Of a stretch of DNA of 64,000 bases, positions 1 to 64,000 are shown piece by piece. A program made the position numbers and the translations under genes. Under the pieces are notes generated by a model. It saw only the letters and a program-made list of their open reading frames with translations, was not told where the DNA came from and did no database searches. How positions within the stretch are numbered: the first letter of the stretch is position 1; each line of letters starts with the position of its first letter. The stretch is from a virus. The stretch spans positions 35,183 through 99,182 of IMG/VR virus record IMGVR_UViG_3300006923_001878, one strand, 5' to 3'.

Positions 1-174
1 AAAATAGGTGAATTTTTTGTAACAAAAAAACTATTTAATAAGAGTAAGATCAAAAGTTGTCCATCATGTGAGAAACTTTTGATGAAAACTAGAGACGATT
101 TATATTTAAATAAATATGGCATGTGTGAAGTTTGTTTTTATTTACATGTCGATGGGAGAGAGATAAATGGGTAA
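1..174 (+). CDS. Small zinc-ribbon-like protein, C-terminal part
   Basis: The reading frame is open from the first base of the window to TAA at 172-174, so only the last 57 residues are visible. Two CxxC pairs (SCPSCE near residue 21 and GMCEVC near residue 42) suggest one treble-clef or zinc-ribbon metal site. It ends 8 bases inside the next gene, which is usual in this genome. No function can be assigned; small zinc-ribbon proteins of this kind in phages are often nucleic-acid or RNA-polymerase binding. Confidence 0.6.
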   Translation, partial: KIGEFFVTKKLFNKSKIKSCPSCEKLLMKTRDDLYLNKYGMCEVCFYLHVDGREING

Positions 175-730
175 GTCAACATATGAAATCATACAAGCCA
201 TTAAGCAAGCGGAAGCAAATGCTTATGATGGAGCCAAAAATGAGAAGGGTGAAGACCTAAAAGTCGGACTTAAAAGAGAAAAGGGTGATGTAATCTTAGA
301 TACCAGGATTATGGATGCTTTCGGTTTAAAGATTGTTGGTAATCTCTTAATGCTTAATTATAGTACAGAAGCTAAGATTAAAGAAATTCATCAAATGGGG
401 CTTGCTAAGTATAAGACAGAGACAGAGAGCACCCTCAAATCTATTGTTTCCTATCTTAAGAAGGAATACAAGAAGATAACTGGCGATGCTTTGACTTTAA
501 CTAAGCATGGTGAAGTTGATATTCGAATTGACCCAATTTCAAAAATAAGAAACAGTATCAAAGCTAACTGTTCCTATAAGATTGGTGGCATCAAAGAAGT
601 GGAACAAAGTAAGGGTGCAAAGAGTTGGGAGGATGCTGTAAAGGATATGTATTCAACACTGAAGAAAGAATCCTTTGACAAATCCATGGCTAAAGACCAA
701 GGCAATAAATTATTTAGAAACCTTGGATAA
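167..730 (+). CDS. Hypothetical protein upstream of terminase; candidate terminase small subunit by position
   Basis: A 187-residue, Lys-rich, mainly helical soluble protein with no recognised motif. The start is preceded by GGGAGAG. It ends 3 bases before the large terminase start. In T4-like phages the small terminase gp16 lies directly upstream of gp17, and that is the only basis for the suggestion. A virion or tail-completion protein is equally possible. The length is compatible with gp16-like proteins, but no helix-turn-helix or coiled coil was identified with confidence. Confidence 0.5.
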   Translation: MGKSTYEIIQAIKQAEANAYDGAKNEKGEDLKVGLKREKGDVILDTRIMDAFGLKIVGNLLMLNYSTEAKIKEIHQMGLAKYKTETESTLKSIVSYLKKEYKKITGDALTLTKHGEVDIRIDPISKIRNSIKANCSYKIGGIKEVEQSKGAKSWEDAVKDMYSTLKKESFDKSMAKDQGNKLFRNLG

Positions 731-733
731 CAA

Positions 734-2323
734 ATGAGTTACAGACTTACAAAAGCCCAGAAAAAAGCAGAGCTTCTTAAGTGTGGTAAAGACCCTAAAT
801 ATTTTATTACAAATTTTGTTAGAGCACCACACCCTCTTCTTGGTTTAATTCCATTAGCATTGTATGATTTTCAAAACGATGTTGTTGATGATTTAACAGA
901 CCATCGTTTCAATATCGTATTAAAATCAAGACAGCTTGGAATCTCAACTGTCACATCAGCATATGTTTTGTGGATTATGCTTTTTCATGAAGAAAAAGCA
1001 ATTATGACAGTTGCTACTAAGCTTGGTGTCGCAGCAAATATTTTAAGAAAAGTTGTCAAGATGTATGACTCTATTCCTGATTTTTTTAAAGACGAAGTAG
1101 TCGTTAAAAGGAATGAGCATAGGTTTGAACTAGGAAACGGTTCTTTCATTTACGCATCTGCCACTGGACCTGATGCAGGACGTTCCGAAGCCTTGTCTCT
1201 TCTGATTATTGATGAAGCTGCTGTTGTAGACGGCTTAGATGAGATGTGGGAGTCTTTAGGGCCCACCTTGACACGAGGAGGTAGTTGTATTGCTATCGCT
1301 ACCCCAAAGGGCGCACAGGGGTGGTTCTATGAAAAATGGATTGAAGCTGAGGATGGTGCGAATCTATTCAACCCAATTAAGCTTCCATGGTATGTCCACC
1401 CGGAACAGACAAAGGAATGGTACGAGCACGAAACCAAGAACATGAGTTCGAAGCAAAGAGCTCAAGAGTATGAGTGTGATTTTTCCTTATCTGGTGACAC
1501 ATTTATCGATCCAGTTTATCGTGAAAGAATTGAAAAAAAACAAGTAATGACACCTAAGAAGAAGATTGGTCCTGGGGGCAACTATTGGATCTGGGATGAA
1601 CCCGAAGACGGGGAGACATATTTGATCTCTTCAGACGTTGCTCGTGGAGATGGTGGGGACAACTCAACAGCAGTAATCGTAAAACTTAGCAATATGGTTC
1701 AAGTTGCAGAATTTACTGGACAAGTTGCACAAGAAGAACTGCCTCGTTTACTGTTTGATATTGGTGTTGATTATAACAATGCTTTATTAATTGTAGAAAA
1801 TAATACTTTTGGTTGGGCGGTTTGTAAAGAATTAGAAGCTATGAACTATCCAAACCTTTATTATCAAGATAGGAGCACTTACCAGTATGTTAATCCAATC
1901 AAAGCAAAACGCTCGTCTGGTTGTATAATAGGGTTTTCGCAAAAAGGCGAGATTATTCGAAACTTGTCTTTAGGTAAATTAGAAGAGATGGTTAGAAATA
2001 ATCACATTACGATTAGGTCAGAAAGAGTTACGAAAGAAATGCAGGCTTTCATTTGGAAGAATGGTAAGGCACAGGCAGCTAAGGGTAGGAAAGACGATCT
2101 TATGATGTCTCTTGCTATGATCTGCTGGGTTAAAGAAAATGGTGCGCTCACTACATCTACTCTAAAAAACAAAAAAACTGCTGCGATGAGAGCTGTCCTT
2201 GCTGTAAACAGAACCTTTAACACTGCAATTCCTGGCATGGTAGGATACAAAGCAAGAAATTCTAATCGACAACATACCGAAGCTCAAAGAATTGCAGCAA
2301 AATATAAATGGGTACTTAAATAA
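734..2323 (+). CDS. 17: Terminase large subunit (gp17-like DNA packaging ATPase/nuclease)
   Basis: ATP-driven motor that pumps DNA into the prohead and cuts the concatemer. The 529-residue protein shows an N-terminal ATPase with a Walker A-type loop LKSRQLGIST (about residues 63-72) and Walker B LLIIDEAA (156-163, catalytic E161). The C-terminal RNase H-fold nuclease keeps its three acidic sites: D301 in SSDVARGDGGD, E355 in LIVENNTFG, and D454/D455 in GRKDDLM. The length and domain order match T4 gp17. The stop overlaps the portal start (TAATG), so packaging motor and portal are translationally coupled. Family assignment is firm. Confidence 0.95.
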   Translation: MSYRLTKAQKKAELLKCGKDPKYFITNFVRAPHPLLGLIPLALYDFQNDVVDDLTDHRFNIVLKSRQLGISTVTSAYVLWIMLFHEEKAIMTVATKLGVAANILRKVVKMYDSIPDFFKDEVVVKRNEHRFELGNGSFIYASATGPDAGRSEALSLLIIDEAAVVDGLDEMWESLGPTLTRGGSCIAIATPKGAQGWFYEKWIEAEDGANLFNPIKLPWYVHPEQTKEWYEHETKNMSSKQRAQEYECDFSLSGDTFIDPVYRERIEKKQVMTPKKKIGPGGNYWIWDEPEDGETYLISSDVARGDGGDNSTAVIVKLSNMVQVAEFTGQVAQEELPRLLFDIGVDYNNALLIVENNTFGWAVCKELEAMNYPNLYYQDRSTYQYVNPIKAKRSSGCIIGFSQKGEIIRNLSLGKLEEMVRNNHITIRSERVTKEMQAFIWKNGKAQAAKGRKDDLMMSLAMICWVKENGALTTSTLKNKKTAAMRAVLAVNRTFNTAIPGMVGYKARNSNRQHTEAQRIAAKYKWVLK

Positions 2324-4269
2324 TGGCTGATCAAAGACAAAATCCGAAAAATGAAGTGTCACCACTTTTTAAAAAGTTAACTAAAATGTTTTCCGGGCCG
2401 CTTGTAAACTACAAGTCCCAAATCCCAAGAAACAATAAAAAGAGAAAGCTTGATAAACATGGAAGTGATTTTCGTTCTCTTGAAGGTTATAAATTTAAAA
2501 GGCGAGCATACAACGCTTTTGATAACTTAAATACAAAACATATGAACCAGATTGGTAGAGCGGAGCGTTACTCTGACTTTGACCAAATGGAGTTTTATCC
2601 CTTACTACACTCAGCGATGGATATCTATGCTGATGAAATGACGACTCATAACGAGTTGGTCAAACTTCTCAAGATTGATTGCCCAAACGACGAGATTAAA
2701 GACGTATTGGATGTTCTTTTTTACAACGTTCTAAATATTAATGACAACCTATTCGAATGGTGTCGAACTATGTGCAAGAATGGAGATTTCTTCATGTATT
2801 TAGATGTCAATGATGACATGGGTGTTAAAAACGTAATCGGGCTTCCACCAGAAGAAATCGAAAGACTTGAGGGCGAAGACCAGACCAATGCTAATTATGT
2901 TCAGTTTCAATGGAATGCCGGTGGGTTAACTTTTGAAAACTGGCAAATTGCTCACTTTCGTATCCTAGGAAATGATCGCTATGCTCCTTACGGAACCTCA
3001 GTTCTTGAAGGAGCAAGACGTATCTGGCGTCAGTTAACTATGATGGAAGATGCGATGATGGCGTATCGTATCGTTAGGGCACCAGAAAGGCGTGTGTTCA
3101 AGATTAACGTGTCTGGTATCCCTGATGAAGACGTTGAACAGTTCGTTCAGAGTATTATCACAAATACTAAACGACACCAAGTTGTAGATCCTGATAGTGG
3201 CCGTGTTGACTTACGTTATAATCCCCTGGGAGTTGAAGAAGATATCTATCTACCATTCGTTGAAGGCAGTGAGCACTCAATCGATGTCCTACCTTCTGGT
3301 CAGAACACTGCACATATTGAAGATGTTGAGTATCTTAAGAATATGCTTCTATCTGCAATCAAGATTCCCAAGGCCTATCTTTCAATGGGTGACGATGGGG
3401 GAGAGGACGGTTCAACTTTATCCCAGAAAGATATTAGGTTTGCAAGAACGATCCAAAGATTACAAAGAAATGTAGTTGCACAACTTGAAAAAATTGCAAT
3501 CGTTCATTTATTTACTCTTGGATATAGAGGTGAGGATGTAATCTCATTTACTCTATCTCTAAATAATCCTTCAAAACTATCGCAACTTCAAGAGCTTGAG
3601 CACTGGAGAACCAAATTAGAAGTAGGATCCTCAGCCAAGGAAAGTTTCTTTTCTGAAGCATGGGTTGCTCGTAATATCTTTAATCTTTCTGACGATGAGT
3701 TTGAAAGAAACCACTACGAGAAATTCTCAGATAAGAAGTTTGAGATGCAGATCGCTGCAATCGAAAAAGAACCAAACTTTGCAGGCGGTGGTCACGGCAC
3801 AAGTCTTGGTGGAGCAGGCGCAGGTGGGGAAATTGGCGACGAATTCGCTACAGGAACTACATTAAGCCCAGAAGCAGAAGAAACAGAAATGATGGGATCC
3901 GAAGAGATGGGTGGGGACGCCGCTCCCGCTGCTGAGGAAGAAAAGAGTCCTTTACTGGCAGCTCCTGGTGAAGAAGCTCCAGCGAAAAGAGTTCCTGATG
4001 GATATACTACTACTTTAAGATCTAAAGGTAAGAATTATAAACCAGCTATTTCAGATCGAAGAAAAAGTTCAGGCCCTCGTGAAAAGAATTATAGAGCTAT
4101 GAGTGGTACGAAAACCTCTCTTCCAAGAGCAACAACTACAAAAAACTTTAGTAGAGTTCAGTATGGATTAATGGAGAGTAAAGATACTATTTATAGTAAG
4201 CTTTTGAAGCTAGAACAGCGTCAAGAGGATATTCTGGAGAATCATAAAGATGAAGATACGACACAATAA
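2323..4269 (+). CDS. 20: Portal protein (gp20-like)
   Basis: Dodecameric head vertex through which DNA enters and leaves, and the platform for prohead assembly. Identification rests on position (directly after gp17, before the prohead protease) and on typical portal features such as the HFRILGNDRYAPYGTSVLEG stretch and IPKAYLSMGDDG followed by a long helix. At 648 residues it is longer than T4 gp20. The excess is mostly a C-terminal tail (about residues 490-630) rich in Gly, Glu, Ala and Lys/Arg that looks disordered. The start codon overlaps the terminase stop. Confidence 0.9.
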   Translation: MADQRQNPKNEVSPLFKKLTKMFSGPLVNYKSQIPRNNKKRKLDKHGSDFRSLEGYKFKRRAYNAFDNLNTKHMNQIGRAERYSDFDQMEFYPLLHSAMDIYADEMTTHNELVKLLKIDCPNDEIKDVLDVLFYNVLNINDNLFEWCRTMCKNGDFFMYLDVNDDMGVKNVIGLPPEEIERLEGEDQTNANYVQFQWNAGGLTFENWQIAHFRILGNDRYAPYGTSVLEGARRIWRQLTMMEDAMMAYRIVRAPERRVFKINVSGIPDEDVEQFVQSIITNTKRHQVVDPDSGRVDLRYNPLGVEEDIYLPFVEGSEHSIDVLPSGQNTAHIEDVEYLKNMLLSAIKIPKAYLSMGDDGGEDGSTLSQKDIRFARTIQRLQRNVVAQLEKIAIVHLFTLGYRGEDVISFTLSLNNPSKLSQLQELEHWRTKLEVGSSAKESFFSEAWVARNIFNLSDDEFERNHYEKFSDKKFEMQIAAIEKEPNFAGGGHGTSLGGAGAGGEIGDEFATGTTLSPEAEETEMMGSEEMGGDAAPAAEEEKSPLLAAPGEEAPAKRVPDGYTTTLRSKGKNYKPAISDRRKSSGPREKNYRAMSGTKTSLPRATTTKNFSRVQYGLMESKDTIYSKLLKLEQRQEDILENHKDEDTTQ

Positions 4270-5068
4270 GAAAAGAAATACCGCTTTTCTTTACGAAGCT
4301 TTAATCAGAGAAATGGTCAAAGCTTCTATCAAGAACGATAAAAAACGAGCTAAGTTAATAAAAGATATTATTTTAGAATACTTTAATACAAACAGTATAC
4401 TCGGTAAAGAGTTGCTAGCTTATAAGGCGATTAATGAAGCCAAAGGGATGCACCCTATCGATGCAGAAAAAGTCATCCACGAGTGTAAGAGAGTTTTTGC
4501 CAATCTTGATCGTAAAGAATCATTTAATGTAAACAGCAATCTTATCTCTAAAATCAATAAAGAGCTAGGCGCTAATGTTTATTCTAATCATGTTCCTAAC
4601 TATAAATTTATTGCGTCGTTGAATCACATATTCAACGACTCAGCTTCAATCAGTTCAAAAGTATTGATGGAGCGAAGAATCTTGAAAAAGATGACTGGCG
4701 TAGTTGAAAAGAAAGAAACAAAGCAGAAAGCAGTAGATGAACTTGTAATTAAGTCTTACACAAAATCATATAATAAGAAATACAAGGCAATGCTTCCAGA
4801 GCAGAAAGAAATGGTAAAGTTTTTTATTAATGAGAGACTAGATACTATTGAGTTTAAAGTTTTTCTAAATGAACAACTGGACAAGATTAAAAAGACCGTT
4901 CGTGATGGTTTGAAACTAGAAGAAGTGAAAGCTGATTCTAATATGCTTGAGAACTCTATGAAGGTATTGAATATCTTAGAGAGCTTCCGTGGGAAGCAAG
5001 AATATACAAAAGAAGACTTTTCAACAATAATGCATATGCAAGATCTAGCAAAGGAAATTACTAGCTAA
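4250..5068 (+). CDS. Hypothetical protein, head-gene cluster
   Basis: A 272-residue, very Lys-rich, largely helical protein with no signal peptide or membrane segment. It starts 20 bases inside the portal gene and its stop overlaps the next start (TAATG), so it belongs to the capsid operon. T4 has prohead core genes 67 and 68 in this position, but no sequence resemblance to them was recognised. A role in head assembly or as an internal head protein is inferred from context only. Confidence 0.7.
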   Translation: MKIRHNKKRNTAFLYEALIREMVKASIKNDKKRAKLIKDIILEYFNTNSILGKELLAYKAINEAKGMHPIDAEKVIHECKRVFANLDRKESFNVNSNLISKINKELGANVYSNHVPNYKFIASLNHIFNDSASISSKVLMERRILKKMTGVVEKKETKQKAVDELVIKSYTKSYNKKYKAMLPEQKEMVKFFINERLDTIEFKVFLNEQLDKIKKTVRDGLKLEEVKADSNMLENSMKVLNILESFRGKQEYTKEDFSTIMHMQDLAKEITS

Positions 5069-5646
5069 TGGCAATACAAGTAACCATAAACAAGAACGTA
5101 GTAGATGCCCTCGGAGGCCCAACTGAATCCGAGGCTCCTGATATTGTTGTTGATATTAAAGGTGCTTTTCTAAAGATTAAGCTCAATGCGAGAAAAACCC
5201 TAGACGGCAATATCATAATTTATGATCATAAGCACCTAGACATCATCATTATTCCTTTTAAGAATAAGATCCTTACCTTACCGAAGAAGAATAGAAGCAC
5301 CGATTCATTCTATGTTCAGAAAAGATATTTTGATTTTTTAAAGAACAAAGGTGTTATTGTATATGACTCGGTGAGAGGCGGTTCTGTATATGGCTCTCTT
5401 GAGGCGTTCTATCCAGTAAACAAACAAGTAGATGCTCTACAGGTTGTGTTGTTGGTAACAAAAAGATTTTTAGAACAGGACAAGAATAAATATCAGACTT
5501 TTGATGAGTATCAAGAAGACGTTGACAACATGTTCTTAGAGCCAGAAGATGACGATTCGACAGAACTAGGTGAGGTTCCACACTCAGAAGAAAAAGGAAC
5601 GATTGATCCAAACTTCAAGCCTTACGGCATCTTATATAGGATATGA
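5068..5646 (+). CDS. Hypothetical protein, head-gene cluster
   Basis: A 192-residue soluble protein with a beta-rich N-terminal half (IVVDIKGAFLKIKLNARKT, then GNIIIYDHKHLDIIIIPFKN) and an acidic C-terminal tail (about 155-180). The start overlaps the upstream stop and it is 3 bases from the next gene. No family recognised. Likely a virion or head-assembly component because it is locked between portal and prohead protease. Confidence 0.7.
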   Translation: MAIQVTINKNVVDALGGPTESEAPDIVVDIKGAFLKIKLNARKTLDGNIIIYDHKHLDIIIIPFKNKILTLPKKNRSTDSFYVQKRYFDFLKNKGVIVYDSVRGGSVYGSLEAFYPVNKQVDALQVVLLVTKRFLEQDKNKYQTFDEYQEDVDNMFLEPEDDDSTELGEVPHSEEKGTIDPNFKPYGILYRI

Positions 5647-5649
5647 ATA

Positions 5650-5835
5650 ATGATAGGATTCAGTAATAAAAAAGGTTTGGATTCTCCACCAAGCATGTGG
5701 GACGCTAATGCTAGTGCAAATGTAAAAATTGCTTCATTTCTTGTTAAAAACGATAGGCTTGAGGTTTTATATCGTGATGTTCTGACAGAACATCGTTTCA
5801 TCTTTCAAGGCTACAAAGAGACAACCTTATACTAA
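5650..5835 (+). CDS. Small hypothetical protein
   Basis: A 61-residue protein beginning MIGFSNKKGLDSPPSMWDAN. It is tightly coupled to the upstream gene (3-base gap) and followed by a perfect inverted repeat. No metal site or membrane segment. The regular codon pattern and packing support a real gene; function unknown. Confidence 0.6.
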   Translation: MIGFSNKKGLDSPPSMWDANASANVKIASFLVKNDRLEVLYRDVLTEHRFIFQGYKETTLY

Positions 5836-5856
5836 ACTACTGATCCGATCAGTAGT
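5836..5856. repeat. Perfect 10-bp inverted repeat
   Basis: ACTACTGATC, one base, then its exact reverse complement, immediately after a stop codon. As RNA it would form an 8-bp stem with a 5-base loop. It lacks the T-run of an intrinsic terminator, so it may protect or process the mRNA, or act as a protein-binding site. Confidence 0.6.
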
Positions 5857-5861
5857 AAGAT

Positions 5862-6149
5862 ATGTTTATGATTGAATTTATATTATTTACCTTTGGCCTA
5901 ACACAAATATTATTATACGGCTCTATTTTTGATAGAATTCGTCCTGATTGGAATCTGTTTAAGTGTCCTCTTTGTATGGGATTTCATACCGGATGGTTCG
6001 GATATTTATTTTTATACACTATTAGTATATTCCCTATATTGTCATTACCACATTTATTTGTCTATGCTTTCATAAGTGCTGGTATTAATTATGTATTGGA
6101 TAGAGTGTTTGACGATGATGGAATAAAAATAGATTTAAGCAAACAATAA
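5862..6149 (+). CDS. Membrane protein with CPxCxGF motif (DUF1360-like)
   Basis: A 95-residue protein with an N-terminal hydrophobic segment (about 3-22), a short loop carrying CPLCMGFHTGWFGY (about 36-49), and one or two more hydrophobic segments (about 48-78). The CPxCxGFxxG pattern before a membrane helix is typical of phage and bacterial DUF1360-type small membrane proteins, whose function is not established. ATG 5868 is an alternative start. A membrane protein inside the head operon is notable; it is followed by a late-promoter motif. Confidence 0.65.
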   Translation: MFMIEFILFTFGLTQILLYGSIFDRIRPDWNLFKCPLCMGFHTGWFGYLFLYTISIFPILSLPHLFVYAFISAGINYVLDRVFDDDGIKIDLSKQ

Positions 6150-6150
6150 A

Positions 6151-6159
6151 CTATTTATA
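6151..6159 (+). promoter_or_regulatory. Late-type promoter motif CTATTTATA
   Basis: AAACTATTTATA upstream of the prohead core/protease genes. It is one of about ten near-identical copies found before virion-type genes in this window. It is immediately followed by AAGGAAG, so the transcript start or the role of the motif relative to the first small ORF is uncertain. Confidence 0.55.
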
Positions 6160-6169
6160 AGGAAGAACA

Positions 6170-6295
6170 ATGAATAATCATGTAGAGATAAAATGGTTCC
6201 TTCAACCACCAAGGCTTTGTAAAAAAGGTTGTTATATCGTGCGGGTAACGCCCGCTGGAGAAGTGAATGTCCAAAATCAAACTAAAAGTCTCTGA
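6170..6295 (+). CDS. Possible 41-residue ORF
   Basis: ATG at 6170 with AAGGAAG a few bases upstream; encodes MNNHVEIKWFLQPPRLCKKG followed by about 21 more residues and ends TGA 6293-6295. It overlaps the next gene by 29 bases in another frame. The good ribosome site is the main support. If the motif at 6151 is a -10 element, the SD would lie at or before the transcript start, so translation would depend on read-through. Confidence 0.35.
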   Translation: MNNHVEIKWFLQPPRLCKKGCYIVRVTPAGEVNVQNQTKSL

Positions 6296-6479
6296 CCTAA
6301 GAAGGTTGATCAAAGAAGAGACAGAGAACCTTCATGCGGAAATCCGCAATAACAAAGAAGCCTTACTTGAGTCGCTTGGCGAATTTGAACAAATCGAAAC
6401 CCAAGAACTTCTTAGCGAGGCTATCAAGATCATGAGCAACGAGCAGGTTGCTATCTTACTAGGGATGTCAGATGAGTAA
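6267..6479 (+). CDS. Small helical protein before prohead protease (possible core protein)
   Basis: A 70-residue charged helical protein with the N-terminal motif KVSDLRRLIKEE and a Glu-rich body. The start has GGAGAAG 3 bases upstream. It overlaps the protease start by 8 bases. Its place matches T4 prohead-core genes 67/68, which are also short and charged, but similarity to them is not demonstrable by eye. Confidence 0.6.
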   Translation: MSKIKLKVSDLRRLIKEETENLHAEIRNNKEALLESLGEFEQIETQELLSEAIKIMSNEQVAILLGMSDE

Positions 6480-7077
6480 TAAATATGTTCTTACAGAGTA
6501 TCGAGTGTTCGATAATAGCCACCCAGAACTATTAACCGAAGCTGAAAAGCTTGAAATGGCTAATGGTTCCGTTATGTATCTCACTGGTGTTATGCAGAGA
6601 GCAGACGCTGAGAATGGAAATGGAAGAGTCTACCCGATGGAGATTCTTGAGCGTGAAGTTGAGAACTATAAGAAACTCGTAAAAGAGCATCGCTCATATG
6701 GTGAATTAGATCACCCTGATAGTCCTATTGTAGAACTACAAAAAGCTTCTCACTTCGTAACTCACATTGAGATGAAAGGTAAAGAAGTCATTGGCAAGAT
6801 TAAGTTGATGGATACCGATACAGGCAGGAACGCTCAAGGTATTGTAAGAAGTGGCGGAATGCTTTCGATTTCATCACGAGGACTTGGCTCTACAACTCAG
6901 AAGAATGGTAAGACTTATGTTCAAGATGATTACCAATTAGTATGTTTTGATCTTGTCTCAGAGCCTTCAACGGCTGGTGCTTACATGCTTAAGGAAGGAA
7001 AAGTTCCTTCAATAGATAATAAAGGGGACCGAATCAATAGAGCCCTAAACAACGTATTGCGTTCATGGAATAAATAA
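6472..7077 (+). CDS. 21: Prohead core maturation protease (gp21-like)
   Basis: Serine protease of the herpesvirus/T4 prohead type that degrades the scaffold and trims capsid proteins. Key sites are visible: His81 in GELDHPDSP and the serine region LSISSRGLGS (about 131-140). The NGNGRVYP motif (48-55) and the VxFDLVSEPS segment near residue 160 are typical of the family. 201 residues is the usual length. The major capsid protein in this window carries a matching LxE|A site. The stop overlaps the next start (TAATGA). Confidence 0.88.
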   Translation: MSNKYVLTEYRVFDNSHPELLTEAEKLEMANGSVMYLTGVMQRADAENGNGRVYPMEILEREVENYKKLVKEHRSYGELDHPDSPIVELQKASHFVTHIEMKGKEVIGKIKLMDTDTGRNAQGIVRSGGMLSISSRGLGSTTQKNGKTYVQDDYQLVCFDLVSEPSTAGAYMLKEGKVPSIDNKGDRINRALNNVLRSWNK

Positions 7078-7574
7078 TGACCAGTAAGAGAGCTAAAATG
7101 AAGATGATGATGAAGCCGATTATCAAGGAATTGATTGCAGAGCTTCTATTTGAAGAAGGTGTCCTATCTTCTATTATTAGAGAAGTCGCTATTGCTTCTG
7201 GTCCAGTTCTCACAGAATCAAGAAGCGCTCCTCAACGAAGAGCCAAGGAGCTTCCAGAAGGTGCACAGGCTAGAGAATCTAGAGAAGCCAGTGAGGCTAT
7301 GATTCGTAAGATTAGAAACGAAGGCTCAAGAGAAGTAACTTCCTCAAGAGCACGAGACCAGTTTGAAAAATCAGGTATGGGAAGTTTCTTTGAGGGCACT
7401 GCACCTCTCAAAACAAAGGGTGTTGTCAATGAAGGACGAAGTGGCGGCGGTGGCTTAACTGCTCCAAGCCCACTCGCAGGCATAGACCCTGATGACGAAG
7501 GTGTCAACATCGATGCGCTTGACAAACTACTCGGAAATAAATGGGGTGAAATCGCTAAAAGGTTGGAGGACTAA
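7077..7574 (+). CDS. Hypothetical head-cluster protein
   Basis: A 165-residue protein with a basic N-terminus (KRAKMKMMMKPIIKELIAEL), a central stretch rich in Arg, Glu and Ser, and a Gly/Pro-rich hinge. It is coupled to the protease by ATGA overlap and followed directly by the S21 gene. Composition suggests a partly disordered protein; an internal head or core protein is possible. No family recognised. Confidence 0.6.
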   Translation: MTSKRAKMKMMMKPIIKELIAELLFEEGVLSSIIREVAIASGPVLTESRSAPQRRAKELPEGAQARESREASEAMIRKIRNEGSREVTSSRARDQFEKSGMGSFFEGTAPLKTKGVVNEGRSGGGGLTAPSPLAGIDPDDEGVNIDALDKLLGNKWGEIAKRLED

Positions 7575-7817
7575 TTGAGTAACGAAAGAAAAACACATAA
7601 AAAAGCACCTGTTAACGTTGAGGTTATCAATCATGGACGTGACAGTTTTAAGGTGATCCGAAGATTTATGAAGAAAGTCAAGAATGAAGGACTGATGCAA
7701 GAGCTAAGAGATCGTAGATATTATGAAAAACCATCAGAAAAAAGACGTAAGCGCAAATTAAGAAGGATTAAAGTTCTTAAAAAATTAAGAAAGGAGACAG
7801 AAAAAAATGCCGGATAG
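7575..7817 (+). CDS. rpsU: Ribosomal protein bS21 homologue
   Basis: An 80-residue basic protein closely following bacterial bS21: VEVINHGRDSFKVIRRFMKK, then GLMQELRDRRYYEKPSEKRR and a Lys/Arg tail. bS21 sits on the small ribosomal subunit near the anti-Shine-Dalgarno region and assists initiation. The start is TTG with GGAGGA five bases upstream and abuts the previous stop. It overlaps the next gene by 11 bases. Phage-encoded bS21 is known, including from marine phages; being embedded between prohead protease and scaffold genes implies expression with virion genes. It may let phage proteins replace or tune the host S21 late in infection (inference). Confidence 0.85.
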   Translation: MSNERKTHKKAPVNVEVINHGRDSFKVIRRFMKKVKNEGLMQELRDRRYYEKPSEKRRKRKLRRIKVLKKLRKETEKNAG

Positions 7818-8220
7818 CAATATACAAGTAAGAGTTGGTCTTGGAAATGTTGGTTCTTACCAAGTTAGTGGAGTTCCGTTTGCTTCAAGCTCAATCGCCT
7901 GTGCGATAAATTCTTCAGCACCAACACAAGTTTCATTTCCAAATGTAACTAAAGAAATTATAATTAAAAACACCAGTGGAGTAAGTGTAGATTTGCGTGT
8001 CGGGTTTAGTGAAAATGGAGTATTTGACGCTCTTGGCGAGAAGTATTTCTTTACTCTTGCAAATGGAGAATCTTACAGCTCTTCAGTAAGATGCACAAGT
8101 GTATTCTTATTATCAGACAGTGGAACTATCCCAGCATCAGCTAGTGTAATAGCCGCTTTAACCGGAATCCCTGCGAGTAGACTACCTGAAAACTGGTCAG
8201 GCTCAGTTGGAATTGGATAG
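7807..8220 (+). CDS. Probable virion (capsid decoration-like) protein
   Basis: A 137-residue protein rich in Ser, Val, Gly and Ala with alternating hydrophobic strands (TKEIIIKNTSGVSVDLRVGF), indicating a beta-sandwich. It has no signal peptide. The start has AAAGGAGAC upstream. Position between S21 and scaffold, and composition, fit a small head-decoration or accessory virion protein, but no named family is recognised. Confidence 0.55.
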   Translation: MPDSNIQVRVGLGNVGSYQVSGVPFASSSIACAINSSAPTQVSFPNVTKEIIIKNTSGVSVDLRVGFSENGVFDALGEKYFFTLANGESYSSSVRCTSVFLLSDSGTIPASASVIAALTGIPASRLPENWSGSVGIG

Positions 8221-8246
8221 TTCTGTGGAATTAAAGATTTTGTTAA

Positions 8247-8255
8247 CTATTTATA
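8247..8255 (+). promoter_or_regulatory. Late-type promoter motif CTATTTATA upstream of scaffold and capsid genes
   Basis: TAACTATTTATAATAG precedes the scaffold gene by 25 bases with AAGGAG in between. It is a full match to the recurring motif and probably drives scaffold plus major capsid protein. Confidence 0.65.
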
Positions 8256-8280
8256 ATAGTTATTTAAGGAGAAAATATTA

Positions 8281-9552
8281 ATGTCTTCAATGTTAGGCCA
8301 AGCGATAATAGATGTAGAAGAACTAAAAAGAATTGCCAAAGAAAAGGCAGAGCAAGATATTATCGAGCAATATTCTTCTAAAGTAAAAAATGTTATGGAG
8401 GAGCTTCTTCAGAAGAGTCTTCTTAACGAAGATGAAACCCCTTTCGAGGATGAAGACCTAGGCGGCATGGACGATATGGGCGGCATGGACGATATGGGTG
8501 GCATGGACGATATGGGTGGAGAAGCTGGTGGTGATGCTGGCGGGCCTATCGAGTTTGGCGACGGTGGCGACGGTGAAGTCGGTGGAAAAGAAATTGGTGC
8601 TAGTGATGATGGTGATAGCACGCCTTCACTTCCACTTGCTGCTCTTGACGGCGAAACAATCGGAAGCACAACTTTTCCTAGCGAAGATGAGATGATTGAG
8701 ATTGACTTAGATAACATTGGAGAAGAAGAGTTCGGAACCTCCGAGAATGAATTTGGTCAAAAAAGCCCATGGGGACATGATAATGATGACTCTGGTGAAG
8801 GCGAGAACGGCGGAAGCTTCCTGAATGAAAGCGCTGATGGCGTAACCGAAGACAGGATATTTGATCCAAACAAAGAAGAAGACAAAGAAGAAGACAAAGA
8901 AGAAGTCCAAGAAGAAGGCGTTGAAGTAGATTACCAAAATGTAAAAACTCCACATGCTCCCTTCGGCTCCAACAATGAAGAAGACGAGATTAACTTAATG
9001 CTCTCACAACTATGTGATGAAGCAGAAGAGTTGGAAAGCAAGAACAAAACAATCAAAAAAGAAAGTCGTGCTAAGAGTCAAAAGCTCGCAGAAACTATGA
9101 AAACTAACGATAATCTTAGGAAAGATATTAAAAAACTAGTTGAAGCTATGAAAATGGTAAACAAGGAACTAGTTACTATAACGAACAATTATGAAAAAAG
9201 CAATAAAACTGTAAAGTCACTTAAAGCTAATTTCAATATGTTACAATCAGAGAGCAAGAAATTGTTCTTTAAAAACCAAGTTCTAGAAGATAGGACCTTG
9301 AATGCAAGACAGCGAAAGCAGATTGTCGAGGCTATTGAAAGAGCGAAGTCAGGTGAAGAAGCGAAAATCGTTTACGAAACGCTTCAAAGCACAGTGGAAG
9401 GAAGACGAGTACGCTCCGAACCGAAATCACTTAGCGAGGCCATGGATAAGAGAGCTTCACCATTGTTGTCAATTAAATCTAGACAACGACCTCTAGAGCC
9501 GCCAAAGACAAACCATCGTATTACTCGATGGAAAGAATTAGCGGGTATCTAA
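8281..9552 (+). CDS. 22: Prohead scaffold/core protein (gp22-like)
   Basis: Assembly core around which the capsid forms and which the protease later destroys. The 423-residue protein is strongly acidic. It has an N-terminal helix, a Gly/Asp repeat block (about 61-80, DDMGG units), a long acidic low-complexity middle, and a C-terminal coiled coil (about 240-350) with alternating Lys/Glu. Its place between prohead protease and major capsid protein is that of T4 gp22. It is longer than T4 gp22 because of the acidic insert. Assignment is by position and composition. Confidence 0.75.
   Translation: MSSMLGQAIIDVEELKRIAKEKAEQDIIEQYSSKVKNVMEELLQKSLLNEDETPFEDEDLGGMDDMGGMDDMGGMDDMGGEAGGDAGGPIEFGDGGDGEVGGKEIGASDDGDSTPSLPLAALDGETIGSTTFPSEDEMIEIDLDNIGEEEFGTSENEFGQKSPWGHDNDDSGEGENGGSFLNESADGVTEDRIFDPNKEEDKEEDKEEVQEEGVEVDYQNVKTPHAPFGSNNEEDEINLMLSQLCDEAEELESKNKTIKKESRAKSQKLAETMKTNDNLRKDIKKLVEAMKMVNKELVTITNNYEKSNKTVKSLKANFNMLQSESKKLFFKNQVLEDRTLNARQRKQIVEAIERAKSGEEAKIVYETLQSTVEGRRVRSEPKSLSEAMDKRASPLLSIKSRQRPLEPPKTNHRITRWKELAGI
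8461..8520 (+). repeat. Tandem 18-bp coding repeat (DDMGGM units)
   Basis: Three copies of an 18-base unit encoding DDMGGM within the scaffold gene. A similar but separate acidic Met/Gly/Asp repeat occurs in the gene at 50358. Such repeats can change in number by slippage. Confidence 0.8.
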
Positions 9553-9581
9553 CTAACCAACTTTAAGGAGTTAAATTTATT

Positions 9582-11417
9582 ATGAGTACAATCGTAGAAG
9601 CATTAACTCGTGATGTTGTACATACAGACCGTAAGGCAGAAGGCGCAGCTCTCATCAAGAAATGGGAGAAAGTCGGCTTGCTAGAAGGTCTTTCAACAGA
9701 GCGAAGCAAAATTAACATGTCGGTTCTATTAGAGAACCAAGCTAAGGAACTTCTTCGTGAAGCTTCCTCAATGAGTGCCGGTGACGTAGAAGGTTTCGCA
9801 TCAGTTGCGTTCCCAATCGTCCGTAGGGTATTCGGTGGTCTTATTGCAAACGAGCTAGTCTCGGTTCAACCAATGAGTCTTCCATCTGGTCTTATCTTCT
9901 TCCTAGACTTTGTCTACAGTGGTAACACACCTGAGAAACTACACAACGGCGCAGTTGCCGGTGCATCACTATTCGGTGGTGGCGTAGTTGGTAAGGGAAT
10001 CACTGGTGGTGTTGACCTTTCAGGTGATAACGCTGAGACTTCTTTTTATGGCCTTAACAACGGCTTTTCAACTGCTACAGGTAGTATTAATGCGGGTGAA
10101 GCAGACACTAACGTCCAGAATGTCGCTCTCCTTGGAACAGAGACTCTTGTTAGCGATCTATCAGCTCTTGACAAGAAAGTTCTTCGTTATGATCCTGATG
10201 TTCTAGGTTCAACACCAAGCGATATTATCGCTGCTGTAGTTGTTACCCTATCTACTGCTGAGATGGCTCAGATTGATGGTAGCAACTTAGTTACTATCGA
10301 CCTAGTATCTTCAAGTACAACATCCGACGTTCGTGTTCCTGTTGACGGAGCTCTTGGAGCTACTGAGACTAAGGTTATTCGTAGATTAACTCACAAGGGT
10401 GCCTGGGATGCTACAGCAACTACACTTTCAGATGAAGATACGAAGATTACTTTTTATCTACAATCCACTACTGCTGGTGGATTGGTTGCTGCTAATGTTG
10501 CTGGCAACCCTGGCTTAGGCAATACACTTAAGTTCTCACGTAAGGATTCGTGGGGTCAGGGTAACTCAGTAGGTTCAGTTCTAGCCGAACTTCTAGTCCA
10601 AGAAGGGGCGGGTTCTAGTTCGGTAGCTGGTGATGAAAAAGATGGTCACAACCGTACCATCTCAGAAATCGACATTAAGCTTGACTCTATCTCGGTAGAC
10701 GTTAAGACTAAGAAGTTGAAGGCTAAGTGGACTCCTGAGCTTGCTCAAGACATCAACGCTTACCACAACATCGATGCTGAAGTTGAGCTAACTGGTATTC
10801 TTTCAGAGCACGTTGCTCTTGAAATCGACCAAGAAATCCTTAACGAGCTCGTTTCCGGTGGAACTGGCGGAACTCTTTACTGGAGTCGTCACGCTGGTAA
10901 CTTCTTGAACCGTGAAACTGGTGCATCTGTTGTATCAGCTACTGCACCACCTGACTTCACAGGTAACGTGTCAGAATGGTACGAGACTCTTATTGAGACA
11001 ATCAATGATGTGTCTGCACGTATCCACAGAAAGACACTTCGCGGTGGAGCTAACTTCCTAGTAACCTCACCTGAAATTGCTAACATTCTTGAGTTCACTA
11101 GTGGATTCAGAGCAACTGTAAACATGGAAGACCTCAAGGGTGGCTCCGTTGGTGCAGAGAAGGTTGGTTCACTTTCACGCAAGTGGGATGTGTATGTTGA
11201 CCCTTACTTCTACCGTAACGTAATTCTGGTAGGACGTAAAGGCAAGTCATTCCTAGAGTCTGGCTTTGTATACGCACCTTACGTGCCACTACAGACTACA
11301 CCTACTATCTTCGGAACAGAGGACTTCGTACCACGCAAGGGTATGATGACTCGTTACGCCAAGAAGATGGTTCGTCCTGACATGTATGGCCTTGTTGTAG
11401 TGCAAGACTTAGTATAA
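9582..11417 (+). CDS. 23: Major capsid protein (gp23-like)
   Basis: Main shell protein, HK97 fold. Diagnostic stretches are FASVAFPIVRRVFGGL followed by VSVQPMSLPSGLIF (about 72-106), and the C-terminal GFVYAPYVPLQTTP. A likely maturation site for the prohead protease is LLRE60|A61, which fits the T4 LxE|A-type rule and would remove a 60-residue propeptide. At 611 residues it is longer than T4 gp23; the extra sequence is probably an insertion domain around 110-330. AAGGAG lies upstream of ATG. It shares an operon with the scaffold and is closed by a strong terminator. A separate short copy of its residues 72-113 region is encoded at 32348. Confidence 0.95.
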   Translation: MSTIVEALTRDVVHTDRKAEGAALIKKWEKVGLLEGLSTERSKINMSVLLENQAKELLREASSMSAGDVEGFASVAFPIVRRVFGGLIANELVSVQPMSLPSGLIFFLDFVYSGNTPEKLHNGAVAGASLFGGGVVGKGITGGVDLSGDNAETSFYGLNNGFSTATGSINAGEADTNVQNVALLGTETLVSDLSALDKKVLRYDPDVLGSTPSDIIAAVVVTLSTAEMAQIDGSNLVTIDLVSSSTTSDVRVPVDGALGATETKVIRRLTHKGAWDATATTLSDEDTKITFYLQSTTAGGLVAANVAGNPGLGNTLKFSRKDSWGQGNSVGSVLAELLVQEGAGSSSVAGDEKDGHNRTISEIDIKLDSISVDVKTKKLKAKWTPELAQDINAYHNIDAEVELTGILSEHVALEIDQEILNELVSGGTGGTLYWSRHAGNFLNRETGASVVSATAPPDFTGNVSEWYETLIETINDVSARIHRKTLRGGANFLVTSPEIANILEFTSGFRATVNMEDLKGGSVGAEKVGSLSRKWDVYVDPYFYRNVILVGRKGKSFLESGFVYAPYVPLQTTPTIFGTEDFVPRKGMMTRYAKKMVRPDMYGLVVVQDLV

Positions 11418-11433
11418 TCTAAGATAAACTAAC

Positions 11434-11475
11434 AGAAAAGCCCCTTGGAGAAATCCAAGGGGCTTTTCTTGTATT
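11434..11475 (+). terminator. Strong intrinsic terminator after major capsid gene
   Basis: A perfect 16-bp stem (11434-11449 with 11454-11469) closed by a GAAA tetraloop, GC-rich in the middle, with a T-rich 3' side. It ends the scaffold/capsid transcript. Confidence 0.9.
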
Positions 11476-11490
11476 AGGGCTCCTAGCAAA

Positions 11491-11499
11491 CTATTTATA
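11491..11499 (+). promoter_or_regulatory. Late-type promoter motif CTATTTATA
   Basis: AAACTATTTATA just after the capsid terminator and 16 bases before the next start. The short distance to AGAGGA leaves little room for a leader. Confidence 0.6.
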
Positions 11500-11515
11500 T
11501 CACTAGAGGACTTCA

Positions 11516-13867
11516 ATGCTAAAATTAACAATCAATAACAAAAAAAAACTAATAAGTGAAATTAAGGGTAACAACCAAAAACTAGAACAAGTTGTTTCTA
11601 GAATGGATAAAGGATACCTTGAAGACTATCTTGTAGATATTTTTGGTGATAAAAACAGGTTTGCTGTCCGGTCAGAAGTTAGTCTTGGCCTAACACACCC
11701 TGTATGGAAAAATATACTTTCATCGTTTGAGATTGATAAAAAAGGAATTTCTAGGTGGTGGTATTATAATGAATATACTAAAAATACGGAAACTAAAAGT
11801 AAAAAACTTGGTAAGCACTTAACAGATCTTGTTAGGGTGTCTAAGCCTCTGCTGGCAATTCGTGAAAAGAGAGACGAGGACTTTTTCAAGTTGTCGGACT
11901 TGAGATTTAATCTGAGGAAAGTTGCGCAAGATCTTAGGGATGAGGCCATTAATACTTTAAGGTATCCTGGGTCAAGGGCAACCTTGGAGCGGGATGCTGG
12001 TGTTCCTTTTAATGCAAGAGCGGAAGGTGCCATTATACAATTTTTTGAAATCAATAGAGAAGAATTATACGAAGTTTTTGCTTTCTTTGACAAAATCGCT
12101 TTTGGTGCGTTTAAAGATAATTATGAAGTTTATGCAGAAACAAAAGCTCAAGAAGAGAAAGCTCTTACTCTTATCGGGTTCGTTATTGAAGAGTTTGATT
12201 ACATTATCGATAATCCACAATTATATAATGCATCAATTATGAAACAAAAACTAGGCGCATTAGAGAAGGAAATAGTTAAGAGAAGAGAATGGCTTGCAAG
12301 AAATGAAAAACATGAAGAGGAAGAGATATCGGCTATAAAAAAGTTTAAAAACTTTGGTGGCGAAAATCGGCTATTAAAAAAGTATCAAACAATGTTAGAT
12401 TGGTGGAATAAAAACTCAGAAGAAGCACTTAGAGATCTCAATGGTGAATCAACTAAAGACCCTGGGTTTGTCTATATCTTTTCAAAACATCCAATTGATG
12501 TCCTGAGAATGGGCGATCATGATGGTATTACATCATGCCACTCCCCATCACAAGGATATTTTAAATGCGCAGTAGCTGATGCGAAAGGTGGCGGTGCTGT
12601 CGTATATTTAATCAACTCAGACCAATATGATGTGCTTAACAGGGTTAATAGCAATTGGGAGAGGAGCAAAGAAGAAATCTTCTTTGATAAAGATCGCCCA
12701 GATAACCAAAACATGGAAGACGAAATCTCGAAAGGTAAGCTTGTTCCAAGTGCAAGATTCAGAATCCGAAGAATTGTTCATTATGAAAATGGAAGACCTG
12801 CAAGAGATTTTGGCGTGCCAGAGCTTCGAATTTATTCAAATAAGTTTACAGAGATAGGCGAAACTGTTCGGGCGAAGTTTCTAAAAGAAATAACAATAAT
12901 TCTTAGAGATTTACAGAAAGAAGTCTTTCAGGCAGGTTTACCAGATGAAGAAGATCTAAAACTAGCTGGTGGTGATTATCAAGATACACCTCCTTCCAAA
13001 CTATTCAAAAACTTCTTTGGATTAGAGTATGTGTCATCATATGTTCTTGATAATCATCCACTTGAGAATAAGGCAAATAGCACAAAACACTTATTTGCTC
13101 ACTTTAAGAAAATATACGCCATTAATGAGGAATCCGAAGCTCATTCTAACCATACAACTTATAATTTTTATTCAAGCTTTGCCGAACACCCAGAGGATCG
13201 GGTATATCCAAACGAAACGGGGATGCCTTGGCGGGTGCAGTATTTTGAAGGAGGAAACAATGGAGATTCTCTTCAATTTGACATTGAAGACCCATTTCCA
13301 GGACTTGGAACTAAAGTTGGCTTTCTGATGCCACTCAACAAACACCAATCCAATAGATTTATTATGAGCTCCTATGTTGATCAGGAATTCCGAGGCTTTG
13401 TTATTGAACAATTTGTTAAATCTATATCATCTAAACCTTCTTATCTTAGAGCTAGGTGTTATAACCTAGAAGAAAACAATATTTTTGCTATTGATTTTGA
13501 TGGAGATAAACAAGTCTTTAGTTTTCGTGGTATTGAGTTTTCATTTTCAGATTCTAAAGAAGACATATTAAGCAAATTGATAGAACATAGAGATAGCGAA
13601 ATCAAGGCTTACGACAAGGTTAGTCAAAAATCGAAAAGAATTCTGGCCAAAAAGAATATAAACCCGACAAGCATAGTCAATAAAAATTTCGCATCAATCA
13701 TTGCAACTTTCGAAAGCACCGACGAGTATTATCTTAAAAGTTTCTTCACTTCACTCGTTCAGAACTATAGAAACTTTAAGAAACAAGAAGCAATTCTTAG
13801 AGACGTTATTTTTGCTATCCAAAAACTTAATCCAGACTTTAGATTTGAATATAAATATTTAGAATGA
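11516..13867 (+). CDS. Large hypothetical late protein (783 aa), candidate head cargo
   Basis: Soluble, charged, mixed alpha/beta protein with no membrane segment. A helical N-terminal half (about 1-280) leads to a conserved-looking core: DVLRMGDHDGITSCHSPSQG followed by YFKCAVADAKGGGAVVYLI (about 322-362). Related-looking motifs occur in uncharacterised proteins of other marine phages; no catalytic family is established. The gene has its own terminator upstream and its own late motif, so it is regulated separately between capsid and neck genes. That location and its size would suit an internal protein injected with the DNA, but this is inference. SD AGAGG supports the ATG. Confidence 0.7.
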   Translation: MLKLTINNKKKLISEIKGNNQKLEQVVSRMDKGYLEDYLVDIFGDKNRFAVRSEVSLGLTHPVWKNILSSFEIDKKGISRWWYYNEYTKNTETKSKKLGKHLTDLVRVSKPLLAIREKRDEDFFKLSDLRFNLRKVAQDLRDEAINTLRYPGSRATLERDAGVPFNARAEGAIIQFFEINREELYEVFAFFDKIAFGAFKDNYEVYAETKAQEEKALTLIGFVIEEFDYIIDNPQLYNASIMKQKLGALEKEIVKRREWLARNEKHEEEEISAIKKFKNFGGENRLLKKYQTMLDWWNKNSEEALRDLNGESTKDPGFVYIFSKHPIDVLRMGDHDGITSCHSPSQGYFKCAVADAKGGGAVVYLINSDQYDVLNRVNSNWERSKEEIFFDKDRPDNQNMEDEISKGKLVPSARFRIRRIVHYENGRPARDFGVPELRIYSNKFTEIGETVRAKFLKEITIILRDLQKEVFQAGLPDEEDLKLAGGDYQDTPPSKLFKNFFGLEYVSSYVLDNHPLENKANSTKHLFAHFKKIYAINEESEAHSNHTTYNFYSSFAEHPEDRVYPNETGMPWRVQYFEGGNNGDSLQFDIEDPFPGLGTKVGFLMPLNKHQSNRFIMSSYVDQEFRGFVIEQFVKSISSKPSYLRARCYNLEENNIFAIDFDGDKQVFSFRGIEFSFSDSKEDILSKLIEHRDSEIKAYDKVSQKSKRILAKKNINPTSIVNKNFASIIATFESTDEYYLKSFFTSLVQNYRNFKKQEAILRDVIFAIQKLNPDFRFEYKYLE

Positions 13868-13892
13868 TCTAGTTATAAAAGAGGGACCATAG

Positions 13893-15140
13893 ATGTCACA
13901 ACCAATATTAACTCCAGCGAGTACAACAAGTACCACAATTTTATCAGCTTCAGCAACGCCTGCGGAGGCTGCTGCTTATGCTTTTAAAGCAGACGCTTAT
14001 GCAGCAAATCAATATTTTTTATCAGGAGCGGCGGATCAGGTATCTTATACATATAAGAGATTGGGTGGCGATGTTCTTGATATCGAAATTGTTAATGATA
14101 TGGTCTTCGAAGCATATGAAGAAGCAGTTGTGGAATATAGTTATCTTGTTAATATTCATCAAGCAAAAAATGCACTCCCGAGTCTTCTTGGAGACACTAC
14201 AGGAAGTTTTGATCATACAGGACAATTAATATCAGGCGATTCCCTTGAAAACATTAATGTCGAGTTAAAGTATCCAAGGTTTGAAATGCCACATCCAAAA
14301 AGAGTCGGAATTGGACTTGGACGAGAAGGCGGGTTCGGTGGCGACGCTCAAATTCACACAGGTTCTTTTACTCCGGTGGTAAGACAGCAAGAATACGATC
14401 TACAGGCTTTAGTGTCTGATAGCCATCCAACTCTTGATATTGGAAATAAAAGAATTGTTATTCAAACAGTATATTATAAGACTCCAAGAACTATGTGGAG
14501 GTTCTTTTCATATTATGGTGGCTTGAATGTTGTTGGAAACCTTATGGACTATGGACAATACTCAGACCGCTCTACATATGAGATTGTTCCAACTTGGCAA
14601 AATAAGTTGCAGGCCATGCAGTTTGAAGACTCTTTATATACAAGAACTTCACACTACTCTTATGATGTGATTAATAATAGGTTGAGAATATTTCCAACTC
14701 CAGAAGCTTCATTGTATCCAGATAAGATTTATTTTAGATTTTATGTCCCAGCAGATGCTTGGGTTGAAGAGGCTGATCGCCAAACTGGCACTTCTGGTAT
14801 CAACAATATGAATACACTTCCTTTTGCTAACGTACCATATACAAGCATCAACTCAATTGGCAAGCAGTGGATTCGTAGATATGGCTTTTCTGTGGCTAAA
14901 AGGATGCTTGGACGGGTGCGCTCCAAATTGGACAGCCTCCCCTTCTCAGGGCAAGATGTGACCCTGGATGGGAAAGACCTCATTTCAGAGGCAACAGAGG
15001 AACAAGAAAAGCTCAGAGAAGAGCTTAAAACTGTTCTTGACGAGCTTACTTATAATCAAGTGGCAGAGAATCAAGCAAAGATGGTCGAGGATTCCAGGAA
15101 GGCTATACGCGGAACACCTCTTAAGATTTACGTGGGATAA
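13893..15140 (+). CDS. 13: Neck/head-completion protein (gp13-like)
   Basis: A 415-residue protein whose KRLGGDVLDIEIVNDMVFEA segment and position between capsid and the gp14/gp15-like genes fit the T4-type neck protein gp13, which seals the filled head and joins it to the tail. The C-terminus is a Glu/Lys helix ending RGTPLKIYVG. The Ala/Ser-rich N-terminus (1-35) is probably flexible. SD GAGGG lies upstream. It is longer than T4 gp13, so the assignment is by context plus partial resemblance. Confidence 0.6.
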   Translation: MSQPILTPASTTSTTILSASATPAEAAAYAFKADAYAANQYFLSGAADQVSYTYKRLGGDVLDIEIVNDMVFEAYEEAVVEYSYLVNIHQAKNALPSLLGDTTGSFDHTGQLISGDSLENINVELKYPRFEMPHPKRVGIGLGREGGFGGDAQIHTGSFTPVVRQQEYDLQALVSDSHPTLDIGNKRIVIQTVYYKTPRTMWRFFSYYGGLNVVGNLMDYGQYSDRSTYEIVPTWQNKLQAMQFEDSLYTRTSHYSYDVINNRLRIFPTPEASLYPDKIYFRFYVPADAWVEEADRQTGTSGINNMNTLPFANVPYTSINSIGKQWIRRYGFSVAKRMLGRVRSKLDSLPFSGQDVTLDGKDLISEATEEQEKLREELKTVLDELTYNQVAENQAKMVEDSRKAIRGTPLKIYVG

Positions 15141-15145
15141 AAGTT

Positions 15146-15346
15146 ATGTTTGAAAAGTGGAAACTATTTCTCGAAGCAAAATGCAAGACTCCTGGCGCAA
15201 TCTATCACTTTAATATTAATAATAAAAGTGTTGGAGTTGAGGTAGAGTTGCCCTCTGAAATCGATCTTGATGAAGAGAAGGCTAAAGAACTTGAAAATGA
15301 AATACATGATGCACTAGAGAACATATTAGCGAGGTTTTTTGAATAA
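15146..15346 (+). CDS. Small hypothetical protein in neck gene cluster
   Basis: A 66-residue protein with a short beta hairpin (AIYHFNINNKSVGVEVEL) and an acidic C-terminal helix. It lies 5 bases after gp13-like and overlaps gp14-like by TAATG. Function unknown. Confidence 0.6.
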   Translation: MFEKWKLFLEAKCKTPGAIYHFNINNKSVGVEVELPSEIDLDEEKAKELENEIHDALENILARFFE

Positions 15347-15831
15347 TGGCAGACGAATGGACACAACCAGCAGCACCTCCTTCACCTCTTTTTACTGGAA
15401 AGAAAGAAAAGGATTTTGTTAAACAAGTAGCTGACGAAGTTATAGAAAGAGTTATTGGGCAAGCAATTATGTATTACCCAATAAGTATTGAAGATACCAA
15501 CTTTCATCCCCTATATGGTGAAGCGATCGAAAAAACATTCCTTCCACCAGTCAGAGTGTATGCATTGGTTGAGTTAACAGAATATGTAACAGAAACAACA
15601 GATTTGGGTGTTGACCATAGGTCTTCCATTGTTGTTAACTTTCATAAGCGACGCTTAACTGAGGATCAAAATCTGTATGTCAGAGAAGGTGATTTCGTGC
15701 TCTATGACGATATCTATTATGAAATTGTAATGATCGGGGAACCAAGAAGGCTATTTGGTCAGATGGACTCCCGAATTGAAATCTCAGCAACCTGTATTAG
15801 AGCTAGAGATGGGAAGTTTAACGCGAAATGA
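15346..15831 (+). CDS. 14: Neck protein (gp14-like)
   Basis: A 161-residue protein with the gp14-type pattern: IMYYPISIEDTNFHPLYGEA (about 42-61), PPVRVYALVELTEY (67-80), then REGDFVLYDDIYYEIVMIGE. In T4, gp14 completes heads with gp13. It is shorter than T4 gp14 but has the same motif order. The stop overlaps the gp15-like start by 4 bases. Confidence 0.7.
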   Translation: MADEWTQPAAPPSPLFTGKKEKDFVKQVADEVIERVIGQAIMYYPISIEDTNFHPLYGEAIEKTFLPPVRVYALVELTEYVTETTDLGVDHRSSIVVNFHKRRLTEDQNLYVREGDFVLYDDIYYEIVMIGEPRRLFGQMDSRIEISATCIRARDGKFNAK

Positions 15832-16619
15832 AAACACTAGTTTATGTGCCATCAACAATAGAAACAGTAGATTACGCTCTGTATGACTGGTTAGAAGGTC
15901 TCAATATCAAAACGAGAACTAATAGTGGAGTCAGAGTGGTTCCGTTGGTATGGCTTTCCTCAGAAAGAGTCTTTCAGGTTAAGAATGATAAAGATTTACG
16001 AGAAGTAGATTCAAATTCAATTATCTTGCCAATTATAACAATTGAAAGAACATCTATGTCTAAAACTCCTGCCGGTGAGAGAGCTTTTCCTGGAAACGTG
16101 TTTCCGGTTAATGACCATCGCAAAGGGGCTGTAACTATATATAAGAAAATAGTTCAAGATAAGACTGCCAACTTTGCGAATGCAGATTCAAAACGAGTAT
16201 ATGGGCAAAACAACTTCCCTTTTGACAACAAGAAGGTGGTTAATAAGGCTATCTCCATCCCATATCCAGTCTTTATGAATATGAACTATACGATTAAGAT
16301 TAGAACAGATTACTTACAACAGATGAATGAAGCAACAACTCCGTTTTATAGATATACAAGTGGTATCAATCAGTTTATTGTAAAACGTGATGGACATCGA
16401 TATGAGGCCTTTCTTGATGATGACTTTCCGATTGAAAGTAATGCCTCTGGTTTAGGTGAGGAAGAAAAGAAGTTTGAAGCAACAATATCGATTAAGGTTT
16501 TAGGTTATTTAAGCTCAGACGATACTAATCAAGAATCCCCAGAAGTCGTAGTAAGAGAAAATGCAGTTCAAGTAAGAATGCAAAGAGAACGGAGCGTCCT
16601 AGACAGCGAATCTTTTTAG
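15828..16619 (+). CDS. 15: Tail sheath stabiliser/terminator (gp15-like)
   Basis: A 263-residue protein following T4 gp15 in motif order: LNIKTRTNSGVRVVPLVWLS and ERVFQVK near the N-terminus, SIILPIITIERTSMS (about 64-78), then MNYTIKIRTDYLQQMNE and FEATISIKVLGYL near the C-terminus. gp15 caps the sheath and docks the tail to the head. The length matches T4 gp15. The start overlaps the gp14-like stop. Confidence 0.75.
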   Translation: MKTLVYVPSTIETVDYALYDWLEGLNIKTRTNSGVRVVPLVWLSSERVFQVKNDKDLREVDSNSIILPIITIERTSMSKTPAGERAFPGNVFPVNDHRKGAVTIYKKIVQDKTANFANADSKRVYGQNNFPFDNKKVVNKAISIPYPVFMNMNYTIKIRTDYLQQMNEATTPFYRYTSGINQFIVKRDGHRYEAFLDDDFPIESNASGLGEEEKKFEATISIKVLGYLSSDDTNQESPEVVVRENAVQVRMQRERSVLDSESF

Positions 16620-16647
16620 ATGTTATCGAAATTGAGTCTTTATCAAA

Positions 16648-16656
16648 CTATTTATT
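16648..16656 (+). promoter_or_regulatory. Late-type promoter motif CTATTTATT upstream of tail sheath
   Basis: AAACTATTTATT, one base off the consensus, 41 bases before the sheath start; AGGAG lies downstream. Probably the start of the tail sheath/tube transcript. Confidence 0.6.
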
Positions 16657-16696
16657 GTAGTGATTGCACACGAGATCTATTTAGGAGCAATTTATA

Positions 16697-19666
16697 ATGG
16701 CAGAATCAGCAAAGAATTTTCATTTCAGATCCCCTGGGATTAAGACACAAGAAATCGACCAATCGGAGATCCCAAACGCTGCGGAAGCACTTGGACCCGT
16801 AATTATTGGACGTGCAAAACGCGGACCAGCGTTTAAACCTGTTAAAGTCAACTCCTTTGATGAGTTTGTTAAGATCTTTGGCGAGCCTGTTGCTGGTGGA
16901 ACTTCAAATGATGTTTGGAGAGACGGCAATCTTACCTCCCCAATGTATGGAGTCTATGGCGCACAGTCTTGGTTAAAGAATGGTGAAGCTCTTACCTATG
17001 TTAGAGTTCTTGGTGATGCAAGTCCACAAGCAACTTCAGCCGGAAAGGCTGGTTGGACTGCTGGAGCTATTGGGACAGCGAAAGAGGCTGGTGGAGCTTA
17101 CGGACTGTTTGTATTCCCATCTTCAAGTGCTGGCAACGTAGCTACTGCTCATTTGACAGGTGCTCTTGCTGCTGTCTTTTACATGGCCACAGGCTCAGGT
17201 GCTCCACAACTATCTGGTAACATCTATGCTGCACCAGGGCCAGTCGGTGCTACAACAGCAAGCAACTCTATCCTAATCGAAAGTAATAATTCAGGAGATT
17301 TTGTAATTCAATTTACAGGCTCTAACTTACCATCAAGTAAGACAACTTTTTCGATGACAAAGACGAAAGGCAACTTCATCAGAAAGGTATTTAATACCAA
17401 CCCAACTCTTCTTGGAAGAAACAGTGAAACAGATGGTCAAGTTAACTATTTCCTAGGTGAAACCTACGAAGATACTTACAAGAGCGCAGTTTCAACAGGC
17501 TCTTATTTTACTGGTAGCGGTACTATCAGTTCTACTAAGTATGTCGGTGTTATCTTAGGCCTAATGAGTGGAAGTTCGGTAGCAAACCACTCTATTAATC
17601 AAAACAGAGCACTACAAAGCTCAACTCTTCCAAAATCAGGTTGGTTCTTTACTCAGCATTTGTCACAAGATACTGGTAGTTTTGATCCATCTAGCACAAC
17701 TTTCTTTACAGATGGTACTGTAAAGAAGTTATTCAGATTCGTAGGTTTAGATACTGGCGAAGATCTTCAGAATAACTTCAAAGTATCTATCGCTAACATT
17801 AAGCCATCATCTAATGAAGATGTAGAGCCTTATGGAACTTTCGATGTTGAAGTTCGTAGAATTCACGACACTGATGAAAATATTTCCATGGTTGAAAGAT
17901 ACGTTGGGTGCACTCTGGACGTAAGCGCAGAATCTTACATTCTTAATGTAATCGGTGATAAGTACACAGAATACGACGATACAAAAGCTCGACTTATCGA
18001 GAAAGGCTCCTACCCAAATAAGTCTAAATACATTAGAGTTGAAATCAACTCAGAGTTTGAGAGTGGTTTCGAGCCATCATATGTTCCTTTCGGAATTACA
18101 GGTCCTACAAAGTATAAAAACATTGACATCGATTCCGATAGTGCATTACGCGATGCAACTACTGCTTGGGTTACTGGTGGAACTAGCGCAGTATATGGAG
18201 CTTCGGCAGATGCAATAGTCACAGGCTCGGGTGCTGACATTCCTAACTTAAAGATTATGTTCCCAGAAGTTCCTGTTAGAACATCAACCTCGACACTTAC
18301 TAATATTAGACAAGGATATTGGGGTGCATACTTAACTCCTGATGGAACAGACGCTTTTAACAATTCAGTAAAAGACCACATTAGGTGCAAGCCAACTAAT
18401 GTTGCTAACCATGATGAAGATACTTCAACAGTTTATCAATGGGTTATCTCACTTGACAACGTTAAGTATGATACAGCACCTGCTGCTAGTGCAAAAGGAG
18501 TTGGGACACTTGTTTACAGCAACTCTGCTAGGTATGATGGTTATTCGCTAACAGCAACAGCATCATTGCCAACTAACTACCCTGATAGTAGCGATGCCCT
18601 GCTTTCTTACAAAGCACCACTCGCTCTTGGAGTTGGTAATCTTACTTCAGTATTCTATGGTGGAACTAACGGCTTTGATATTACAGAGTCCGACCCTCTG
18701 AGAAATTCAAAGATTGCAACATCACCAACTTTAACAACAGATCCAGTTTATTACTCTTACAGAAGAGCGATTGACACGGTAAAGCATCCAGAAATTGCAG
18801 AGTATCACTTGATTGCAATCCCTGGAATGAATAACGAGAGTCTAAACAAAACTTTGGTAAACAACTCTGCTGAGAGATCTGATGCTCTTGCTGTCATCGA
18901 CATTGAAGAGAGTTACTTGCCTCCTCATGAGAGACTTTATGATTCTAGTGATAGAAATGCTGCTCAAATGGGTGATATTCAAACAGCTCTTGAAACATTT
19001 AAGAGTTGGAAGATGAACTCAAGTTATGGCGCTGCTTATTACCCATGGGTTCAGATTAGAGACTCAATTAGTGAGAAATCTGTATGGGTCCCACCTTCTG
19101 TTGCTGCCCTAGGAGCTCTGGCTTACACTGACAAGGTTGGTGGTCAATGGCAAGCTCCTGCTGGTTTCAACCGAGCAGGCCTCTCAAGTGGCGAAGCTGG
19201 TCTTCCAGTAAGCAACGTAGCTCTTAAACTCTTTAGTTCTGATAGAGATGACCTATATGACATCAATATCAACCCAATCGCTTCATTCCCAAACCAGGGT
19301 GTTGTAATTTGGGGTCAAAAGACTTTGCAGGTTAAGAGAAGTGGACTTGATAGAGTTAACGTCAGAAGACTAATGTTGCACCTTAAGAGAGGAATCTCAC
19401 TTATCGGTGACACAGTTTTGTTTGAGCCAAACCTTGATGACACTTGGAAGAACTTCAAGAGACAAGCAGAGCCATTTTTGGCAGAAATTAAGGCGAAATT
19501 CGGCTTGGTAGATTATAAGCTTGTTCTCGATGAAACAACAACAACACCTGATCTAGTCGATCAGAACATAATGTATGTTCAAATTTGGGTTAAACCAGCG
19601 AAATCAATTGAATTTATTGCAGTTGACTTCTATTTAACTACATCAGGCGCTACATTTAATGGATAA
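16697..19666 (+). CDS. 18: Contractile tail sheath protein (gp18-like)
   Basis: Forms the contractile outer tube. The N-terminus HFRSPGIKTQEIDQS and the early AAEALGPVIIGRAKRGPAF stretch are classic for myovirus sheaths. The conserved C-terminal domain contains FEPNLDDTWKNFKRQAEPFL and VDYKLVLDETTTTPDLVDQN. At 989 residues it is much longer than T4 gp18 (659); the extra length is in central variable domains exposed on the tail surface. It has the late motif and AGGAG upstream, and the tube gene follows after 12 bases. Confidence 0.95.
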   Translation: MAESAKNFHFRSPGIKTQEIDQSEIPNAAEALGPVIIGRAKRGPAFKPVKVNSFDEFVKIFGEPVAGGTSNDVWRDGNLTSPMYGVYGAQSWLKNGEALTYVRVLGDASPQATSAGKAGWTAGAIGTAKEAGGAYGLFVFPSSSAGNVATAHLTGALAAVFYMATGSGAPQLSGNIYAAPGPVGATTASNSILIESNNSGDFVIQFTGSNLPSSKTTFSMTKTKGNFIRKVFNTNPTLLGRNSETDGQVNYFLGETYEDTYKSAVSTGSYFTGSGTISSTKYVGVILGLMSGSSVANHSINQNRALQSSTLPKSGWFFTQHLSQDTGSFDPSSTTFFTDGTVKKLFRFVGLDTGEDLQNNFKVSIANIKPSSNEDVEPYGTFDVEVRRIHDTDENISMVERYVGCTLDVSAESYILNVIGDKYTEYDDTKARLIEKGSYPNKSKYIRVEINSEFESGFEPSYVPFGITGPTKYKNIDIDSDSALRDATTAWVTGGTSAVYGASADAIVTGSGADIPNLKIMFPEVPVRTSTSTLTNIRQGYWGAYLTPDGTDAFNNSVKDHIRCKPTNVANHDEDTSTVYQWVISLDNVKYDTAPAASAKGVGTLVYSNSARYDGYSLTATASLPTNYPDSSDALLSYKAPLALGVGNLTSVFYGGTNGFDITESDPLRNSKIATSPTLTTDPVYYSYRRAIDTVKHPEIAEYHLIAIPGMNNESLNKTLVNNSAERSDALAVIDIEESYLPPHERLYDSSDRNAAQMGDIQTALETFKSWKMNSSYGAAYYPWVQIRDSISEKSVWVPPSVAALGALAYTDKVGGQWQAPAGFNRAGLSSGEAGLPVSNVALKLFSSDRDDLYDININPIASFPNQGVVIWGQKTLQVKRSGLDRVNVRRLMLHLKRGISLIGDTVLFEPNLDDTWKNFKRQAEPFLAEIKAKFGLVDYKLVLDETTTTPDLVDQNIMYVQIWVKPAKSIEFIAVDFYLTTSGATFNG

Positions 19667-19678
19667 GGAGAATAGATA

Positions 19679-20200
19679 ATGGCAACACCAATTTGGTCCC
19701 CAACCGCAGAGCCGATAAGAAAATTTAAGTTCTTATTAAATATCGCTGGTATTCCAACGTATATGATTAAGACTTCCGACAGGCCACAGCAGACTATTGG
19801 GCAGCAAGAACACAAGTTCTTAGCTCAGACTTATAAGTTCCCTGGACAAGTTACCTGGAATGACATTGGAGTTACAATGGTTGATCTTGTTGATGTTGAA
19901 GCTGCTAAGGTATTATACAAAGCAGTCAAAGCATCTGGTTATGTTGCTCCAAGTGATTACGATATGAGTGATAGCTCAAGTTCAAACTATTACAGAAGAA
20001 CTCCTTCAAAGAGAAACGCTGTAAACTCACTTGGTAATGTAACTATCGAGATGCTAGATTCAGACGGTAAGGTTGTTGAAGAATGGAAGCTTCATAATGT
20101 CTGGATTAAAGACGTTAATAACGATGGAGTTGGATATGAAGATGAAGGCCTTATCAATTTAACACTGCAACTAGCTTATGATTGGGCTATTCTTACATAA
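19679..20200 (+). CDS. 19: Tail tube protein (gp19-like)
   Basis: A 173-residue inner tube subunit. Typical features are an N-terminal RKFKFLLNIAGIP strand pair, GQVTWNDIGVTMVDLVD (about 57-73) and a C-terminal WIKDVNNDGVGYEDEGLINL followed by LQLAYDWA. Length matches T4 gp19. AAGGAG lies upstream and it follows the sheath gene directly, as in T4. Confidence 0.92.
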   Translation: MATPIWSPTAEPIRKFKFLLNIAGIPTYMIKTSDRPQQTIGQQEHKFLAQTYKFPGQVTWNDIGVTMVDLVDVEAAKVLYKAVKASGYVAPSDYDMSDSSSSNYYRRTPSKRNAVNSLGNVTIEMLDSDGKVVEEWKLHNVWIKDVNNDGVGYEDEGLINLTLQLAYDWAILT

Positions 20201-20201
20201 A

Positions 20202-20210
20202 CTATTTTAC
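20202..20210 (+). promoter_or_regulatory. Weak late-type motif variant (CTATTTTAC)
   Basis: AAACTATTTTAC right after the tube stop matches the first six bases of the recurring motif and precedes the tube paralogue. Degenerate, so uncertain. Confidence 0.3.
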
Positions 20211-20224
20211 AGGCTATTTAGAGT

Positions 20225-20827
20225 ATGGCATTTAAGTTAAATTTAGATTTACCCGGAGAGCTTGCTCGGTTTGCTTCTAATAAGCGGATCAAGCAGGCTC
20301 CTCTATTTCAAAAAGACATGTTCTTTGATGCTCAACAGGCACATCGATTCTTTTTGAATATGCATGGTATTAAAGCAGCATACATTTCAAATGTTGAAAG
20401 ACCTTCCTATTCAATAGGAACAGAACAATATGTCTACCTAAACCATAAATTAAATTACCCAGGCCTAATTGAGTGGAGCCCTATTTCACTTACAATTAGA
20501 GAAATCTATACACCAGAAGCTTTTGGCTCTGTTTTGAGTAATCTAATGGCTAAATTAACTCATATTTCTTATGAGACACCAACAGATCTTAGTCCAGATT
20601 TTGCAAAAAATATCTCAAAACAGAATTTAACTCTTGCTATGGAAAATACTATAATAGAATCTCTTGATCATAATGGAATAACCCATGAAGCCTGGAAGCT
20701 TCACGGTGCCATGATAACATCTCTGAAGCCTTCACGACTATCCTATGAAGAGGACTCTCTTACGGGCATTGATGTTACGATTGCTTATGATTGGGCCGAC
20801 TATGCCTTCAAGGGCGTCTTTTTATAG
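20225..20827 (+). CDS. Tail tube paralogue, possible tube initiator (gp54-like role)
   Basis: A 200-residue relative of the adjacent tube protein: the same order of segments, including NYPGLIEWSPISLTIREIY, EAWKLHGAMITSLKPSRLSY and IDVTIAYDWADYAF near the end. In T4, gp54 and gp48 at the baseplate are structural relatives of the tube protein gp19 and start tube polymerisation. That role is inferred here; a specialised ring at the head end is the alternative. The N-terminus (1-50) differs from the main tube protein. Confidence 0.65.
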   Translation: MAFKLNLDLPGELARFASNKRIKQAPLFQKDMFFDAQQAHRFFLNMHGIKAAYISNVERPSYSIGTEQYVYLNHKLNYPGLIEWSPISLTIREIYTPEAFGSVLSNLMAKLTHISYETPTDLSPDFAKNISKQNLTLAMENTIIESLDHNGITHEAWKLHGAMITSLKPSRLSYEEDSLTGIDVTIAYDWADYAFKGVFL

Positions 20828-20835
20828 AGGATTAA

Positions 20836-21654
20836 ATGAGAGATAACGAGAACAGGCTTCAAGCCAACCAAAGTATGCCAACTCCGAGCATGCCTACATA
20901 TACAGTACCAACAGATTTCGCAAAACTACCATCAGAGGGCAGGTTTTACCCACAAGAACACCCTTTGTATGGAAAAAAAGATGTTGAAATCAAGTTCATG
21001 ACCACAAAAGAAGAAGATATTATTTCGAATGAGTCATATATTAAAAAAGGCATCACAGTTGAAAGATTATTGGGTAGTTTGCTGGTTGATAAGCGTATTG
21101 ACCCAAAAACACTGCTCGCCGGGGATCAGAATGCAATTCTTGTTAATGCTAGAAAGAATGCTTACGGTCCAAACTATGAACTAAACGTATCTTGCGAAGT
21201 ATGTGAGACCAAAAATGATATTGTTATAGATCTTAACAGTGATGACTTCGTAATCAAGTCAGATCCAGAGCTTGCAGTTACTAATTCGGGAACTTTCTTT
21301 GTAGAATTACCAGTAAGTAAATTAAAACTTGAACTAAGACTGCTGACAGGTGAAGATGAAGCCGAAATCGAGAAATCTTTGAAACAAAAGGCTGACGCTG
21401 GATTAGAACTAGAACCCTTATCCGCTCGACTGATGAAAATGATTGTATCAATTAACGGAAATGCATCCTTCCCGGTAAAAGCAGGTCTGGTCTCGCAAGG
21501 CTTGCTTTTGAGAGACTCAGATGCGGTAAAGGATGCACATTTTAAAGCGAATCCCGCTTATCGAGTAAGTATGGATGTTCCTTGTAAAATGTGTGGAACG
21601 CATATTAAGGGGGTTGTGCCCTTAACGGCTAACTTTTTTTGGCCTAACGGATAA
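20836..21654 (+). CDS. 26: Baseplate hub/tape-measure chaperone (gp26-type), zero-frame product
   Basis: A 272-residue protein of the T4 gp26/T4_baseplate type: KLPSEGRFYPQEHPLYGKKD (about 31-50), the EIKFMTTKEEDIISNESYIK segment, and two metal-like pairs, CEVC (about 119-122) and CKMCG (near 251-255). It directly precedes the tape measure gene, the standard place of tail assembly chaperones. The zero frame ends soon after a run of seven T (21634-21640). The +1 frame then continues for about 49 codons with a plausible protein sequence and no start codon of its own, so a longer frameshifted form is likely (see next entry). AGAGGATTA precedes ATG. Confidence 0.75.
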   Translation: MRDNENRLQANQSMPTPSMPTYTVPTDFAKLPSEGRFYPQEHPLYGKKDVEIKFMTTKEEDIISNESYIKKGITVERLLGSLLVDKRIDPKTLLAGDQNAILVNARKNAYGPNYELNVSCEVCETKNDIVIDLNSDDFVIKSDPELAVTNSGTFFVELPVSKLKLELRLLTGEDEAEIEKSLKQKADAGLELEPLSARLMKMIVSINGNASFPVKAGLVSQGLLLRDSDAVKDAHFKANPAYRVSMDVPCKMCGTHIKGVVPLTANFFWPNG

Positions 21655-21787
21655 ATACGTTACAGAAATCTATGATGCTATTTTCGAGTTCACAATAAGA
21701 ACTTCGTGGACATTCTTTCAATTGTATTCAATACCTATTAAGCTAAGGGATTATTATATCAATAAGCTTTATAATGAAAAGAAATAA
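21626..21787 (+). CDS. Frameshift extension of the tape-measure chaperone (no own start codon)
   Basis: This frame opens after TAA 21623-21625 and stops at TAA 21785-21787. From the T7 run at 21634-21640 it reads GLTDKYVTEIYDAIFEFTIR and continues with a segment containing WTFFQLYSIPIKLRDYYINK. Aromatic-rich helix followed by a proline/LRDYY motif is typical of the second part of tail assembly chaperones. There is no in-frame ATG, GTG or usable TTG near its beginning. A +1 (or -2) slip on the T-run would fuse it to the upstream gene, as with G/GT proteins of other phages. A one-base sequencing error in the run is the alternative. Confidence 0.65.
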   Translation, partial: RLTFFGLTDKYVTEIYDAIFEFTIRTSWTFFQLYSIPIKLRDYYINKLYNEKK

Positions 21788-21814
21788 GATACTAGTTATA
21801 GATGAGGTATTCTA

Positions 21815-23443
21815 ATGTCAACAAAAGAAAATCAAGTTGCAGCATTCTGGAAAGCAGTTAGAAATGATAACACAAAAGCGGCAAGACGTGTTCTTGATGC
21901 GATGCCGAGCGGAACTGAAACAAACAAACTCAGGAAATATCTATCAAGTATAAAAGCAAGTGGCAACAAGAGTTTTAAACAGAATGTAAAAGATGAATTT
22001 AACCTCAATGGATTTTCATCTTTCGGTGAAACTATTCGCACCTTGACACAGAAATCATATAATCTTTCAAAAGTAGTAGAAACAAATCGCATTGAGTTGC
22101 AGAAATCCTTCGGGAAAAACTCAGCATTTACCAGAGAGTTTATTGTAAATCTTGAGAAGAAAGGTAGAAATCTTGCGGACCTGGGATCCTCTTTCGATGA
22201 GCTTACCGAAGTTTCCACTGCTTTCGCAGAAGGCTATGTTAAAACTGCGACAAAGCCTATGTCCAAGACTATAGATCATTATAGTGAATTTGCGATGGTC
22301 AATAAAAGATTTGGTTTTGGTGTTAAAGAGACTGTAGAGTTTGTGAACAAGCTGACTACTGGGGCAAATTTAGCAGGAAACAAGATTCGTGACCTAGGTT
22401 CAAGAATGTTTCAAGCTCATAGGGAGACTGGCGTTCCTTACGGAACCCTTATGCGGGATCTTACAAGCAACTTTTATGATTTATCTGATCAAGTTACTAA
22501 GGTTTCAACGAGTAGTGTTTCAAAAGAGTTTATGAAGTTCTCTGCTGTTGCCAGAAGGACTGGTGAAAGTGTCTCAACTCTTATTGGAATGACGAAACAA
22601 TTTGATACTATTGGCACTGGTATGGCTGCCGGTGGTAAAATGAACAGGTTGCTACAACACTTTGGAAGCTCATTTGACACAGCCAAAGCCATGTTGATGA
22701 ACCGCTCAGATCGTATGAAATATATTATCTCAAGAGTAGCTAAAGCCGGTGATCGATTTAGACAAGGCTCAGAGCACCAAAGAAGAGCTATGATGGTAGC
22801 TTTTAGAGATACTGGCTTACCAGAAGGCCTTATCAGACAAGCCCTCGCTGTAAAAAGTGCATCAGGAATTCAAGCCCTGATGGAAAGGACTATGAAAACT
22901 AGTGGCGGTAACAGTGCCAAAGGTGCTATGAGAGATCGAGCAGGTGAAATGACATCAAGGGCTCAAAGAGAGAGGGCTAGATATGATGGTCTGTTAAAAG
23001 CAGCAGTTTCTCTTGAGAGAATCACTTCGAAAGTTGAAAGAGGAATCACTCTTACTTTCAGGAAAGTGATCCCAACCTTACTCGGTAAGTTATTCGATAA
23101 CAAAATTGGAAAAAGTTTAGGAAATATTAGCTCAGGATTTGAAGAAAAAGTTAACGAAATACTTGAAAAAGGCCTCCGAGCAAAATTAGGAGGCCTTAAC
23201 GGCCCGGTTACAATTAATTGGGCAGAAGAATCAAGAGTTGGTGAGATCCAGGCGAATACACTTAAGATCAGAACCGTCGAAAACCAAGCTTCTCAAGAGC
23301 GCAGCCGAATAAAAGAAAGACGAGATGCCGAATCTCACTCACATCTTAGTTATTTACCTATAATAGCAAGGCACTTGGAAAGAATAGCATCTAGGAGCGG
23401 ACAACCAGTTGCGCCTGTTAGGCCTAAAAGAATAGGAGAATAA
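21815..23443 (+). CDS. Tape measure protein (gp29-like role)
   Basis: A 542-residue, almost wholly helical, basic protein without membrane segments except a modest hydrophobic patch. Its position after the gp26-type chaperone and before baseplate genes, and a length near T4 gp29 (590), suggest it sets tail length inside the tube. Long amphipathic helices rich in Lys, Arg, Thr and Ser support this. No motif directly links it to gp29, so the call is by position and composition. Confidence 0.6.
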   Translation: MSTKENQVAAFWKAVRNDNTKAARRVLDAMPSGTETNKLRKYLSSIKASGNKSFKQNVKDEFNLNGFSSFGETIRTLTQKSYNLSKVVETNRIELQKSFGKNSAFTREFIVNLEKKGRNLADLGSSFDELTEVSTAFAEGYVKTATKPMSKTIDHYSEFAMVNKRFGFGVKETVEFVNKLTTGANLAGNKIRDLGSRMFQAHRETGVPYGTLMRDLTSNFYDLSDQVTKVSTSSVSKEFMKFSAVARRTGESVSTLIGMTKQFDTIGTGMAAGGKMNRLLQHFGSSFDTAKAMLMNRSDRMKYIISRVAKAGDRFRQGSEHQRRAMMVAFRDTGLPEGLIRQALAVKSASGIQALMERTMKTSGGNSAKGAMRDRAGEMTSRAQRERARYDGLLKAAVSLERITSKVERGITLTFRKVIPTLLGKLFDNKIGKSLGNISSGFEEKVNEILEKGLRAKLGGLNGPVTINWAEESRVGEIQANTLKIRTVENQASQERSRIKERRDAESHSHLSYLPIIARHLERIASRSGQPVAPVRPKRIGE

Positions 23444-23449
23444 CAAATA

Positions 23450-24217
23450 ATGTCAAGTTTCGAACTATCAGGTCATATACAAAAAGCAATAGCAGCAGCT
23501 AATGCAAGCCCAACAGAAGCATCTTTAAGAACTAAGTATCCATTTGCAAATGTTATTATACAATTTGCTACAAGAAAAGAGGCTGCTCCTGTTATACTGC
23601 CAGCTTATGTTAAGACTGTGGATAATAGTTTTACTCCTGGTTTCTCAAACGTTGAGGTCTATGGACGTATGGATCCAATCCCAGTTTACTCAGGAACTAC
23701 AAGAACTGTGACTCTAACACTTGGGTTGCCAGTTTTTAGTGAGACTCACGGTCTTTACCTGCTTGAACAAATGAATACTATAGCAAAAGGCCTTTATCCG
23801 ACTTATGAAAACTCTCAAGGGAGTCTAATTATTAATAGCCCTCCTCTTTGGAGATTAAAGTTTGCAAACCTAATTTGCAACCCAGTAAACAATAAACTTG
23901 GCCTACTTGGATATGTAAATGGTGGCCTTAATATGTCCCATGCTATTGAACAGAAAGGAGTTTTCGTTTCATCTGAGGATGGACAAGGTCTTTTGATTCC
24001 TAAATCTTGGGAACTTAGTTTAAGTTACAATGTATTACACGAAAAAACTCCTGGGTTTGTAAAAGGAAAGTTTAAGGGTGGAGACAGTTTTCCACATAGC
24101 ACAGGCTTTGAAGAAGTATTGGTCGACACAGTAACCGATGCGCTACCTGAAACTAGCGCAAAGAATACTGCAAGATTTTTAAACTCTCCAGAAAGCATGA
24201 AAATTTTGGAGAATTAA
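23450..24217 (+). CDS. Baseplate/tail-tube junction protein (gp48/gp54-type candidate)
   Basis: A 255-residue protein with a beta-rich core: PAYVKTVDNSFTPGFSNVEV then YGRMDPIPVYSGTTRTVTLT (about 50-90). The 'YGRMDPIxxYxGTTR' pattern recurs in tail-tube-end or baseplate proteins of large myoviruses; exact T4 equivalence is uncertain. It lies 6 bases after the tape measure and 0 bases before the gp53-like gene. AGGAG is upstream. Confidence 0.5.
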   Translation: MSSFELSGHIQKAIAAANASPTEASLRTKYPFANVIIQFATRKEAAPVILPAYVKTVDNSFTPGFSNVEVYGRMDPIPVYSGTTRTVTLTLGLPVFSETHGLYLLEQMNTIAKGLYPTYENSQGSLIINSPPLWRLKFANLICNPVNNKLGLLGYVNGGLNMSHAIEQKGVFVSSEDGQGLLIPKSWELSLSYNVLHEKTPGFVKGKFKGGDSFPHSTGFEEVLVDTVTDALPETSAKNTARFLNSPESMKILEN

Positions 24218-24562
24218 ATGCCAACATCAAGATACGAAAAATCAGAAGACACTGTTATCACGGATTTAAGATACAAGCAGAAATTCAACTCAAGATGGAT
24301 GCCTAATGGAATTTCTGTTTTAGAAAACCCAGAACTTCATTACCCAACTGATATTGAAAAACAAGATCTAACGATTGCCAGTATCAGGTGGAAACTTGGA
24401 GATCGTCTATATAAGTTAGCTCATACTTATTATGGAGACTCTTCATACTGGTGGATTATAGCTTTCTATAACAAAAAACCAACAGAACAATCAATCGAGA
24501 TTGGCGATCTAATTGAAGTCCCAACGTCCCTTACCGACATCCTCTCAATTTATGGTGTATAA
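24218..24562 (+). CDS. 53: Baseplate wedge protein, gp53-like with LysM-type fold
   Basis: A 114-residue protein whose C-terminal half reads like the gp53/LysM unit: IRWKLGDRLYKLAHTYYGDS, then SYWWIIAFYNKKPTEQSIEI and GDLIEVP. T4 gp53 completes baseplate wedges. The N-terminal part is shorter than in T4. It is coupled to both neighbours (adjacent start; TAATG with the next gene). Confidence 0.7.
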   Translation: MPTSRYEKSEDTVITDLRYKQKFNSRWMPNGISVLENPELHYPTDIEKQDLTIASIRWKLGDRLYKLAHTYYGDSSYWWIIAFYNKKPTEQSIEIGDLIEVPTSLTDILSIYGV

Positions 24563-27102
24563 TGAAACACGTTTATTTTCCGATAAATAACCTGAATTCT
24601 CAGGGATGGATTACTGATTTTATCACAAGTAAGATTAGTAGAAGCCCAAGAGATCAGTTGGCTAACGCTTTCTATGGAAATGTAGATCATAAATCTAAGA
24701 TCTTTAGTATACATCCTAAATTTCATGACGAGATTCAGAGTAGGTGTCTAACTCCAAAGACTAGGAAGGACTCTGTCGAATATGCTAAATATCTAAAGTT
24801 TATGTCTAATATTAGACCAGAGCAAGTTGCGGCTTTATACCCAAAACTACAATTAAGTTATATCTACCAGAAAGATAAGAAATCACCAAAGGTTAAAATC
24901 CCATTCCCATTCAGACTTACAACTGATGTTGACTCCATACTAGAAAACGCATTTAGTCGTGGTGATGGTTCTGGTATTCAAAGTATGACAACCAAAAGAG
25001 AATTCAAATATCTTGGAGATGTTATGAATGTAGAGGTAGACTTGTCTTTCTACTTTCAAAGTATGTCTACTTTTACGAAAGAGATTGAGCACAAGAAGTT
25101 ACCATCTGGTGTGAAGTTCAGCTTCATTAAATTAATTTCTGCTTTAAAACCTAACGAAAAAATTGAACTTGAATATGGTTGGGGCGCTAGTCATGGAGTT
25201 GAAAACGCTCTGATCCCGACAGCAATGATTGAAGCAATTAATAAATATGAAACAAAGAAGTTTTTATTGCACTATATTAATCACGACCTATCTTTTGAGA
25301 AGGATGGTTCGATTAGTCTAAGAGGAACCTACTATTGGAGTGGAGAAGCTGGGCTATATGCACAAGCAGAGCTTACCGATATTGATAAAAAGAAAATTGA
25401 TGGTATGGATAATATTGAAGTCTCTAAGAAGCAAAAGAAGATATTGAAAAAGGCTGCTGCTTATAAATCTAGTATAAAAATAATAGAAGAGTATCTTAAA
25501 AACACAAAACCAATAAAGAGAAATAATAACCCTGTCACTCTTACCGAGGATGATTTTTATGATGAACTTCTAGATGAGCTTGATGGGCCAAGAATATCCT
25601 CTGGTTTTCTAGAAAGACAAAATAGATTATCCAAATCAGATAAAAGCCTCAAGGCTCTTAAAAAAGTAAGACGAAAAAAAGACAGACTAAATAAGAAGTT
25701 AAACTCTCTTAACCGAGAAATAAGACAAGGGTTGTCAGGATTTATTATTGACAACCTTATACTTGAGCATAAAATGTTTCATGTTAATTTTAAAACAAGC
25801 AAATCTAATGCTGTCGTAGACAATATCTATACAGCCGAGGCCGATATCAGCAAGATTATGTATGTTGATGGCAAGAAAGAAATTTTTAAGATAAAAACTA
25901 TTCAAGATCAAGTCCGAGTTGAGAAGATCCAAAAAGCATACACTCTTATGTATGATAAGATTTTTAATATCAACTCGAAAGGGAAGTATTTTGGTGACGC
26001 CACCTTTTTCAGCTTTAGATCTTTAGCTGAAGTAGTGTATTCATTATTAAACAAGGAACAAGCCGCACCACTACCTCTTATGTGTCTTGGTAATGTTACT
26101 GCTAGAAGCTCAGATGATTTGTATACTATCAATATTGGAGATGTTCTTATAGAAACAAAGACATTTCAGGATTGGTTTTACACAAATTTCATAAGAACTG
26201 ATCTTGCTAATATTTCATTTATTGATTTTATGAACGAGGCAATGGAAGACTTAATTCCTACTGTTTTAAATGAGAATTTAGTGCTCGATAATAGCCAGAC
26301 AAGAATTGGTGTCATCAAGAAGACGTTCTTAACATATGAAGGCAATGTCGGAGATCCTTTATTTGCTCAACTATATGAAAGAGCAGATAGGTTCGCTTTA
26401 GAACAATTTTTAGAAAAAACAAGTGATAGAGGGTTAAAAATAGGAACTCCTATGGTGATATTCCATGAGGTAAAGACAACTAGCACGTCTCTTAATTCTG
26501 GATATTTTAGCAAGATTATTGGAAACAAAACAGAAAGCTTTAACGAGATAAGAGATTCTAAACTAGGAATTCCTCATATTAAAATCGGAGCAGATGATGG
26601 CTTGTTGATAAATGTTAGTTTTGCAGGTGTTGGTCAGCCAGGGATAAGAACATCATATTGGCTTGCTGCAAATAAAGACAGCACTGAGAGTATCATGACC
26701 GAGCATTACACAGCTACCTTGTCTCTTATCGGAAACAACATATTCTTTAAAGGAGGCTACTTTGCTATTCCATCAAACCCACTTGGGGGCAGAGGTGCTT
26801 TTGACCCTGGTATTGTTGGATATTACTCTATGATCTCAGTAACTGATTCTATTGATTCAAACGGTAATTATACAACTCAAGTATCTGGTCCCTGGATGGA
26901 TAATCCAGAAGCCAGGAAAAGAACTTCAGATAAAGCAAAGTTCAAGGAAAAAATCGACACTAATAAAATCGATGATCACACAAAACACTTTTCTTCCATT
27001 ACATATATAAAAGATTATCTAGATAGCAATATTGAATTAGGAGATAATGTTGGTTTAAATGATAATAAAGCAATTAAGAAGCTAAAAAAACTAGGGTTTT
27101 AA
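24562..27102 (+). CDS. Large baseplate structural protein (unassigned)
   Basis: An 846-residue soluble protein. Visible segments include a beta-rich region near 120-270 (KIELEYGWGASHG and DGSISLRGTYYWSGEAGLYA), a Lys-rich helical spacer near 280-400, and a C-terminal domain with GRGAFDPGIVGYYSMISVTD. Position in the baseplate cluster suggests a hub or wedge protein, perhaps fusing functions separate in T4 (gp27-like hub is possible). No enzymatic lysozyme motif seen. Confidence 0.6.
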   Translation: MKHVYFPINNLNSQGWITDFITSKISRSPRDQLANAFYGNVDHKSKIFSIHPKFHDEIQSRCLTPKTRKDSVEYAKYLKFMSNIRPEQVAALYPKLQLSYIYQKDKKSPKVKIPFPFRLTTDVDSILENAFSRGDGSGIQSMTTKREFKYLGDVMNVEVDLSFYFQSMSTFTKEIEHKKLPSGVKFSFIKLISALKPNEKIELEYGWGASHGVENALIPTAMIEAINKYETKKFLLHYINHDLSFEKDGSISLRGTYYWSGEAGLYAQAELTDIDKKKIDGMDNIEVSKKQKKILKKAAAYKSSIKIIEEYLKNTKPIKRNNNPVTLTEDDFYDELLDELDGPRISSGFLERQNRLSKSDKSLKALKKVRRKKDRLNKKLNSLNREIRQGLSGFIIDNLILEHKMFHVNFKTSKSNAVVDNIYTAEADISKIMYVDGKKEIFKIKTIQDQVRVEKIQKAYTLMYDKIFNINSKGKYFGDATFFSFRSLAEVVYSLLNKEQAAPLPLMCLGNVTARSSDDLYTINIGDVLIETKTFQDWFYTNFIRTDLANISFIDFMNEAMEDLIPTVLNENLVLDNSQTRIGVIKKTFLTYEGNVGDPLFAQLYERADRFALEQFLEKTSDRGLKIGTPMVIFHEVKTTSTSLNSGYFSKIIGNKTESFNEIRDSKLGIPHIKIGADDGLLINVSFAGVGQPGIRTSYWLAANKDSTESIMTEHYTATLSLIGNNIFFKGGYFAIPSNPLGGRGAFDPGIVGYYSMISVTDSIDSNGNYTTQVSGPWMDNPEARKRTSDKAKFKEKIDTNKIDDHTKHFSSITYIKDYLDSNIELGDNVGLNDNKAIKKLKKLGF

Positions 27103-27105
27103 ACA

Positions 27106-28245
27106 ATGATATCAAAAGCAAACAATAAATCCGGGCCTAAAGAGTTCTATAAAAATAGAGTTAAGTTTGAAGAGTCTGTTGATAAGACACAGCAAATAGA
27201 TTTATGGAAAGAAATCCCGCTATATGGAAAAATAAATACTATTGGGACATCTGTTGTGGTAAGGGAAAATAAATTATCTTTATTCTCGGCAGATAGTCAA
27301 AATGTTCATGGATTACTAGATTTTGCAGCAGATGCTTTTTTAGCTTTGAAGGCTGAGTATGATTCTTTTTCTAATCGAGGTCTTTTAAATCAAAATTCAT
27401 TATTTGGAGTAAAACTCATCCCAAAATTAGGATGGGTTAGCGCTAAAACAAGATATTCAAGTTACATAACAGAATACTACAATATAATGATGCAGAAATA
27501 TCTGGCAAAGAACGCTTTTAGTGACAACCTTGTAGACTATCCCTCTTTCGTTTCAGGGGTTGAATCTTATATCTTAGATAACAATAACCCTTTTACTAGG
27601 CATGGATTTCACGAATCTAACTTTAATCATAGCCTTACATCTGGCTTGTCAATTGAGTTCGAAACGGTAGCAGATGTAACAGATGCTATTAGGGAAGAAT
27701 GGTTCACTGATCCAAACTTTAATTTCTTTAAGAATCTTTGTGTAAGACATGGGTTCAAAGTTAACAGAGGCTTGCCTTGGAGAATCACTTTTGATATAAG
27801 GTCAAAACTATCTACTCCTTATATTGTTTCGAGGAACAAAAATATACCACAGGAGTTTACCTCAGCGATAGAGTATGTATTTAAGACTTATTACCAAGAT
27901 TTATTAACCAGTGACATTTTTAAAGAATTCAAATTCTTGCTAGGAAGAACGTATGATATATTCAGATATCAATTCCCTCTGTATGGTGAGAATAAGAAAA
28001 GAATCAATAATCAAGATGTGTTTACAGACCTTGACTACTTTGAACTTTATGGTAGAATAAGAAACCAAGAAAGAAAAGAAGAAATTAGTAAGAAAGAAAT
28101 AAGTTCTATATATAAAAACTCTAAACTAGAAAGTAAAGATTATATAGCTAAGAAAGTTCTAGAATATATAGAGCTAAAAACAGGCACAATTGGATACAGA
28201 CGGAAGACAGCGAATTTGATCAACTTGCAGAGAAAGTTGATCTAG
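27106..28245 (+). CDS. Hypothetical baseplate-region protein
   Basis: A 379-residue soluble protein, mixed alpha/beta, with the segment NNNPFTRHGFHESNFNHSLT (about 157-176) and a Lys/Glu-rich C-terminal helix. It lies 3 bases after the large baseplate gene and is the last gene of the tail block before replication genes. A structural role is inferred from position only. Confidence 0.6.
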   Translation: MISKANNKSGPKEFYKNRVKFEESVDKTQQIDLWKEIPLYGKINTIGTSVVVRENKLSLFSADSQNVHGLLDFAADAFLALKAEYDSFSNRGLLNQNSLFGVKLIPKLGWVSAKTRYSSYITEYYNIMMQKYLAKNAFSDNLVDYPSFVSGVESYILDNNNPFTRHGFHESNFNHSLTSGLSIEFETVADVTDAIREEWFTDPNFNFFKNLCVRHGFKVNRGLPWRITFDIRSKLSTPYIVSRNKNIPQEFTSAIEYVFKTYYQDLLTSDIFKEFKFLLGRTYDIFRYQFPLYGENKKRINNQDVFTDLDYFELYGRIRNQERKEEISKKEISSIYKNSKLESKDYIAKKVLEYIELKTGTIGYRRKTANLINLQRKLI

Positions 28246-28276
28246 GATAGACTTATTCTCACAAATAGAGGTGAAA

Positions 28277-29449
28277 ATGAGCTTTCAAGTTTTAGAAACA
28301 AGTAAAAAATGTGCAACGATATATAAAGATGATAAATTACATACAAGAATCTTTCCAAAAAACCTAGATGCTACTTGGTCTCCACACTGTGAGATGCCAT
28401 TAGACGTGTTATATGCAAAACACTATGTGGCAGGGCTCTCAATCGAAGAAGTCACGCCAGAGAACCTCCTAGGCCCCTTGAAGAAGGCATCTGATAAGAT
28501 GCAGGCCTGTGCGAAAGCATTGGTAAGCTCAAAAGTAAACTTAACAGATAATTGTCTTCATGAAGTCATACCTTTTAGAATTTTAAAAGAGTTTTATGAC
28601 CTTAAAAATCAAGTTGTCGATCATGTTATTGAGTCAAGGGAGCAACCAAAGAATTATCAATTCCTGGTAGACTTAGATCTCTTACTGCAAGAAATGGCTA
28701 AACAAGAGTTAAATCTTAAAAGAGTTCGAACTCTTATGTTGCCAACTAGATCAGACAAGATCAAAGCAACAAAGCTCGTTAAGGGACCCAACAAGGTCTT
28801 GTATAAAATGAATGCTTCGAAAACTGGGAGGCTTACTTTACATGAAGAAAGTTTCCCTATTCTTAATTTAAAGAAGAATCTCAGAACTGTAATATATCCA
28901 AAAAATGATTTATTTCTAGAATTGGATTTTAATGCTAGTGAAGTAAGAACTCTTTTGGCTTTATCCGGTATTGAACAGCCAGGAATAGATATTCATGAGT
29001 GGAATATTCTGAATATTTTCAAAGGAAATACAGATAGGGCCGAAGCAAAGAGTAAGTTCTTCTTCTGGTTATTTAATCCAGAAGCAGTAAATCTTGCCAT
29101 AGAGAAATTCTATAGTAAGAAGATAGTTGACAATTACTACCAAGATGGTATGATAGTGACACCTTTCCACAGAAAGATTCCGTCAGATGATTTTCACGCA
29201 CTAAATTACTTAGTGCAGAGCACTGCATCTGATAACTTTTTAACACAAGCTCTAAAATTACATAAGTATCTAAATAAGAAACGCTCGTTCGTGTCATTGT
29301 TGATGCACGATGCTATCCTAATAGACTTATCGTATGAAGAGATATCGGATCTTGAGGAAATTGTGGATATATTCTCTAAAACTACTCTTGGTAAGTTTAA
29401 GATAAACAAGTCCATTGGTAAGAATTACGGAGAAATGAAAGCAGTATGA
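28277..29449 (+). CDS. Short family-A DNA polymerase domain
   Basis: A 390-residue protein (ATG 28277 after AGAGG; GTG 28271 is an alternative) with the motif order of Pol I/T7-type polymerases. SKTGRLT (181-187) leads to motif A LELDFNASEVRTL (metal-binding D217), motif B RAEAKSKFFFWLF (254-266) and motif C LLMHDAILIDL (D345). Motif C reads HDA rather than the usual HDE. The 3'-5' exonuclease domain is absent, and the length is well below full Pol I. It overlaps the FtsZ-like gene by 4 bases. Whether it replicates, repairs or primes cannot be said; a C-family polymerase at 43475 is the more likely replicase. Confidence 0.8.
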   Translation: MSFQVLETSKKCATIYKDDKLHTRIFPKNLDATWSPHCEMPLDVLYAKHYVAGLSIEEVTPENLLGPLKKASDKMQACAKALVSSKVNLTDNCLHEVIPFRILKEFYDLKNQVVDHVIESREQPKNYQFLVDLDLLLQEMAKQELNLKRVRTLMLPTRSDKIKATKLVKGPNKVLYKMNASKTGRLTLHEESFPILNLKKNLRTVIYPKNDLFLELDFNASEVRTLLALSGIEQPGIDIHEWNILNIFKGNTDRAEAKSKFFFWLFNPEAVNLAIEKFYSKKIVDNYYQDGMIVTPFHRKIPSDDFHALNYLVQSTASDNFLTQALKLHKYLNKKRSFVSLLMHDAILIDLSYEEISDLEEIVDIFSKTTLGKFKINKSIGKNYGEMKAV

Positions 29450-30246
29450 AAACAATAATAGGATTAGGAAAAGCAGGTTGTTCAACAGCAAGGCTCTTCA
29501 AAGGCAACATGTATGATGTACAAACGATAGATACATCAAATGCAGATGTTCTTATTGAAGAAGTCGACACAATTGAGGCCTATGAAAAAGCAGCAGCCTC
29601 GATGAGCTCATTAACGACAGAGGATGAAGTCTATTTTATTCTAGCAGGTGGGGGAAAGATTGCTGGAGCTTCTTTATCAATATTGGAAAAGATTAAAGAT
29701 AAGAAAATTACAGTAGTGTATATAAAACCTGATATCGGGCTGTTAAATGACCACGAAAAACTCAGCGAAAGGCTCATTTACAAGGTCTTGCAGGAATTCG
29801 TTAGATCAGGTATGATTCATGGGTTGGTTCTGGCAAGTAATTCGCACATAGAGAAGCAATTAGGCGGAATAGGATTTAATGATTATTATCATCTTATAAA
29901 CGAAAGAATAGCAAAAACTCTACAGATGTGTGATTATTTGTCACAAGCAAAATCTATAATTGGAGAATTGAGAGAACCTTCTGATTATAGCAGGATTGGA
30001 ACAATAGGTGTCCGTGAAGGTGGAAAAGATTACCTTCTTTTCCCTATTGACTTAATCCGAGAGAAACGGTATCTTTATGCCATACCAGAAGAGAAACTTG
30101 CAACACACAAGACTCTTCTGTCAGAAATTAAAGAGGTATTAGAAGTTGGCAAAGAGGCCATCAAGATATCATATAAGGTCGTGTCCACCACATATAAGGA
30201 CACACAAGTTTTTGTTCAATGTTATTCAAACAAGGTTCAAGATTAA
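29446..30246 (+). CDS. FtsZ/tubulin-superfamily-like protein
   Basis: A 266-residue protein collinear with the FtsZ GTPase domain. An N-terminal glycine loop IIGLGKAGCSTARLF (4-18) is followed by strand VQTIDT. A signature-like EVYFILAGGGKIAGASLSIL (61-80) follows, then strand KITVVYIKPDIGLL (87-100), matching the FtsZ order of GGGTGTG loop followed by TVAVVTKPF. Next come a helix with E/R residues, VLASNSHIEKQLGG and helix NERIAKTL. The loop reads GGGKIAGA, so the canonical Thr and Gly are replaced and GTP use is uncertain. Phage tubulins organise DNA or the phage nucleus in some jumbo phages. The gene sits between a polymerase and gp32. Confidence 0.6.
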   Translation: MKTIIGLGKAGCSTARLFKGNMYDVQTIDTSNADVLIEEVDTIEAYEKAAASMSSLTTEDEVYFILAGGGKIAGASLSILEKIKDKKITVVYIKPDIGLLNDHEKLSERLIYKVLQEFVRSGMIHGLVLASNSHIEKQLGGIGFNDYYHLINERIAKTLQMCDYLSQAKSIIGELREPSDYSRIGTIGVREGGKDYLLFPIDLIREKRYLYAIPEEKLATHKTLLSEIKEVLEVGKEAIKISYKVVSTTYKDTQVFVQCYSNKVQD

Positions 30247-30263
30247 ACAAAAACACCCAAAAC

Positions 30264-30322
30264 AAGTATAATACTAATCGCGGAGAGGGAATATTTGCTC
30301 TCTCTATAATTTTAAAAAGGAA
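30264..30322 (+). promoter_or_regulatory. Leader of the gp32 gene with TATAAT boxes and a small hairpin
   Basis: The 85-base gap contains AAGTATAATACT, a GAGAG/CTCTC hairpin (about 30283-30304), a second CTATAATTTT and then AAAAAGGA before the start. No -35 box matches. T4 gp32 represses its own translation through leader structure, so this leader is a reasonable site for control; the promoter call is weak. Confidence 0.35.
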
Positions 30323-30331
30323 AAAAATAAT

Positions 30332-31051
30332 ATGGCTTTAGACTTACGAAAAATGAAATCAAAACAACAGAATCTCAACGGCGGAGGGTTTCAATGGAAG
30401 CCTCAAGACGGTGAGAATCTGATTCGCATCGTGCCGGTGCCAGACGGAGACCCCTTCAAGGAAGTCCATCTGCACTATAACATTGAAAGAGGTGGTGTCC
30501 TCTGCCCAAAGAGAAACTTTGGTGAAGAGTGCCCTGCTTGTGACTATGCTTCATCACTATTTAACAGTGGCGATGAGGAGAGCCGAAAGGCAGCAAAAGA
30601 TATCGTGGCAAAAAAGAGATTCTACTCTCCTGTCATTGATAGAAACGATGCAAACGGAGGTGTCCGTTGGTATGCATATAGCAAGACAGTATATGAAAAA
30701 ATGTTGAGCTTGGTTCTAAACCCTGATTATGGAGATATTACTGACCCTGAATCAGGAACTGACCTAAATATTACATACTCAAAGGGTGGAAAGGGTACGT
30801 TCCCATCAACTGACGTGCAGCCGAAGCGAAAATCGTCTATTCTCTCGAAAGACGAGGCTCTATTGACTGAAATTGCTGAAAAAGATTATGATATCTTTAA
30901 CAACTTCAAGCGAAAGAGCCCTGAAGAGATCAAGGAATTGCTAGATGTTTACCTACTAGGCGATGATAACGCCGAAGAAGGAGGTGATGTATCACCGGCA
31001 AATGAAAAATCGTTGGTAGACGAAGTTTACCAGAAGCTTAGAAAAAGCTAA
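30332..31051 (+). CDS. 32: Single-stranded DNA-binding protein (gp32-like)
   Basis: Coats single-stranded DNA during replication and recombination. The N-terminus is basic (LRKMKSKQQN, the co-operativity region in T4), followed by the OB-fold core and the zinc site with HLHYNIERGGVLCPKRNFGE and CPACDYASSLF. The C-terminus is acidic with a final KSLVDEVYQKLRKS. At 239 residues it is shorter than T4 gp32 (301). It is flanked by a leader with hairpin and by a strong terminator, so it is its own transcription unit, fitting high and self-controlled expression. Confidence 0.9.
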   Translation: MALDLRKMKSKQQNLNGGGFQWKPQDGENLIRIVPVPDGDPFKEVHLHYNIERGGVLCPKRNFGEECPACDYASSLFNSGDEESRKAAKDIVAKKRFYSPVIDRNDANGGVRWYAYSKTVYEKMLSLVLNPDYGDITDPESGTDLNITYSKGGKGTFPSTDVQPKRKSSILSKDEALLTEIAEKDYDIFNNFKRKSPEEIKELLDVYLLGDDNAEEGGDVSPANEKSLVDEVYQKLRKS

Positions 31052-31066
31052 GGGTCTAGCATAGTG

Positions 31067-31110
31067 AGTTCCAAGCTATGTTGAAATATATGTAGCTTGG
31101 AACTTTTTTA
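31067..31110 (+). terminator. Intrinsic terminator after gp32
   Basis: A perfect 12-bp stem AGTTCCAAGCTA (31067-31078) with its complement at 31093-31104 and a run of six or seven T. It separates gp32 from the recombinase gene. Confidence 0.9.
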
Positions 31111-31126
31111 CAATAACGGAGTAGTG

Positions 31127-32254
31127 ATGGCAAGGGCTAAGAAAAAGAAAGAAGTAGTAAGAGGCAAGATAAGCACTGAACAACTAAGAGGCCTTCTTAA
31201 TAAGAAGGCTGGTGAAACAATTGCTTATGACTTGGGAGCTAATAACCCTACTGATGTAGTGGATTGGATTCCTACAGGCGCGAGATGGTTAGACTCCATT
31301 ATTTGCAAAGGCAAGTTGGCAGGTATTCCTGTTGGCAAAGTTTCTGAAATCGCAGGACTAACTGCGACAGGAAAGAGCTATATGGCTGCGCAGATTGCGG
31401 CTAATGCCCAGAAGAAAGGAATCGTCCCTGTTTACTTCGACTCAGAGTCAGCACTAGACTCTGACTTCTTAATTAATGCCGGATGTAACTTGGAAGAGTT
31501 GATTTACATCCAGGCAAGGTCTGTAGAATTCGTTCTAGAGACAATTGAGGATATTATGGCAGCTTCTGAGACGAGGCACTTATTTATCCTTGATTCCCTT
31601 GCCTTCACTCCTGCTGAGTCAGACATTGCTGGTGATTATAATCCGCAATCTTCGATGGCAGTGAAGCCGCGAGTTATGGCCAAGGGTTTATCGAAATTGA
31701 TAATTCCCTTGGCCAACACTCAGTCAACATTTTTGATTCTAAATCAACTTAAAACAAACATCTCGTCAAATCTCTTTGATATGAAGATGAATCCATATTT
31801 TACTCCTGGTGGTAAAGCAACCGCCTACTCTTACTCATTAAGAATCTGGCTAACTGGGAAACAAACGAAAGACTCAGCTATCTATGATGATAAGGGATAT
31901 AAAGTCGGATCTGAGATTAAAGCTCGGCTAAAGAAGTCGAGATTTGGAACTGAAAACAGGACCTGTGAGTTCAAGATCTTATGGGGCGCTGACTCGGTTG
32001 CTATCCAAGATGAAGAGTCCTGGCTTGAGGCAATAAGGCCTTCGGATCAGATTAAAACAGGAGCCTGGAACACTCTCTTCTATCAAGACGGCACTGAAAA
32101 GAAGTTCCAAAGAGCTACTTGGCTTAAAGAATTAGAAGACCCTCTATTCAGAGCCGAAGTGTTAAGAATCATGGATGAAGAAGTCATCCAGAAGTTTGAG
32201 TCAAGAGAAGGAAATGCTTCCGACTATTATGACTCACAAGATTCAGAGGAATAA
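31127..32254 (+). CDS. uvsX: RecA/UvsX-type recombinase
   Basis: Strand-exchange protein for recombination-dependent replication and repair. Walker A is GLTATGKS (77-84), Walker B the hydrophobic strand HLFILDSLAF, followed by a RecA-like region with QLKTNISSNLFDMKMNPYFT and PGGKATAYSYSLR. The chosen start is ATG 31127 with ACGGAG upstream; the in-frame TTG 31097 lies inside the terminator and is unlikely. 375 residues matches UvsX. The Lys-rich N-terminus and acidic C-terminus are usual in this family. Confidence 0.92.
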   Translation: MARAKKKKEVVRGKISTEQLRGLLNKKAGETIAYDLGANNPTDVVDWIPTGARWLDSIICKGKLAGIPVGKVSEIAGLTATGKSYMAAQIAANAQKKGIVPVYFDSESALDSDFLINAGCNLEELIYIQARSVEFVLETIEDIMAASETRHLFILDSLAFTPAESDIAGDYNPQSSMAVKPRVMAKGLSKLIIPLANTQSTFLILNQLKTNISSNLFDMKMNPYFTPGGKATAYSYSLRIWLTGKQTKDSAIYDDKGYKVGSEIKARLKKSRFGTENRTCEFKILWGADSVAIQDEESWLEAIRPSDQIKTGAWNTLFYQDGTEKKFQRATWLKELEDPLFRAEVLRIMDEEVIQKFESREGNASDYYDSQDSEE

Positions 32255-32256
32255 CA

Positions 32257-32355
32257 GTGAATTACTATAAGGTAACTCTGGTTTATGACGGAAAAGAGTT
32301 CCATGGTGGGCGACTCTTGGAAGAACTTAAGAGAATGGCAGAAGGCAATGAATAA
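32257..32355 (+). CDS. Small ORF (32 aa) between uvsX and the capsid-like fragment
   Basis: GTG start 2 bases after the uvsX stop with AGAGGA upstream; encodes MNYYKVTLVYDGKEFHGGRL plus a helical tail, and ends TAA 32353-32355. It overlaps the next start by 8 bases, as real gene pairs here do. Short, so moderate confidence; function unknown. Confidence 0.45.
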   Translation: MNYYKVTLVYDGKEFHGGRLLEELKRMAEGNE

Positions 32356-32626
32356 TTTAAAGAACCAAGGTCCTTTGAAAAAAGTTGGCGATACTCTTGG
32401 GCACTTCATAGGCGAAAATTATGTAACCATAGAAGGAAAACGTTACCCACTCTTTAAGGATGCACGACCACACCAGTTTAGCTCAATAGCATTCCCGATA
32501 ATAACAAGAGCATTTCCACCACAACTGAGAAACAGCCTTGTTTCAGTTCAACCAATGAGTGTTCCATCTGAACAGATTTTTAAAATGGATTTCAAATACA
32601 CAAACAAGGAAGAAGACGATGAGTGA
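32348..32626 (+). CDS. Stand-alone fragment of major capsid protein (Gol-region-like)
   Basis: A 92-residue protein (ATG 32348 preceded by AGAAGG; an upstream in-frame start at 32285 is less likely). Residues 44-85 align without gaps to residues 72-113 of this phage's major capsid protein: FSSIAFPIITRAF versus FASVAFPIVRRVF, then LVSVQPMSVPS versus LVSVQPMSLPS, and IFKMDFKYT versus IFFLDFVYS. About 24 of 42 positions are identical. Residues 1-43 show no such match (VTIEGKRYPLFKDARPHQ). The segment corresponds to the T4 gp23 Gol-peptide region that activates the host Lit protease. It sits in the replication block. Function is unknown; an assembly modulator or decoy is possible. Confidence 0.75.
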   Translation: MNNLKNQGPLKKVGDTLGHFIGENYVTIEGKRYPLFKDARPHQFSSIAFPIITRAFPPQLRNSLVSVQPMSVPSEQIFKMDFKYTNKEEDDE

Positions 32627-32873
32627 ACGAGATTTTGTATACTGGCTTCAAGGATATCTTGAAGTTAGTAATGCTAATGAATTAGATGAGTCACAGCTAC
32701 AAATAGTTAAGGATCACCTAGCCTTGGTCTTAAAAAAAGTAACACCAGAATATGATGGGAATAGGTTCGTAAACAACCTCGCTAGACTAAGAGGGGAAAG
32801 AGATGCGAAGCTTTGTAGCAACGCAGAACTAGAGGAAATAGGTAATGCTCTTCCAGCTCAATTAACATGCTAA
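32619..32873 (+). CDS. Small phage protein with FVYWLQGYLE motif
   Basis: An 84-residue helical protein from ATG 32619 (8-base overlap with the upstream gene). MSERDFVYWLQGYLEVSNAN followed by an HLALVLKKVTP helix resembles a widespread small phage family with FxYWLQGxxE near the N-terminus, of unknown function. An upstream in-frame start exists but would extend further into the capsid-like gene. Confidence 0.65.
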   Translation: MSERDFVYWLQGYLEVSNANELDESQLQIVKDHLALVLKKVTPEYDGNRFVNNLARLRGERDAKLCSNAELEEIGNALPAQLTC

Positions 32874-32882
32874 AGGAACCGA

Positions 32883-33845
32883 ATGAACCAACCAAATAGA
32901 ATATTAATAATTGATGCATTAAACATGTATCTAAGAAGCTTCATTATCAATCCCACACTGACACCATCTGGCGACCCTGCCGGTGGTGTTGTTGGTTTTA
33001 TGAAGAGTTTACAAAAAACAATTAGGGAGATGCAACCAGATCAGGTGTATATTTGCTGGGATGGTCAGAGAGGCACCAATAACCGAAAGAACTTGAATAA
33101 AGACTATAAAGAAGGGCGTAAGCCCATTCGATTCAATCGAAGATTTGCAGAACTCAACGAAGAACAAGAGCTCCAAAATAAAATCTGGCAACAGCAGAGA
33201 CTTATTGAGTATCTTAATGAAATGCCAGTTGCACAGTTGCTATTTGATGAAGCGGAGGCTGATGATGTTATCTCAGCCATCGTAGCAGATACTCCTGGCG
33301 TTGAAAAAGTGATTATTTCCATGGATAAAGACTTTTATCAACTCTTAGACAAAGAAACTATCATTTATAGCCCAGTTCAAAAGAAGTTTGTGTCGGAAGT
33401 TTCTCTTTTGGAAGAAGAAAACATACACCCAGCCAATTTTGCACTAGCAAAAGCAATTGTTGGAGACAAATCTGACAATATTCTTGGTGTTCAAGGTGTT
33501 GGAATGAAGACTCTAACCAAAAGATTCCCAATGCTAGCGGATCCTAACGCCCATACCATCTCGGAATTGCTAATGAAAGCAAAAACAGTCGAGAAACCTT
33601 TAAAAATACACACGAATATTATTGAAAGTGAAGATCGAATACGAGAAAACTATAAAGTCGTGCAGTTGCATATCCCTTCCATTTCCCCAACAAGTAGGGG
33701 TACTATTAGGGGGGTACTAGGTGCGTATCCATACATGTTAAACAGGACCGAGATTACGAAAATGATGATTCAAGACGGGTTTACCGATCTTAACTGGAAT
33801 CCATTATTCGCAAATCTACAAAGAATAAGCTTAAATAACAAATAG
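32883..33845 (+). CDS. rnh: 5'-3' exonuclease/RNase H (T4 Rnh/FEN family)
   Basis: Removes RNA primers and flaps on the lagging strand. The 320-residue protein shows acidic metal sites in order: LIIDALNMYLRS (D near 10), YICWDGQRGTNNRKNLNKDY, DEAEADDVISAIV, ISMDKDFYQLL and VGDKSDNILGVQGVGMKTL, the last being the helix-hairpin-helix region of FEN enzymes. Length is like T4 RNase H (305). AAAGGAACC lies upstream. Confidence 0.88.
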   Translation: MNQPNRILIIDALNMYLRSFIINPTLTPSGDPAGGVVGFMKSLQKTIREMQPDQVYICWDGQRGTNNRKNLNKDYKEGRKPIRFNRRFAELNEEQELQNKIWQQQRLIEYLNEMPVAQLLFDEAEADDVISAIVADTPGVEKVIISMDKDFYQLLDKETIIYSPVQKKFVSEVSLLEEENIHPANFALAKAIVGDKSDNILGVQGVGMKTLTKRFPMLADPNAHTISELLMKAKTVEKPLKIHTNIIESEDRIRENYKVVQLHIPSISPTSRGTIRGVLGAYPYMLNRTEITKMMIQDGFTDLNWNPLFANLQRISLNNK

Positions 33846-33852
33846 GAATAAT

Positions 33853-34116
33853 ATGATTAAATATATTGATGAGAGCGATAAAGAACACCCAGAAGTTCAT
33901 TGGGGGGTTTATGGTGATGTTAAGACTAACGAAATAGTTGTTATCGCTACTCTTGAAGGAAAAAAATACGAGAAACGGGAAAAAAGTCCAATTCTTCATC
34001 CTGCCATGATTGATCGAATTTTTGGCATAGACATAGCAGACGGAGATGTTGCTGCTAGGTTATCAAATGAAATTTATGATGAAAGTCTTCAGACTCACTT
34101 AGAAAATAACAAATAG
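33853..34116 (+). CDS. Hypothetical protein between nuclease and helicase
   Basis: An 87-residue soluble acidic protein with a beta hairpin (EVHWGVYGDVKTNEIVVIAT) and a short helical C-terminus. AGGAATA upstream; the helicase gene follows after 8 bases. T4 has the helicase loader gp59 and other small genes in this functional group, but the length does not fit gp59 and no similarity was seen. Confidence 0.6.
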   Translation: MIKYIDESDKEHPEVHWGVYGDVKTNEIVVIATLEGKKYEKREKSPILHPAMIDRIFGIDIADGDVAARLSNEIYDESLQTHLENNK

Positions 34117-34124
34117 GAGGCCAT

Positions 34125-35540
34125 ATGAGCCATGAATTCGAGAAAGACTTTTCAAAATTTGGAAAGCTTTTCCAAGAGAAATTGGTTAAAATCATGTTCT
34201 ATGAAAGACCATTTTTTAACCAATTTATGGAAGTGTTAAACATTAACTTCCTGGAAGTAAAATATCTACAGAAATTTGTAGAACTAATGTTTGATTATAA
34301 AAATGAATACGGAAGCCACCCAACAGAAGACGCCATGACAATGCTCATGGCTTCGTCATTAGATGGTGAAAATAAAGTCCTAGATACGCAAATAAGGAAC
34401 TTCTATGCAAGGATCCTATCTGCTTCCGGGGAAGAGTCTGACGCGGAATATGTGAAAAACACTGCTTTGGATTTCTGCAAGAAGCAAAAACTAAGAGAAG
34501 CTATGATTAAGTCAGCAGGACTTTTGAAGTCTTCCTCTTTTGATGAGATTGCTTCACTTGTAAATGATGCTTTAAAACTAGGAATGTCTAATGATTTTGG
34601 TCATGATTATGTAGCTGATTTTGAAGAACGATATAAGACAAGTTTTAGAAATCAAATCACAACTGGATGGGAACTTATCGATAAAATCACCAAAGGTGGA
34701 CACGGAGCAGGTGAGTTGGGAGTAGTTATTGCACCAACAGGTGCCGGAAAAAGCATGTGTTTGGTGCATTTAGCGACCAAAGCCCTTCTTGAGGGCAAGA
34801 ATGTAGTGTATTATACATTAGAACTTTCTGAGGCTGTTGTTGGAAAGAGATTTGACTCTTGTCTTACTCAGGTTCATCTTGGAGATCTGGAGCTTTTCAA
34901 GGAAGATATTAAGGAACAAGTCCTTGGCAACGCATCTCTTGGTAATCTTATTATTAAGCAATATCCAACAAAAAAGGCGACAACCTCAACAATTAAGAAT
35001 CACCTTGAAAAAGTAAGAAGTTCAGGCACAGATATTGAATTCGTATGTGTTGACTATGGCGATCTTTTAAGATCAGTGTCTTCGTATAAAGAAAAAAGAC
35101 ACGAACTTGAAGGCATTTATGAAGAACTAAGAGGTCTTGCAGTTGAGTTTGCTTGTCCTTTCTGGACTGCTAGCCAGACAAATCGCGGTGCCTTGAATCA
35201 AGAGGTAATCACTATGGAAGCAATCTCGGAGGCATATAACAAATGTTTCCCTGCTGACTTCATTATCACTATTTCTAGAACGATCGAAGATAAAAATAAA
35301 AACGCAGGAAAAATGTTTATTGCTAAAAATAGAAATGGGCCAGATGGGCTTATTTTTGAACTATTTATGGATACCTCTAACGTTACTATTGAAGTTTTGG
35401 AGCCAGTTGAGACAACTATCGAGTCAACTACAACCAAGGCTACTGCCGAGAGAAAGACGGTTTTGGCGGCAAAGTATAAAGAATATCTTGAGAGCAAAAA
35501 AGAAAAAGTTGGAAATCAAAAAGAATCTAACTTTAACTAA
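34125..35540 (+). CDS. 41: Replicative DnaB-type helicase (gp41-like)
   Basis: Hexameric 5'-3' DNA helicase of the fork. An N-terminal helical domain (1-165) precedes a RecA-type core. Walker A is APTGAGKS (203-210), Walker B the strand EFVCVDYGDLLR, followed by WTASQTNRGAL and DFIITISRT. 471 residues is close to T4 gp41 (475). AGGAGG is directly upstream of ATG. The C-terminus is Lys-rich. No dedicated primase was recognised in the window. Confidence 0.92.
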   Translation: MSHEFEKDFSKFGKLFQEKLVKIMFYERPFFNQFMEVLNINFLEVKYLQKFVELMFDYKNEYGSHPTEDAMTMLMASSLDGENKVLDTQIRNFYARILSASGEESDAEYVKNTALDFCKKQKLREAMIKSAGLLKSSSFDEIASLVNDALKLGMSNDFGHDYVADFEERYKTSFRNQITTGWELIDKITKGGHGAGELGVVIAPTGAGKSMCLVHLATKALLEGKNVVYYTLELSEAVVGKRFDSCLTQVHLGDLELFKEDIKEQVLGNASLGNLIIKQYPTKKATTSTIKNHLEKVRSSGTDIEFVCVDYGDLLRSVSSYKEKRHELEGIYEELRGLAVEFACPFWTASQTNRGALNQEVITMEAISEAYNKCFPADFIITISRTIEDKNKNAGKMFIAKNRNGPDGLIFELFMDTSNVTIEVLEPVETTIESTTTKATAERKTVLAAKYKEYLESKKEKVGNQKESNFN

Positions 35541-35597
35541 ACCTTGTTATTAAGTCGTAATGGGGGTAAACTAGTCCATATAGAATAAGGAGTATAA

Positions 35598-37454
35598 ATG
35601 GAATTATCAGCAGAAATATTAAGCAATATTACAACGCATATGAAATATGCAAAGTATTTGCCAATGGAATTAAGAAGAGAAAATTGGCAGGAACTTGTTT
35701 CTCGCAATGAAGAGATGCATGTTCGAAAATATCCACAAATTAAAAGCGAAATTAGAGAAGCTTATAAGTTTGTTTATGACAAGAAGGTGTTGCCTTCAAT
35801 GAGAGCGATGCAATTCTCAGGTAAGCCAATTGAGATTACGCCAAGTCGTATATTTAATTGCGCTTATTTGCCAGTAGATGATTGGAGAGCATTTTCAGAG
35901 ACAATGTTTTTACTTCTTGGAGGAACAGGAGTTGGTTATTCGGTGCAAAAACACCATATTGAAAAATTACCAGATATTATTCGCCCAAATGAAAAAAGAA
36001 CCAGAAGATATCTAATTGGAGACTCCATCGAGGGTTGGGCTGACGCTGTAAAGATTTTAATGAGAAGTTACTTCTTTGGGGGCTCGAAAATTCGATTTGA
36101 CTTTTCTGATATTAGAAAGAAAGGAGCTAGGCTTGTCACTTCAGGAGGAAAAGCACCAGGACCTCAACCTCTCAAAGAGTGTTTATTAAAGATTGAAGGA
36201 ATATTAGATGAAAAACAAAATGGTTCAAAACTTACAACACTGGAGACACACGATATTGTCTGTTATATTGCAGATGCAGTTCTTGCTGGCGGGATACGAA
36301 GAGCAGCTCTTATTTCACTTTTTAGCGCTGATGATGATGATATAATTTCTTGTAAATCAGGAAATTGGTGGGAACTAAATCCTCAAAGAGGCCGAGCAAA
36401 TAACTCGGCAGTCTTGTTAAGGCACAAAATAAATGAGCCTTTCTTTCTAAAGCTTTGGGAACGTATTAAGAATTCTGGTTCTGGCGAGCCTGGGATTTAT
36501 TTTTCAAATGATAAAGATATGGGAACCAATCCTTGTTGTGAGATCTCGTTGAAGCCTCATCAATTTTGTAACCTTACAGAAGTAAATGCTAGTGATATTG
36601 TTTCACAGGAAGATCTTAACGAGAGAGTCCGAGTCGGAGCTTTTATCGGCACACTTCAAGCTGGATATACCGATTTTCACTATTTACGTGAAAAATGGAA
36701 ACGTAATACAGAAAAAGAAGCTCTAATCGGTGTATCTATGACAGGTATTGCTTCTGGTGAGGTTATCAAGCTTGATATGAAAGAGGCAAGCCAGGAAGTC
36801 AAGAAAGAGAATGCAAGAGTTGCAAATTTGATTGGCATCAATCGGGCAGCAAGAACGACTTGTGTAAAACCTGCGGGAACAACAAGTCTGGTTTTGGGAA
36901 CTTCCAGCGGAATCCATGCTTGGCATGATGACTTCTATATCCGAAGACTTCGTGTTGGAAAGAATGAGGCAATTTATCATTACCTAGTAACAAACCACCC
37001 TTCTTTGATAGAAGATTGCGAAATGAGACCACATGATACTGGTATTATCAAAGTACCAATCAAAGCACCTAGCGGTGCTATCACTAGAAGAGAGTCGGCT
37101 CTGCATCTTCTTGAGAGAGTCAAAAGAGTAAGTCTTGAATGGGTTCGAACGGGACACCGAAAAGGTTCAAATACAAATAACGTTTCTGCCACAATCTCAG
37201 TAAGAGAGCATGAGTGGGACGAAGTTGGTAATTGGATGTGGAATAATCGAAATTCTTATAATGGACTTTCAATTCTTCCGTTTAGTGACCATAGTTATGT
37301 TCAGGCTCCTTTTGAATCAATTACAGAACTAGAGTATAATGCCCTGTATACTAATCTTCAAAAAATTGATCTAAATTATGTCTTAGAACATGGAGATAAC
37401 ACTGATTTAAGTGGAGAAATTGCATGTGGAGCTGGTGGTTGTGAAGTAATTTAA
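35598..37454 (+). CDS. nrdJ: Class II (B12-dependent) ribonucleotide reductase
   Basis: Makes dNTPs without oxygen-dependent radical subunits, using adenosylcobalamin. Features of the 10-stranded barrel are IFNCAYLP (C88), GGTGVGYSVQ (108-117), NPCCEISL (311-318, the NxCxE active site), KPAGTTSLVLGTSSGIHAWH and a C-terminal CGAGGCEVI with the two redox cysteines. There is no NrdB gene nearby. At 618 residues it is a compact monomeric form. It stands alone between the helicase transcript and an inverted repeat, with AAGGAG before ATG. It feeds the phage's own dNTP supply together with ThyX, dUTPase and the deaminase. Confidence 0.88.
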   Translation: MELSAEILSNITTHMKYAKYLPMELRRENWQELVSRNEEMHVRKYPQIKSEIREAYKFVYDKKVLPSMRAMQFSGKPIEITPSRIFNCAYLPVDDWRAFSETMFLLLGGTGVGYSVQKHHIEKLPDIIRPNEKRTRRYLIGDSIEGWADAVKILMRSYFFGGSKIRFDFSDIRKKGARLVTSGGKAPGPQPLKECLLKIEGILDEKQNGSKLTTLETHDIVCYIADAVLAGGIRRAALISLFSADDDDIISCKSGNWWELNPQRGRANNSAVLLRHKINEPFFLKLWERIKNSGSGEPGIYFSNDKDMGTNPCCEISLKPHQFCNLTEVNASDIVSQEDLNERVRVGAFIGTLQAGYTDFHYLREKWKRNTEKEALIGVSMTGIASGEVIKLDMKEASQEVKKENARVANLIGINRAARTTCVKPAGTTSLVLGTSSGIHAWHDDFYIRRLRVGKNEAIYHYLVTNHPSLIEDCEMRPHDTGIIKVPIKAPSGAITRRESALHLLERVKRVSLEWVRTGHRKGSNTNNVSATISVREHEWDEVGNWMWNNRNSYNGLSILPFSDHSYVQAPFESITELEYNALYTNLQKIDLNYVLEHGDNTDLSGEIACGAGGCEVI

Positions 37455-37463
37455 GTTAATTGG

Positions 37464-37499
37464 ATCCAAGGAGAATCACACATGTGATTCTCCTTGGAT
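37464..37499 (+). terminator. Perfect 17-bp inverted repeat after nrdJ, probable terminator
   Basis: ATCCAAGGAGAATCACA and its exact complement separated by two bases; as RNA about 15 bp with a small loop. Only a short T/A run follows, so termination may be partial. The next late motif begins 7 bases later. Confidence 0.6.
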
Positions 37500-37505
37500 T
37501 ATTGA

Positions 37506-37514
37506 CTATTTATA
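37506..37514 (+). promoter_or_regulatory. Late-type promoter motif CTATTTATA
   Basis: TGACTATTTATAATAAG lies between the nrdJ inverted repeat and the membrane coiled-coil gene, with AAAGGGG downstream. It marks that gene as late although its neighbours are metabolic. Confidence 0.6.
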
Positions 37515-37538
37515 ATAAGAAAGGGGACATAAATATAA

Positions 37539-37991
37539 ATGGAAAATCTTCAAGCTAAAATAATTTTACAAACACTAACAGACCTAGGTTTAAAAATAGA
37601 TAAGTTTCAAGAAAACTTAGCATCAGATAGAGAAAGGATCGTTGCACTAGAGGTTGAAGAGCGTAGCAATCAAGAAAACAAGAAAACTTTTAATGAAATC
37701 ACTTGGCCAAATTTAGAGGAAGAAGTTAGAGGGATAAAAGACAGGCTTGTTAAGATAGAAAAAGAGACTGTTTCACTAAGAAAAATCGAAAATATTGAAA
37801 GTAAACTAACAACCGTACTAACTAAAATAGAAATTTGGATTCCAAGAATGGAAAAAATTGAAGAAAAATTACCTAAGCTTGATGAAGTGAATTGGAAAAT
37901 GAAGTTAATCTGGGCAGGTTCAGCAGCAGGTATATCATTTTTAACAGCTAGTGTTGTTGCTATTTTTCTTAAGATTGCTGGGTTAGGATAG
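37539..37991 (+). CDS. Coiled-coil protein with C-terminal membrane anchor (possible lysis accessory)
   Basis: A 150-residue protein: a long Glu/Lys coiled coil (about 10-120) followed by one membrane helix AGSAAGISFLTASVVAIFLK (about 126-147). This is the layout of XhlA-type proteins that associate with holins. A late motif directly upstream supports a lysis or envelope role during late infection. No endolysin was recognised nearby, so this is inference from architecture. Confidence 0.6.
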   Translation: MENLQAKIILQTLTDLGLKIDKFQENLASDRERIVALEVEERSNQENKKTFNEITWPNLEEEVRGIKDRLVKIEKETVSLRKIENIESKLTTVLTKIEIWIPRMEKIEEKLPKLDEVNWKMKLIWAGSAAGISFLTASVVAIFLKIAGLG

Positions 37992-37992
37992 C

Positions 37993-38021
37993 TTGACGTT
38001 TAAACCTCTTCGATGTATGAT
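37993..38021 (+). promoter_or_regulatory. Sigma-70-type promoter for the IMPDH-family gene
   Basis: TTGACG (37993-37998), 17 bases, TATGAT (38016-38021). A broken inverted repeat CCTCTTCGATG (38005-38015) with CATCTTGAGG (38027-38036) places the -10 in the loop and the GAGGAGG ribosome site in the right arm. Confidence 0.7.
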
Positions 38022-38043
38022 TGGTGCATCTTGAGGAGGATAC

Positions 38044-39111
38044 ATGAAAGAGGCTTTGACCTATGATGACTTATTATTACAACCACAATATTCGGATATT
38101 AAATCTCGCAAAGAGATTAATCTAAAACCTACAGATGTAAAACTAGGCGAAGATAGACAATTAGCAATACCAATTATTAGTAGTCCCATGGATACTGTAA
38201 CTGAGGCTGATATGTGTAATGCTATGGATGCTGCTGGTGGTCTTGGGATTATTCATCGTTATAATACAGTAGAAGAGCAAACACGGATAGTGGGAAAGGT
38301 CGAAGATTCGGTATACTATGATGACTGGAATAAACCTATTACACCAAATTATGCTTGTGCGATCGGAGCAACTGGTGACTATTATGAACGTTTATGTTCT
38401 TTATATATGCGAGGTTGTCGAACTTTCTGCATAGATATCGCTCACGGTCATCACATTGTCATGAAAGAAGCATTAGCGAAAATTAAACTACATCCTGCTA
38501 GGAGTTATTTTACAGTAATTGCTGGTAATGTAGCAACTTCGGAAGGTGCTTGGGATTTGCAGTCGTGGGGAGCTGATATCGTTAAGGTTGGAATCGGTGG
38601 CGGATCTATCTGTTCAACGAGAATCGAGACAGGACACGGAGTTCCTAACGTAGAAGCTCTATCGCAAATTGCAGATATGAGAAAAATACACAAGCTAGAT
38701 TTTGGAATTATCGCTGACGGTGGAATTAAAAGCGCTGGTGATGTAGTTAAGGCACTTGCGCTTGGAGCTGACTATGTAATGCTAGGTTCGATGCTAGCAG
38801 GAACTGATGAAACGCCTGGGATAATCCATACTTCAAACAGTGGTAGAAAAATTAAAGAATATAGAGGGATGGCAAGCCCGGAATCACAACTTGCTTGGAA
38901 AGGCTCAGTCTCCTCAGAAGAGGGGATTGCAACTTATATACCAGCAAAAGGACCTGTCTCTAGGGTCTTGGAACATATTGACAAAGGACTACGTTCTGGG
39001 TTATCCTATACGGGAGCTAGGACAATTAAAGAACTTCAAACAAAAGCAAAGTTCATTCGACAATCGAACTCCTCCAAGGTGGAGAGTTCGACACACATTT
39101 TAAACAAATAA
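38044..39111 (+). CDS. guaB: IMP dehydrogenase/GMP reductase family enzyme, without CBS domains
   Basis: A (beta/alpha)8-barrel purine enzyme. ALTYDDLLLQPQYSDIKSRK opens the protein, SSPMDTVTEADM follows, the catalytic loop is GIGGGSICSTRIETGHG, with FGIIADGGIKSAGDVVKALA and EYRGMASPES further on. Bacterial IMPDH usually has about 490 residues with an inserted CBS pair; this 355-residue protein lacks it, which is also the GMP reductase layout. The flap region does not clearly separate the two activities, so guaB is provisional. It would adjust the guanine nucleotide pool. Strong promoter and GAGGAGG upstream. Confidence 0.75.
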   Translation: MKEALTYDDLLLQPQYSDIKSRKEINLKPTDVKLGEDRQLAIPIISSPMDTVTEADMCNAMDAAGGLGIIHRYNTVEEQTRIVGKVEDSVYYDDWNKPITPNYACAIGATGDYYERLCSLYMRGCRTFCIDIAHGHHIVMKEALAKIKLHPARSYFTVIAGNVATSEGAWDLQSWGADIVKVGIGGGSICSTRIETGHGVPNVEALSQIADMRKIHKLDFGIIADGGIKSAGDVVKALALGADYVMLGSMLAGTDETPGIIHTSNSGRKIKEYRGMASPESQLAWKGSVSSEEGIATYIPAKGPVSRVLEHIDKGLRSGLSYTGARTIKELQTKAKFIRQSNSSKVESSTHILNK

Positions 39112-39120
39112 GGAATATTA

Positions 39121-39402
39121 ATGAGTATTACAAACGCAGTGACGATTTCACCAGAATCAACAAAGAAAGAGCGAGCAATTGACTATATCAAGAGCATCTA
39201 TGCCCTGGATCAAGCGATTGAGCCCTATCAATCACAAAAGAAAGAGCTTCGAAAGAGCTATGTTTCTAACGGATGGCTTGATGCTGAAGAGATTAAGAGT
39301 GCAATGAGAGTATATAGGCTCCTAAAGATTGATGCAGACTTTGAACAGCTTGCTGACTTCTATGAAGCAACTAAGGGAAATGTAACAGAAGAGGACGAAT
39401 AA
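39121..39402 (+). CDS. Small helical protein, possibly GapR/DUF2312-like
   Basis: A 93-residue protein with two long helices joined by SYVSNGWLDAEEIKSAMRVY, then RLLKIDADFEQLADFY. The order (helix with Lys/Glu, 'NG(W/F)D' turn, a second helix with RLxKxD and a final Tyr helix) resembles GapR, a nucleoid protein that binds overtwisted DNA. Similarity is by eye only. It overlaps the GroES-like start. Confidence 0.5.
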   Translation: MSITNAVTISPESTKKERAIDYIKSIYALDQAIEPYQSQKKELRKSYVSNGWLDAEEIKSAMRVYRLLKIDADFEQLADFYEATKGNVTEEDE

Positions 39403-39671
39403 TGAAGATTTATCCACAAAATGGATGGTTGCTTCTCAAAAGAGCCCTTAGCGATCATGATTTACAAACGCTAGAATACACGAGTATGTTGCCACCATTA
39501 GAAAGGGTAGACCATTTTACTGTCGTTGGGGCTCCTGAAGACAATGAGGGCTATCATGTTGGTAATAAGGTTCTAGTATTGACACATGCAATCGAAGAAC
39601 TAGAAATAGAGGGCGACCTTTATTACTTTGCTAAGGTTCAATCTATTATGGGGGTCTTACTCAATGACTGA
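39402..39671 (+). CDS. GroES-like co-chaperonin (gp31/GroES type)
   Basis: An 89-residue beta protein: YPQNGWLLLKRAL at the N-terminus, a loop region (about 20-45), then VGNKVLVLTHAIEELEIEGD and LYYFAKVQSIMGVLL, the GroES order of 'GDxVLF...I..dGe.y....e.dI..vl'. T4 gp31 replaces host GroES to fold gp23. This phage also encodes a GroEL at 52420, so the two may form a phage chaperonin. It overlaps thyX by 8 bases. Confidence 0.6.
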   Translation: MKIYPQNGWLLLKRALSDHDLQTLEYTSMLPPLERVDHFTVVGAPEDNEGYHVGNKVLVLTHAIEELEIEGDLYYFAKVQSIMGVLLND

Positions 39672-40368
39672 TGACACTAAATATCTATACGGTGACAAGA
39701 TTGGTAGAGTTGAACTTATCAACCACTGGGGAACTGACAAGATGGTTGTTAACGCAGCTAGGGTTAGTTTCGGTCAAGATAGCGATAAGCCCTTAGTTGC
39801 TAAGGATATCAAGCTTATTAAGTATCTTATCAAGCATAGGCATACTTCAACTCTTGAGCACTGTGGGGTGACTTTCAAGTTCACTGTTCCGCTATATGTC
39901 AGATCTCAACACCATAGACATAGAACATGGTCATATAACGAGATTTCTCGTAGGTATACATCTGAGGATATTAGGTTCTATGAACCTAAAGCTTTCAGGA
40001 CTCAACACAAGAGCAATCGACAAGCTTCGAATGAGGCCGAGTTGATAAACCCAGGCTGGGCTCCTCACACGGCGTTCGTGTTGACAGATCGAATAAGTGA
40101 ACACCACGAAGACTGCTTAGAATTATATGAAGGCTGTCTGAAACTGGGCATGTGTCGTGAGCAAGCAAGAGGTGTTCTTCCACAGAACATGTATACCCAA
40201 TACTATGGAACTGTGAATATGAACAACCTAATGAAGTTCATATCCCTCAGAACACATGAGGGCGCTCAGTGGGAAATTCAAAAAGTAGCAGAGGCCTGTC
40301 TAGACTTTGCGAGAGAGCTCTGGCCTGAAACAATTAATGCATATGACGAGGTCCATAATGAGTCCTGA
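39664..40368 (+). CDS. thyX: Flavin-dependent thymidylate synthase ThyX
   Basis: Methylates dUMP to dTMP using FAD and NADPH. The ThyX signature is RHRTWSYNEISRRY, preceded by STLEHCGVTFKFTVPLYVRS and followed by REQARGVLPQNMYTQYYGTV. The start is placed at ATG 39664 with GGGGG upstream, giving 234 residues, the usual ThyX length; an in-frame ATG at 39628 would overlap the GroES-like gene more. It supplies thymidylate alongside dUTPase, RNR and deaminase. Confidence 0.93.
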   Translation: MTDDTKYLYGDKIGRVELINHWGTDKMVVNAARVSFGQDSDKPLVAKDIKLIKYLIKHRHTSTLEHCGVTFKFTVPLYVRSQHHRHRTWSYNEISRRYTSEDIRFYEPKAFRTQHKSNRQASNEAELINPGWAPHTAFVLTDRISEHHEDCLELYEGCLKLGMCREQARGVLPQNMYTQYYGTVNMNNLMKFISLRTHEGAQWEIQKVAEACLDFARELWPETINAYDEVHNES

Positions 40369-40645
40369 ATTACAATTTGAAATCATATTAGACTTCTTCA
40401 ATAAATTGCATAAGTCAGATCCGGTATTTACCGATAGTATTTTAAGGAGCCGACATTCTTTCAGTGTCGGTGAGGATGAACTTCCAGAAGACTTAATAGT
40501 CAGGATAGAAGATGATGAGATGAGCGCATCTGTCCTTGGAGTTTTCAACACTCTTCTTGAGAGGTTGCGAATTCCGAAACTTGCAGTTTCTGTCGATCTT
40601 GATACGGATGAAACTTTAAAGTATGTTAATTACACTGGAGGATAA
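40358..40645 (+). CDS. Small hypothetical protein
   Basis: A 95-residue acidic helical protein from ATG 40358 (GAGG upstream), overlapping the thyX end by 11 bases and the next gene by a TAATG junction. An in-frame upstream start exists inside thyX but lacks a ribosome site. No family recognised. Confidence 0.6.
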   Translation: MSPELQFEIILDFFNKLHKSDPVFTDSILRSRHSFSVGEDELPEDLIVRIEDDEMSASVLGVFNTLLERLRIPKLAVSVDLDTDETLKYVNYTGG

Positions 40646-40647
40646 TG

Positions 40648-40869
40648 ATGAAGCTATCTGATAAACTTGGCCTTTGGTTTGTTTTACTAGTTTTGGTGAC
40701 AGTCTTTACTTGTTTTGTTTGGGGTATCTGCAATCACCACCAATCATCGGAAAGTTGTAAAAAAGTGTGTGCTCCGTATGCCTGGGAAGTATCAGGTCTC
40801 AGATGTTATTGCGGAAACAATAAACACTATACCTTTGAACGAAAGATGACTCATGTGAGGGTTAGATGA
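40648..40869 (+). CDS. Small single-span membrane protein with Cys-rich outer part
   Basis: A 73-residue protein (ATG 40648 gives the better spacing from GGAGG; ATG 40645 is also possible). One hydrophobic helix (about 8-28) is followed by CNHHQSSESCKKVCAPYAW and a RCYCG pair. Six cysteines in 45 residues suggest disulfides outside the cytoplasm, or a metal site. Function unknown. Confidence 0.6.
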   Translation: MKLSDKLGLWFVLLVLVTVFTCFVWGICNHHQSSESCKKVCAPYAWEVSGLRCYCGNNKHYTFERKMTHVRVR

Positions 40870-41039
40870 TAAACAAATGTAACTATTGTAATTTTTCATA
40901 TGAAAAATCAAAGGATTATATTAAGCATTTAAACGAAAAACACATAAAATGTTTATGTGGAAAAGTCTTTGACAAGAACGACAGTTCAGATAATTTAGCA
41001 CTTTGTAAAAAATGCAAGGAGAGTCAAAATGATAAGTAA
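40866..41039 (+). CDS. Small zinc-finger protein (C2H2-like plus CxC/CxxC)
   Basis: A 57-residue protein with ATGA overlap to the previous gene. CNYCNFSYEKSKDYIKHLNE followed by KH matches a C2H2 finger (CxxC-x12-H-x4-H). CLCG and CKKC follow and may form a second site. It overlaps the next start by 11 bases. A nucleic-acid-binding role is likely for this type; target unknown. Confidence 0.65.
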   Translation: MINKCNYCNFSYEKSKDYIKHLNEKHIKCLCGKVFDKNDSSDNLALCKKCKESQNDK

Positions 41040-41316
41040 AAGAAAGATCCCGAGAATTAAAATGGTAGAGATTTTAGAAGGTAGCGCCGGCAAAGTCTTA
41101 AGCGATACACTCTACGATCATCATGACTGGACAGTAGAGCGTCGATTGATTTTTGAATTTGAAGGGAAGACCTGGAGAACTTATTATCAGGTTGGAGCAA
41201 CTGAATATCAGGAAGCTCCTCCGTGGGAAGACCAAAAACAAGTTGGGGTTTGGGAAGTTAAAGAAGTAACCGTCCCCAAGAAAGATTGGATAATAGTATA
41301 TACAGAGGATAAATAA
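41029..41316 (+). CDS. Hypothetical protein
   Basis: A 95-residue basic beta-rich protein (WTVERRLIFEFEGKTWRTYY) with AAGGAGAG before ATG. It overlaps the next gene by TAATG. No family recognised; part of a run of small genes between thyX and the polymerase. Confidence 0.65.
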   Translation: MISKRKIPRIKMVEILEGSAGKVLSDTLYDHHDWTVERRLIFEFEGKTWRTYYQVGATEYQEAPPWEDQKQVGVWEVKEVTVPKKDWIIVYTEDK

Positions 41317-41570
41317 TGAAAACAGCAACAATTTTAAATAAAGATATGGTTAATGATAACCAGTGGTTGGTTAAAGTATCACCTCCACATGATGGACACG
41401 AGTTTATTGTAGTCAGTGTAGGAAATTCAGGCTTCAATGAGACTTATTTATTCGGAGCCAATGAGGACGGAATCATTACAAATTGGATGGAATTGTCAGG
41501 TAGTCGAAAAGGATTTCGTGATCACAGAAGAGTTTTATGTGAAGCTGGCTTCATTATTTCGGAGGATTAA
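41316..41570 (+). CDS. Hypothetical protein
   Basis: An 84-residue acidic soluble protein (WLVKVSPPHDGHEFIVVSVG, then NETYLFGANEDG). Coupled to the upstream gene by TAATG and 2 bases from the next. Similar very small proteins of unknown function are common in marine T4-like phages. Confidence 0.6.
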   Translation: MKTATILNKDMVNDNQWLVKVSPPHDGHEFIVVSVGNSGFNETYLFGANEDGIITNWMELSGSRKGFRDHRRVLCEAGFIISED

Positions 41571-41572
41571 GA

Positions 41573-41785
41573 ATGACAGCAGGACAATTAATTTTACTTC
41601 TAGAAGAATATCCACCAGCTACCGAAGTCGTAATGATGACAGACTCTGAAGGCAATGGAGTTAATGAACTCGACACCGTTGAGCCTGGATTCTATCACGA
41701 AGAAGATAGAGAACTTTACAGTCCTGATGAAGATCTGGAAGATCTTCCAAAGGATTGCAGAAAGGTATTAGTAATCTGGCCGTAA
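41573..41785 (+). CDS. Hypothetical acidic protein
   Basis: A 70-residue strongly acidic protein (MTAGQLILLLEEYPPATEVV, then repeated Glu/Asp). Tight packing on both sides supports it; function unknown. Confidence 0.6.
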   Translation: MTAGQLILLLEEYPPATEVVMMTDSEGNGVNELDTVEPGFYHEEDRELYSPDEDLEDLPKDCRKVLVIWP

Positions 41786-42664
41786 ATGTCATCTAAAAAA
41801 CAAAGAATAATTAAATATGACACTATAGTTGTCGGTGATACAATTGAAGCTTTGGTTTATGCATTCATAAATCAGGCTCCCTGTATCACCGACAACTCTT
41901 TGTTGTTTGATCGAGATATTGATAAACTCGATCCTTCAATTGATCTTGTCCCAATATTATTACCACACCCAACAACCCAGATAAGAACAGTAAAGGGTAT
42001 TGAGACTCGTGGCATCTCTATGCTTGATTTGCAGAATTATTTAAAATTCTGCTTATCAATGGATGGATATCTACCATTTAACGGAACTATCCGTAGTATC
42101 CGCATTAATGATGATAATAGTCTTACTGTTAGAAATGGTGACTCTGGCAAACATATCTTAAAATACAAGAAGCTTGAGATCTTTACACCAGGGCAGGTTC
42201 ATGGGTTAGAAATCGAAACCTATAAAGAACCAATCTATAGAATAGTCCACAACTTTAAATTCGCACACTTATTAGCTTGGGATTACGACGTTATCAGGAC
42301 AGATGAGCCTTTCCTAAGAGAAGTCTATCAACTCTCTAAAACCAAAGGAAAAGGAGTTAGTTTCCTAACCAAGAAAGAACGAGAATCCCATGATTTCTCA
42401 GACTTCTTTGTAAAAAGAAAACTAAAAGAAGTTCTAAAGGAAATGGGAGCGACGAGTCCTCCTCGAAATTGGACCAAACGGTATATATTAGATAGAACAG
42501 TTACCAAGATCAATCGAAATACCTATATAATGCCAAACAAGGTAAACCTGAATACTCTAACACTAAAGGAAATATTATGTCTTCAAAAAACTTGGTCGGT
42601 ATCGTACCAGTGGAAAATACAAATGAGATATTCGGTATGCCATGGCCCGACGCTCTTCAAGTAA
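41786..42664 (+). CDS. Hypothetical protein with Rossmann-like N-terminus
   Basis: A 292-residue protein beginning with a strand-loop-helix, KYDTIVVGDTIEALVYAFIN, that resembles the dinucleotide-binding start of FAD/NAD proteins but lacks the full GxGxxG. The rest shows no known motif. It runs 88 bases into the next gene in another frame. That overlap is unusual here, and its last ~29 residues may be spurious if a small indel removed the true stop. It directly precedes the gene at 42577 with which it probably works. Confidence 0.6.
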   Translation: MSSKKQRIIKYDTIVVGDTIEALVYAFINQAPCITDNSLLFDRDIDKLDPSIDLVPILLPHPTTQIRTVKGIETRGISMLDLQNYLKFCLSMDGYLPFNGTIRSIRINDDNSLTVRNGDSGKHILKYKKLEIFTPGQVHGLEIETYKEPIYRIVHNFKFAHLLAWDYDVIRTDEPFLREVYQLSKTKGKGVSFLTKKERESHDFSDFFVKRKLKEVLKEMGATSPPRNWTKRYILDRTVTKINRNTYIMPNKVNLNTLTLKEILCLQKTWSVSYQWKIQMRYSVCHGPTLFK

Positions 42665-43485
42665 TTTCATCAAGATTTACACTAATGCAGCGTGCAATCT
42701 ATGAATGTGCTTGTGCTGGCTGCAAAAGTATCTGGGTGGCTGTTGAACCTGAGTATTTCGATCTATATAAGCACTTTGTGAAGGATAGTCTTGAGGATCC
42801 TTATAACCTGCTTATCAATAAATTCCAATATGGAATTACTAAAAAAGCAAAAATGGAAATTCCAATCTATTTTACACCTACCATGCCAAAAGATGTAAAG
42901 GCTAGAAAGAGCCAAGCATGGAGTATCATTACAGCAGCACGTTCAGCGAATAGAATCTTTGCTACTATTGCAGAGGAGTCAAAACCTTTAAGATTCTATG
43001 TAGCGTTTACTAATGGGATTTATAATGAGGATGCATTACTGCATGACAGGCCCCTGCTTTGTGCAAAAAGTCCGTTTCACTTTTCATTTCAGAAGAAAAC
43101 CTTTAAGGATGACTTACCTTTAGGCTTCACCTTTACTCAGGACGAGCTAAAGGAAGCTATAAAATACGTCAGAGTAAACAGTACCGGGCTCTATAGGATC
43201 AAAGATGAATACCTAAACAACAACGACCCAAGCCTTCCATCTAGAGAGAAACTAGAGAGGATCTCTAAAGAAGATCGCATAGATGCTAAAAAACTAACAG
43301 TTTCAGAGGTATTCAACCACGTAGACCTGAGCGGAGAGCGATACTATTCTTTAGACTGGCTCTACGACATAAGAGAATATGAAGATTGGGATAAATATAT
43401 AGTTTCTAAGAAGAAAAAGAAGTATTACTGGAAATTATTCAAACAAGCAAGAATCGAGAAAATAGGAGAAAACATTGAGCAATAA
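42577..43485 (+). CDS. Hypothetical protein, nucleotidyltransferase-like N-terminus
   Basis: A 302-residue protein. GIVPVENTNEIFGMPWPDAL, then LMQRAIYECACAGCKSIWVA, recalls the start of sugar-nucleotide transferases (strand, loop, then 'a..aGc..I.iv'), but the Gly-rich GxGxR pyrophosphorylase loop is missing. The C-terminus is Lys-rich. AAAGGAAA precedes ATG. It overlaps the polymerase start by 11 bases. Function not assigned. Confidence 0.6.
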   Translation: MSSKNLVGIVPVENTNEIFGMPWPDALQVISSRFTLMQRAIYECACAGCKSIWVAVEPEYFDLYKHFVKDSLEDPYNLLINKFQYGITKKAKMEIPIYFTPTMPKDVKARKSQAWSIITAARSANRIFATIAEESKPLRFYVAFTNGIYNEDALLHDRPLLCAKSPFHFSFQKKTFKDDLPLGFTFTQDELKEAIKYVRVNSTGLYRIKDEYLNNNDPSLPSREKLERISKEDRIDAKKLTVSEVFNHVDLSGERYYSLDWLYDIREYEDWDKYIVSKKKKKYYWKLFKQARIEKIGENIEQ

Positions 43486-46400
43486 AATTAAATTTACAAA
43501 CCTTCACGCTCACACTACATTTAGCACTTTTGATGGTTTAGGATATCCTGCCGAGCATTATGACTATGCTTTTGAAAACGGCATGGACGCTATGGCTATT
43601 ACAGATCATGGCAATATGAACTCGCTTAGTTACTGCCTAGAACATATTAAGAAGATGAAAAAAGAAGGCAAGGACTTCAAACCAATTTTTGGCATTGAAG
43701 CATATTTTGTAGACTCTGTATCGGATTGGAAAATAGCATATGACAAAGAACGAGAAAATAAGAAAGCTAAAAGCAAGAAGGCAAGCGCTGACGAAAAAAA
43801 TGGCACAATTGTTGAAGACGAAAATGCTTCAAAAGCAGCCGGAAAAACACTCCGAAGTCGTGCTCACCTTGTCCTTCTAGCCAAGAATGAAGTTGGCCTA
43901 AAGAACATCTTCTCGATGATTTCACAATCATATAAATCACCTAACTTCTATTACTACCCAAGAATTGATTTTGACTTGCTTCGAAAGCATTCAGAAGGGG
44001 TTATTGTTAGTTCGGCTTGCCTTGGTGGTCCTCTTTCAAAGATCTTCTGGAACAACCAAGAAGAGTCGGATGAGCATCTTGTAGAGTTAATGCTTGAGAA
44101 AGTGAACAAGTTCAAGGAAATTCTAGGCGAGGATTTTTACGGTGAAATCCAATGGAACAGAATAGAGGAGCAACATAAGGTAAACAAGCTCGTTATTGAG
44201 GCATGTAAACAAGCTAATGTTGAGATTATTTCAACCGCAGATAGTCACTACCCAAGACCTGAGCTTTGGAAAGAGCGACAGATCTATAAGTCAATTGGTT
44301 GGATGAAAAAATCCTCTAGTGAAGAACTTCTAGCCTCTATTGACCCAGATAGGGAGTCACTAAAGGGTGAATATTACCCAAAGAATGGCGAGCAAATGTG
44401 GGATGCTTACAAGAAATACTCAGATGAACTTGGGTATTCTTATGATGATGACTTTATTCGTTCAACCATGGAAAGAACACACCAAATATCTTCAGATAAA
44501 ATTACAGAGTTTGCTCTAGATAATACTCCGAGACTGCCAGATTTCGTCGTTCCAGAGGGGAAAACACCCGAAGAAACGCTCAGAGAACTCTCTCTAGCAG
44601 GTCTCAAAGATAAGGGTAGGGACCAAGACCTTGAGTATATCGAGAGACTGAACAGCGAGCTTGAAGTAATTGAGTATCGAGGGTTCTCAAAGTATTTCAT
44701 CACAATGAAGGCTATTATCGATCTTGCGAAAGACACTCAGTTAATTGGCCCTGGTCGAGGATCTGCTGCTGGCTCCTTGGTTGCTTATGTTCTTGAAATT
44801 ACACAAGCTGACCCCATCAAGTATGGTCTACAGTTTAGCAGATTCTTGAGAAGAGACGCTAACGATTATCCAGACATTGATGTTGACTTTGGTTATAATA
44901 TGGAACTTAAGAATCTTCTTATTGAAGAATGGGGAGCAGACACAGTTGTTCCTATTACAAACTTCAATACGCTGAAGCTACGTTCTTTGATTAAGGACTT
45001 ATCAAAACTTTATGGTATTCCATTTATGGAAGTAAATAAGGTCACTTCGGTAATGGAAGAAGAGGCTACACCTGGGGCTAAGAAAGCAAGAGGCATGAAG
45101 ACTGGTCATATTGTTCCAACTTTTGATGAGTTAATGAAGCACTCGCCTTCGCTTATCTCTTTCATGAAGAAACACTCACAGATTGCTTCTCACGTTAAAG
45201 TTCTTCATGGGCAAGTGAGAAGTATCGCAAGGCACGCTGGTGGCGTTGTTATCGCAGATGACCTGAATAACCACATGCCGTTGATTTCATCAAAAGGAAT
45301 TACACAAACTCCTTGGAGTGAAGGGCAAAACGTAAGACACTTGGAGCCCATGGGCTTCATTAAGTTTGATATTTTGGCTCTTGATGCTTTAAAAATGTTT
45401 GACTCGTGTATCAATACAATTCTAAAGAGAAAATATGGTATTGCAGAGCCTACTTTTGCTCAAAGATTAGATTTTTACAACAAGAATCTTCATCCTGATG
45501 TTATGGATATGGAAGATCAGGAAGTCTTTGAAAACGTATTTCATGAGGGCAAGTGGGTCGGAATATTTCAATTTACAGAGTCCACTGCACAAGACCTCTG
45601 TAGTGCTTCTAAGCCAAGGTCAATTGTTGACATATCAGCCGTAACAAGCATTGTAAGACCAGGACCATTAGAGGCTGATGTAGATAAGTCTTATCTGAAA
45701 GCAAAGAAGAGTCCAAGATCAGTAAGATATCTTAACAAGACTGTGGAAGAGGTCACGAAAGAAACATCAGGTTTTTTGATTTTTCAAGAGCAAATTGCAT
45801 TACTAGCTCACAAGCTAGGCAAGGATATCTCACTAGATGAGGGTAATAAGCTAAGAAAGCTTCTAACCAAGAAAGGAATCGATGAAATCGAGGAAAAGAA
45901 AAAGAAGATTAAAGATAAGTTTGATGCTGGTTGTCTTGAGAAGAAGATTTCAAAGAAAGATGCCACCGATATGTGGAAGACCTTCGAGTTCTTTTCAGGT
46001 TATGGATTCAATAAGTCACACGCAGTTTGTTACAGTATGATTTCATATCAGTGTGCGTGGTTAATGACATATCACGAGCCTGAGTGGGTTGCAGCTTTCC
46101 TTGATAAAGAGCCTGATTCTAGAAAAGAGAAGGCAATTTCACTAGCAAGAACACTGGGGTATGAGATTGTCAAACCAACAATTAATCATTCTGGATTCAA
46201 ATGGGAGCCTATTGATATTGATGGAACAACTAAGCTCGTGCAGCCATTGAGTTCGATCAAAGGACTCGGAGTAACAGCTATTTCACAAATTCTAGAACAT
46301 AGACCCTTTAAGACAGTTGAAGAAACATTATTCAATGACAAGATTTCCTATCGTGCTTTCAACAAAAAAGCTTTTGATGTTCTGTGTAGGTCTGGAGCTA

Positions 46401-46906
46401 TGAATAGTCTTATGGATTCTAGGTTCACAGGTAGTAAACATTTCTGGACTGTAGTTGCGGCGAACAAGCCAACAAAGAAGCAACAAAAAATCTTTAAAGA
46501 AAATATTGCCGTTTTTGCAGGAGAAGGTGAGTTTAGTAGGGATGAGCAGATTGAAAATATTCTGTCACTAACAGGTTTCTATCCGTTAGAACTTGTTGTT
46601 GGGCAAGAATCTCTAGATAAGCTTGAAGAGTGTGGAATTCCTCCCTTAGGAGAATTTGATAAAGATCTGCAAGTTGCATGGTGTATTCCAAGAGAGATCA
46701 TAAAAAGAGTAACGAAGAAAAATAAGCAATATTGGATTGTGAAGGTTACTGATTCTACGAATACGATGATTGACATTAAGTGTTGGGGTATTAGACCAAT
46801 TCTTGACACTTTAAAGCTTAATGCTATATATATTGTTAATCCCAAGTTTGAGCAGACTTGGGGCTTCTCAACCTCATCAATTTCAACACAGTGGAAAAAA
46901 CTATAA
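43475..46906 (+). CDS. dnaE: DNA polymerase III alpha subunit (DnaE, family C)
   Basis: A bacterial-type replicase in 1143 residues. An N-terminal PHP domain (LHAHTTFSTFDG and MAITDHGNMNS) is followed by the palm with GPGRGSAAGSLVAY and the metal site DYPDIDVDFGYN. SGYGFNKSHAVCYSMISYQC lies in the fingers; then come a tandem HhH region (PLSSIKGLGVTAISQILEH) and a C-terminal OB-like domain. The start is TTG with AGGAG upstream. T4-like phages normally use B-family gp43, and none is seen here, so this is probably the phage replicase with the DnaQ-like exonuclease at 56005 as proofreader. Confidence 0.93.
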   Translation: MSNKIKFTNLHAHTTFSTFDGLGYPAEHYDYAFENGMDAMAITDHGNMNSLSYCLEHIKKMKKEGKDFKPIFGIEAYFVDSVSDWKIAYDKERENKKAKSKKASADEKNGTIVEDENASKAAGKTLRSRAHLVLLAKNEVGLKNIFSMISQSYKSPNFYYYPRIDFDLLRKHSEGVIVSSACLGGPLSKIFWNNQEESDEHLVELMLEKVNKFKEILGEDFYGEIQWNRIEEQHKVNKLVIEACKQANVEIISTADSHYPRPELWKERQIYKSIGWMKKSSSEELLASIDPDRESLKGEYYPKNGEQMWDAYKKYSDELGYSYDDDFIRSTMERTHQISSDKITEFALDNTPRLPDFVVPEGKTPEETLRELSLAGLKDKGRDQDLEYIERLNSELEVIEYRGFSKYFITMKAIIDLAKDTQLIGPGRGSAAGSLVAYVLEITQADPIKYGLQFSRFLRRDANDYPDIDVDFGYNMELKNLLIEEWGADTVVPITNFNTLKLRSLIKDLSKLYGIPFMEVNKVTSVMEEEATPGAKKARGMKTGHIVPTFDELMKHSPSLISFMKKHSQIASHVKVLHGQVRSIARHAGGVVIADDLNNHMPLISSKGITQTPWSEGQNVRHLEPMGFIKFDILALDALKMFDSCINTILKRKYGIAEPTFAQRLDFYNKNLHPDVMDMEDQEVFENVFHEGKWVGIFQFTESTAQDLCSASKPRSIVDISAVTSIVRPGPLEADVDKSYLKAKKSPRSVRYLNKTVEEVTKETSGFLIFQEQIALLAHKLGKDISLDEGNKLRKLLTKKGIDEIEEKKKKIKDKFDAGCLEKKISKKDATDMWKTFEFFSGYGFNKSHAVCYSMISYQCAWLMTYHEPEWVAAFLDKEPDSRKEKAISLARTLGYEIVKPTINHSGFKWEPIDIDGTTKLVQPLSSIKGLGVTAISQILEHRPFKTVEETLFNDKISYRAFNKKAFDVLCRSGAMNSLMDSRFTGSKHFWTVVAANKPTKKQQKIFKENIAVFAGEGEFSRDEQIENILSLTGFYPLELVVGQESLDKLEECGIPPLGEFDKDLQVAWCIPREIIKRVTKKNKQYWIVKVTDSTNTMIDIKCWGIRPILDTLKLNAIYIVNPKFEQTWGFSTSSISTQWKKL

Positions 46907-46924
46907 AACTTCGGCATGTCAATA

Positions 46925-46933
46925 CTATTTATA
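46925..46933 (+). promoter_or_regulatory. Late-type promoter motif CTATTTATA
   Basis: ATACTATTTATATTAG between the polymerase stop and a surface-protein-like gene, with AAGGAG further down. It isolates a late gene within a metabolic block. Confidence 0.65.
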
Positions 46934-46963
46934 TTAGCCACCCCCTTAAGGAGACTATTATAA

Positions 46964-47734
46964 ATGGTATCGCCACGAAAAAGAAAAGTCAAAAAATATT
47001 TAATCGGAACATATGTTAATAACGCTGGGTTATCAACGACAGGAATTCTTGCAGCAAACGATGCTAGTTTGCTTAGTGCAAGCCTTGCCGACCCTGCTGT
47101 TGTTGGTACAAGCAGCGCAGCAGGATATTTTGCTAATGCAAGCACCGCTCTATTGACAGATGGAGCTTCTGACGGTGACGGAAACTTCTCAAATGCTGGA
47201 GTTGCTCCTAAAACTGGTGAAACTACGGACTTTTCTGGTGAGACTGTTTCCCATTTTAAGTTATCACTCCCAGGTGAAGCAGCAATTCAAGTTTCTGCAA
47301 CAAACTGGCCTGTAATTATTTATAGTCCTGATGGGCCTTCTGCTAATTCACATAAGACTTACTCTAGTTGGGGACTCAATGCAACTGCTTCTATCGGGTT
47401 TGATAATCAAGTCACAGGCTCGGTAAACGAAGTTACTCACTTGCAAGTTTACTATGCCGGTACTCTACACTCAAATTCTTTAGGGTATGATAAGTTAGAG
47501 ATATATGCAGGGGCGGGACCATCCCTTGTAGCTTCGGTATCTGGAACAAATGAATATGTGTCTGGAAATCTATACATTGAAACAGCATCCATAGGTGGGT
47601 CTGGTTTTCTAATGGCTACCTTATCATCATCAGCAGATCAAACTAACACCGATTGGTTAAGTGGTTTCTTAGTTCACGTTTCTGGTACCGTTGGCACAAC
47701 CACTCCAACAGGTTCAGCTTGGACTTTAGCTTAA
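46964..47734 (+). CDS. Probable virion surface protein
   Basis: A 256-residue protein with a basic N-terminus (VSPRKRKVKKYLIG), then Ser/Thr/Gly/Ala-rich beta sequence with Ig-like or jelly-roll character (AIQVSATNWPVIIYSPDGPS, THLQVYYAGTLHSN). No signal peptide. A late motif and AAGGAG lie upstream and a hairpin with T-run follows. Likely a decoration or adhesin-type virion protein; no named family recognised. Confidence 0.55.
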   Translation: MVSPRKRKVKKYLIGTYVNNAGLSTTGILAANDASLLSASLADPAVVGTSSAAGYFANASTALLTDGASDGDGNFSNAGVAPKTGETTDFSGETVSHFKLSLPGEAAIQVSATNWPVIIYSPDGPSANSHKTYSSWGLNATASIGFDNQVTGSVNEVTHLQVYYAGTLHSNSLGYDKLEIYAGAGPSLVASVSGTNEYVSGNLYIETASIGGSGFLMATLSSSADQTNTDWLSGFLVHVSGTVGTTTPTGSAWTLA

Positions 47735-47741
47735 TTTAGAG

Positions 47742-47770
47742 TTGACATAAAATAAAACCTCCTGTATGAT
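47742..47770 (+). promoter_or_regulatory. Sigma-70-type promoter for dUTPase
   Basis: TTGACA (47742-47747), 17 bases, TATGAT (47765-47770): the -35 is perfect and the -10 matches five of six. The start of transcription should fall near 47777, downstream of the left arm of the inverted repeat described next. Confidence 0.85.
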
Positions 47771-47799
47771 ATCTTAATGATGCCATACAGGAGGTTTTT
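47758..47799 (+). terminator. Inverted repeat joining promoter -10 and dut ribosome site; also terminator-like
   Basis: A perfect 11-bp repeat CCTCCTGTATG (47758-47768) and CATACAGGAGG (47784-47794), loop 15, followed by TTTTT and then ATG. In read-through RNA it would form a terminator and hide the SD. RNA begun at the local promoter lacks the left arm, so the SD stays free. Confidence 0.7.
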
Positions 47800-48258
47800 A
47801 TGGTTTTACACACAGCAATCTTGAGAGACAGAGTAAAAAAGCCAAAACGAGCACACAATACGGATGCTGGTATTGATTTTTTTTACTGTCCAATAGAAAA
47901 ATTAACATTAGCAATTAGGCCGGGAGAGACTAAGTTGTTAAAAACCGGGGTATCCGTTGCGGTCCCTGAGGGTTTTTATTTAGAAATAAAAAACAAATCA
48001 GGTATGGCTTACAAAAAACAATTACTAGTTGGCGCTTGTGTTATCGACGCTGGGTATGATGGTGAGGTTTTTGTTAACCTACACAATGTAGGTAATAAGA
48101 TTACATTTATAGATCCTGGTGATAAGATTGCTCAAGGAGTTTTATTAAGGCACCATCTAACTTCATTAAAATTTGAAGAACCTACAAAAGTTTCAGAAAG
48201 AAATTCTATGATTTCAAAACGAGGTTCCGGCGCGCTTGGAAGCACGGGAGTCAAATAA
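47800..48258 (+). CDS. dut: dUTPase (trimeric Dut)
   Basis: Hydrolyses dUTP to dUMP, keeping uracil out of DNA and feeding ThyX. All five motifs are present: DAGIDFFY, KSGMAYKK, CVIDAGYDGEVFVNLHN, GDKIAQGVLL and the C-terminal RGSGALGSTG. 152 residues is typical. AGGAGG is placed 5 bases upstream within an inverted repeat. The stop overlaps the methylase start (TAATG). Confidence 0.93.
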   Translation: MVLHTAILRDRVKKPKRAHNTDAGIDFFYCPIEKLTLAIRPGETKLLKTGVSVAVPEGFYLEIKNKSGMAYKKQLLVGACVIDAGYDGEVFVNLHNVGNKITFIDPGDKIAQGVLLRHHLTSLKFEEPTKVSERNSMISKRGSGALGSTGVK

Positions 48259-48779
48259 TGACTAATCCAAATGGACAACTTAAAAACCTGAATCAGGTCC
48301 ACTATACATCAAATTCTGATGAGTGGGGAACTCCTGATGCTTTTATGGAAGTTTTAAATCAGAGGTTTGGTGATTTTACACTTGATCCCTGTTGCACAAT
48401 AAACAGTGCAAAAGCTCCAAATTTTATAACTTCAAATGAAAATGGACTAACAAAAGATTGGAGCGGAAATGTTTATATGAACCCTCCATATTCTAGTGTT
48501 TCTAAGTGGATTGACAAGGCTATCTTTGAAACGGCCTCCGGTAATACGGATAGAGTAGTCTGTCTCGTACCAGCTAGGACGGCTACCAAGTGGTTTTACA
48601 GGGCTGCAATCGAGGCTTCTGAGGTTCTTTTTGTCCATGGAAGACTCTCATTTGAAAACCCTGTAAACAAAAATAAGAACTCTGCACCATTCCCTTCAGT
48701 TGTTATTGTCTTTGAAAAGAAAAGTGCTCTAACCCCACTAAGTGGAGCTAAATTTGGCTTTCTAGGGAGGACATTATAA
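48258..48779 (+). CDS. dam: Phage DNA N6-adenine methyltransferase (Dam family)
   Basis: A 173-residue phage Dam-type enzyme: DEWGTPDAFMEVLNQRFGDF, LDPCCT, then the catalytic VYMNPPYSSVSKWIDKA (NPPY) and VVCLVPARTATKWFY. The small phage family methylates adenine, usually to protect against host restriction or to alter GATC sites; specificity cannot be read here. Coupled to dut and to the next gene by TAATG overlaps. No cognate restriction enzyme adjacent. Confidence 0.88.
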   Translation: MTNPNGQLKNLNQVHYTSNSDEWGTPDAFMEVLNQRFGDFTLDPCCTINSAKAPNFITSNENGLTKDWSGNVYMNPPYSSVSKWIDKAIFETASGNTDRVVCLVPARTATKWFYRAAIEASEVLFVHGRLSFENPVNKNKNSAPFPSVVIVFEKKSALTPLSGAKFGFLGRTL

Positions 48780-49039
48780 TGTCCTCAATTGCAAGAAATT
48801 TAGAAAAGAAAAAAGAACGTAACGAAGATAAGAAGGCTGAGAAGAATATGGCCAAGAAGATTTCTATGTTTGATAGAATTCCTGATGAATGTCTAACCTG
48901 TAAAGCTCCTTTTGACAAGAAAAGTAAAATACATGCACAGACCTGGATTGTATCCGTCTTTACTGAACAGAAGAAGGTTGTAATTATATGCCCAGAATGT
49001 TATAATAAGAAGGTAGCAGAAAGGAGCAGCAATGATTGA
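48779..49039 (+). CDS. Small zinc-binding hypothetical protein
   Basis: An 86-residue protein with a Lys/Glu-rich N-terminal helix and a metal site CLTC (about 39-42) and CPEC (near 73-76). TAATG overlap with dam; overlaps the thioredoxin-like start by 8 bases. Probably a zinc ribbon; role unknown. Confidence 0.6.
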   Translation: MSSIARNLEKKKERNEDKKAEKNMAKKISMFDRIPDECLTCKAPFDKKSKIHAQTWIVSVFTEQKKVVIICPECYNKKVAERSSND

Positions 49040-49313
49040 GCAAGATTGTTTATTATATTTTTCAAGTGATATGTGTGGTTTATGTGAGGTTTTAGATGAA
49101 GTCCTCGTTAAAATAGAGCGATTATATCCTAGCTTAACGGTATATAAACTAAACCAAGAAGAAGACCTTCAGCTTTTTGAAAAGTTTGAAATTGACGGAG
49201 TGCCAACTTTATATATGAGAAGAGTGGAGGGGTTCGTTGAAATACCCTACCCCGAAACTGGTTATCAGTATGAGTATTTAAAGGATTACTTTGAAGAGGT
49301 ATACAGTGTATAA
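49032..49313 (+). CDS. Thioredoxin/glutaredoxin-like protein
   Basis: A 93-residue Trx-fold protein. Strand CLLYFSSDMCGLCEVL carries the CGLC redox centre, followed by VYKLNQEEDL and the cis-proline motif DGVPTLYMRR. AAGGAGC upstream. It could reduce the C-terminal cysteines of the phage ribonucleotide reductase, as NrdC does in T4; this partnership is inferred. Confidence 0.75.
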   Translation: MIEQDCLLYFSSDMCGLCEVLDEVLVKIERLYPSLTVYKLNQEEDLQLFEKFEIDGVPTLYMRRVEGFVEIPYPETGYQYEYLKDYFEEVYSV

Positions 49314-49623
49314 CTTTCCTTACAAAGTGTCGCTTAGGATCGGGTATCATAAACTAACACAATTAAAAGTATATGCTAGATATGACGGCATGAGTTATAT
49401 TAAACTTCTTAAAGCCCTAGCAACAGGATATGTTGACGGAGACCCAGACATTCGGTCTTTCGTTGAGAAACATAAGCTTAAAGAAAAACTTAGTTATAAG
49501 AAATATATAAAAGTATCAAAAAATAGTTTTCAAAAAAAGCAAGAAATCAACAAATTGTATAATATTAATCAAGCTTTTAATAAGAAAAATGTTCAAGACG
49601 TTGAGGAGATTAGTGGAATATGA
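49306..49623 (+). CDS. Possible ribbon-helix-helix DNA-binding protein
   Basis: A 105-residue basic protein. GTG 49306 with GAAGAGG six bases upstream is preferred; TTG 49291 is the other start. YKVSLRIGYHKLTQLKVYAR, then a turn and IKLLKALATGYV, fits strand-helix-helix of the Arc/CopG type. The C-terminal half is Lys/Asn-rich. Overlaps the sigma-like gene by 4 bases. Role as a transcription regulator is inferred. Confidence 0.5.
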   Translation: MYNFPYKVSLRIGYHKLTQLKVYARYDGMSYIKLLKALATGYVDGDPDIRSFVEKHKLKEKLSYKKYIKVSKNSFQKKQEINKLYNINQAFNKKNVQDVEEISGI

Positions 49624-49850
49624 ATTGCCATGAAACTTGTGAGTTAGCCTGTGAAGGCTGCCCAGTCCAAAAATGTAAATTCTGGATAGATTATCCCGAA
49701 GAGTTTAATTGCTCAAAAATTTCAGTCGAAAAGAATGGAGCAATGACTCTAAGAGAAACAGCTAAAAGGCTCGGCATATCATATGTAAGAGTTAAGCAAT
49801 TAGAAGATGAAGCCTTAGAAGCCCTTTCTACTATCGAAGACAAAAGATAA
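49620..49850 (+). CDS. Small Cys-cluster protein with sigma-region-4-like HTH
   Basis: A 76-residue protein. Cysteines at 3, 7, 11, 14, 19 and 31 form an N-terminal metal-binding cluster. The C-terminus MTLRETAKRLGISYVRVKQL (about 42-61) is very close to the sigma-70 region 4.2 helix-turn-helix that reads -35 boxes and ends with an EDEALEAL helix. In T4, late transcription uses gp55 and the sigma-4-mimic gp33; this protein could play a comparable role for the CTATTTATA late motif (inference). It lies just before two late-motif genes. Confidence 0.65.
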   Translation: MNCHETCELACEGCPVQKCKFWIDYPEEFNCSKISVEKNGAMTLRETAKRLGISYVRVKQLEDEALEALSTIEDKR

Positions 49851-49862
49851 CAATAAATTGAA

Positions 49863-49896
49863 TTATTTATACCTGTATACCGTTGGAGGTTTTTTA
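49863..49896 (+). promoter_or_regulatory. Late-type motif and leader, copy 1 of a duplication
   Basis: TTATTTATA followed by CTGTATACCGTTGGAGGTTT. Nearly identical sequence lies at 50321-50354. GGAGGT is the ribosome site for the 131-aa gene. Confidence 0.65.
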
Positions 49897-49900
49897 AGCT

Positions 49901-50296
49901 ATGAGTGTATCAAAAGAAAATGTGGTTAAAAAGTGGAAAAAACTATCAGGAGAAGAGTACGATAAAGCTGTAACCAGTTTGTACGAGATAGATGACCGCT
50001 ACATGACGATGAGTGCTAAACGAAGCCACGAGATTGATTTGACGATCAGTCACCTCCTCGGCCTTGACTTTCCAGTCAAGAGGCGCAAAGCAATCAAGAA
50101 GGCATTGGGCAAAATCAACCGACGCCTCTTTTTGAAGCATGTCGTGATTATAGTGCGCGGATTTTTTGACAAACAGTTTATTCCAGAAACTGGAGAATTT
50201 GCAAGAGTTACCCGAGAATGCCTCGGTGAAGTTTTGTCTGATGATGAACTGAATGACTATCTAGGTGAATGGATTAAATCCAACAAACTAATATAA
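49901..50296 (+). CDS. Hypothetical late protein
   Basis: A 131-residue, basic, helical soluble protein. Its first codons (KENVV) are shared with the next gene along with the duplicated leader. The body contains RRKAIKKALGKINRRLFLKH. Strong SD and late motif imply high late expression; a virion or DNA-binding function is possible but unproven. Confidence 0.6.
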   Translation: MSVSKENVVKKWKKLSGEEYDKAVTSLYEIDDRYMTMSAKRSHEIDLTISHLLGLDFPVKRRKAIKKALGKINRRLFLKHVVIIVRGFFDKQFIPETGEFARVTRECLGEVLSDDELNDYLGEWIKSNKLI

Positions 50297-50320
50297 GTTG
50301 AAATTAACGTTTTTTATATA

Positions 50321-50354
50321 CTATTTATATCTGTATACCGTTGGAGGTTTTTAA
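50321..50354 (+). promoter_or_regulatory. Late-type motif and leader, copy 2 of a duplication
   Basis: CTATTTATA followed by the same CTGTATACCGTTGGAGGTTT as copy 1. Drives the acidic repeat protein gene. Confidence 0.7.
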
Positions 50355-50357
50355 ATA

Positions 50358-51212
50358 ATGACTTTACTAAAAGAAAATGTAGTTGTAGATTTCATGAGGC
50401 ACGCTGGCCTCTCTACGCATACTACGAAGATTATCAGAGAAATGAAAGAAGCAGACGAAGAAGTCCAAGAAGAAGGCAAGAGCTGCGAAGATTGCGATTG
50501 TGGCGAGAAAGGCTGCGAGAAGTGTAAAAAGGGCAAAAAAGTTGTTGAAGAAGCCGAAGCCGAAGACGACAGCGCTCTTTATGAAGAACTAAAGAGTCTT
50601 ATGGAAGCCGAAGGTTTTGGCGAAGAAGATGAAGAGGAACCCGGTATGGAATACGGGAACGAGAGAGGCGAAGAAGAGATGGGTGATGACGAAGACCTTG
50701 ATATGAGCGACGAAGACGTTGATGATGAGGATCTTGGCCTAGAAGATGATAGTATGGATATGGAAGACGACGAGGCGGGTGTTTCGTCCGGTAGTCCAGA
50801 AGTTGAAGATGCAATCAAGCAAGTTCTTGAAGCATTTGCTGAGGCTGTAAGTTCAACTCTCGGAATCAAAATCGATGTTACTCAAGGTGACGATGATGAT
50901 GATGAAGGCATGGAAGGCATGGAAGGCATGGAAGACATGGGCGATGAAGGCATGGAAGACATGGGCGATGAAGGCATGGAAGACATGGACGATGAAGGCA
51001 TGGAAGACATGGACGATGAAGAAGATATGGGTGGCGAAGAAGAACTCGCTCCTGAAGAAGAAGAAGCCCTACAAGAAGCTATCAATCTTCTAAAGAAGAG
51101 CATGCGAAAGAAGACAAAAAAAGCTACAAGGCTTAAAGAGTCTAAGATGTCAAACAAAGCTCTTATTAGCCGAGTAAAGAGAAGAATTGCAAAAAGAGTT
51201 TCAAAAAAGTAA
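50358..51212 (+). CDS. Acidic repeat protein with Cys cluster and basic tail
   Basis: A 284-residue protein in clear sections. The N-terminal helix starts LLKENVVVDFMRHAGL; a metal-like cluster CEDCDCGEKGCEKC follows (about 43-56); then a very acidic low-complexity stretch (70-150), a short ordered segment (EDAIKQVLEAFAEAVSSTLG), tandem EGMEDMGD-type repeats (about 178-220), and a basic C-terminal tail (about 240-284). The composition resembles a scaffold or core protein; a DNA mimic or packaged internal protein is also possible. It has a late motif upstream and an intrinsic terminator downstream. Confidence 0.6.
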   Translation: MTLLKENVVVDFMRHAGLSTHTTKIIREMKEADEEVQEEGKSCEDCDCGEKGCEKCKKGKKVVEEAEAEDDSALYEELKSLMEAEGFGEEDEEEPGMEYGNERGEEEMGDDEDLDMSDEDVDDEDLGLEDDSMDMEDDEAGVSSGSPEVEDAIKQVLEAFAEAVSSTLGIKIDVTQGDDDDDEGMEGMEGMEDMGDEGMEDMGDEGMEDMDDEGMEDMDDEEDMGGEEELAPEEEEALQEAINLLKKSMRKKTKKATRLKESKMSNKALISRVKRRIAKRVSKK

Positions 51213-51236
51213 TTTAAAATATTAAATGGTATACAC

Positions 51237-51266
51237 AAAAGAGTCATCCGAAAGGGTGGCTCTTTT
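51237..51266 (+). terminator. Intrinsic terminator
   Basis: A 13-bp stem with two G-U pairs, AAAAGAGTCATCC (51237-51249) with GGGTGGCTCTTTT (51254-51266), GAAA loop, T-run on the 3' side. Ends the acidic repeat protein transcript. Confidence 0.85.
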
Positions 51267-51267
51267 A

Positions 51268-51276
51268 CTATTTATA
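51268..51276 (+). promoter_or_regulatory. Late-type promoter motif CTATTTATA
   Basis: TTACTATTTATACAT directly after the terminator and before the next gene, the same terminator-then-motif arrangement as after the capsid gene. Confidence 0.65.
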
Positions 51277-51295
51277 CATATATATGGAGACAAAC

Positions 51296-52423
51296 ATGAC
51301 AAAGCCCGGTGATACCTTAATGGATGAAATTTTTTCGAAAAAGAAAAGAATAAATATATTGAATACTCTCATTAGAGAGTCTATATCTGATTTTCGGTCA
51401 GAGTCTCAGAAAGAACCCAGGACTATTAATTTCCCAACTTTCAAATTCACAACAAAAACAGGAGTTCCTGATACAAAAGATCGTGTTCACTTCGAGAAGA
51501 TAGCTAGGGGTATCAAAGGGGATACTGTTAAAGACAAGCTCACTAATTTAGATAGAGCCTTATATCCAAGGAATGGTAGCACAGGGCAGGTTGGATTAGA
51601 TCACTTAATATCAAGCCTAATGATTTCAGATATTATGCTCGGGATGGTTCAGAACTTCAACAGATCTGCTGCTGGTTTCTTGTTTGAAACATTCTGTGCT
51701 GCCTTGTTCGAAGGCACTTCAGACGGCTTTGGTGGCATTAATAATGTACCAGACGTTGCAATTCAGATTATAAAAGGATACGAGGGAGAACTCCCACTTA
51801 TTCCAGTTTCACTTAAATTAAGAGCACCAAATTCAGACCTTAGTGGTAGTTTCACAAATTTACTTAAGTATTTTAATAAGGAAAGAGAATTATTCCACTT
51901 AATAGGTGAAAAAATAGTAGACAAAAATTCTCTTAAAAGAGTTGAATTTTATGCCTACAGACTTACTGCGGATCCTTATCATTTCGGGAAGGACATAAAT
52001 AATTTGGACAAACTATTGATGATTACAAGAGAGCAGGAAAAACAAGCCCTGCCAACTGTAAGAGATATGCAAAGTCGATTCTTGAATAATATTTGGAAAG
52101 AAAAGGAACTCAAGGGAACCAAAGACGAATTTAAGTTAGAAAAAACATTTAGAATCCCAGCAAAAACCTGGAAGAATTCCTCTACATATCTTGGCGCAAT
52201 CATAATTGACGAAGAGTTCTTAGCTAGAAATACAAGTAGATATCTAGAAACTTTCCAAACTAACGTCGAGGAGATCTTTGACACACTAAAGACCTTGACA
52301 GAAAGCATGTCCTACTATTATACTGATGCTGAGAACAAATTCGAACACGGTAGGCAGGCCAGAGAAAAGTCTGCACACTTAAAAGAGTTGGTTCATGAAG
52401 AAATTACTATGGAGGGTAAATGA
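51296..52423 (+). CDS. Hypothetical late protein with nuclease-like E...PD...K features
   Basis: A 375-residue protein; ATG 51296 has GGAG at proper distance (in-frame ATG 51284 precedes it). AGFLFETFCAALFEG, then NVPDVAI and LIPVSLKLR (about 125-175), follow the spacing of PD-(D/E)xK nuclease folds, though the last motif reads SLK rather than ExK. Similar 'GFxFExF...SLKL' proteins occur in marine T4-like phages. A structural or head-completion role is as likely as catalysis. It overlaps groEL by 4 bases. Confidence 0.5.
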   Translation: MTKPGDTLMDEIFSKKKRINILNTLIRESISDFRSESQKEPRTINFPTFKFTTKTGVPDTKDRVHFEKIARGIKGDTVKDKLTNLDRALYPRNGSTGQVGLDHLISSLMISDIMLGMVQNFNRSAAGFLFETFCAALFEGTSDGFGGINNVPDVAIQIIKGYEGELPLIPVSLKLRAPNSDLSGSFTNLLKYFNKERELFHLIGEKIVDKNSLKRVEFYAYRLTADPYHFGKDINNLDKLLMITREQEKQALPTVRDMQSRFLNNIWKEKELKGTKDEFKLEKTFRIPAKTWKNSSTYLGAIIIDEEFLARNTSRYLETFQTNVEEIFDTLKTLTESMSYYYTDAENKFEHGRQAREKSAHLKELVHEEITMEGK

Positions 52424-54000
52424 GTGAGTTTAATAAGGTTTTCTCAAATAATCAAGAGTTGTTTGAGAAGTTACAAGAAGGTGTTGGCAAGTTAGCAGAC
52501 AACGTAGCTACGACACTTGGGCCAGCAGGAAGAAATGTGATCCTGCAACAGAAAGGTCGTAAACCCTTTATTACAAAGGACGGAGTTACGGTTGCTAAAT
52601 TTGTGAGTTTAGAAGATCCTGTCGAGGATTTAGGCGCTCAGATTGTTAAAGAAGTTGCCTTAAAAACTAACGAACAGGCTGGTGATGGAACTACTACTTC
52701 TATCGTTCTTGCAAGAGAACTTCTTAAAAACTCAGGTAGGGCTCTAAAAGAGCAACATCGTCCAATCGATCTCAAGAGAGGCATGGATTATGCTCTTGAA
52801 GATGTGATTTCTTATCTAACCTCTAATTCGATTGCAGTCAAGTCTCTCGATGATATTAAGAATGTTGCCAAGATATCAGCTAATAATGATGAATCCATTG
52901 GAGAACTAATCAGGATGGCAATAGACCAAGCTGGAAAGAATGGAGCGATCTCAATTGAAGAAGCGCGCCAAGCAGAGACTGAGCTTGAGCTTAGAGAAGG
53001 CTTCAGGTTTGACGCAGGCTGGTCTTCCCAAGAATTTACGAATGACGAGAAAGGTAAACAAACTAAGTTTAATGACTCTCTTGTATTTGTTTCTGAAAAG
53101 CCACTTGAAAGTATTCAAGAAATCATGCCTATGTTAGAGAAGGCAGCTAGAGAAACAAGGCCGTTATTTATTGTTGCAGAGGATTATTCAAAAGAGGTTC
53201 TTGCTGGATTCATCATGAATGCTTCTAGGGGAACAATGAAAGTCTGTGTAGTTAAGGCTCCCTTATACGGGCAAGAGCGCAGAAACTTGCTCAGTGACTT
53301 GGCGATTAGTGTTGGTGCTAAGTTGTATAATCGGAAGAATACGCTTGATCTAAAGAACTTTAAACTAGAGGATTTTGGTAAGGCGGATAATATCGAAGTA
53401 ACTAAAACATCAACAACAATTATTGGTGGAATGGGCGATGAAGAAGAACTAGACGCTCGCATTGAAAGTTTAAAGGAAGACATCAAAGAGGAAGATGATT
53501 TTAGTATTTGTGAGCAAATCCAAGAGCGTATAACTAGACTTAGTAGTGGCGTTGCTATTATTAAAGTTGGTGCATCATCTGAGATCGAATTGATTGAGAA
53601 AAAGCACCGAATTGAAGATGCCTTGGAGGCTGTAGGTGCCGCGCAGAAGAGCGGGATACATGCTGGCGGCGGTGTTGCTCTTATGAGGGCACAACGAGCC
53701 ATGAAGAAGAAAGTAAAAGGAGAGACCGAAGCAGAGCGCGTCGGCTATCTTGTTGTTTTAGAATCGCTATCAGCACCGCTCAAGCAGATGTGTACGAACG
53801 CAGGGATTAGTAATCAAGTTGTTGATAAAGTTACTAGGATGAAAGGCAACTATGGCTATGATATTAAGTCAAATAAGAAAGTTGACATGGTTAAGATCGG
53901 GATCATTGATCCAGTGGCGGTAACATGCTCTGCTTTGATTAACGCAGTTTCTGTCGTTTCAACAGTTGTGACAACAAACTATGCAATCTTGGAGACTTAA
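52420..54000 (+). CDS. groEL: GroEL-type chaperonin (60 kDa)
   Basis: A complete group I chaperonin subunit of 526 residues. VATTLGPAGRNVILQQ is the N-terminal ATP loop, ITKDGVTVAKFVSLEDPVED follows, GDGTTTSIVLARELL holds the catalytic Asp, then DAGWSSQEF, the apical domain, and SGIHAGGGVALMRAQ. The C-terminal GGM tail of bacterial GroEL is absent. Few phages carry GroEL. A GroES-like gene is at 39402, so both rings could be phage-made, perhaps to fold the enlarged capsid or sheath proteins. It overlaps the upstream gene by 4 bases. Confidence 0.95.
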   Translation: MSEFNKVFSNNQELFEKLQEGVGKLADNVATTLGPAGRNVILQQKGRKPFITKDGVTVAKFVSLEDPVEDLGAQIVKEVALKTNEQAGDGTTTSIVLARELLKNSGRALKEQHRPIDLKRGMDYALEDVISYLTSNSIAVKSLDDIKNVAKISANNDESIGELIRMAIDQAGKNGAISIEEARQAETELELREGFRFDAGWSSQEFTNDEKGKQTKFNDSLVFVSEKPLESIQEIMPMLEKAARETRPLFIVAEDYSKEVLAGFIMNASRGTMKVCVVKAPLYGQERRNLLSDLAISVGAKLYNRKNTLDLKNFKLEDFGKADNIEVTKTSTTIIGGMGDEEELDARIESLKEDIKEEDDFSICEQIQERITRLSSGVAIIKVGASSEIELIEKKHRIEDALEAVGAAQKSGIHAGGGVALMRAQRAMKKKVKGETEAERVGYLVVLESLSAPLKQMCTNAGISNQVVDKVTRMKGNYGYDIKSNKKVDMVKIGIIDPVAVTCSALINAVSVVSTVVTTNYAILET

Positions 54001-54018
54001 AACTCCTTCCTAGAAAGT

Positions 54019-54059
54019 CCCTCCCTTGGTATAGTAAGACATAAGCTACCAAGGGAGGG
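54019..54059 (+). promoter_or_regulatory. Inverted repeat linking a -10 box and the ribosome site
   Basis: A perfect 13-bp repeat CCCTCCCTTGGTA (54019-54031) and TACCAAGGGAGGG (54047-54059), loop 15. TATAGT (54030-54035) overlaps the left arm and the GGGAGGGG ribosome site is in the right arm. A -35 at 54006 (TTCCTA, 3 of 6) is weak. Same layout and loop length as upstream of dut. Confidence 0.6.
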
Positions 54060-54062
54060 GTT

Positions 54063-54401
54063 ATGAGTGATGAGCAAAGAGATAGATTAATAGAGTTGCT
54101 ATCTGACATTAATGTCGGATATAGTGAGCTAGCAAATAATGTTTATTCAGTAAAAGAAGTATTTTACCACTATCAAAATATTATAACTGATGAGACGTTT
54201 ATGGTGATGTTAAATAATTTAGGAAAGAAGCAGGATAAGCTTTCAAAGATCTATGATGAAATAGGGTCGATTTTAGAAAATAAAAAAGACGTTGTTGAGA
54301 AACATAATCAGGAAGATCTTGATCTTAAGAAAAAAGAAGTCAAGAAAGAACTTGATGAAATGTTGGAAATACTAAAAGTTGATCCACTCTCAAGGAGATG
54401 A
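54063..54401 (+). CDS. Hypothetical coiled-coil protein
   Basis: A 112-residue acidic helical protein, the second half a Lys/Glu coiled coil. GGGAGGGG 3 bases upstream lies in an inverted repeat. Function unknown. Confidence 0.6.
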   Translation: MSDEQRDRLIELLSDINVGYSELANNVYSVKEVFYHYQNIITDETFMVMLNNLGKKQDKLSKIYDEIGSILENKKDVVEKHNQEDLDLKKKEVKKELDEMLEILKVDPLSRR

Positions 54402-54402
54402 T

Positions 54403-55092
54403 ATGCATAATGTTGTAAGTATCAGTTTAATTTTAGCAGTGGCTCTTACTGTCACTATCCGAACCGACCATCTTAACGACGATTTTGTAAGTCCTTATTG
54501 GAGAGCTAGGAGCGGGTTTAAAATTGCAAAAGTGGATAGGCGTGTCTTACCCAAGGCAAGAAGAGTTGTAAATGCTTTCTCTTCAAGATACAAAAATAAA
54601 CTTCTGAGAGAAACACTCAAATCTGTAAATATTGTCGGGATCTTTAGAATAGGAAAGATGAATTACAGTGGCTCTTATCGCCGTAATACAATAGTGTTGA
54701 AAGTCCCGATGAGACATTCTGACTTCTATCTTGAAAGAGTCTTGCATCATGAGTATTCGTCTATTCTTTTGAACAAATATTCTATGCCTTGGAAAGATAA
54801 ATTAAAGTGGAAGCAGAGTTCTGATGTATACGGAGGCAAGAAACTTCGAAACTACTATCTTCGAAATAGTCAAGGAGCACGCTCTGAACACAAATCTCTT
54901 CTTCGAAAAGGGTTCTTAACTCCATATTCGGCCACAACTTTTGAAAATGATTTTAATATTCTAGCTGAATATTTATTTATGAAACCTAGGCATTTTAAAT
55001 ATCTTGCTAAAAAATATCCAAAAATACGGATTAAACGAGATATTGCCATAAGATACTATTGTAAACTTAAAGCGAGGATTAGTTGCAATTAA
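54403..55092 (+). CDS. Exported or membrane-anchored protein with HHExxS segment
   Basis: A 229-residue protein from ATG 54403 (AAGGAG six bases upstream; TTG 54379 is an alternative). The N-terminal hydrophobic stretch VVSISLILAVALTVTI looks like a signal sequence or anchor. The middle has RVLHHEYSSILLNKYSMPW, reminiscent of zinc-peptidase HExxH helices, but the second His is missing; a downstream ENDFNILAEYLF could supply a third ligand. The rest is strongly basic. Peptidase activity is only a possibility. Confidence 0.5.
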   Translation: MHNVVSISLILAVALTVTIRTDHLNDDFVSPYWRARSGFKIAKVDRRVLPKARRVVNAFSSRYKNKLLRETLKSVNIVGIFRIGKMNYSGSYRRNTIVLKVPMRHSDFYLERVLHHEYSSILLNKYSMPWKDKLKWKQSSDVYGGKKLRNYYLRNSQGARSEHKSLLRKGFLTPYSATTFENDFNILAEYLFMKPRHFKYLAKKYPKIRIKRDIAIRYYCKLKARISCN

Positions 55093-55427
55093 CATTAATT
55101 CTTTTTCTTTTTTCACTAGGATACACTTTAAGTTGGTTTCAGACATACAGCCAAGTTGCTTGGGAATTTTGGAGTGATAAGCCGCTCTTAAGCGCATTAA
55201 TCTATGCCATACCGACTAGTTTATTATTTTGGTATGGCACAAAATTAGGTTATGATTTCTTTAATAAAGAAGCGTGGACAGTTCGACTAATAATGTTTGC
55301 TGTATCATACTTGGTTTTTCCAATCTTGACACATTGTTTTATAGGAGAAACAATGTTTACCGGAAAAACTATAACTTGTGTTTTATTAAGTTTTTTAATA
55401 GTTTTAATACAAATATTTTGGAGATAA
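55083..55427 (+). CDS. Polytopic membrane protein
   Basis: A 114-residue protein with about four hydrophobic segments (1-16, 34-55, 66-86, 93-113) and short loops. The start is TTG with GAGG upstream, overlapping the previous gene by 10 bases. Proteins of this layout are common and uncharacterised in marine phages. A holin-type role is conceivable because no other holin was found, but charge pattern and number of helices do not decide it. Confidence 0.6.
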   Translation: MQLTLILFLFSLGYTLSWFQTYSQVAWEFWSDKPLLSALIYAIPTSLLFWYGTKLGYDFFNKEAWTVRLIMFAVSYLVFPILTHCFIGETMFTGKTITCVLLSFLIVLIQIFWR

Positions 55428-55428
55428 T

Positions 55429-55890
55429 ATGGATAATTTAGAAAAAGCTCTTGGTACAGAATACATCAAGACATATGCCGAAAAAAAATATGACGAAATG
55501 ATAGCCGAAGAAAAAAAAAGAACAGATTTAGCGAAAAAAGACTACGAAGAAAGACATTCTAATTCTGAGCTTGAAAAGAAACCTGCTAAATTAAATGTGA
55601 TCAGAGAGGCAATGCTCAGAATTGTCAATGTAAACGAAAATCTGAAGCATTTTGTCTTGGCTTTACCGGGAGCCACCAAGGGTGATATACAGGTTACACA
55701 GAAAGGAAGAGAGCTCACAGTAAAGACACCAAAGAGTCAATATGGATTTTACTCTACTTTACACAGGCGATTTTTTTTAAATCCACTTCAGCACGTTGAG
55801 GGTGTTTCCTACTCTGATGGACTACTATGTATAACAGTATTGGAAATAGAAGAAGAAGAACCTGAGGAATTTGTTCACGTTGTTATTTAA
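55429..55890 (+). CDS. Small heat-shock protein (Hsp20/alpha-crystallin family)
   Basis: A 153-residue protein. The N-terminal charged helix (1-60) precedes an alpha-crystallin domain: NLKHFVLALPGATKGDIQVT, RELTVKTPKS, and FFLNPLQHVEGVSYSDGLLC followed by ITVLEI. The tail ends HVVI, like the C-terminal I/V-x-I anchor. Hsp20 genes are frequent in T4-like cyanophages. It would hold aggregation-prone late proteins, working upstream of GroEL. A terminator follows. Confidence 0.75.
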   Translation: MDNLEKALGTEYIKTYAEKKYDEMIAEEKKRTDLAKKDYEERHSNSELEKKPAKLNVIREAMLRIVNVNENLKHFVLALPGATKGDIQVTQKGRELTVKTPKSQYGFYSTLHRRFFLNPLQHVEGVSYSDGLLCITVLEIEEEEPEEFVHVVI

Positions 55891-55898
55891 CAATCTTT

Positions 55899-55925
55899 AA
55901 AAGCTGCCCACGGGCAGCTTTTTTT
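55899..55925 (+). terminator. Intrinsic terminator after Hsp20
   Basis: An 11-bp perfect stem AAAAGCTGCCC (55899-55909) with GGGCAGCTTTT (55912-55922) and a T-run. Strong bidirectional-type hairpin. Confidence 0.85.
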
Positions 55926-55952
55926 GTTTTAGGGAACTTTCAAAAAGTTAGA

Positions 55953-55961
55953 CTATTTGCA
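55953..55961 (+). promoter_or_regulatory. Weak late-type motif variant (CTATTTGCA)
   Basis: AGACTATTTGCA between the Hsp20 terminator and the exonuclease gene matches the first six bases of the recurring motif. A TTATAGTAG box lies nearer the gene. Which one starts transcription is not clear. Confidence 0.3.
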
Positions 55962-56004
55962 TTTTTAAATACTAATTATAGTAGATTTTTGGAGACTATA
56001 CTAT

Positions 56005-57252
56005 ATGAACGATATGAAACTTATAATGGAAAACTTCGACAAGAAAATTAAATTAAAACAAGAGCTTCTTAAAGAAGTTAACCTAAACGGAATGACTAAC
56101 CAAGACATCCTTGCTTTGCTTGAAGAGTATGGAAAAAGTGTATGGGTTGTTTTTGACACCGAGACTATGGGTTTTGATCAGGTAAAGAATCAAATAACAG
56201 AAATTGCTGGTATTGCTATTGATGTTGGTAATTGGGAAACTGATCCTCAAGAAATTGAGACTTACCATAAGAAAATTACACTCTCTAGAAGCACGACTCG
56301 TTCTCTTGATTGGTATGTTCAACAAGCCTTAAAGACTGGTACACCACTTATCCGAGATCCTTTAAAGGGTAGACCAAACCCATTCGAGCTTCTAGACATG
56401 ACTGGGTATTTTGAAGTTAACCCATCTATCGATCCTCAAACTGGCAAAGTAAATTATGGCAAGCTAGACGCAAGTGTTCCTCATGTTGATGAATTAGAAG
56501 CACTCTCTGGTTTCTATAAGTTTATTAGCAAATTTGGCGACAATACAATCATTTGTGCTCACAATGCTACTTTTGACATGCAAATGGTAAACACTAGAAT
56601 GCATGGCAAGTCCCCAAGGTACAGGGTCTTTGACACGCTTCCTTTAATCCAATACTTCCTAATCCCAACTCTACATGCGCTTGCCGCCCAAGGCAACGAA
56701 GAAGCAATAGCGAAACTAGACGTGATTAAGAATGTATGGAAGAACGGTCGTGTCGTATACTCAGCATCTCTTGGTAAGGTTCGTGATATGTATGGAGTGA
56801 CAGGTCAATGGCACTCTGCTCTCGCAGACGTTCAGATGACAATTCAAGTTGCTAAATATGTAATCCAGGAACTTAAAGCAAACCCTGACCTTGATATTTC
56901 TGAATTCCATGATGCGGCAGTTAGAAAGAAAAGAGGATATAAAAGCAACCCAGCAAAGAAATTAAAGGCTGCTGCTGGCCTTGAAGATATGGAAGCTTTG
57001 GCAGATCAGCTTCAACAACATGCCCAAGATGCTGGTAGAGAACTATCTGACGGAGATGCTCTATCCCTAGCAAAACAAATGAGAGCCGAGTGGGCACGAG
57101 AGAAACTTGAGAAGAAGGGTCAAGGCTGGAAACCTTCTGGTAGAGAAAAGAGGCGTCGTAAGATTAAGAAGAAAGATGCTTTCGAAAGATCACGACTCGA
57201 TCCAGATAGTCCAGAAGGTCGTGCCCTTGAGATTCCACCAACAGGCAACTAA
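56005..57252 (+). CDS. DnaQ-like 3'-5' exonuclease (DEDDh family)
   Basis: Proofreading-type exonuclease. Exo I is VWVVFDTETMGF (D51, E53), Exo II ICAHNATFDMQMVNT, and Exo III WHSALADVQM with the His-x4-Asp pair. A helical N-terminal extension (1-45) and a basic C-terminal tail of about 100 residues (EKRRRKIKKKD) flank the core. It likely serves the phage DnaE polymerase as an epsilon subunit or as a DexA-type nuclease. GGAG lies upstream; a terminator separates it from Hsp20. Confidence 0.85.
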   Translation: MNDMKLIMENFDKKIKLKQELLKEVNLNGMTNQDILALLEEYGKSVWVVFDTETMGFDQVKNQITEIAGIAIDVGNWETDPQEIETYHKKITLSRSTTRSLDWYVQQALKTGTPLIRDPLKGRPNPFELLDMTGYFEVNPSIDPQTGKVNYGKLDASVPHVDELEALSGFYKFISKFGDNTIICAHNATFDMQMVNTRMHGKSPRYRVFDTLPLIQYFLIPTLHALAAQGNEEAIAKLDVIKNVWKNGRVVYSASLGKVRDMYGVTGQWHSALADVQMTIQVAKYVIQELKANPDLDISEFHDAAVRKKRGYKSNPAKKLKAAAGLEDMEALADQLQQHAQDAGRELSDGDALSLAKQMRAEWAREKLEKKGQGWKPSGREKRRRKIKKKDAFERSRLDPDSPEGRALEIPPTGN

Positions 57253-57263
57253 AGAGGCTAATT

Positions 57264-60065
57264 TTGAGAAATAAAATTATTAATGAATTCAATAATGTAG
57301 ACCGAAAAACTCTTCATGATATTCAAGATCAGTTTACAATCGCTTATGAAATTGAGCTTGAGTCGCAAGACAATATCGGAGAGCCGGGAGAGGAGAGCGG
57401 CAATTACTATATGAACTCAGACCAGATCTATGAACGACTGGCTGAAACATACCATATGGATAACTACATTGATGATATTTATGAATATATTCGCGATAAT
57501 GTATATAATCACAGTGGTGATATTGAAACCTACACTGAGAAACTAGAGGTTATTGCTGCTTTTGAAGCTACAGATCGAAAATCAAACCTTAATAAGAAAA
57601 TTTTTGAAGCCTATAAGCAGTATATGGATTGGAAAAACAATTCTATTGCAGTTAATTTTCTGAGAGACCTTGTTGAGACTTATGATGCAGATGAGTTAGC
57701 GGGAAGGCTAACTCCCGGTTATGAACTTTATGACAATGACGGAGTTGGATTTGTTCCAAAAGGAAACTTATCTTTTGATTTTGAGAAAGGCCTAAAGAAA
57801 GCTGAGGATTACGGCCCTGAGGATGTCGCTAAGGGCATAAAGCCTCTTGAGGAAAATTACTCAGATTTCTTGCATAGGCTTTGGTGTTGTTTTGTTGTTG
57901 ACCTTGAGTTTACAGAGTTTGCAAATAGAGAAGACGAGTTAGATGAGGTGTATGAATATGAGGAATTCTCAGTGTATACAACTCTATCTGTAATGGGCTT
58001 TAAAGAGTTAGCACTTGAGATAAAAAAAGAAGGAAGTAGTCTCTATACAGATCTTCAAGGCTCTTCTGATACAATAAATGAATTTGAGCCTTCTTGGTAT
58101 GCTGATGGTTCTGACTTTCTACTGGAAATCGCACAAGGTATCTTAAGTGGCTTTAAAGATTTAGTTGAAGATCTAGCAGAGACAGAAGAGATCGACAATC
58201 CAGATGCCTGGGTCATTGAAGACTCACAAAGAGGAGGGGGCGAGCCAAAAGAGGTTCTAAGCCAGTATCTTCCAAAATTTATGAGAAGATGGGAAGATGA
58301 ACTTAAATTTGAAGAAGATGGTTCACTTCAGAATGGTATTGAGTTCTCACCAGAAACCTATCTTGAAGGCCTCAAAGAAGCACAAGACTTTCTAAATGAT
58401 TTCTTTGATGATTTTAATTACCAAAGCAACTTTAGATTTTCTAGTAGGACTGGGCTTCATATTAATATTGGCTTAGAAGCGTATGATGGTTCATTTAACT
58501 TAATGAAGGGTCTGTTATTCTTATCAGAACCACGAACAAAAAGCATTGATTCCAATAAGAAATATTATGCATATCAAGGAGCGAAAAGTCGCCTATACTC
58601 ACAATGGGCAAGGGCACTTAGCCCAAAGGTTAGAGAGTTAATCATCAAAGAGTTAGCGATCGGAACTCAAGATCTTGGGCAACGTTTCCGAGAATTAACT
58701 TTTGAGAACGATACAATGCAACATGCCCTGTCCAACTTGGTTCTTAGAGCTAACAGAGAGAACGGAGTTAAGAGCACTGGGTTTAATGTTACTCACACTG
58801 AACACTTTCACTATGTCGAGTTTAGATACCCTGGACACGGGATGGATAAAGACGCGATTTATAATCTAACAGAATATTACTGCTATATCATTAAACTAAT
58901 GACAGACCCTGAATATAAAAAGAAAGAATATATGAAGAAGCTCATTGGTTATATGTCCTTAGCGGAGAGCGAAGCCAGTAGCATAGAGAAAGAGCGTATA
59001 GATGTTATTAAGACTATACCGAAAGGCACTATTCTAAAAACTAATGTTGTCTTAACGAATTCTGACAACATTTTTGAAAGTCTTGACTCTTTTATAAATA
59101 TATATGATGAATATAATGTTTGGTTGAATAGAGGAGGGAACACTCATGACGAAGAAGAGGATGCTCGTAATCTTGTAAACAGCAATATTATAGGTTTAAG
59201 AGGATCGGCTACTAAGTATATTAGGTTTGAAAAGCTTGTTAAAAGTAAAGATAAGACAGTTGTTAAATTTGATAGCTTTACTTTGAAAGATGGGTTTCAA
59301 AAAGAAGAGACTAGTGTGGCTCTCTTTCTAGCAATGTTTTCTGATCAGAGAACACTAGAAGACGCAAAACTCACAAAACCAACAACAAATGAGTTCTTCC
59401 CAGATAAAATTAGATCAAATAAGGAAATGGGTGGGTTTTTATCTAAATTTACTGTTGCTTATAACAATTTGTTTACGACAGAAGAAGGGAGGAGTTTGTT
59501 ATATCTTCCTAGGGATAATCAACCAAAATTATTAAAACTATTAAAAACTCTAAAAGAATTTATTATAAAAAAACTACCATATTCTAAAGTTTATGAAGAT
59601 AATCATATGTCTATGATGAAAAAAATAGAAAGCAATAACTCTTCTTATTATGAGAGGATTACTCTTCAAAACCGTCATGTAGTTTTTCGTAAGAAAGGGA
59701 TAGATAATTTATTAATAAGAGTCTTTCGGCTTTCCTTGCACGTTTTGAATGAATTTACAACTCCGGCTTTTCTTGGAGAAAACAAAAACACGGCATTTCC
59801 TAAGAGAAAATACGCCAAACTTAGAAAAGGAACCACTTCTAAAGACCCAGTAATTCGAACTTTGAATTTTAATGAAGAACTTCAAATTTTAAAAACTGGA
59901 AAATACTTTGCAAAAGTTAAAACAAGTAAGAACGAAATTGGTTATGTTGCCCTCCAGAATCTAAGTAAAAAACCATTAAAAAGAATAAGTAAAAAAGCTC
60001 TAAACAAAGCAGCAAGAGACAATTCTATATCTTCAATCAACCCCACTGCTGGGGCTAGAGGTTAG
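57264..60065 (+). CDS. Large amidoligase-like protein with C-terminal SH3-type domain
   Basis: A 933-residue protein. The amidoligase_2 (glutamine-synthetase/GCS-fold ligase) motif order is visible: AYEIELES (28-34, metal-binding Glu), EEDGSLQNGIEFSPETYLEG (350-369), FSSRTGLHINIG (392-403) and HYVEFRYPGHG (516-526). Known members join amino groups to carboxylates of peptides or proteins using ATP. The C-terminal KYAKLRKGTTSKDPVIRTLN, then YFAKVKTSKNEIGYVALQNL, fits a bacterial SH3 domain, often cell-wall or peptide binding. A long acidic insert lies at 200-350. The start is TTG with AAAGAGG upstream. Substrate unknown. Confidence 0.65.
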   Translation: MRNKIINEFNNVDRKTLHDIQDQFTIAYEIELESQDNIGEPGEESGNYYMNSDQIYERLAETYHMDNYIDDIYEYIRDNVYNHSGDIETYTEKLEVIAAFEATDRKSNLNKKIFEAYKQYMDWKNNSIAVNFLRDLVETYDADELAGRLTPGYELYDNDGVGFVPKGNLSFDFEKGLKKAEDYGPEDVAKGIKPLEENYSDFLHRLWCCFVVDLEFTEFANREDELDEVYEYEEFSVYTTLSVMGFKELALEIKKEGSSLYTDLQGSSDTINEFEPSWYADGSDFLLEIAQGILSGFKDLVEDLAETEEIDNPDAWVIEDSQRGGGEPKEVLSQYLPKFMRRWEDELKFEEDGSLQNGIEFSPETYLEGLKEAQDFLNDFFDDFNYQSNFRFSSRTGLHINIGLEAYDGSFNLMKGLLFLSEPRTKSIDSNKKYYAYQGAKSRLYSQWARALSPKVRELIIKELAIGTQDLGQRFRELTFENDTMQHALSNLVLRANRENGVKSTGFNVTHTEHFHYVEFRYPGHGMDKDAIYNLTEYYCYIIKLMTDPEYKKKEYMKKLIGYMSLAESEASSIEKERIDVIKTIPKGTILKTNVVLTNSDNIFESLDSFINIYDEYNVWLNRGGNTHDEEEDARNLVNSNIIGLRGSATKYIRFEKLVKSKDKTVVKFDSFTLKDGFQKEETSVALFLAMFSDQRTLEDAKLTKPTTNEFFPDKIRSNKEMGGFLSKFTVAYNNLFTTEEGRSLLYLPRDNQPKLLKLLKTLKEFIIKKLPYSKVYEDNHMSMMKKIESNNSSYYERITLQNRHVVFRKKGIDNLLIRVFRLSLHVLNEFTTPAFLGENKNTAFPKRKYAKLRKGTTSKDPVIRTLNFNEELQILKTGKYFAKVKTSKNEIGYVALQNLSKKPLKRISKKALNKAARDNSISSINPTAGARG

Positions 60066-60097
60066 GACTAGGGCAGGAGGAGGACAGGAGGGGGTCC

Positions 60098-60133
60098 ATG
60101 CAGACCTGTAAAAGCCTATACTACGCTCTATAA
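60098..60133 (+). CDS. Possible 11-codon leader peptide
   Basis: ATG 60098 follows a very strong AGGAGGGGG site and encodes MQTCKSLYYAL. Its stop codon falls inside the left arm of the hairpin that follows, so translation would affect that fold, as in attenuators. Too short to be confident. Confidence 0.25.
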   Translation: MQTCKSLYYAL

Positions 60134-60171
60134 TTCCTCTCGTAGGCGAGGGCACCTTTGGAATAAGAGCG
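60124..60171 (+). ncRNA. Candidate structured RNA element (nested hairpins)
   Basis: CGCTCT (60124-60129) pairs with AGAGCG (60166-60171), TTCC with GGAA inside it, and CTCG/CGAG (60139-60150) forms an inner hairpin with TAGG loop. It is the most GC-rich fold of the noncoding region. It does not fold as a tRNA. Role unknown. Confidence 0.4.
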
Positions 60172-60348
60172 CCCTCTGATGAGGTTTCATCAACTAGTTT
60201 TATATAAATTGGATTATAAATAAAAGCAAACTTCTTTAGGGTCTAGAGTTAAGTTTCTTTATTTATTATAGCAAAACTTGTAATTCATAGAACTGAGTAT
60301 AAAAAGTTTGCTCGCCTTCCTTAGAAATTTTCCTAAGATACAATCCTG

Positions 60349-60377
60349 TTGACTTTGATATAAGATTCATATATACT
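60349..60377 (+). promoter_or_regulatory. Sigma-70-type promoter in the noncoding region
   Basis: TTGACT (60349-60354), 17 bases, TATACT (60372-60377); each box is one base off consensus. Expected start near 60384. The RNA would run through the stem-loops at 60404, 60426 and 60537 before the zinc-knuckle gene. Confidence 0.7.
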
Positions 60378-60425
60378 TTAAAACAAGAAAAAGAACTTCT
60401 CTTCTAGAATGTTTCTAGCAGGGAA

Positions 60426-60464
60426 TTTGATTAGTAAATTACATTTCTAAAATTTCTAATCAAA
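60426..60464 (+). ncRNA. Strong stem-loop in promoter-driven untranslated RNA
   Basis: TTTGATTAG (60426-60434) pairs with CTAATCAAA (60456-60464) and AAATT (60436-60440) with AATTT (60451-60455): a 14-bp stem with one bulged T and a 10-base loop. It is transcribed from the promoter at 60349. Confidence 0.5.
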
Positions 60465-60536
60465 CTTAAACTACAACTTGAACAAGTAAGTAAAAACATC
60501 AAGTAGAGTTCTATATAGTGCAGCTTACTTTATCAT

Positions 60537-60574
60537 CTATACAACAGTCAAGTATCAACTAGATGTTTGTATAG
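60537..60574. repeat. Inverted repeat CTATACAA...TTGTATAG
   Basis: A perfect 8-bp repeat (60537-60544 and 60567-60574) separated by 22 bases; AAGTAAG/CTTACTT (60484-60490 and 60524-60530) lies just upstream. Together they add to the folded character of the region. Confidence 0.55.
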
Positions 60575-60719
60575 TGTGTTTAGTTTTAATATTTTGATTA
60601 TATCATGACGTATTAGAAAAGAAAATAGCTTAAGAACAAGCAAAAACAATGAGTTGCATTGCTTGAACAATAATTCTGTTCACGATATGATGAAGCTCAA
60701 CCAAACGAGGAGGGCCATA

Positions 60720-61172
60720 ATGGCTAGTGCGAAAAAGAAGTCAGATCGAAAATGTGGATTTTGTGGAAAACTTGGACACGACAAGAGGACTTGTGTGGAA
60801 AAAAAGAATGCTGACTCTGTAACTAAGGCTTACATCAGCCAAGGCCGTAAAGACTTAAAAGAATACTTCATGAGTATTGGCCTTGGTATTGGTTCGGTTA
60901 TTAGCCGTAGAGTTGTGATCTTTTCTAAAGATCAAACCGCATCTTTTAAAGATATTGTTGCGATCGTAACGCATATCGATCTAAAAGATCTTCTTGTAGA
61001 CAACAATATTGATGTTATTACATATTCAAGACTAGATGATCTCAATTCAACATCATTGTCTGATTTTGGTATCCATTCTAAATATAACGTGAATGGGACT
61101 AAAATAAAAGTAGTCAAGCCGACATCTCAGAAAGAGATTCAGAATATGTTTGATAAAGCCTATAACTTTTAG
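60720..61172 (+). CDS. Zinc-knuckle protein (CCHC)
   Basis: A 150-residue protein from ATG 60720 with GAGGAGG upstream; an in-frame TTG at 60654 is unlikely. RKCGFCGKLGHDKRTC is a perfect CX2CX4HX4C zinc knuckle, a single-strand RNA/DNA-binding motif. A basic linker follows, then a beta-rich domain (GIGSVISRRVVIFSKDQTAS, VDNNIDVITYSRLDD). It is the first gene after the structured region, whose RNA it might bind. It overlaps no other gene; the deaminase follows after 7 bases. Confidence 0.7.
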   Translation: MASAKKKSDRKCGFCGKLGHDKRTCVEKKNADSVTKAYISQGRKDLKEYFMSIGLGIGSVISRRVVIFSKDQTASFKDIVAIVTHIDLKDLLVDNNIDVITYSRLDDLNSTSLSDFGIHSKYNVNGTKIKVVKPTSQKEIQNMFDKAYNF

Positions 61173-61179
61173 GATACAA

Positions 61180-61590
61180 ATGGCAACCTTTGATGAACTT
61201 TCTAAGAAAAAACAAAAATACTTCAACGTAGCGTTGAATGCAGCGAAACTTTCCGATTACGGAAAGTTTCGGCATGGTGCATTGCTTGTTAAAGGTGGTT
61301 CAATTATCAATATTGGCTATAACAACGGTGGACATTCTAAATTTGGCAGCTTTCATCGATGTCTTACACCAGGGGTTGCGACAAACCATGCTGAGATTAG
61401 CACAGTAAAGTGTCTTCCATGAAACGCAACAAAGAAGGCGATTCTCTATGTCGTAAGAATCAATAAAAACGATGAGATGGGCATGTCGAAGCCATGCCCT
61501 ATATGCCACTCAGTTCTTGACAGCCTTGGTATTAAGAAAGTATTTTATAGCACTGGCTCTAATGAGTGGGAGAGTTATGGATTTGGATAG
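61180..61590 (+). pseudogene. dCMP/cytidine-type deaminase interrupted by an in-frame TGA
   Basis: ATG 61180 opens a zinc deaminase. GKFRHGALLVKGGSIINIGY and the zinc/proton-shuttle motif NHAEISTVKCLP are followed by TGA (61420-61422). Without any frame change the sequence goes on NATKKAILYVVRINKN and reaches the second zinc motif KPCPICHSVLDSLG, ending TAG 61588-61590. Both catalytic halves are therefore intact but separated by one stop. It would supply dUMP for ThyX if complete. A nonsense mutation, TGA read-through, or sequencing error (TGG Trp or CGA Arg to TGA) are the options. Confidence 0.8.
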
Positions 61591-61819
61591 TCTTGTAGAT
61601 AGAAAGGAGTTTATTTATATTCTTGATGAAACTTACTATCATATAAAATTAATAGATGAAACTTACTATTATTATTGGCACTTCCAACGCGAATCTCAAC
61701 GTCTAAGTTGCCAGCAGGAAACCCGTGGCTTATTAAAAAGGAAACGATGGTTAGAAGACATGTTTGCCTGTGGATCTAGAAAAGTTTGTCCAAAAATGCC
61801 AATTTATTATGAGGAATAA
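61577..61819 (+). CDS. Hypothetical protein
   Basis: An 80-residue protein from ATG 61577, overlapping the deaminase end by 14 bases. It contains an internal duplication (DETYYHIKLIDETYYYYW) from a repeated GATGAAACTTACTAT, and a CxxCxxKxC-like C-terminus. In-frame upstream codons belong to the deaminase region read in another frame. Function unknown. Confidence 0.5.
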   Translation: MDLDSLVDRKEFIYILDETYYHIKLIDETYYYYWHFQRESQRLSCQQETRGLLKRKRWLEDMFACGSRKVCPKMPIYYEE

Positions 61820-61820
61820 C

Positions 61821-62009
61821 ATGAAGAAGTATGATTTAAAACTAATAAGAACAATTGATGGTCTATTTATCTTGATGACAATTAAAGCGAAGTCCTTTGA
61901 AGAGGCCGCATCTAGATCATATTTAGCAAAATCTAGAGTTCGACAAGAGAATAGACTAAACGGAGTCTTGCAGGATTGGAATATCTGCCATTTAATTGAA
62001 GTAATTTAA
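61821..62009 (+). CDS. Small hypothetical protein
   Basis: A 62-residue protein from ATG 61821 (GAGG upstream), one base after the previous stop. DLKLIRTIDGLFILMTIKAK forms two strands, then a helix. No family recognised. Confidence 0.5.
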   Translation: MKKYDLKLIRTIDGLFILMTIKAKSFEEAASRSYLAKSRVRQENRLNGVLQDWNICHLIEVI

Positions 62010-62033
62010 TAATTGCTACTTTCATGGTATGAT
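62005..62033 (+). promoter_or_regulatory. Extended -10 promoter upstream of the HNH gene
   Basis: TGGTATGAT (62025-62033) is an extended -10 with a TG pair; TTTAAT at 17-base spacing is a weak -35. The 85 bases up to the gene contain an unusually GC-rich patch (CTCGCGGGCGCGC, about 62047) of unknown meaning. Confidence 0.45.
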
Positions 62034-62118
62034 AAACTTGGCAGCCTCGCGGGCGCGCACATTATATAACGCCATTCACGGAGGTTGAACGACTTTCGAA
62101 ATAGCACGGAGAGACAAA

Positions 62119-62640
62119 ATGGATACACTGGTATTGAGCAGTGCTTATCAACCACTTAGAGCAGTTTCTTGGAAGAGAGCTATGGGGCTTATCAGCGCTG
62201 GGAAAGTAGAGGTTGTTAAGCAATACAAAAACAGGCAGATTAGAACTGCACATGAGACAATCAAAATCCCATCTATAATTAGATTTCTTGGTAAAGAAGT
62301 GATAAAACGCTTTCTTCACAAAAAGAAGATTCCCTACTCAAAAGACAATATTTGGATCAGAGATGAGGGCGAATGTCAATACTGTAGTAAAAAGTTAGAA
62401 AGACGTAAGTTTACCCTGGATCACATCTTGCCTATTAGCAAGGGTGGTAAGACTTCTTGGACAAATATTGTTGCATGTTGTCAAGAGTGTAATACTTATA
62501 AGAGAGATATGACTTTGAAGGAATCTAAGATGAAGCTTCGAAAAGAGCCAATTAGGCCTGCTCCATCAAATAAATATTTCAAAGACCCTGCTGCTGGTTT
62601 GAAAGGAAAGAACACGCACTGGACAGACTTTTTATATTAG
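62119..62640 (+). CDS. HNH endonuclease
   Basis: A 173-residue protein. The N-terminal SSAYQPLRAVSWKRAMGLIS and GKVEVVK segment plus the HNH core are typical of stand-alone bacterial/phage HNH proteins: CQYC, then FTLDHILPISKGGKTSWTNI and CQECNTYKRD, with the two CxxC zinc pairs. No intron or interrupted gene is next to it, so it is probably a free-standing nuclease. CGGAGAG upstream. Confidence 0.88.
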   Translation: MDTLVLSSAYQPLRAVSWKRAMGLISAGKVEVVKQYKNRQIRTAHETIKIPSIIRFLGKEVIKRFLHKKKIPYSKDNIWIRDEGECQYCSKKLERRKFTLDHILPISKGGKTSWTNIVACCQECNTYKRDMTLKESKMKLRKEPIRPAPSNKYFKDPAAGLKGKNTHWTDFLY

Positions 62641-62649
62641 GAGTATAAC

Positions 62650-63405
62650 ATGAAGAAGATTTTAGAGAGCTTTAGAAAATATGTTGAGGATAAGAAAAAT
62701 AATGGCTTTGCATCAAAAGTAGATGAGACTGCTGCAAATACAATGTCAGCTATGTCTGTATTTGAAGAGGAAATGCTTGAGGAGGGATTTGAACCAGACT
62801 CAATCGACTATGAAGTTAGCGAGGTTAACGAGCCTGACCCTGAAGTGGCCCAAAGGTTCATAGACTCTTTATACGCGGGTAAGCGAGCAGGGTTCTTATC
62901 TCCCTACTCACTTCAAGAGCTTTCGGCAATGAACCTTTATTTAGTAAAGGGACATAACGCAGGCTTTGCTGTAAAACCCGATGGCGATATTGTCAGTGTT
63001 CATAATAATTCTGAACTCCGTAGACTTGGGAGTGAGTTCATGAGAAAAGCCATCGAAGTTGGTGGTGTGAAGCTAGATCACTTCGATGGCTTTCTCAGTG
63101 GACTGTATCGTAAATATGGCTTTACAGATGTGACTGAGATGTATGAGTGGGATGAGCAATACAAGCCGAAAGCTTGGACTTATTCCGCAGTGGATATTAC
63201 AAACCCAAAAACTTCGGTCTACTCAGAAGCATTTAGCGAATTGACACACCAAGATTCAAAGACTTCACCAGACTTGACCCTTAGTGAAGAATCTACTATA
63301 GTGGTCATCGAAGGCGGCTTGAAGTTCGAGATCGTTCCAAGAAATAAATTTAATCAGTATAAATACGGAAGACCAGATGTGATCTTTCGACAATTAAAAC
63401 AATAA
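62650..63405 (+). CDS. GNAT-acetyltransferase-like phage protein
   Basis: A 251-residue protein. An N-terminal helical part (1-70) leads to GHNAGFAVKPDGDIVSVHNN, then RLGSEFMRKAIEVGGVKLDH and FDGFLSGLYRKYGFTDVTEM. This order (strand, bulge, helix, then 'LD.F...L..lY...GF') is the GNAT fold seen in a common uncharacterised phage family. Acetyl-CoA loop residues are not canonical, so activity is uncertain. TAGGAG upstream; close to the HNH gene. Confidence 0.55.
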   Translation: MKKILESFRKYVEDKKNNGFASKVDETAANTMSAMSVFEEEMLEEGFEPDSIDYEVSEVNEPDPEVAQRFIDSLYAGKRAGFLSPYSLQELSAMNLYLVKGHNAGFAVKPDGDIVSVHNNSELRRLGSEFMRKAIEVGGVKLDHFDGFLSGLYRKYGFTDVTEMYEWDEQYKPKAWTYSAVDITNPKTSVYSEAFSELTHQDSKTSPDLTLSEESTIVVIEGGLKFEIVPRNKFNQYKYGRPDVIFRQLKQ

Positions 63406-63412
63406 GGAAAAT

Positions 63413-63634
63413 ATGAACCTAGCGAGAGTACACACTGCCTGCACAATCGATGCAGAGCAGGTCGTAGCTGTATGGTCTGAAATGTATGCAGATCCAAAAC
63501 TAGATAAAGCAAATTACTTAACCAAGGTTTGCTTTAAAAACGGCTTCGTTCTAACTGTTGCTGGATATGATTCTAAGGACGATGCTGACCAAATGGTCCA
63601 CCTAATCACAGATAAAATGGAGAGTTATGTATAG
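63413..63634 (+). CDS. Small hypothetical protein
   Basis: A 73-residue mixed alpha/beta protein (TKVCFKNGFVLTVAGYDSKD). AAGGAAA upstream; overlaps the next gene by 8 bases. Function unknown. Confidence 0.6.
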   Translation: MNLARVHTACTIDAEQVVAVWSEMYADPKLDKANYLTKVCFKNGFVLTVAGYDSKDDADQMVHLITDKMESYV

Positions 63635-64000
63635 TATAAGTAACGCTAAGTTTACCCCAAGCGGAATGAAAATCCTAGAAGATATGACAGAGATGGATCT
63701 TCCTAGTTTTTTTAGTCAAGTAAAAGGCTCTCAAGAGTTTTACAATAAACATAAAGACATGCTTGAGGCTGGTGGTGTTATTTGTGGTGGCAAACTGCGA
63801 CGTGCTTGGCTTTCAAAGGATATGAATGCCACCAAGGGGAAGCGAAGTTCTCACTCCCCTTGGTGGCAAAAACCCAAAGAATGTGACATCGACATTTATG
63901 TAACAGACGAAGCTGATGTGTATGGAGTTTGTAAGGCTCTTGAGAAAGAAGGCGGAAACTCACTTAAAACAGCGGAAATGGAAAAATCACTTAAAAACGA
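63627..64000 (+). CDS. Nucleotidyltransferase-like protein, truncated by the window end
   Basis: ATG 63627 opens a frame that runs off the window after 124 codons. EAGGVICGGKLRRAW followed by PKECDIDIYVTD has the GG...(D/E)xD spacing of nucleotidyltransferase folds (metal-binding DID). The C-terminal part is missing, so substrate class cannot be judged. GGAGAG lies upstream and it is coupled to the preceding gene. Confidence 0.5.
   Translation, partial: MYSISNAKFTPSGMKILEDMTEMDLPSFFSQVKGSQEFYNKHKDMLEAGGVICGGKLRRAWLSKDMNATKGKRSSHSPWWQKPKECDIDIYVTDEADVYGVCKALEKEGGNSLKTAEMEKSLKN

What the first reader, a model, noticed from the sequence alone, without database searches (positions are those of the whole stretch)
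32348..32626. Stand-alone copy of the capsid Gol-peptide region in the replication block
Residues 44-85 of this 92-aa protein align gap-free with residues 72-113 of the phage's own major capsid protein (about 24 of 42 identical), while the rest of the capsid protein is absent. In T4 the equivalent gp23 stretch (VRR..N..LI...VQPM) contains the Gol peptide that triggers the Lit protease to cut EF-Tu. A small, separately expressed version could be a decoy or antagonist of capsid-sensing defences, or a modulator of capsid assembly; a decayed duplicate is the dull alternative. The unrelated N-terminal 43 residues and good coupling to neighbours argue against simple decay.
Basis: partly seen in the sequence, partly recalled or inferred. 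Interest (0 to 1): 0.85.

Follow-up and report, generated by a model that had tools for sequence, protein, structure and literature searches.

The report
Stand-alone capsid "Gol" peptide proteins
This T4-like phage carries a small gene, beside its DNA-replication genes, whose protein ends in the same short capsid-protein stretch (Gol) that in phage T4 grips the host translation factor EF-Tu, and at least two other unrelated small phage proteins carry it too, which points to a reused host-binding peptide rather than capsid debris.

Summary
Observation confirmed. The 92-aa ORF (32348-32626) shares residues 44-85, gap-free, 24/42 identical, with residues 72-113 of the phage's own 611-aa major capsid protein (score 121; best of 5000 shuffles 62). 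It is coding and overlaps both neighbours by 8 nt in a uvsX-exonuclease-helicase operon.

It is not a lone oddity. A profile built from capsid proteins only, run over 61,839 ORFs, recovered three short-protein families with mutually unrelated N-termini: (i) this one, known only as identical copies of one strain; (ii) a 65-67-aa protein in four marine contigs; (iii) a 130-260-aa family (PHROG 12830) in Aeromonas, Citrobacter and Vibrio phages, misannotated "major head protein". Families ii and iii are under purifying selection. In iii the Gol core (P.LIA.EI.GVQPM) averages 56% pairwise identity against 25% in the linker before it and 19% after it. The iii genes lie in tRNA arrays (9 of 12) or the early arn-asiA island (3 of 12), not head operons; Cronobacter homologues lack the core.

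Best reading: a portable Gol peptide displayed by early proteins, most likely to engage host EF-Tu; shielding from Lit-like capsid sensors is one version. EF-Tu binding is inferred, not shown, and selection on this particular copy cannot be measured.

The parts
32348..32626 (+). 92-aa stand-alone Gol-region protein
   Evidence: ORF and codon log-likelihood; Pfam Gp23 31 bits; aligned to the phage's own capsid protein
32477..32602 (+). capsid-like segment, residues 44-85 (FSSIAFPIITRAFPPQLRNSLVSVQPMSVPSEQIFKMDFKYT)
   Evidence: gap-free, 24/42 identical to capsid residues 72-113; capsid-only core profile E 3e-6 over 61,839 ORFs
32348..32476 (+). unrelated N-terminal 43 residues
   Evidence: no Pfam or PHROG match up to E 10; coding in frame
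32257..32355 (+). 32-aa ORF whose stop overlaps the start of the 92-aa gene (probable translational coupling)
   Evidence: sequence and codon log-likelihood; no family match
32619..32873 (+). 84-aa downstream gene, overlapping by 8 nt
   Evidence: PHROG 28500, unknown function, E 1.3e-14
31130..32254 (+). upstream UvsX/RecA-like recombinase
   Evidence: Pfam RecA 7.7e-32; PHROG 97
32883..33845 (+). downstream 5'-3' exonuclease
   Evidence: Pfam 5_3_exonuc_N 2.5e-26
9582..11417 (+). major capsid protein, 611 aa, intact
   Evidence: PHROG 138 E 2.7e-68; PDB gp23 E about 1e-29
9795..9920 (+). Gol / N-arm region in the capsid protein (residues 72-113)
   Evidence: aligned to T4-type gp23 VRRAIPNLIAFDICGVQPMNSPTGQVFALRAVYG

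Best explanation
The gene encodes a small protein that displays a portable copy of the capsid Gol peptide. SHOWN: the homology to the capsid N-arm; independent occurrence of the same peptide core on at least three unrelated small-protein scaffolds; selection on two of them; genes placed away from the head operon, among replication genes here, tRNA arrays, or the early arn-asiA island. KNOWN for T4 (PMC3014915): the Gol stretch of gp23 binds EF-Tu domains II/III, prefers EF-Tu:GDP, inhibits its GTPase, and makes EF-Tu a substrate of the Lit protease. INFERRED: the stand-alone proteins, probably made before the capsid protein, use the same core to bind host EF-Tu. The result would be altered translation in favour of the phage, occupation of EF-Tu in a form a Lit-like capsid sensor cannot use, or both. 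The unrelated N-terminal part would give stability or a second binding partner.
For: A capsid-only profile retrieves all three families, E 6e-10 to 0.012, next non-family hit E 0.27. In PHROG 12830 mean pairwise identity is 56% in the Gol core, 52% in the N-domain, 25% in the linker, 19% after the core, and dN is well below dS; family ii dN/dS is about 0.12-0.19. Cronobacter S13 and Vibrio V05 have the N-domain without the core, so the core is a module. Context: tRNA arrays in nine phages and next to anti-McrBC (arn), AsiA and MotA in Citrobacter phages. Every record with a stand-alone in which a capsid gene was found has a separate intact one. No late-type octamer lies between 13.9 and 37.5 kb of the window. 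EF-Tu binding by Gol and its conservation across T4-like phages: PMC3014915.
Against: No binding, expression or phenotype data for any stand-alone. This copy departs from the core consensus (P.LIA.EI becomes P.QLRNSL) and from residues fixed in its clade's capsids (RR to TR, PSG to PSE), so it may bind weakly or something else. It is known only as near-identical copies of one strain, so selection on it cannot be measured. Early timing is inferred from gene position. tRNA arrays gather many unrelated small genes.
Confidence: 0.45

Rival explanations
1. Decoy against capsid-sensing immunity other than Lit/EF-Tu: the small protein occupies a host receptor that recognises the most conserved stretch of T4-type capsid proteins, so the real capsid protein goes unnoticed later.
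For: Capsid proteins are recurrent defence triggers (CapRel, PMC9712102; TIR-based capsid sensing, PMC11312562). Family iii lies beside the anti-McrBC gene arn in Citrobacter phages. Patchy distribution is typical of arms-race genes.
Against: No known sensor reads this peptide apart from the Lit/EF-Tu pair. A true mimic would be expected to activate, not block, unless altered.
Confidence: 0.18
2. Modulator of capsid assembly: the segment is the gp23 N-arm, so a free copy could bind capsid subunits, scaffold or chaperone, delaying premature assembly or interfering with a co-infecting relative.
For: The aligned segment starts where the 25-residue N-fist of mature gp23 ends and the N-arm begins (alignment with PMC9958956); the N-terminal region is disordered in the prohead and contacts neighbours after expansion (PMC9958956).
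Against: Genes sit among replication, tRNA or arn-asiA genes, not head genes. The stretch after VQPM, part of the capsid motif, is not conserved in family iii (19%). Vertex-protein homologues barely score with the core profile, so the core is not a general shell contact.
Confidence: 0.15
3. Decaying duplicate or accidental fusion: a fragment of the capsid gene recombined into a variable slot between uvsX and the exonuclease gene and has not yet been lost.
For: No homologue in the same slot of relatives; the slot is hypervariable and seems to hold homing endonucleases in some relatives; the core is partly degraded in this copy.
Against: Open, codon-biased, tightly overlapped ORF; a crude neutral simulation, if half the estimated distance fell on this branch, makes 24/42 identity plus no stop unlikely, but rests on only 10 fourfold sites; independent recurrence with purifying selection elsewhere.
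Confidence: 0.15
4. The short motif in family ii is chance or convergence rather than descent from a capsid gene (this bears on how many independent captures there are, not on the window gene itself).
For: Only about 20 residues are shared; Pfam Gp23 hit is below cut-off (E 0.009); one member keeps little beyond EIVSVQPM.
Against: A capsid-only profile scores L109 at E 2e-6 among 61,839 ORFs; the match covers L.A.EIVSVQPM..PS...F. Functional convergence would still support the motif reading.
Confidence: 0.25

Closest known systems
Gol peptide of T4 gp23 (activates Lit by binding EF-Tu)
   Same: Same stretch of the same protein family; the conserved core P.LIA.EI.GVQPM lies inside the Gol region
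   Different: Here a separate gene with its own N-terminus, outside the head operon; no Lit or EF-Tu data; residues after VQPM diverged
PHROG 12830 (Aeh1p187, phiAS5_ORF0311, Moon ACQ46_gp176, Merlin CPT_Merlin284; labelled 'major head protein')
   Same: Small protein with a capsid-type Gol core appended to an unrelated N-domain; not a capsid protein
   Different: N-domain unrelated to this one; core closer to T4-type capsids, whereas this copy is closer to its own clade's capsid (18/32 against 9-13/32)
Pfam Gp23 major capsid family (PF07068)
   Same: Passes the Pfam cut-off over positions 3-49 of 376
   Different: No HK97 fold; only about 12% of the family profile is present

Membership tests
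Gp23 major capsid protein (PF07068) | sequence match above the curated cut-off | tested here: met
   31.0 bits against 24.4, profile positions 3-49 only
Gp23 major capsid protein (PF07068) | full-length HK97-fold shell protein of about 450-650 aa | tested here: not met
   92 aa, one segment only; a separate 611-aa capsid gene is present
Gol peptide (Lit co-activator) | homology to the Gol stretch of gp23 | tested here: met
   aligned with VRRAIPNLIAFDICGVQPMNSPTGQVFAL
Gol peptide (Lit co-activator) | binds EF-Tu domains II/III and licenses Lit cleavage | not testable with these tools
   needs biochemistry; 13 important residues of a 20-aa core are cited in PMC3014915 but not listed in the passage read
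PHROG 12830 | profile match over the whole protein including the N-domain | tested here: not met
   only E 0.055, profile 93-127, i.e. the Gol core; the Aeromonas AsFcp4 protein matches 1-128 at 1.3e-48
Stand-alone Gol-core small proteins (class proposed here) | short ORF with Gol core and non-capsid N-terminus, beside an intact capsid gene in the same genome | tested here: met
Stand-alone Gol-core small proteins (class proposed here) | purifying selection across diverged orthologues | tested here: inconclusive
   met for families ii and iii; only identical copies exist for the window gene
Decayed capsid duplicate | frame breaks or loss of coding signal | tested here: not met
   open in four contigs; coding score positive only in frame

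The most novel reading that the evidence does not exclude
T4-like phages have repeatedly cut the EF-Tu-binding Gol peptide out of their capsid protein and placed it on small, early-made proteins that engage host EF-Tu, either to steer translation or to disarm Lit-type suicide proteases before the capsid protein appears: a new class of phage effector hidden under the label 'major head protein'.
Probability: 0.35. Interest if true: 0.9.

Novelty: new variant of a known kind. Interest (0 to 1): 0.73.

Why it matters
Why the Gol stretch is the most conserved part of T4-type capsid proteins, and why it binds EF-Tu at all, is an old open question. Small natural proteins that keep the core without the shell give ready-made separation-of-function reagents: if they bind EF-Tu, the interaction has a use beyond capsid folding, and if they block Lit-type cleavage, they would be among the first anti-Lit proteins. 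In addition, a family of 130-260-aa proteins currently labelled 'major head protein' in several RefSeq phage genomes is not a capsid protein and should be relabelled.

Tried and rejected
ORF 13893-15140 was first tried as the capsid protein and rejected (no similarity). Longer start at 32285 rejected (no Shine-Dalgarno). AlphaFold models of the 92-aa protein (pLDDT 44) and of the capsid protein (pLDDT 47) are too poor to use, so no structural claim is made and no fold search was run. A DNA scan for VQPMxxPSE in viral contigs gave only the known copies plus chance frames. Campylobacter CP220 CPT_0142c (304 aa), Stenotrophomonas RAS14 and a 517-kb contig's 404-aa ORF carry the motif but are longer proteins (CPT_0142c also matches a C-terminal capsid profile region; the other two look like full capsid proteins), not stand-alones. 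Two weak hits in G075 and G115 are chance. The idea that stand-alones all lose a capsid-specific glycine was dropped as a general rule: several capsid proteins have serine there, although all 73 capsid segments collected from the window's own clade have glycine. No relative of family iii in bacterial genome contigs. No paper found that describes stand-alone Gol proteins; subscription journals are not covered.

Full report
OBSERVATION. The ORF at 32348-32626 (92 aa) is real and correctly delimited: start 32348 has a Shine-Dalgarno (AGAAGG) and overlaps by 8 nt the stop of a 32-aa ORF (GTG 32257), and its stop overlaps the next start (32619) by 8 nt. Codon log-likelihood is positive in this frame only, for the N-terminal part and the capsid-like part separately. 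Residues 44-85 align gap-free with residues 72-113 of the phage's own 611-aa capsid protein (9582-11417), 24/42 identical; score 121 against a maximum of 62 in 5000 shuffles. Pfam Gp23, PHROG 138 and a search of the phage's own record (E 3.9e-11) agree. DNA identity is only 57% and 13 of 24 shared residues use different codons, so the copy is old.

THIS GENE IN RELATIVES. The gene sits between uvsX and a 5'-3' exonuclease gene, in a run of replication genes (SSB, UvsX, exonuclease, helicase). The same 12 kb occurs nearly unchanged in three IMG/VR contigs (0-3 differences), so selection cannot be measured. Of 80 contigs with related uvsX genes, those at up to 66% identity have nothing like it in that slot, which is hypervariable. 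Whole-record profile searches of about 100 related IMG/VR records found capsid genes and, besides this gene, only one other short-ORF family.

A RECURRING ARCHITECTURE. Family ii: a 65-67-aa protein (MKLLRKILIRSGIWGYFYPP...LTADEIVSVQPMTAPS..F), in four marine contigs, 75-91% identical, one of them (G043) with an intact 613-aa capsid gene in the same record. Family iii: PHROG 12830, 130-141 aa (259 aa in one phage), in Aeromonas phages Aeh1, Ah1, phiAS5, PX29, AsFcp_4, ZPAH1 and Ahp1, Citrobacter phages Moon, Merlin, Ursula and Ci1, and Vibrio phage D479. RefSeq labels several of these 'major head protein', yet each of these records has a separate full-length capsid gene. The N-domain of family iii occurs in 29 records; the Cronobacter S13 homologue (and the more distant Vibrio V05 one) lacks the Gol core. 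To avoid circularity, a core profile was built from capsid sequences only and run over 61,839 ORFs: stand-alone members scored E 6e-10 to 0.012 and the next unrelated ORF E 0.27.

SELECTION AND ORIGIN. In family iii the 18-column core (P.LIA.EI.GVQPM) has 56% mean pairwise identity, the N-domain 52%, the linker 25% and the residues after the core 19%; dN/dS for close pairs is about 0.1-0.4. Family ii has dN/dS of about 0.12-0.19. The window copy is nearest its own clade's capsid (18/32 against 9-13/32 for other capsids), and the Aeh1 copy is nearest T4-type capsids including its own. With three unrelated N-termini this suggests independent captures. The capsid proteins keep their own Gol region intact.

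CONTEXT. Family iii genes are flanked by tRNA genes in all seven Aeromonas phages, Ci1 and D479; in Moon, Merlin and Ursula they lie in the island with arn (anti-McrBC), asiA (anti-sigma) and, in Merlin, motA, which in T4 is an early-transcribed region (own knowledge). In the window no late-type octamer lies between 13.9 and 37.5 kb. These positions speak for host interaction rather than head morphogenesis, but timing is inferred.

MECHANISM. In T4 the Gol stretch of gp23 binds EF-Tu domains II/III, preferring EF-Tu:GDP, inhibits GTPase activity and lets the Lit protease cut EF-Tu; a 29-residue region defines function, 13 residues of a 20-aa core matter, and the region is the most conserved of gp23 (PMC3014915). 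The core kept in the stand-alone proteins lies in this region. Structurally the segment begins where the N-fist ends and the N-arm starts (with PMC9958956); the N-terminal region is disordered in the prohead, so it can plausibly act as a free peptide. The most economical reading is that the stand-alones present this peptide to EF-Tu. Whether this tunes translation, protects against Lit-like proteases, or (least attractive) triggers them cannot be decided here. Divergence after VQPM would fit loss of a Lit-activating half while binding is kept, but which half does what is not known to me.

CAVEATS. The window copy departs from the core at P.QLRNSL and at residues fixed in its clade (RR to TR, PSG to PSE), so it may be a specialised or weakened version. 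A crude neutral simulation argues against drift but rests on ten fourfold sites. Structure predictions failed. No binding evidence exists.

VERDICT.

Noticed in passing
window 4188, 6152, 8248, 11492, 37507, 46926, 49864, 50322, 51269: Late-promoter-like octamer reads TATTTATA on the coding strand (often ACTATTTATA), within about 15-115 bp upstream of genes: the reverse complement of T4's TATAAATA. The octamer counted on both strands is 15 against 5 expected by chance.
   Followed up: partly
NP_944065.1 (Aeh1p187), YP_003969600.1, YP_009011599.1, YP_009146710.1, YP_009203998.1, AVV44_gp266: Small proteins annotated 'major head protein' in RefSeq that are not capsid proteins; the Cronobacter S13 one does not even contain the Gol core.
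   Followed up: yes
L192 2893-3807 (Campylobacter phage CP220 CPT_0142c): 304-aa 'hypothetical' protein with a Gol-like N-terminal motif and a C-terminal match to the capsid profile: probably the vertex-protein (gp24-like) paralogue.
   Followed up: partly
L350 1907-2107 (Aeh1p186) and equivalents in L344, L349, L351: A conserved 66-aa gene overlaps the end of the stand-alone Gol gene by 17 nt in several Aeromonas phages; possible functional partner.
   Followed up: no
L340 (G075, IMGVR_UViG_3300030202_003733): A 183-kb phage contig encodes two adjacent transketolase-like ORFs and a radical-SAM-type ORF (named from reading the translations, no family search).
   Followed up: no
slot between uvsX and exonuclease gene in L004-L083: Hypervariable cargo slot in marine T4-like phages: deaminase-like proteins, GIY-YIG-like endonucleases and many small ORFs (named from reading the translations).
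   Followed up: partly
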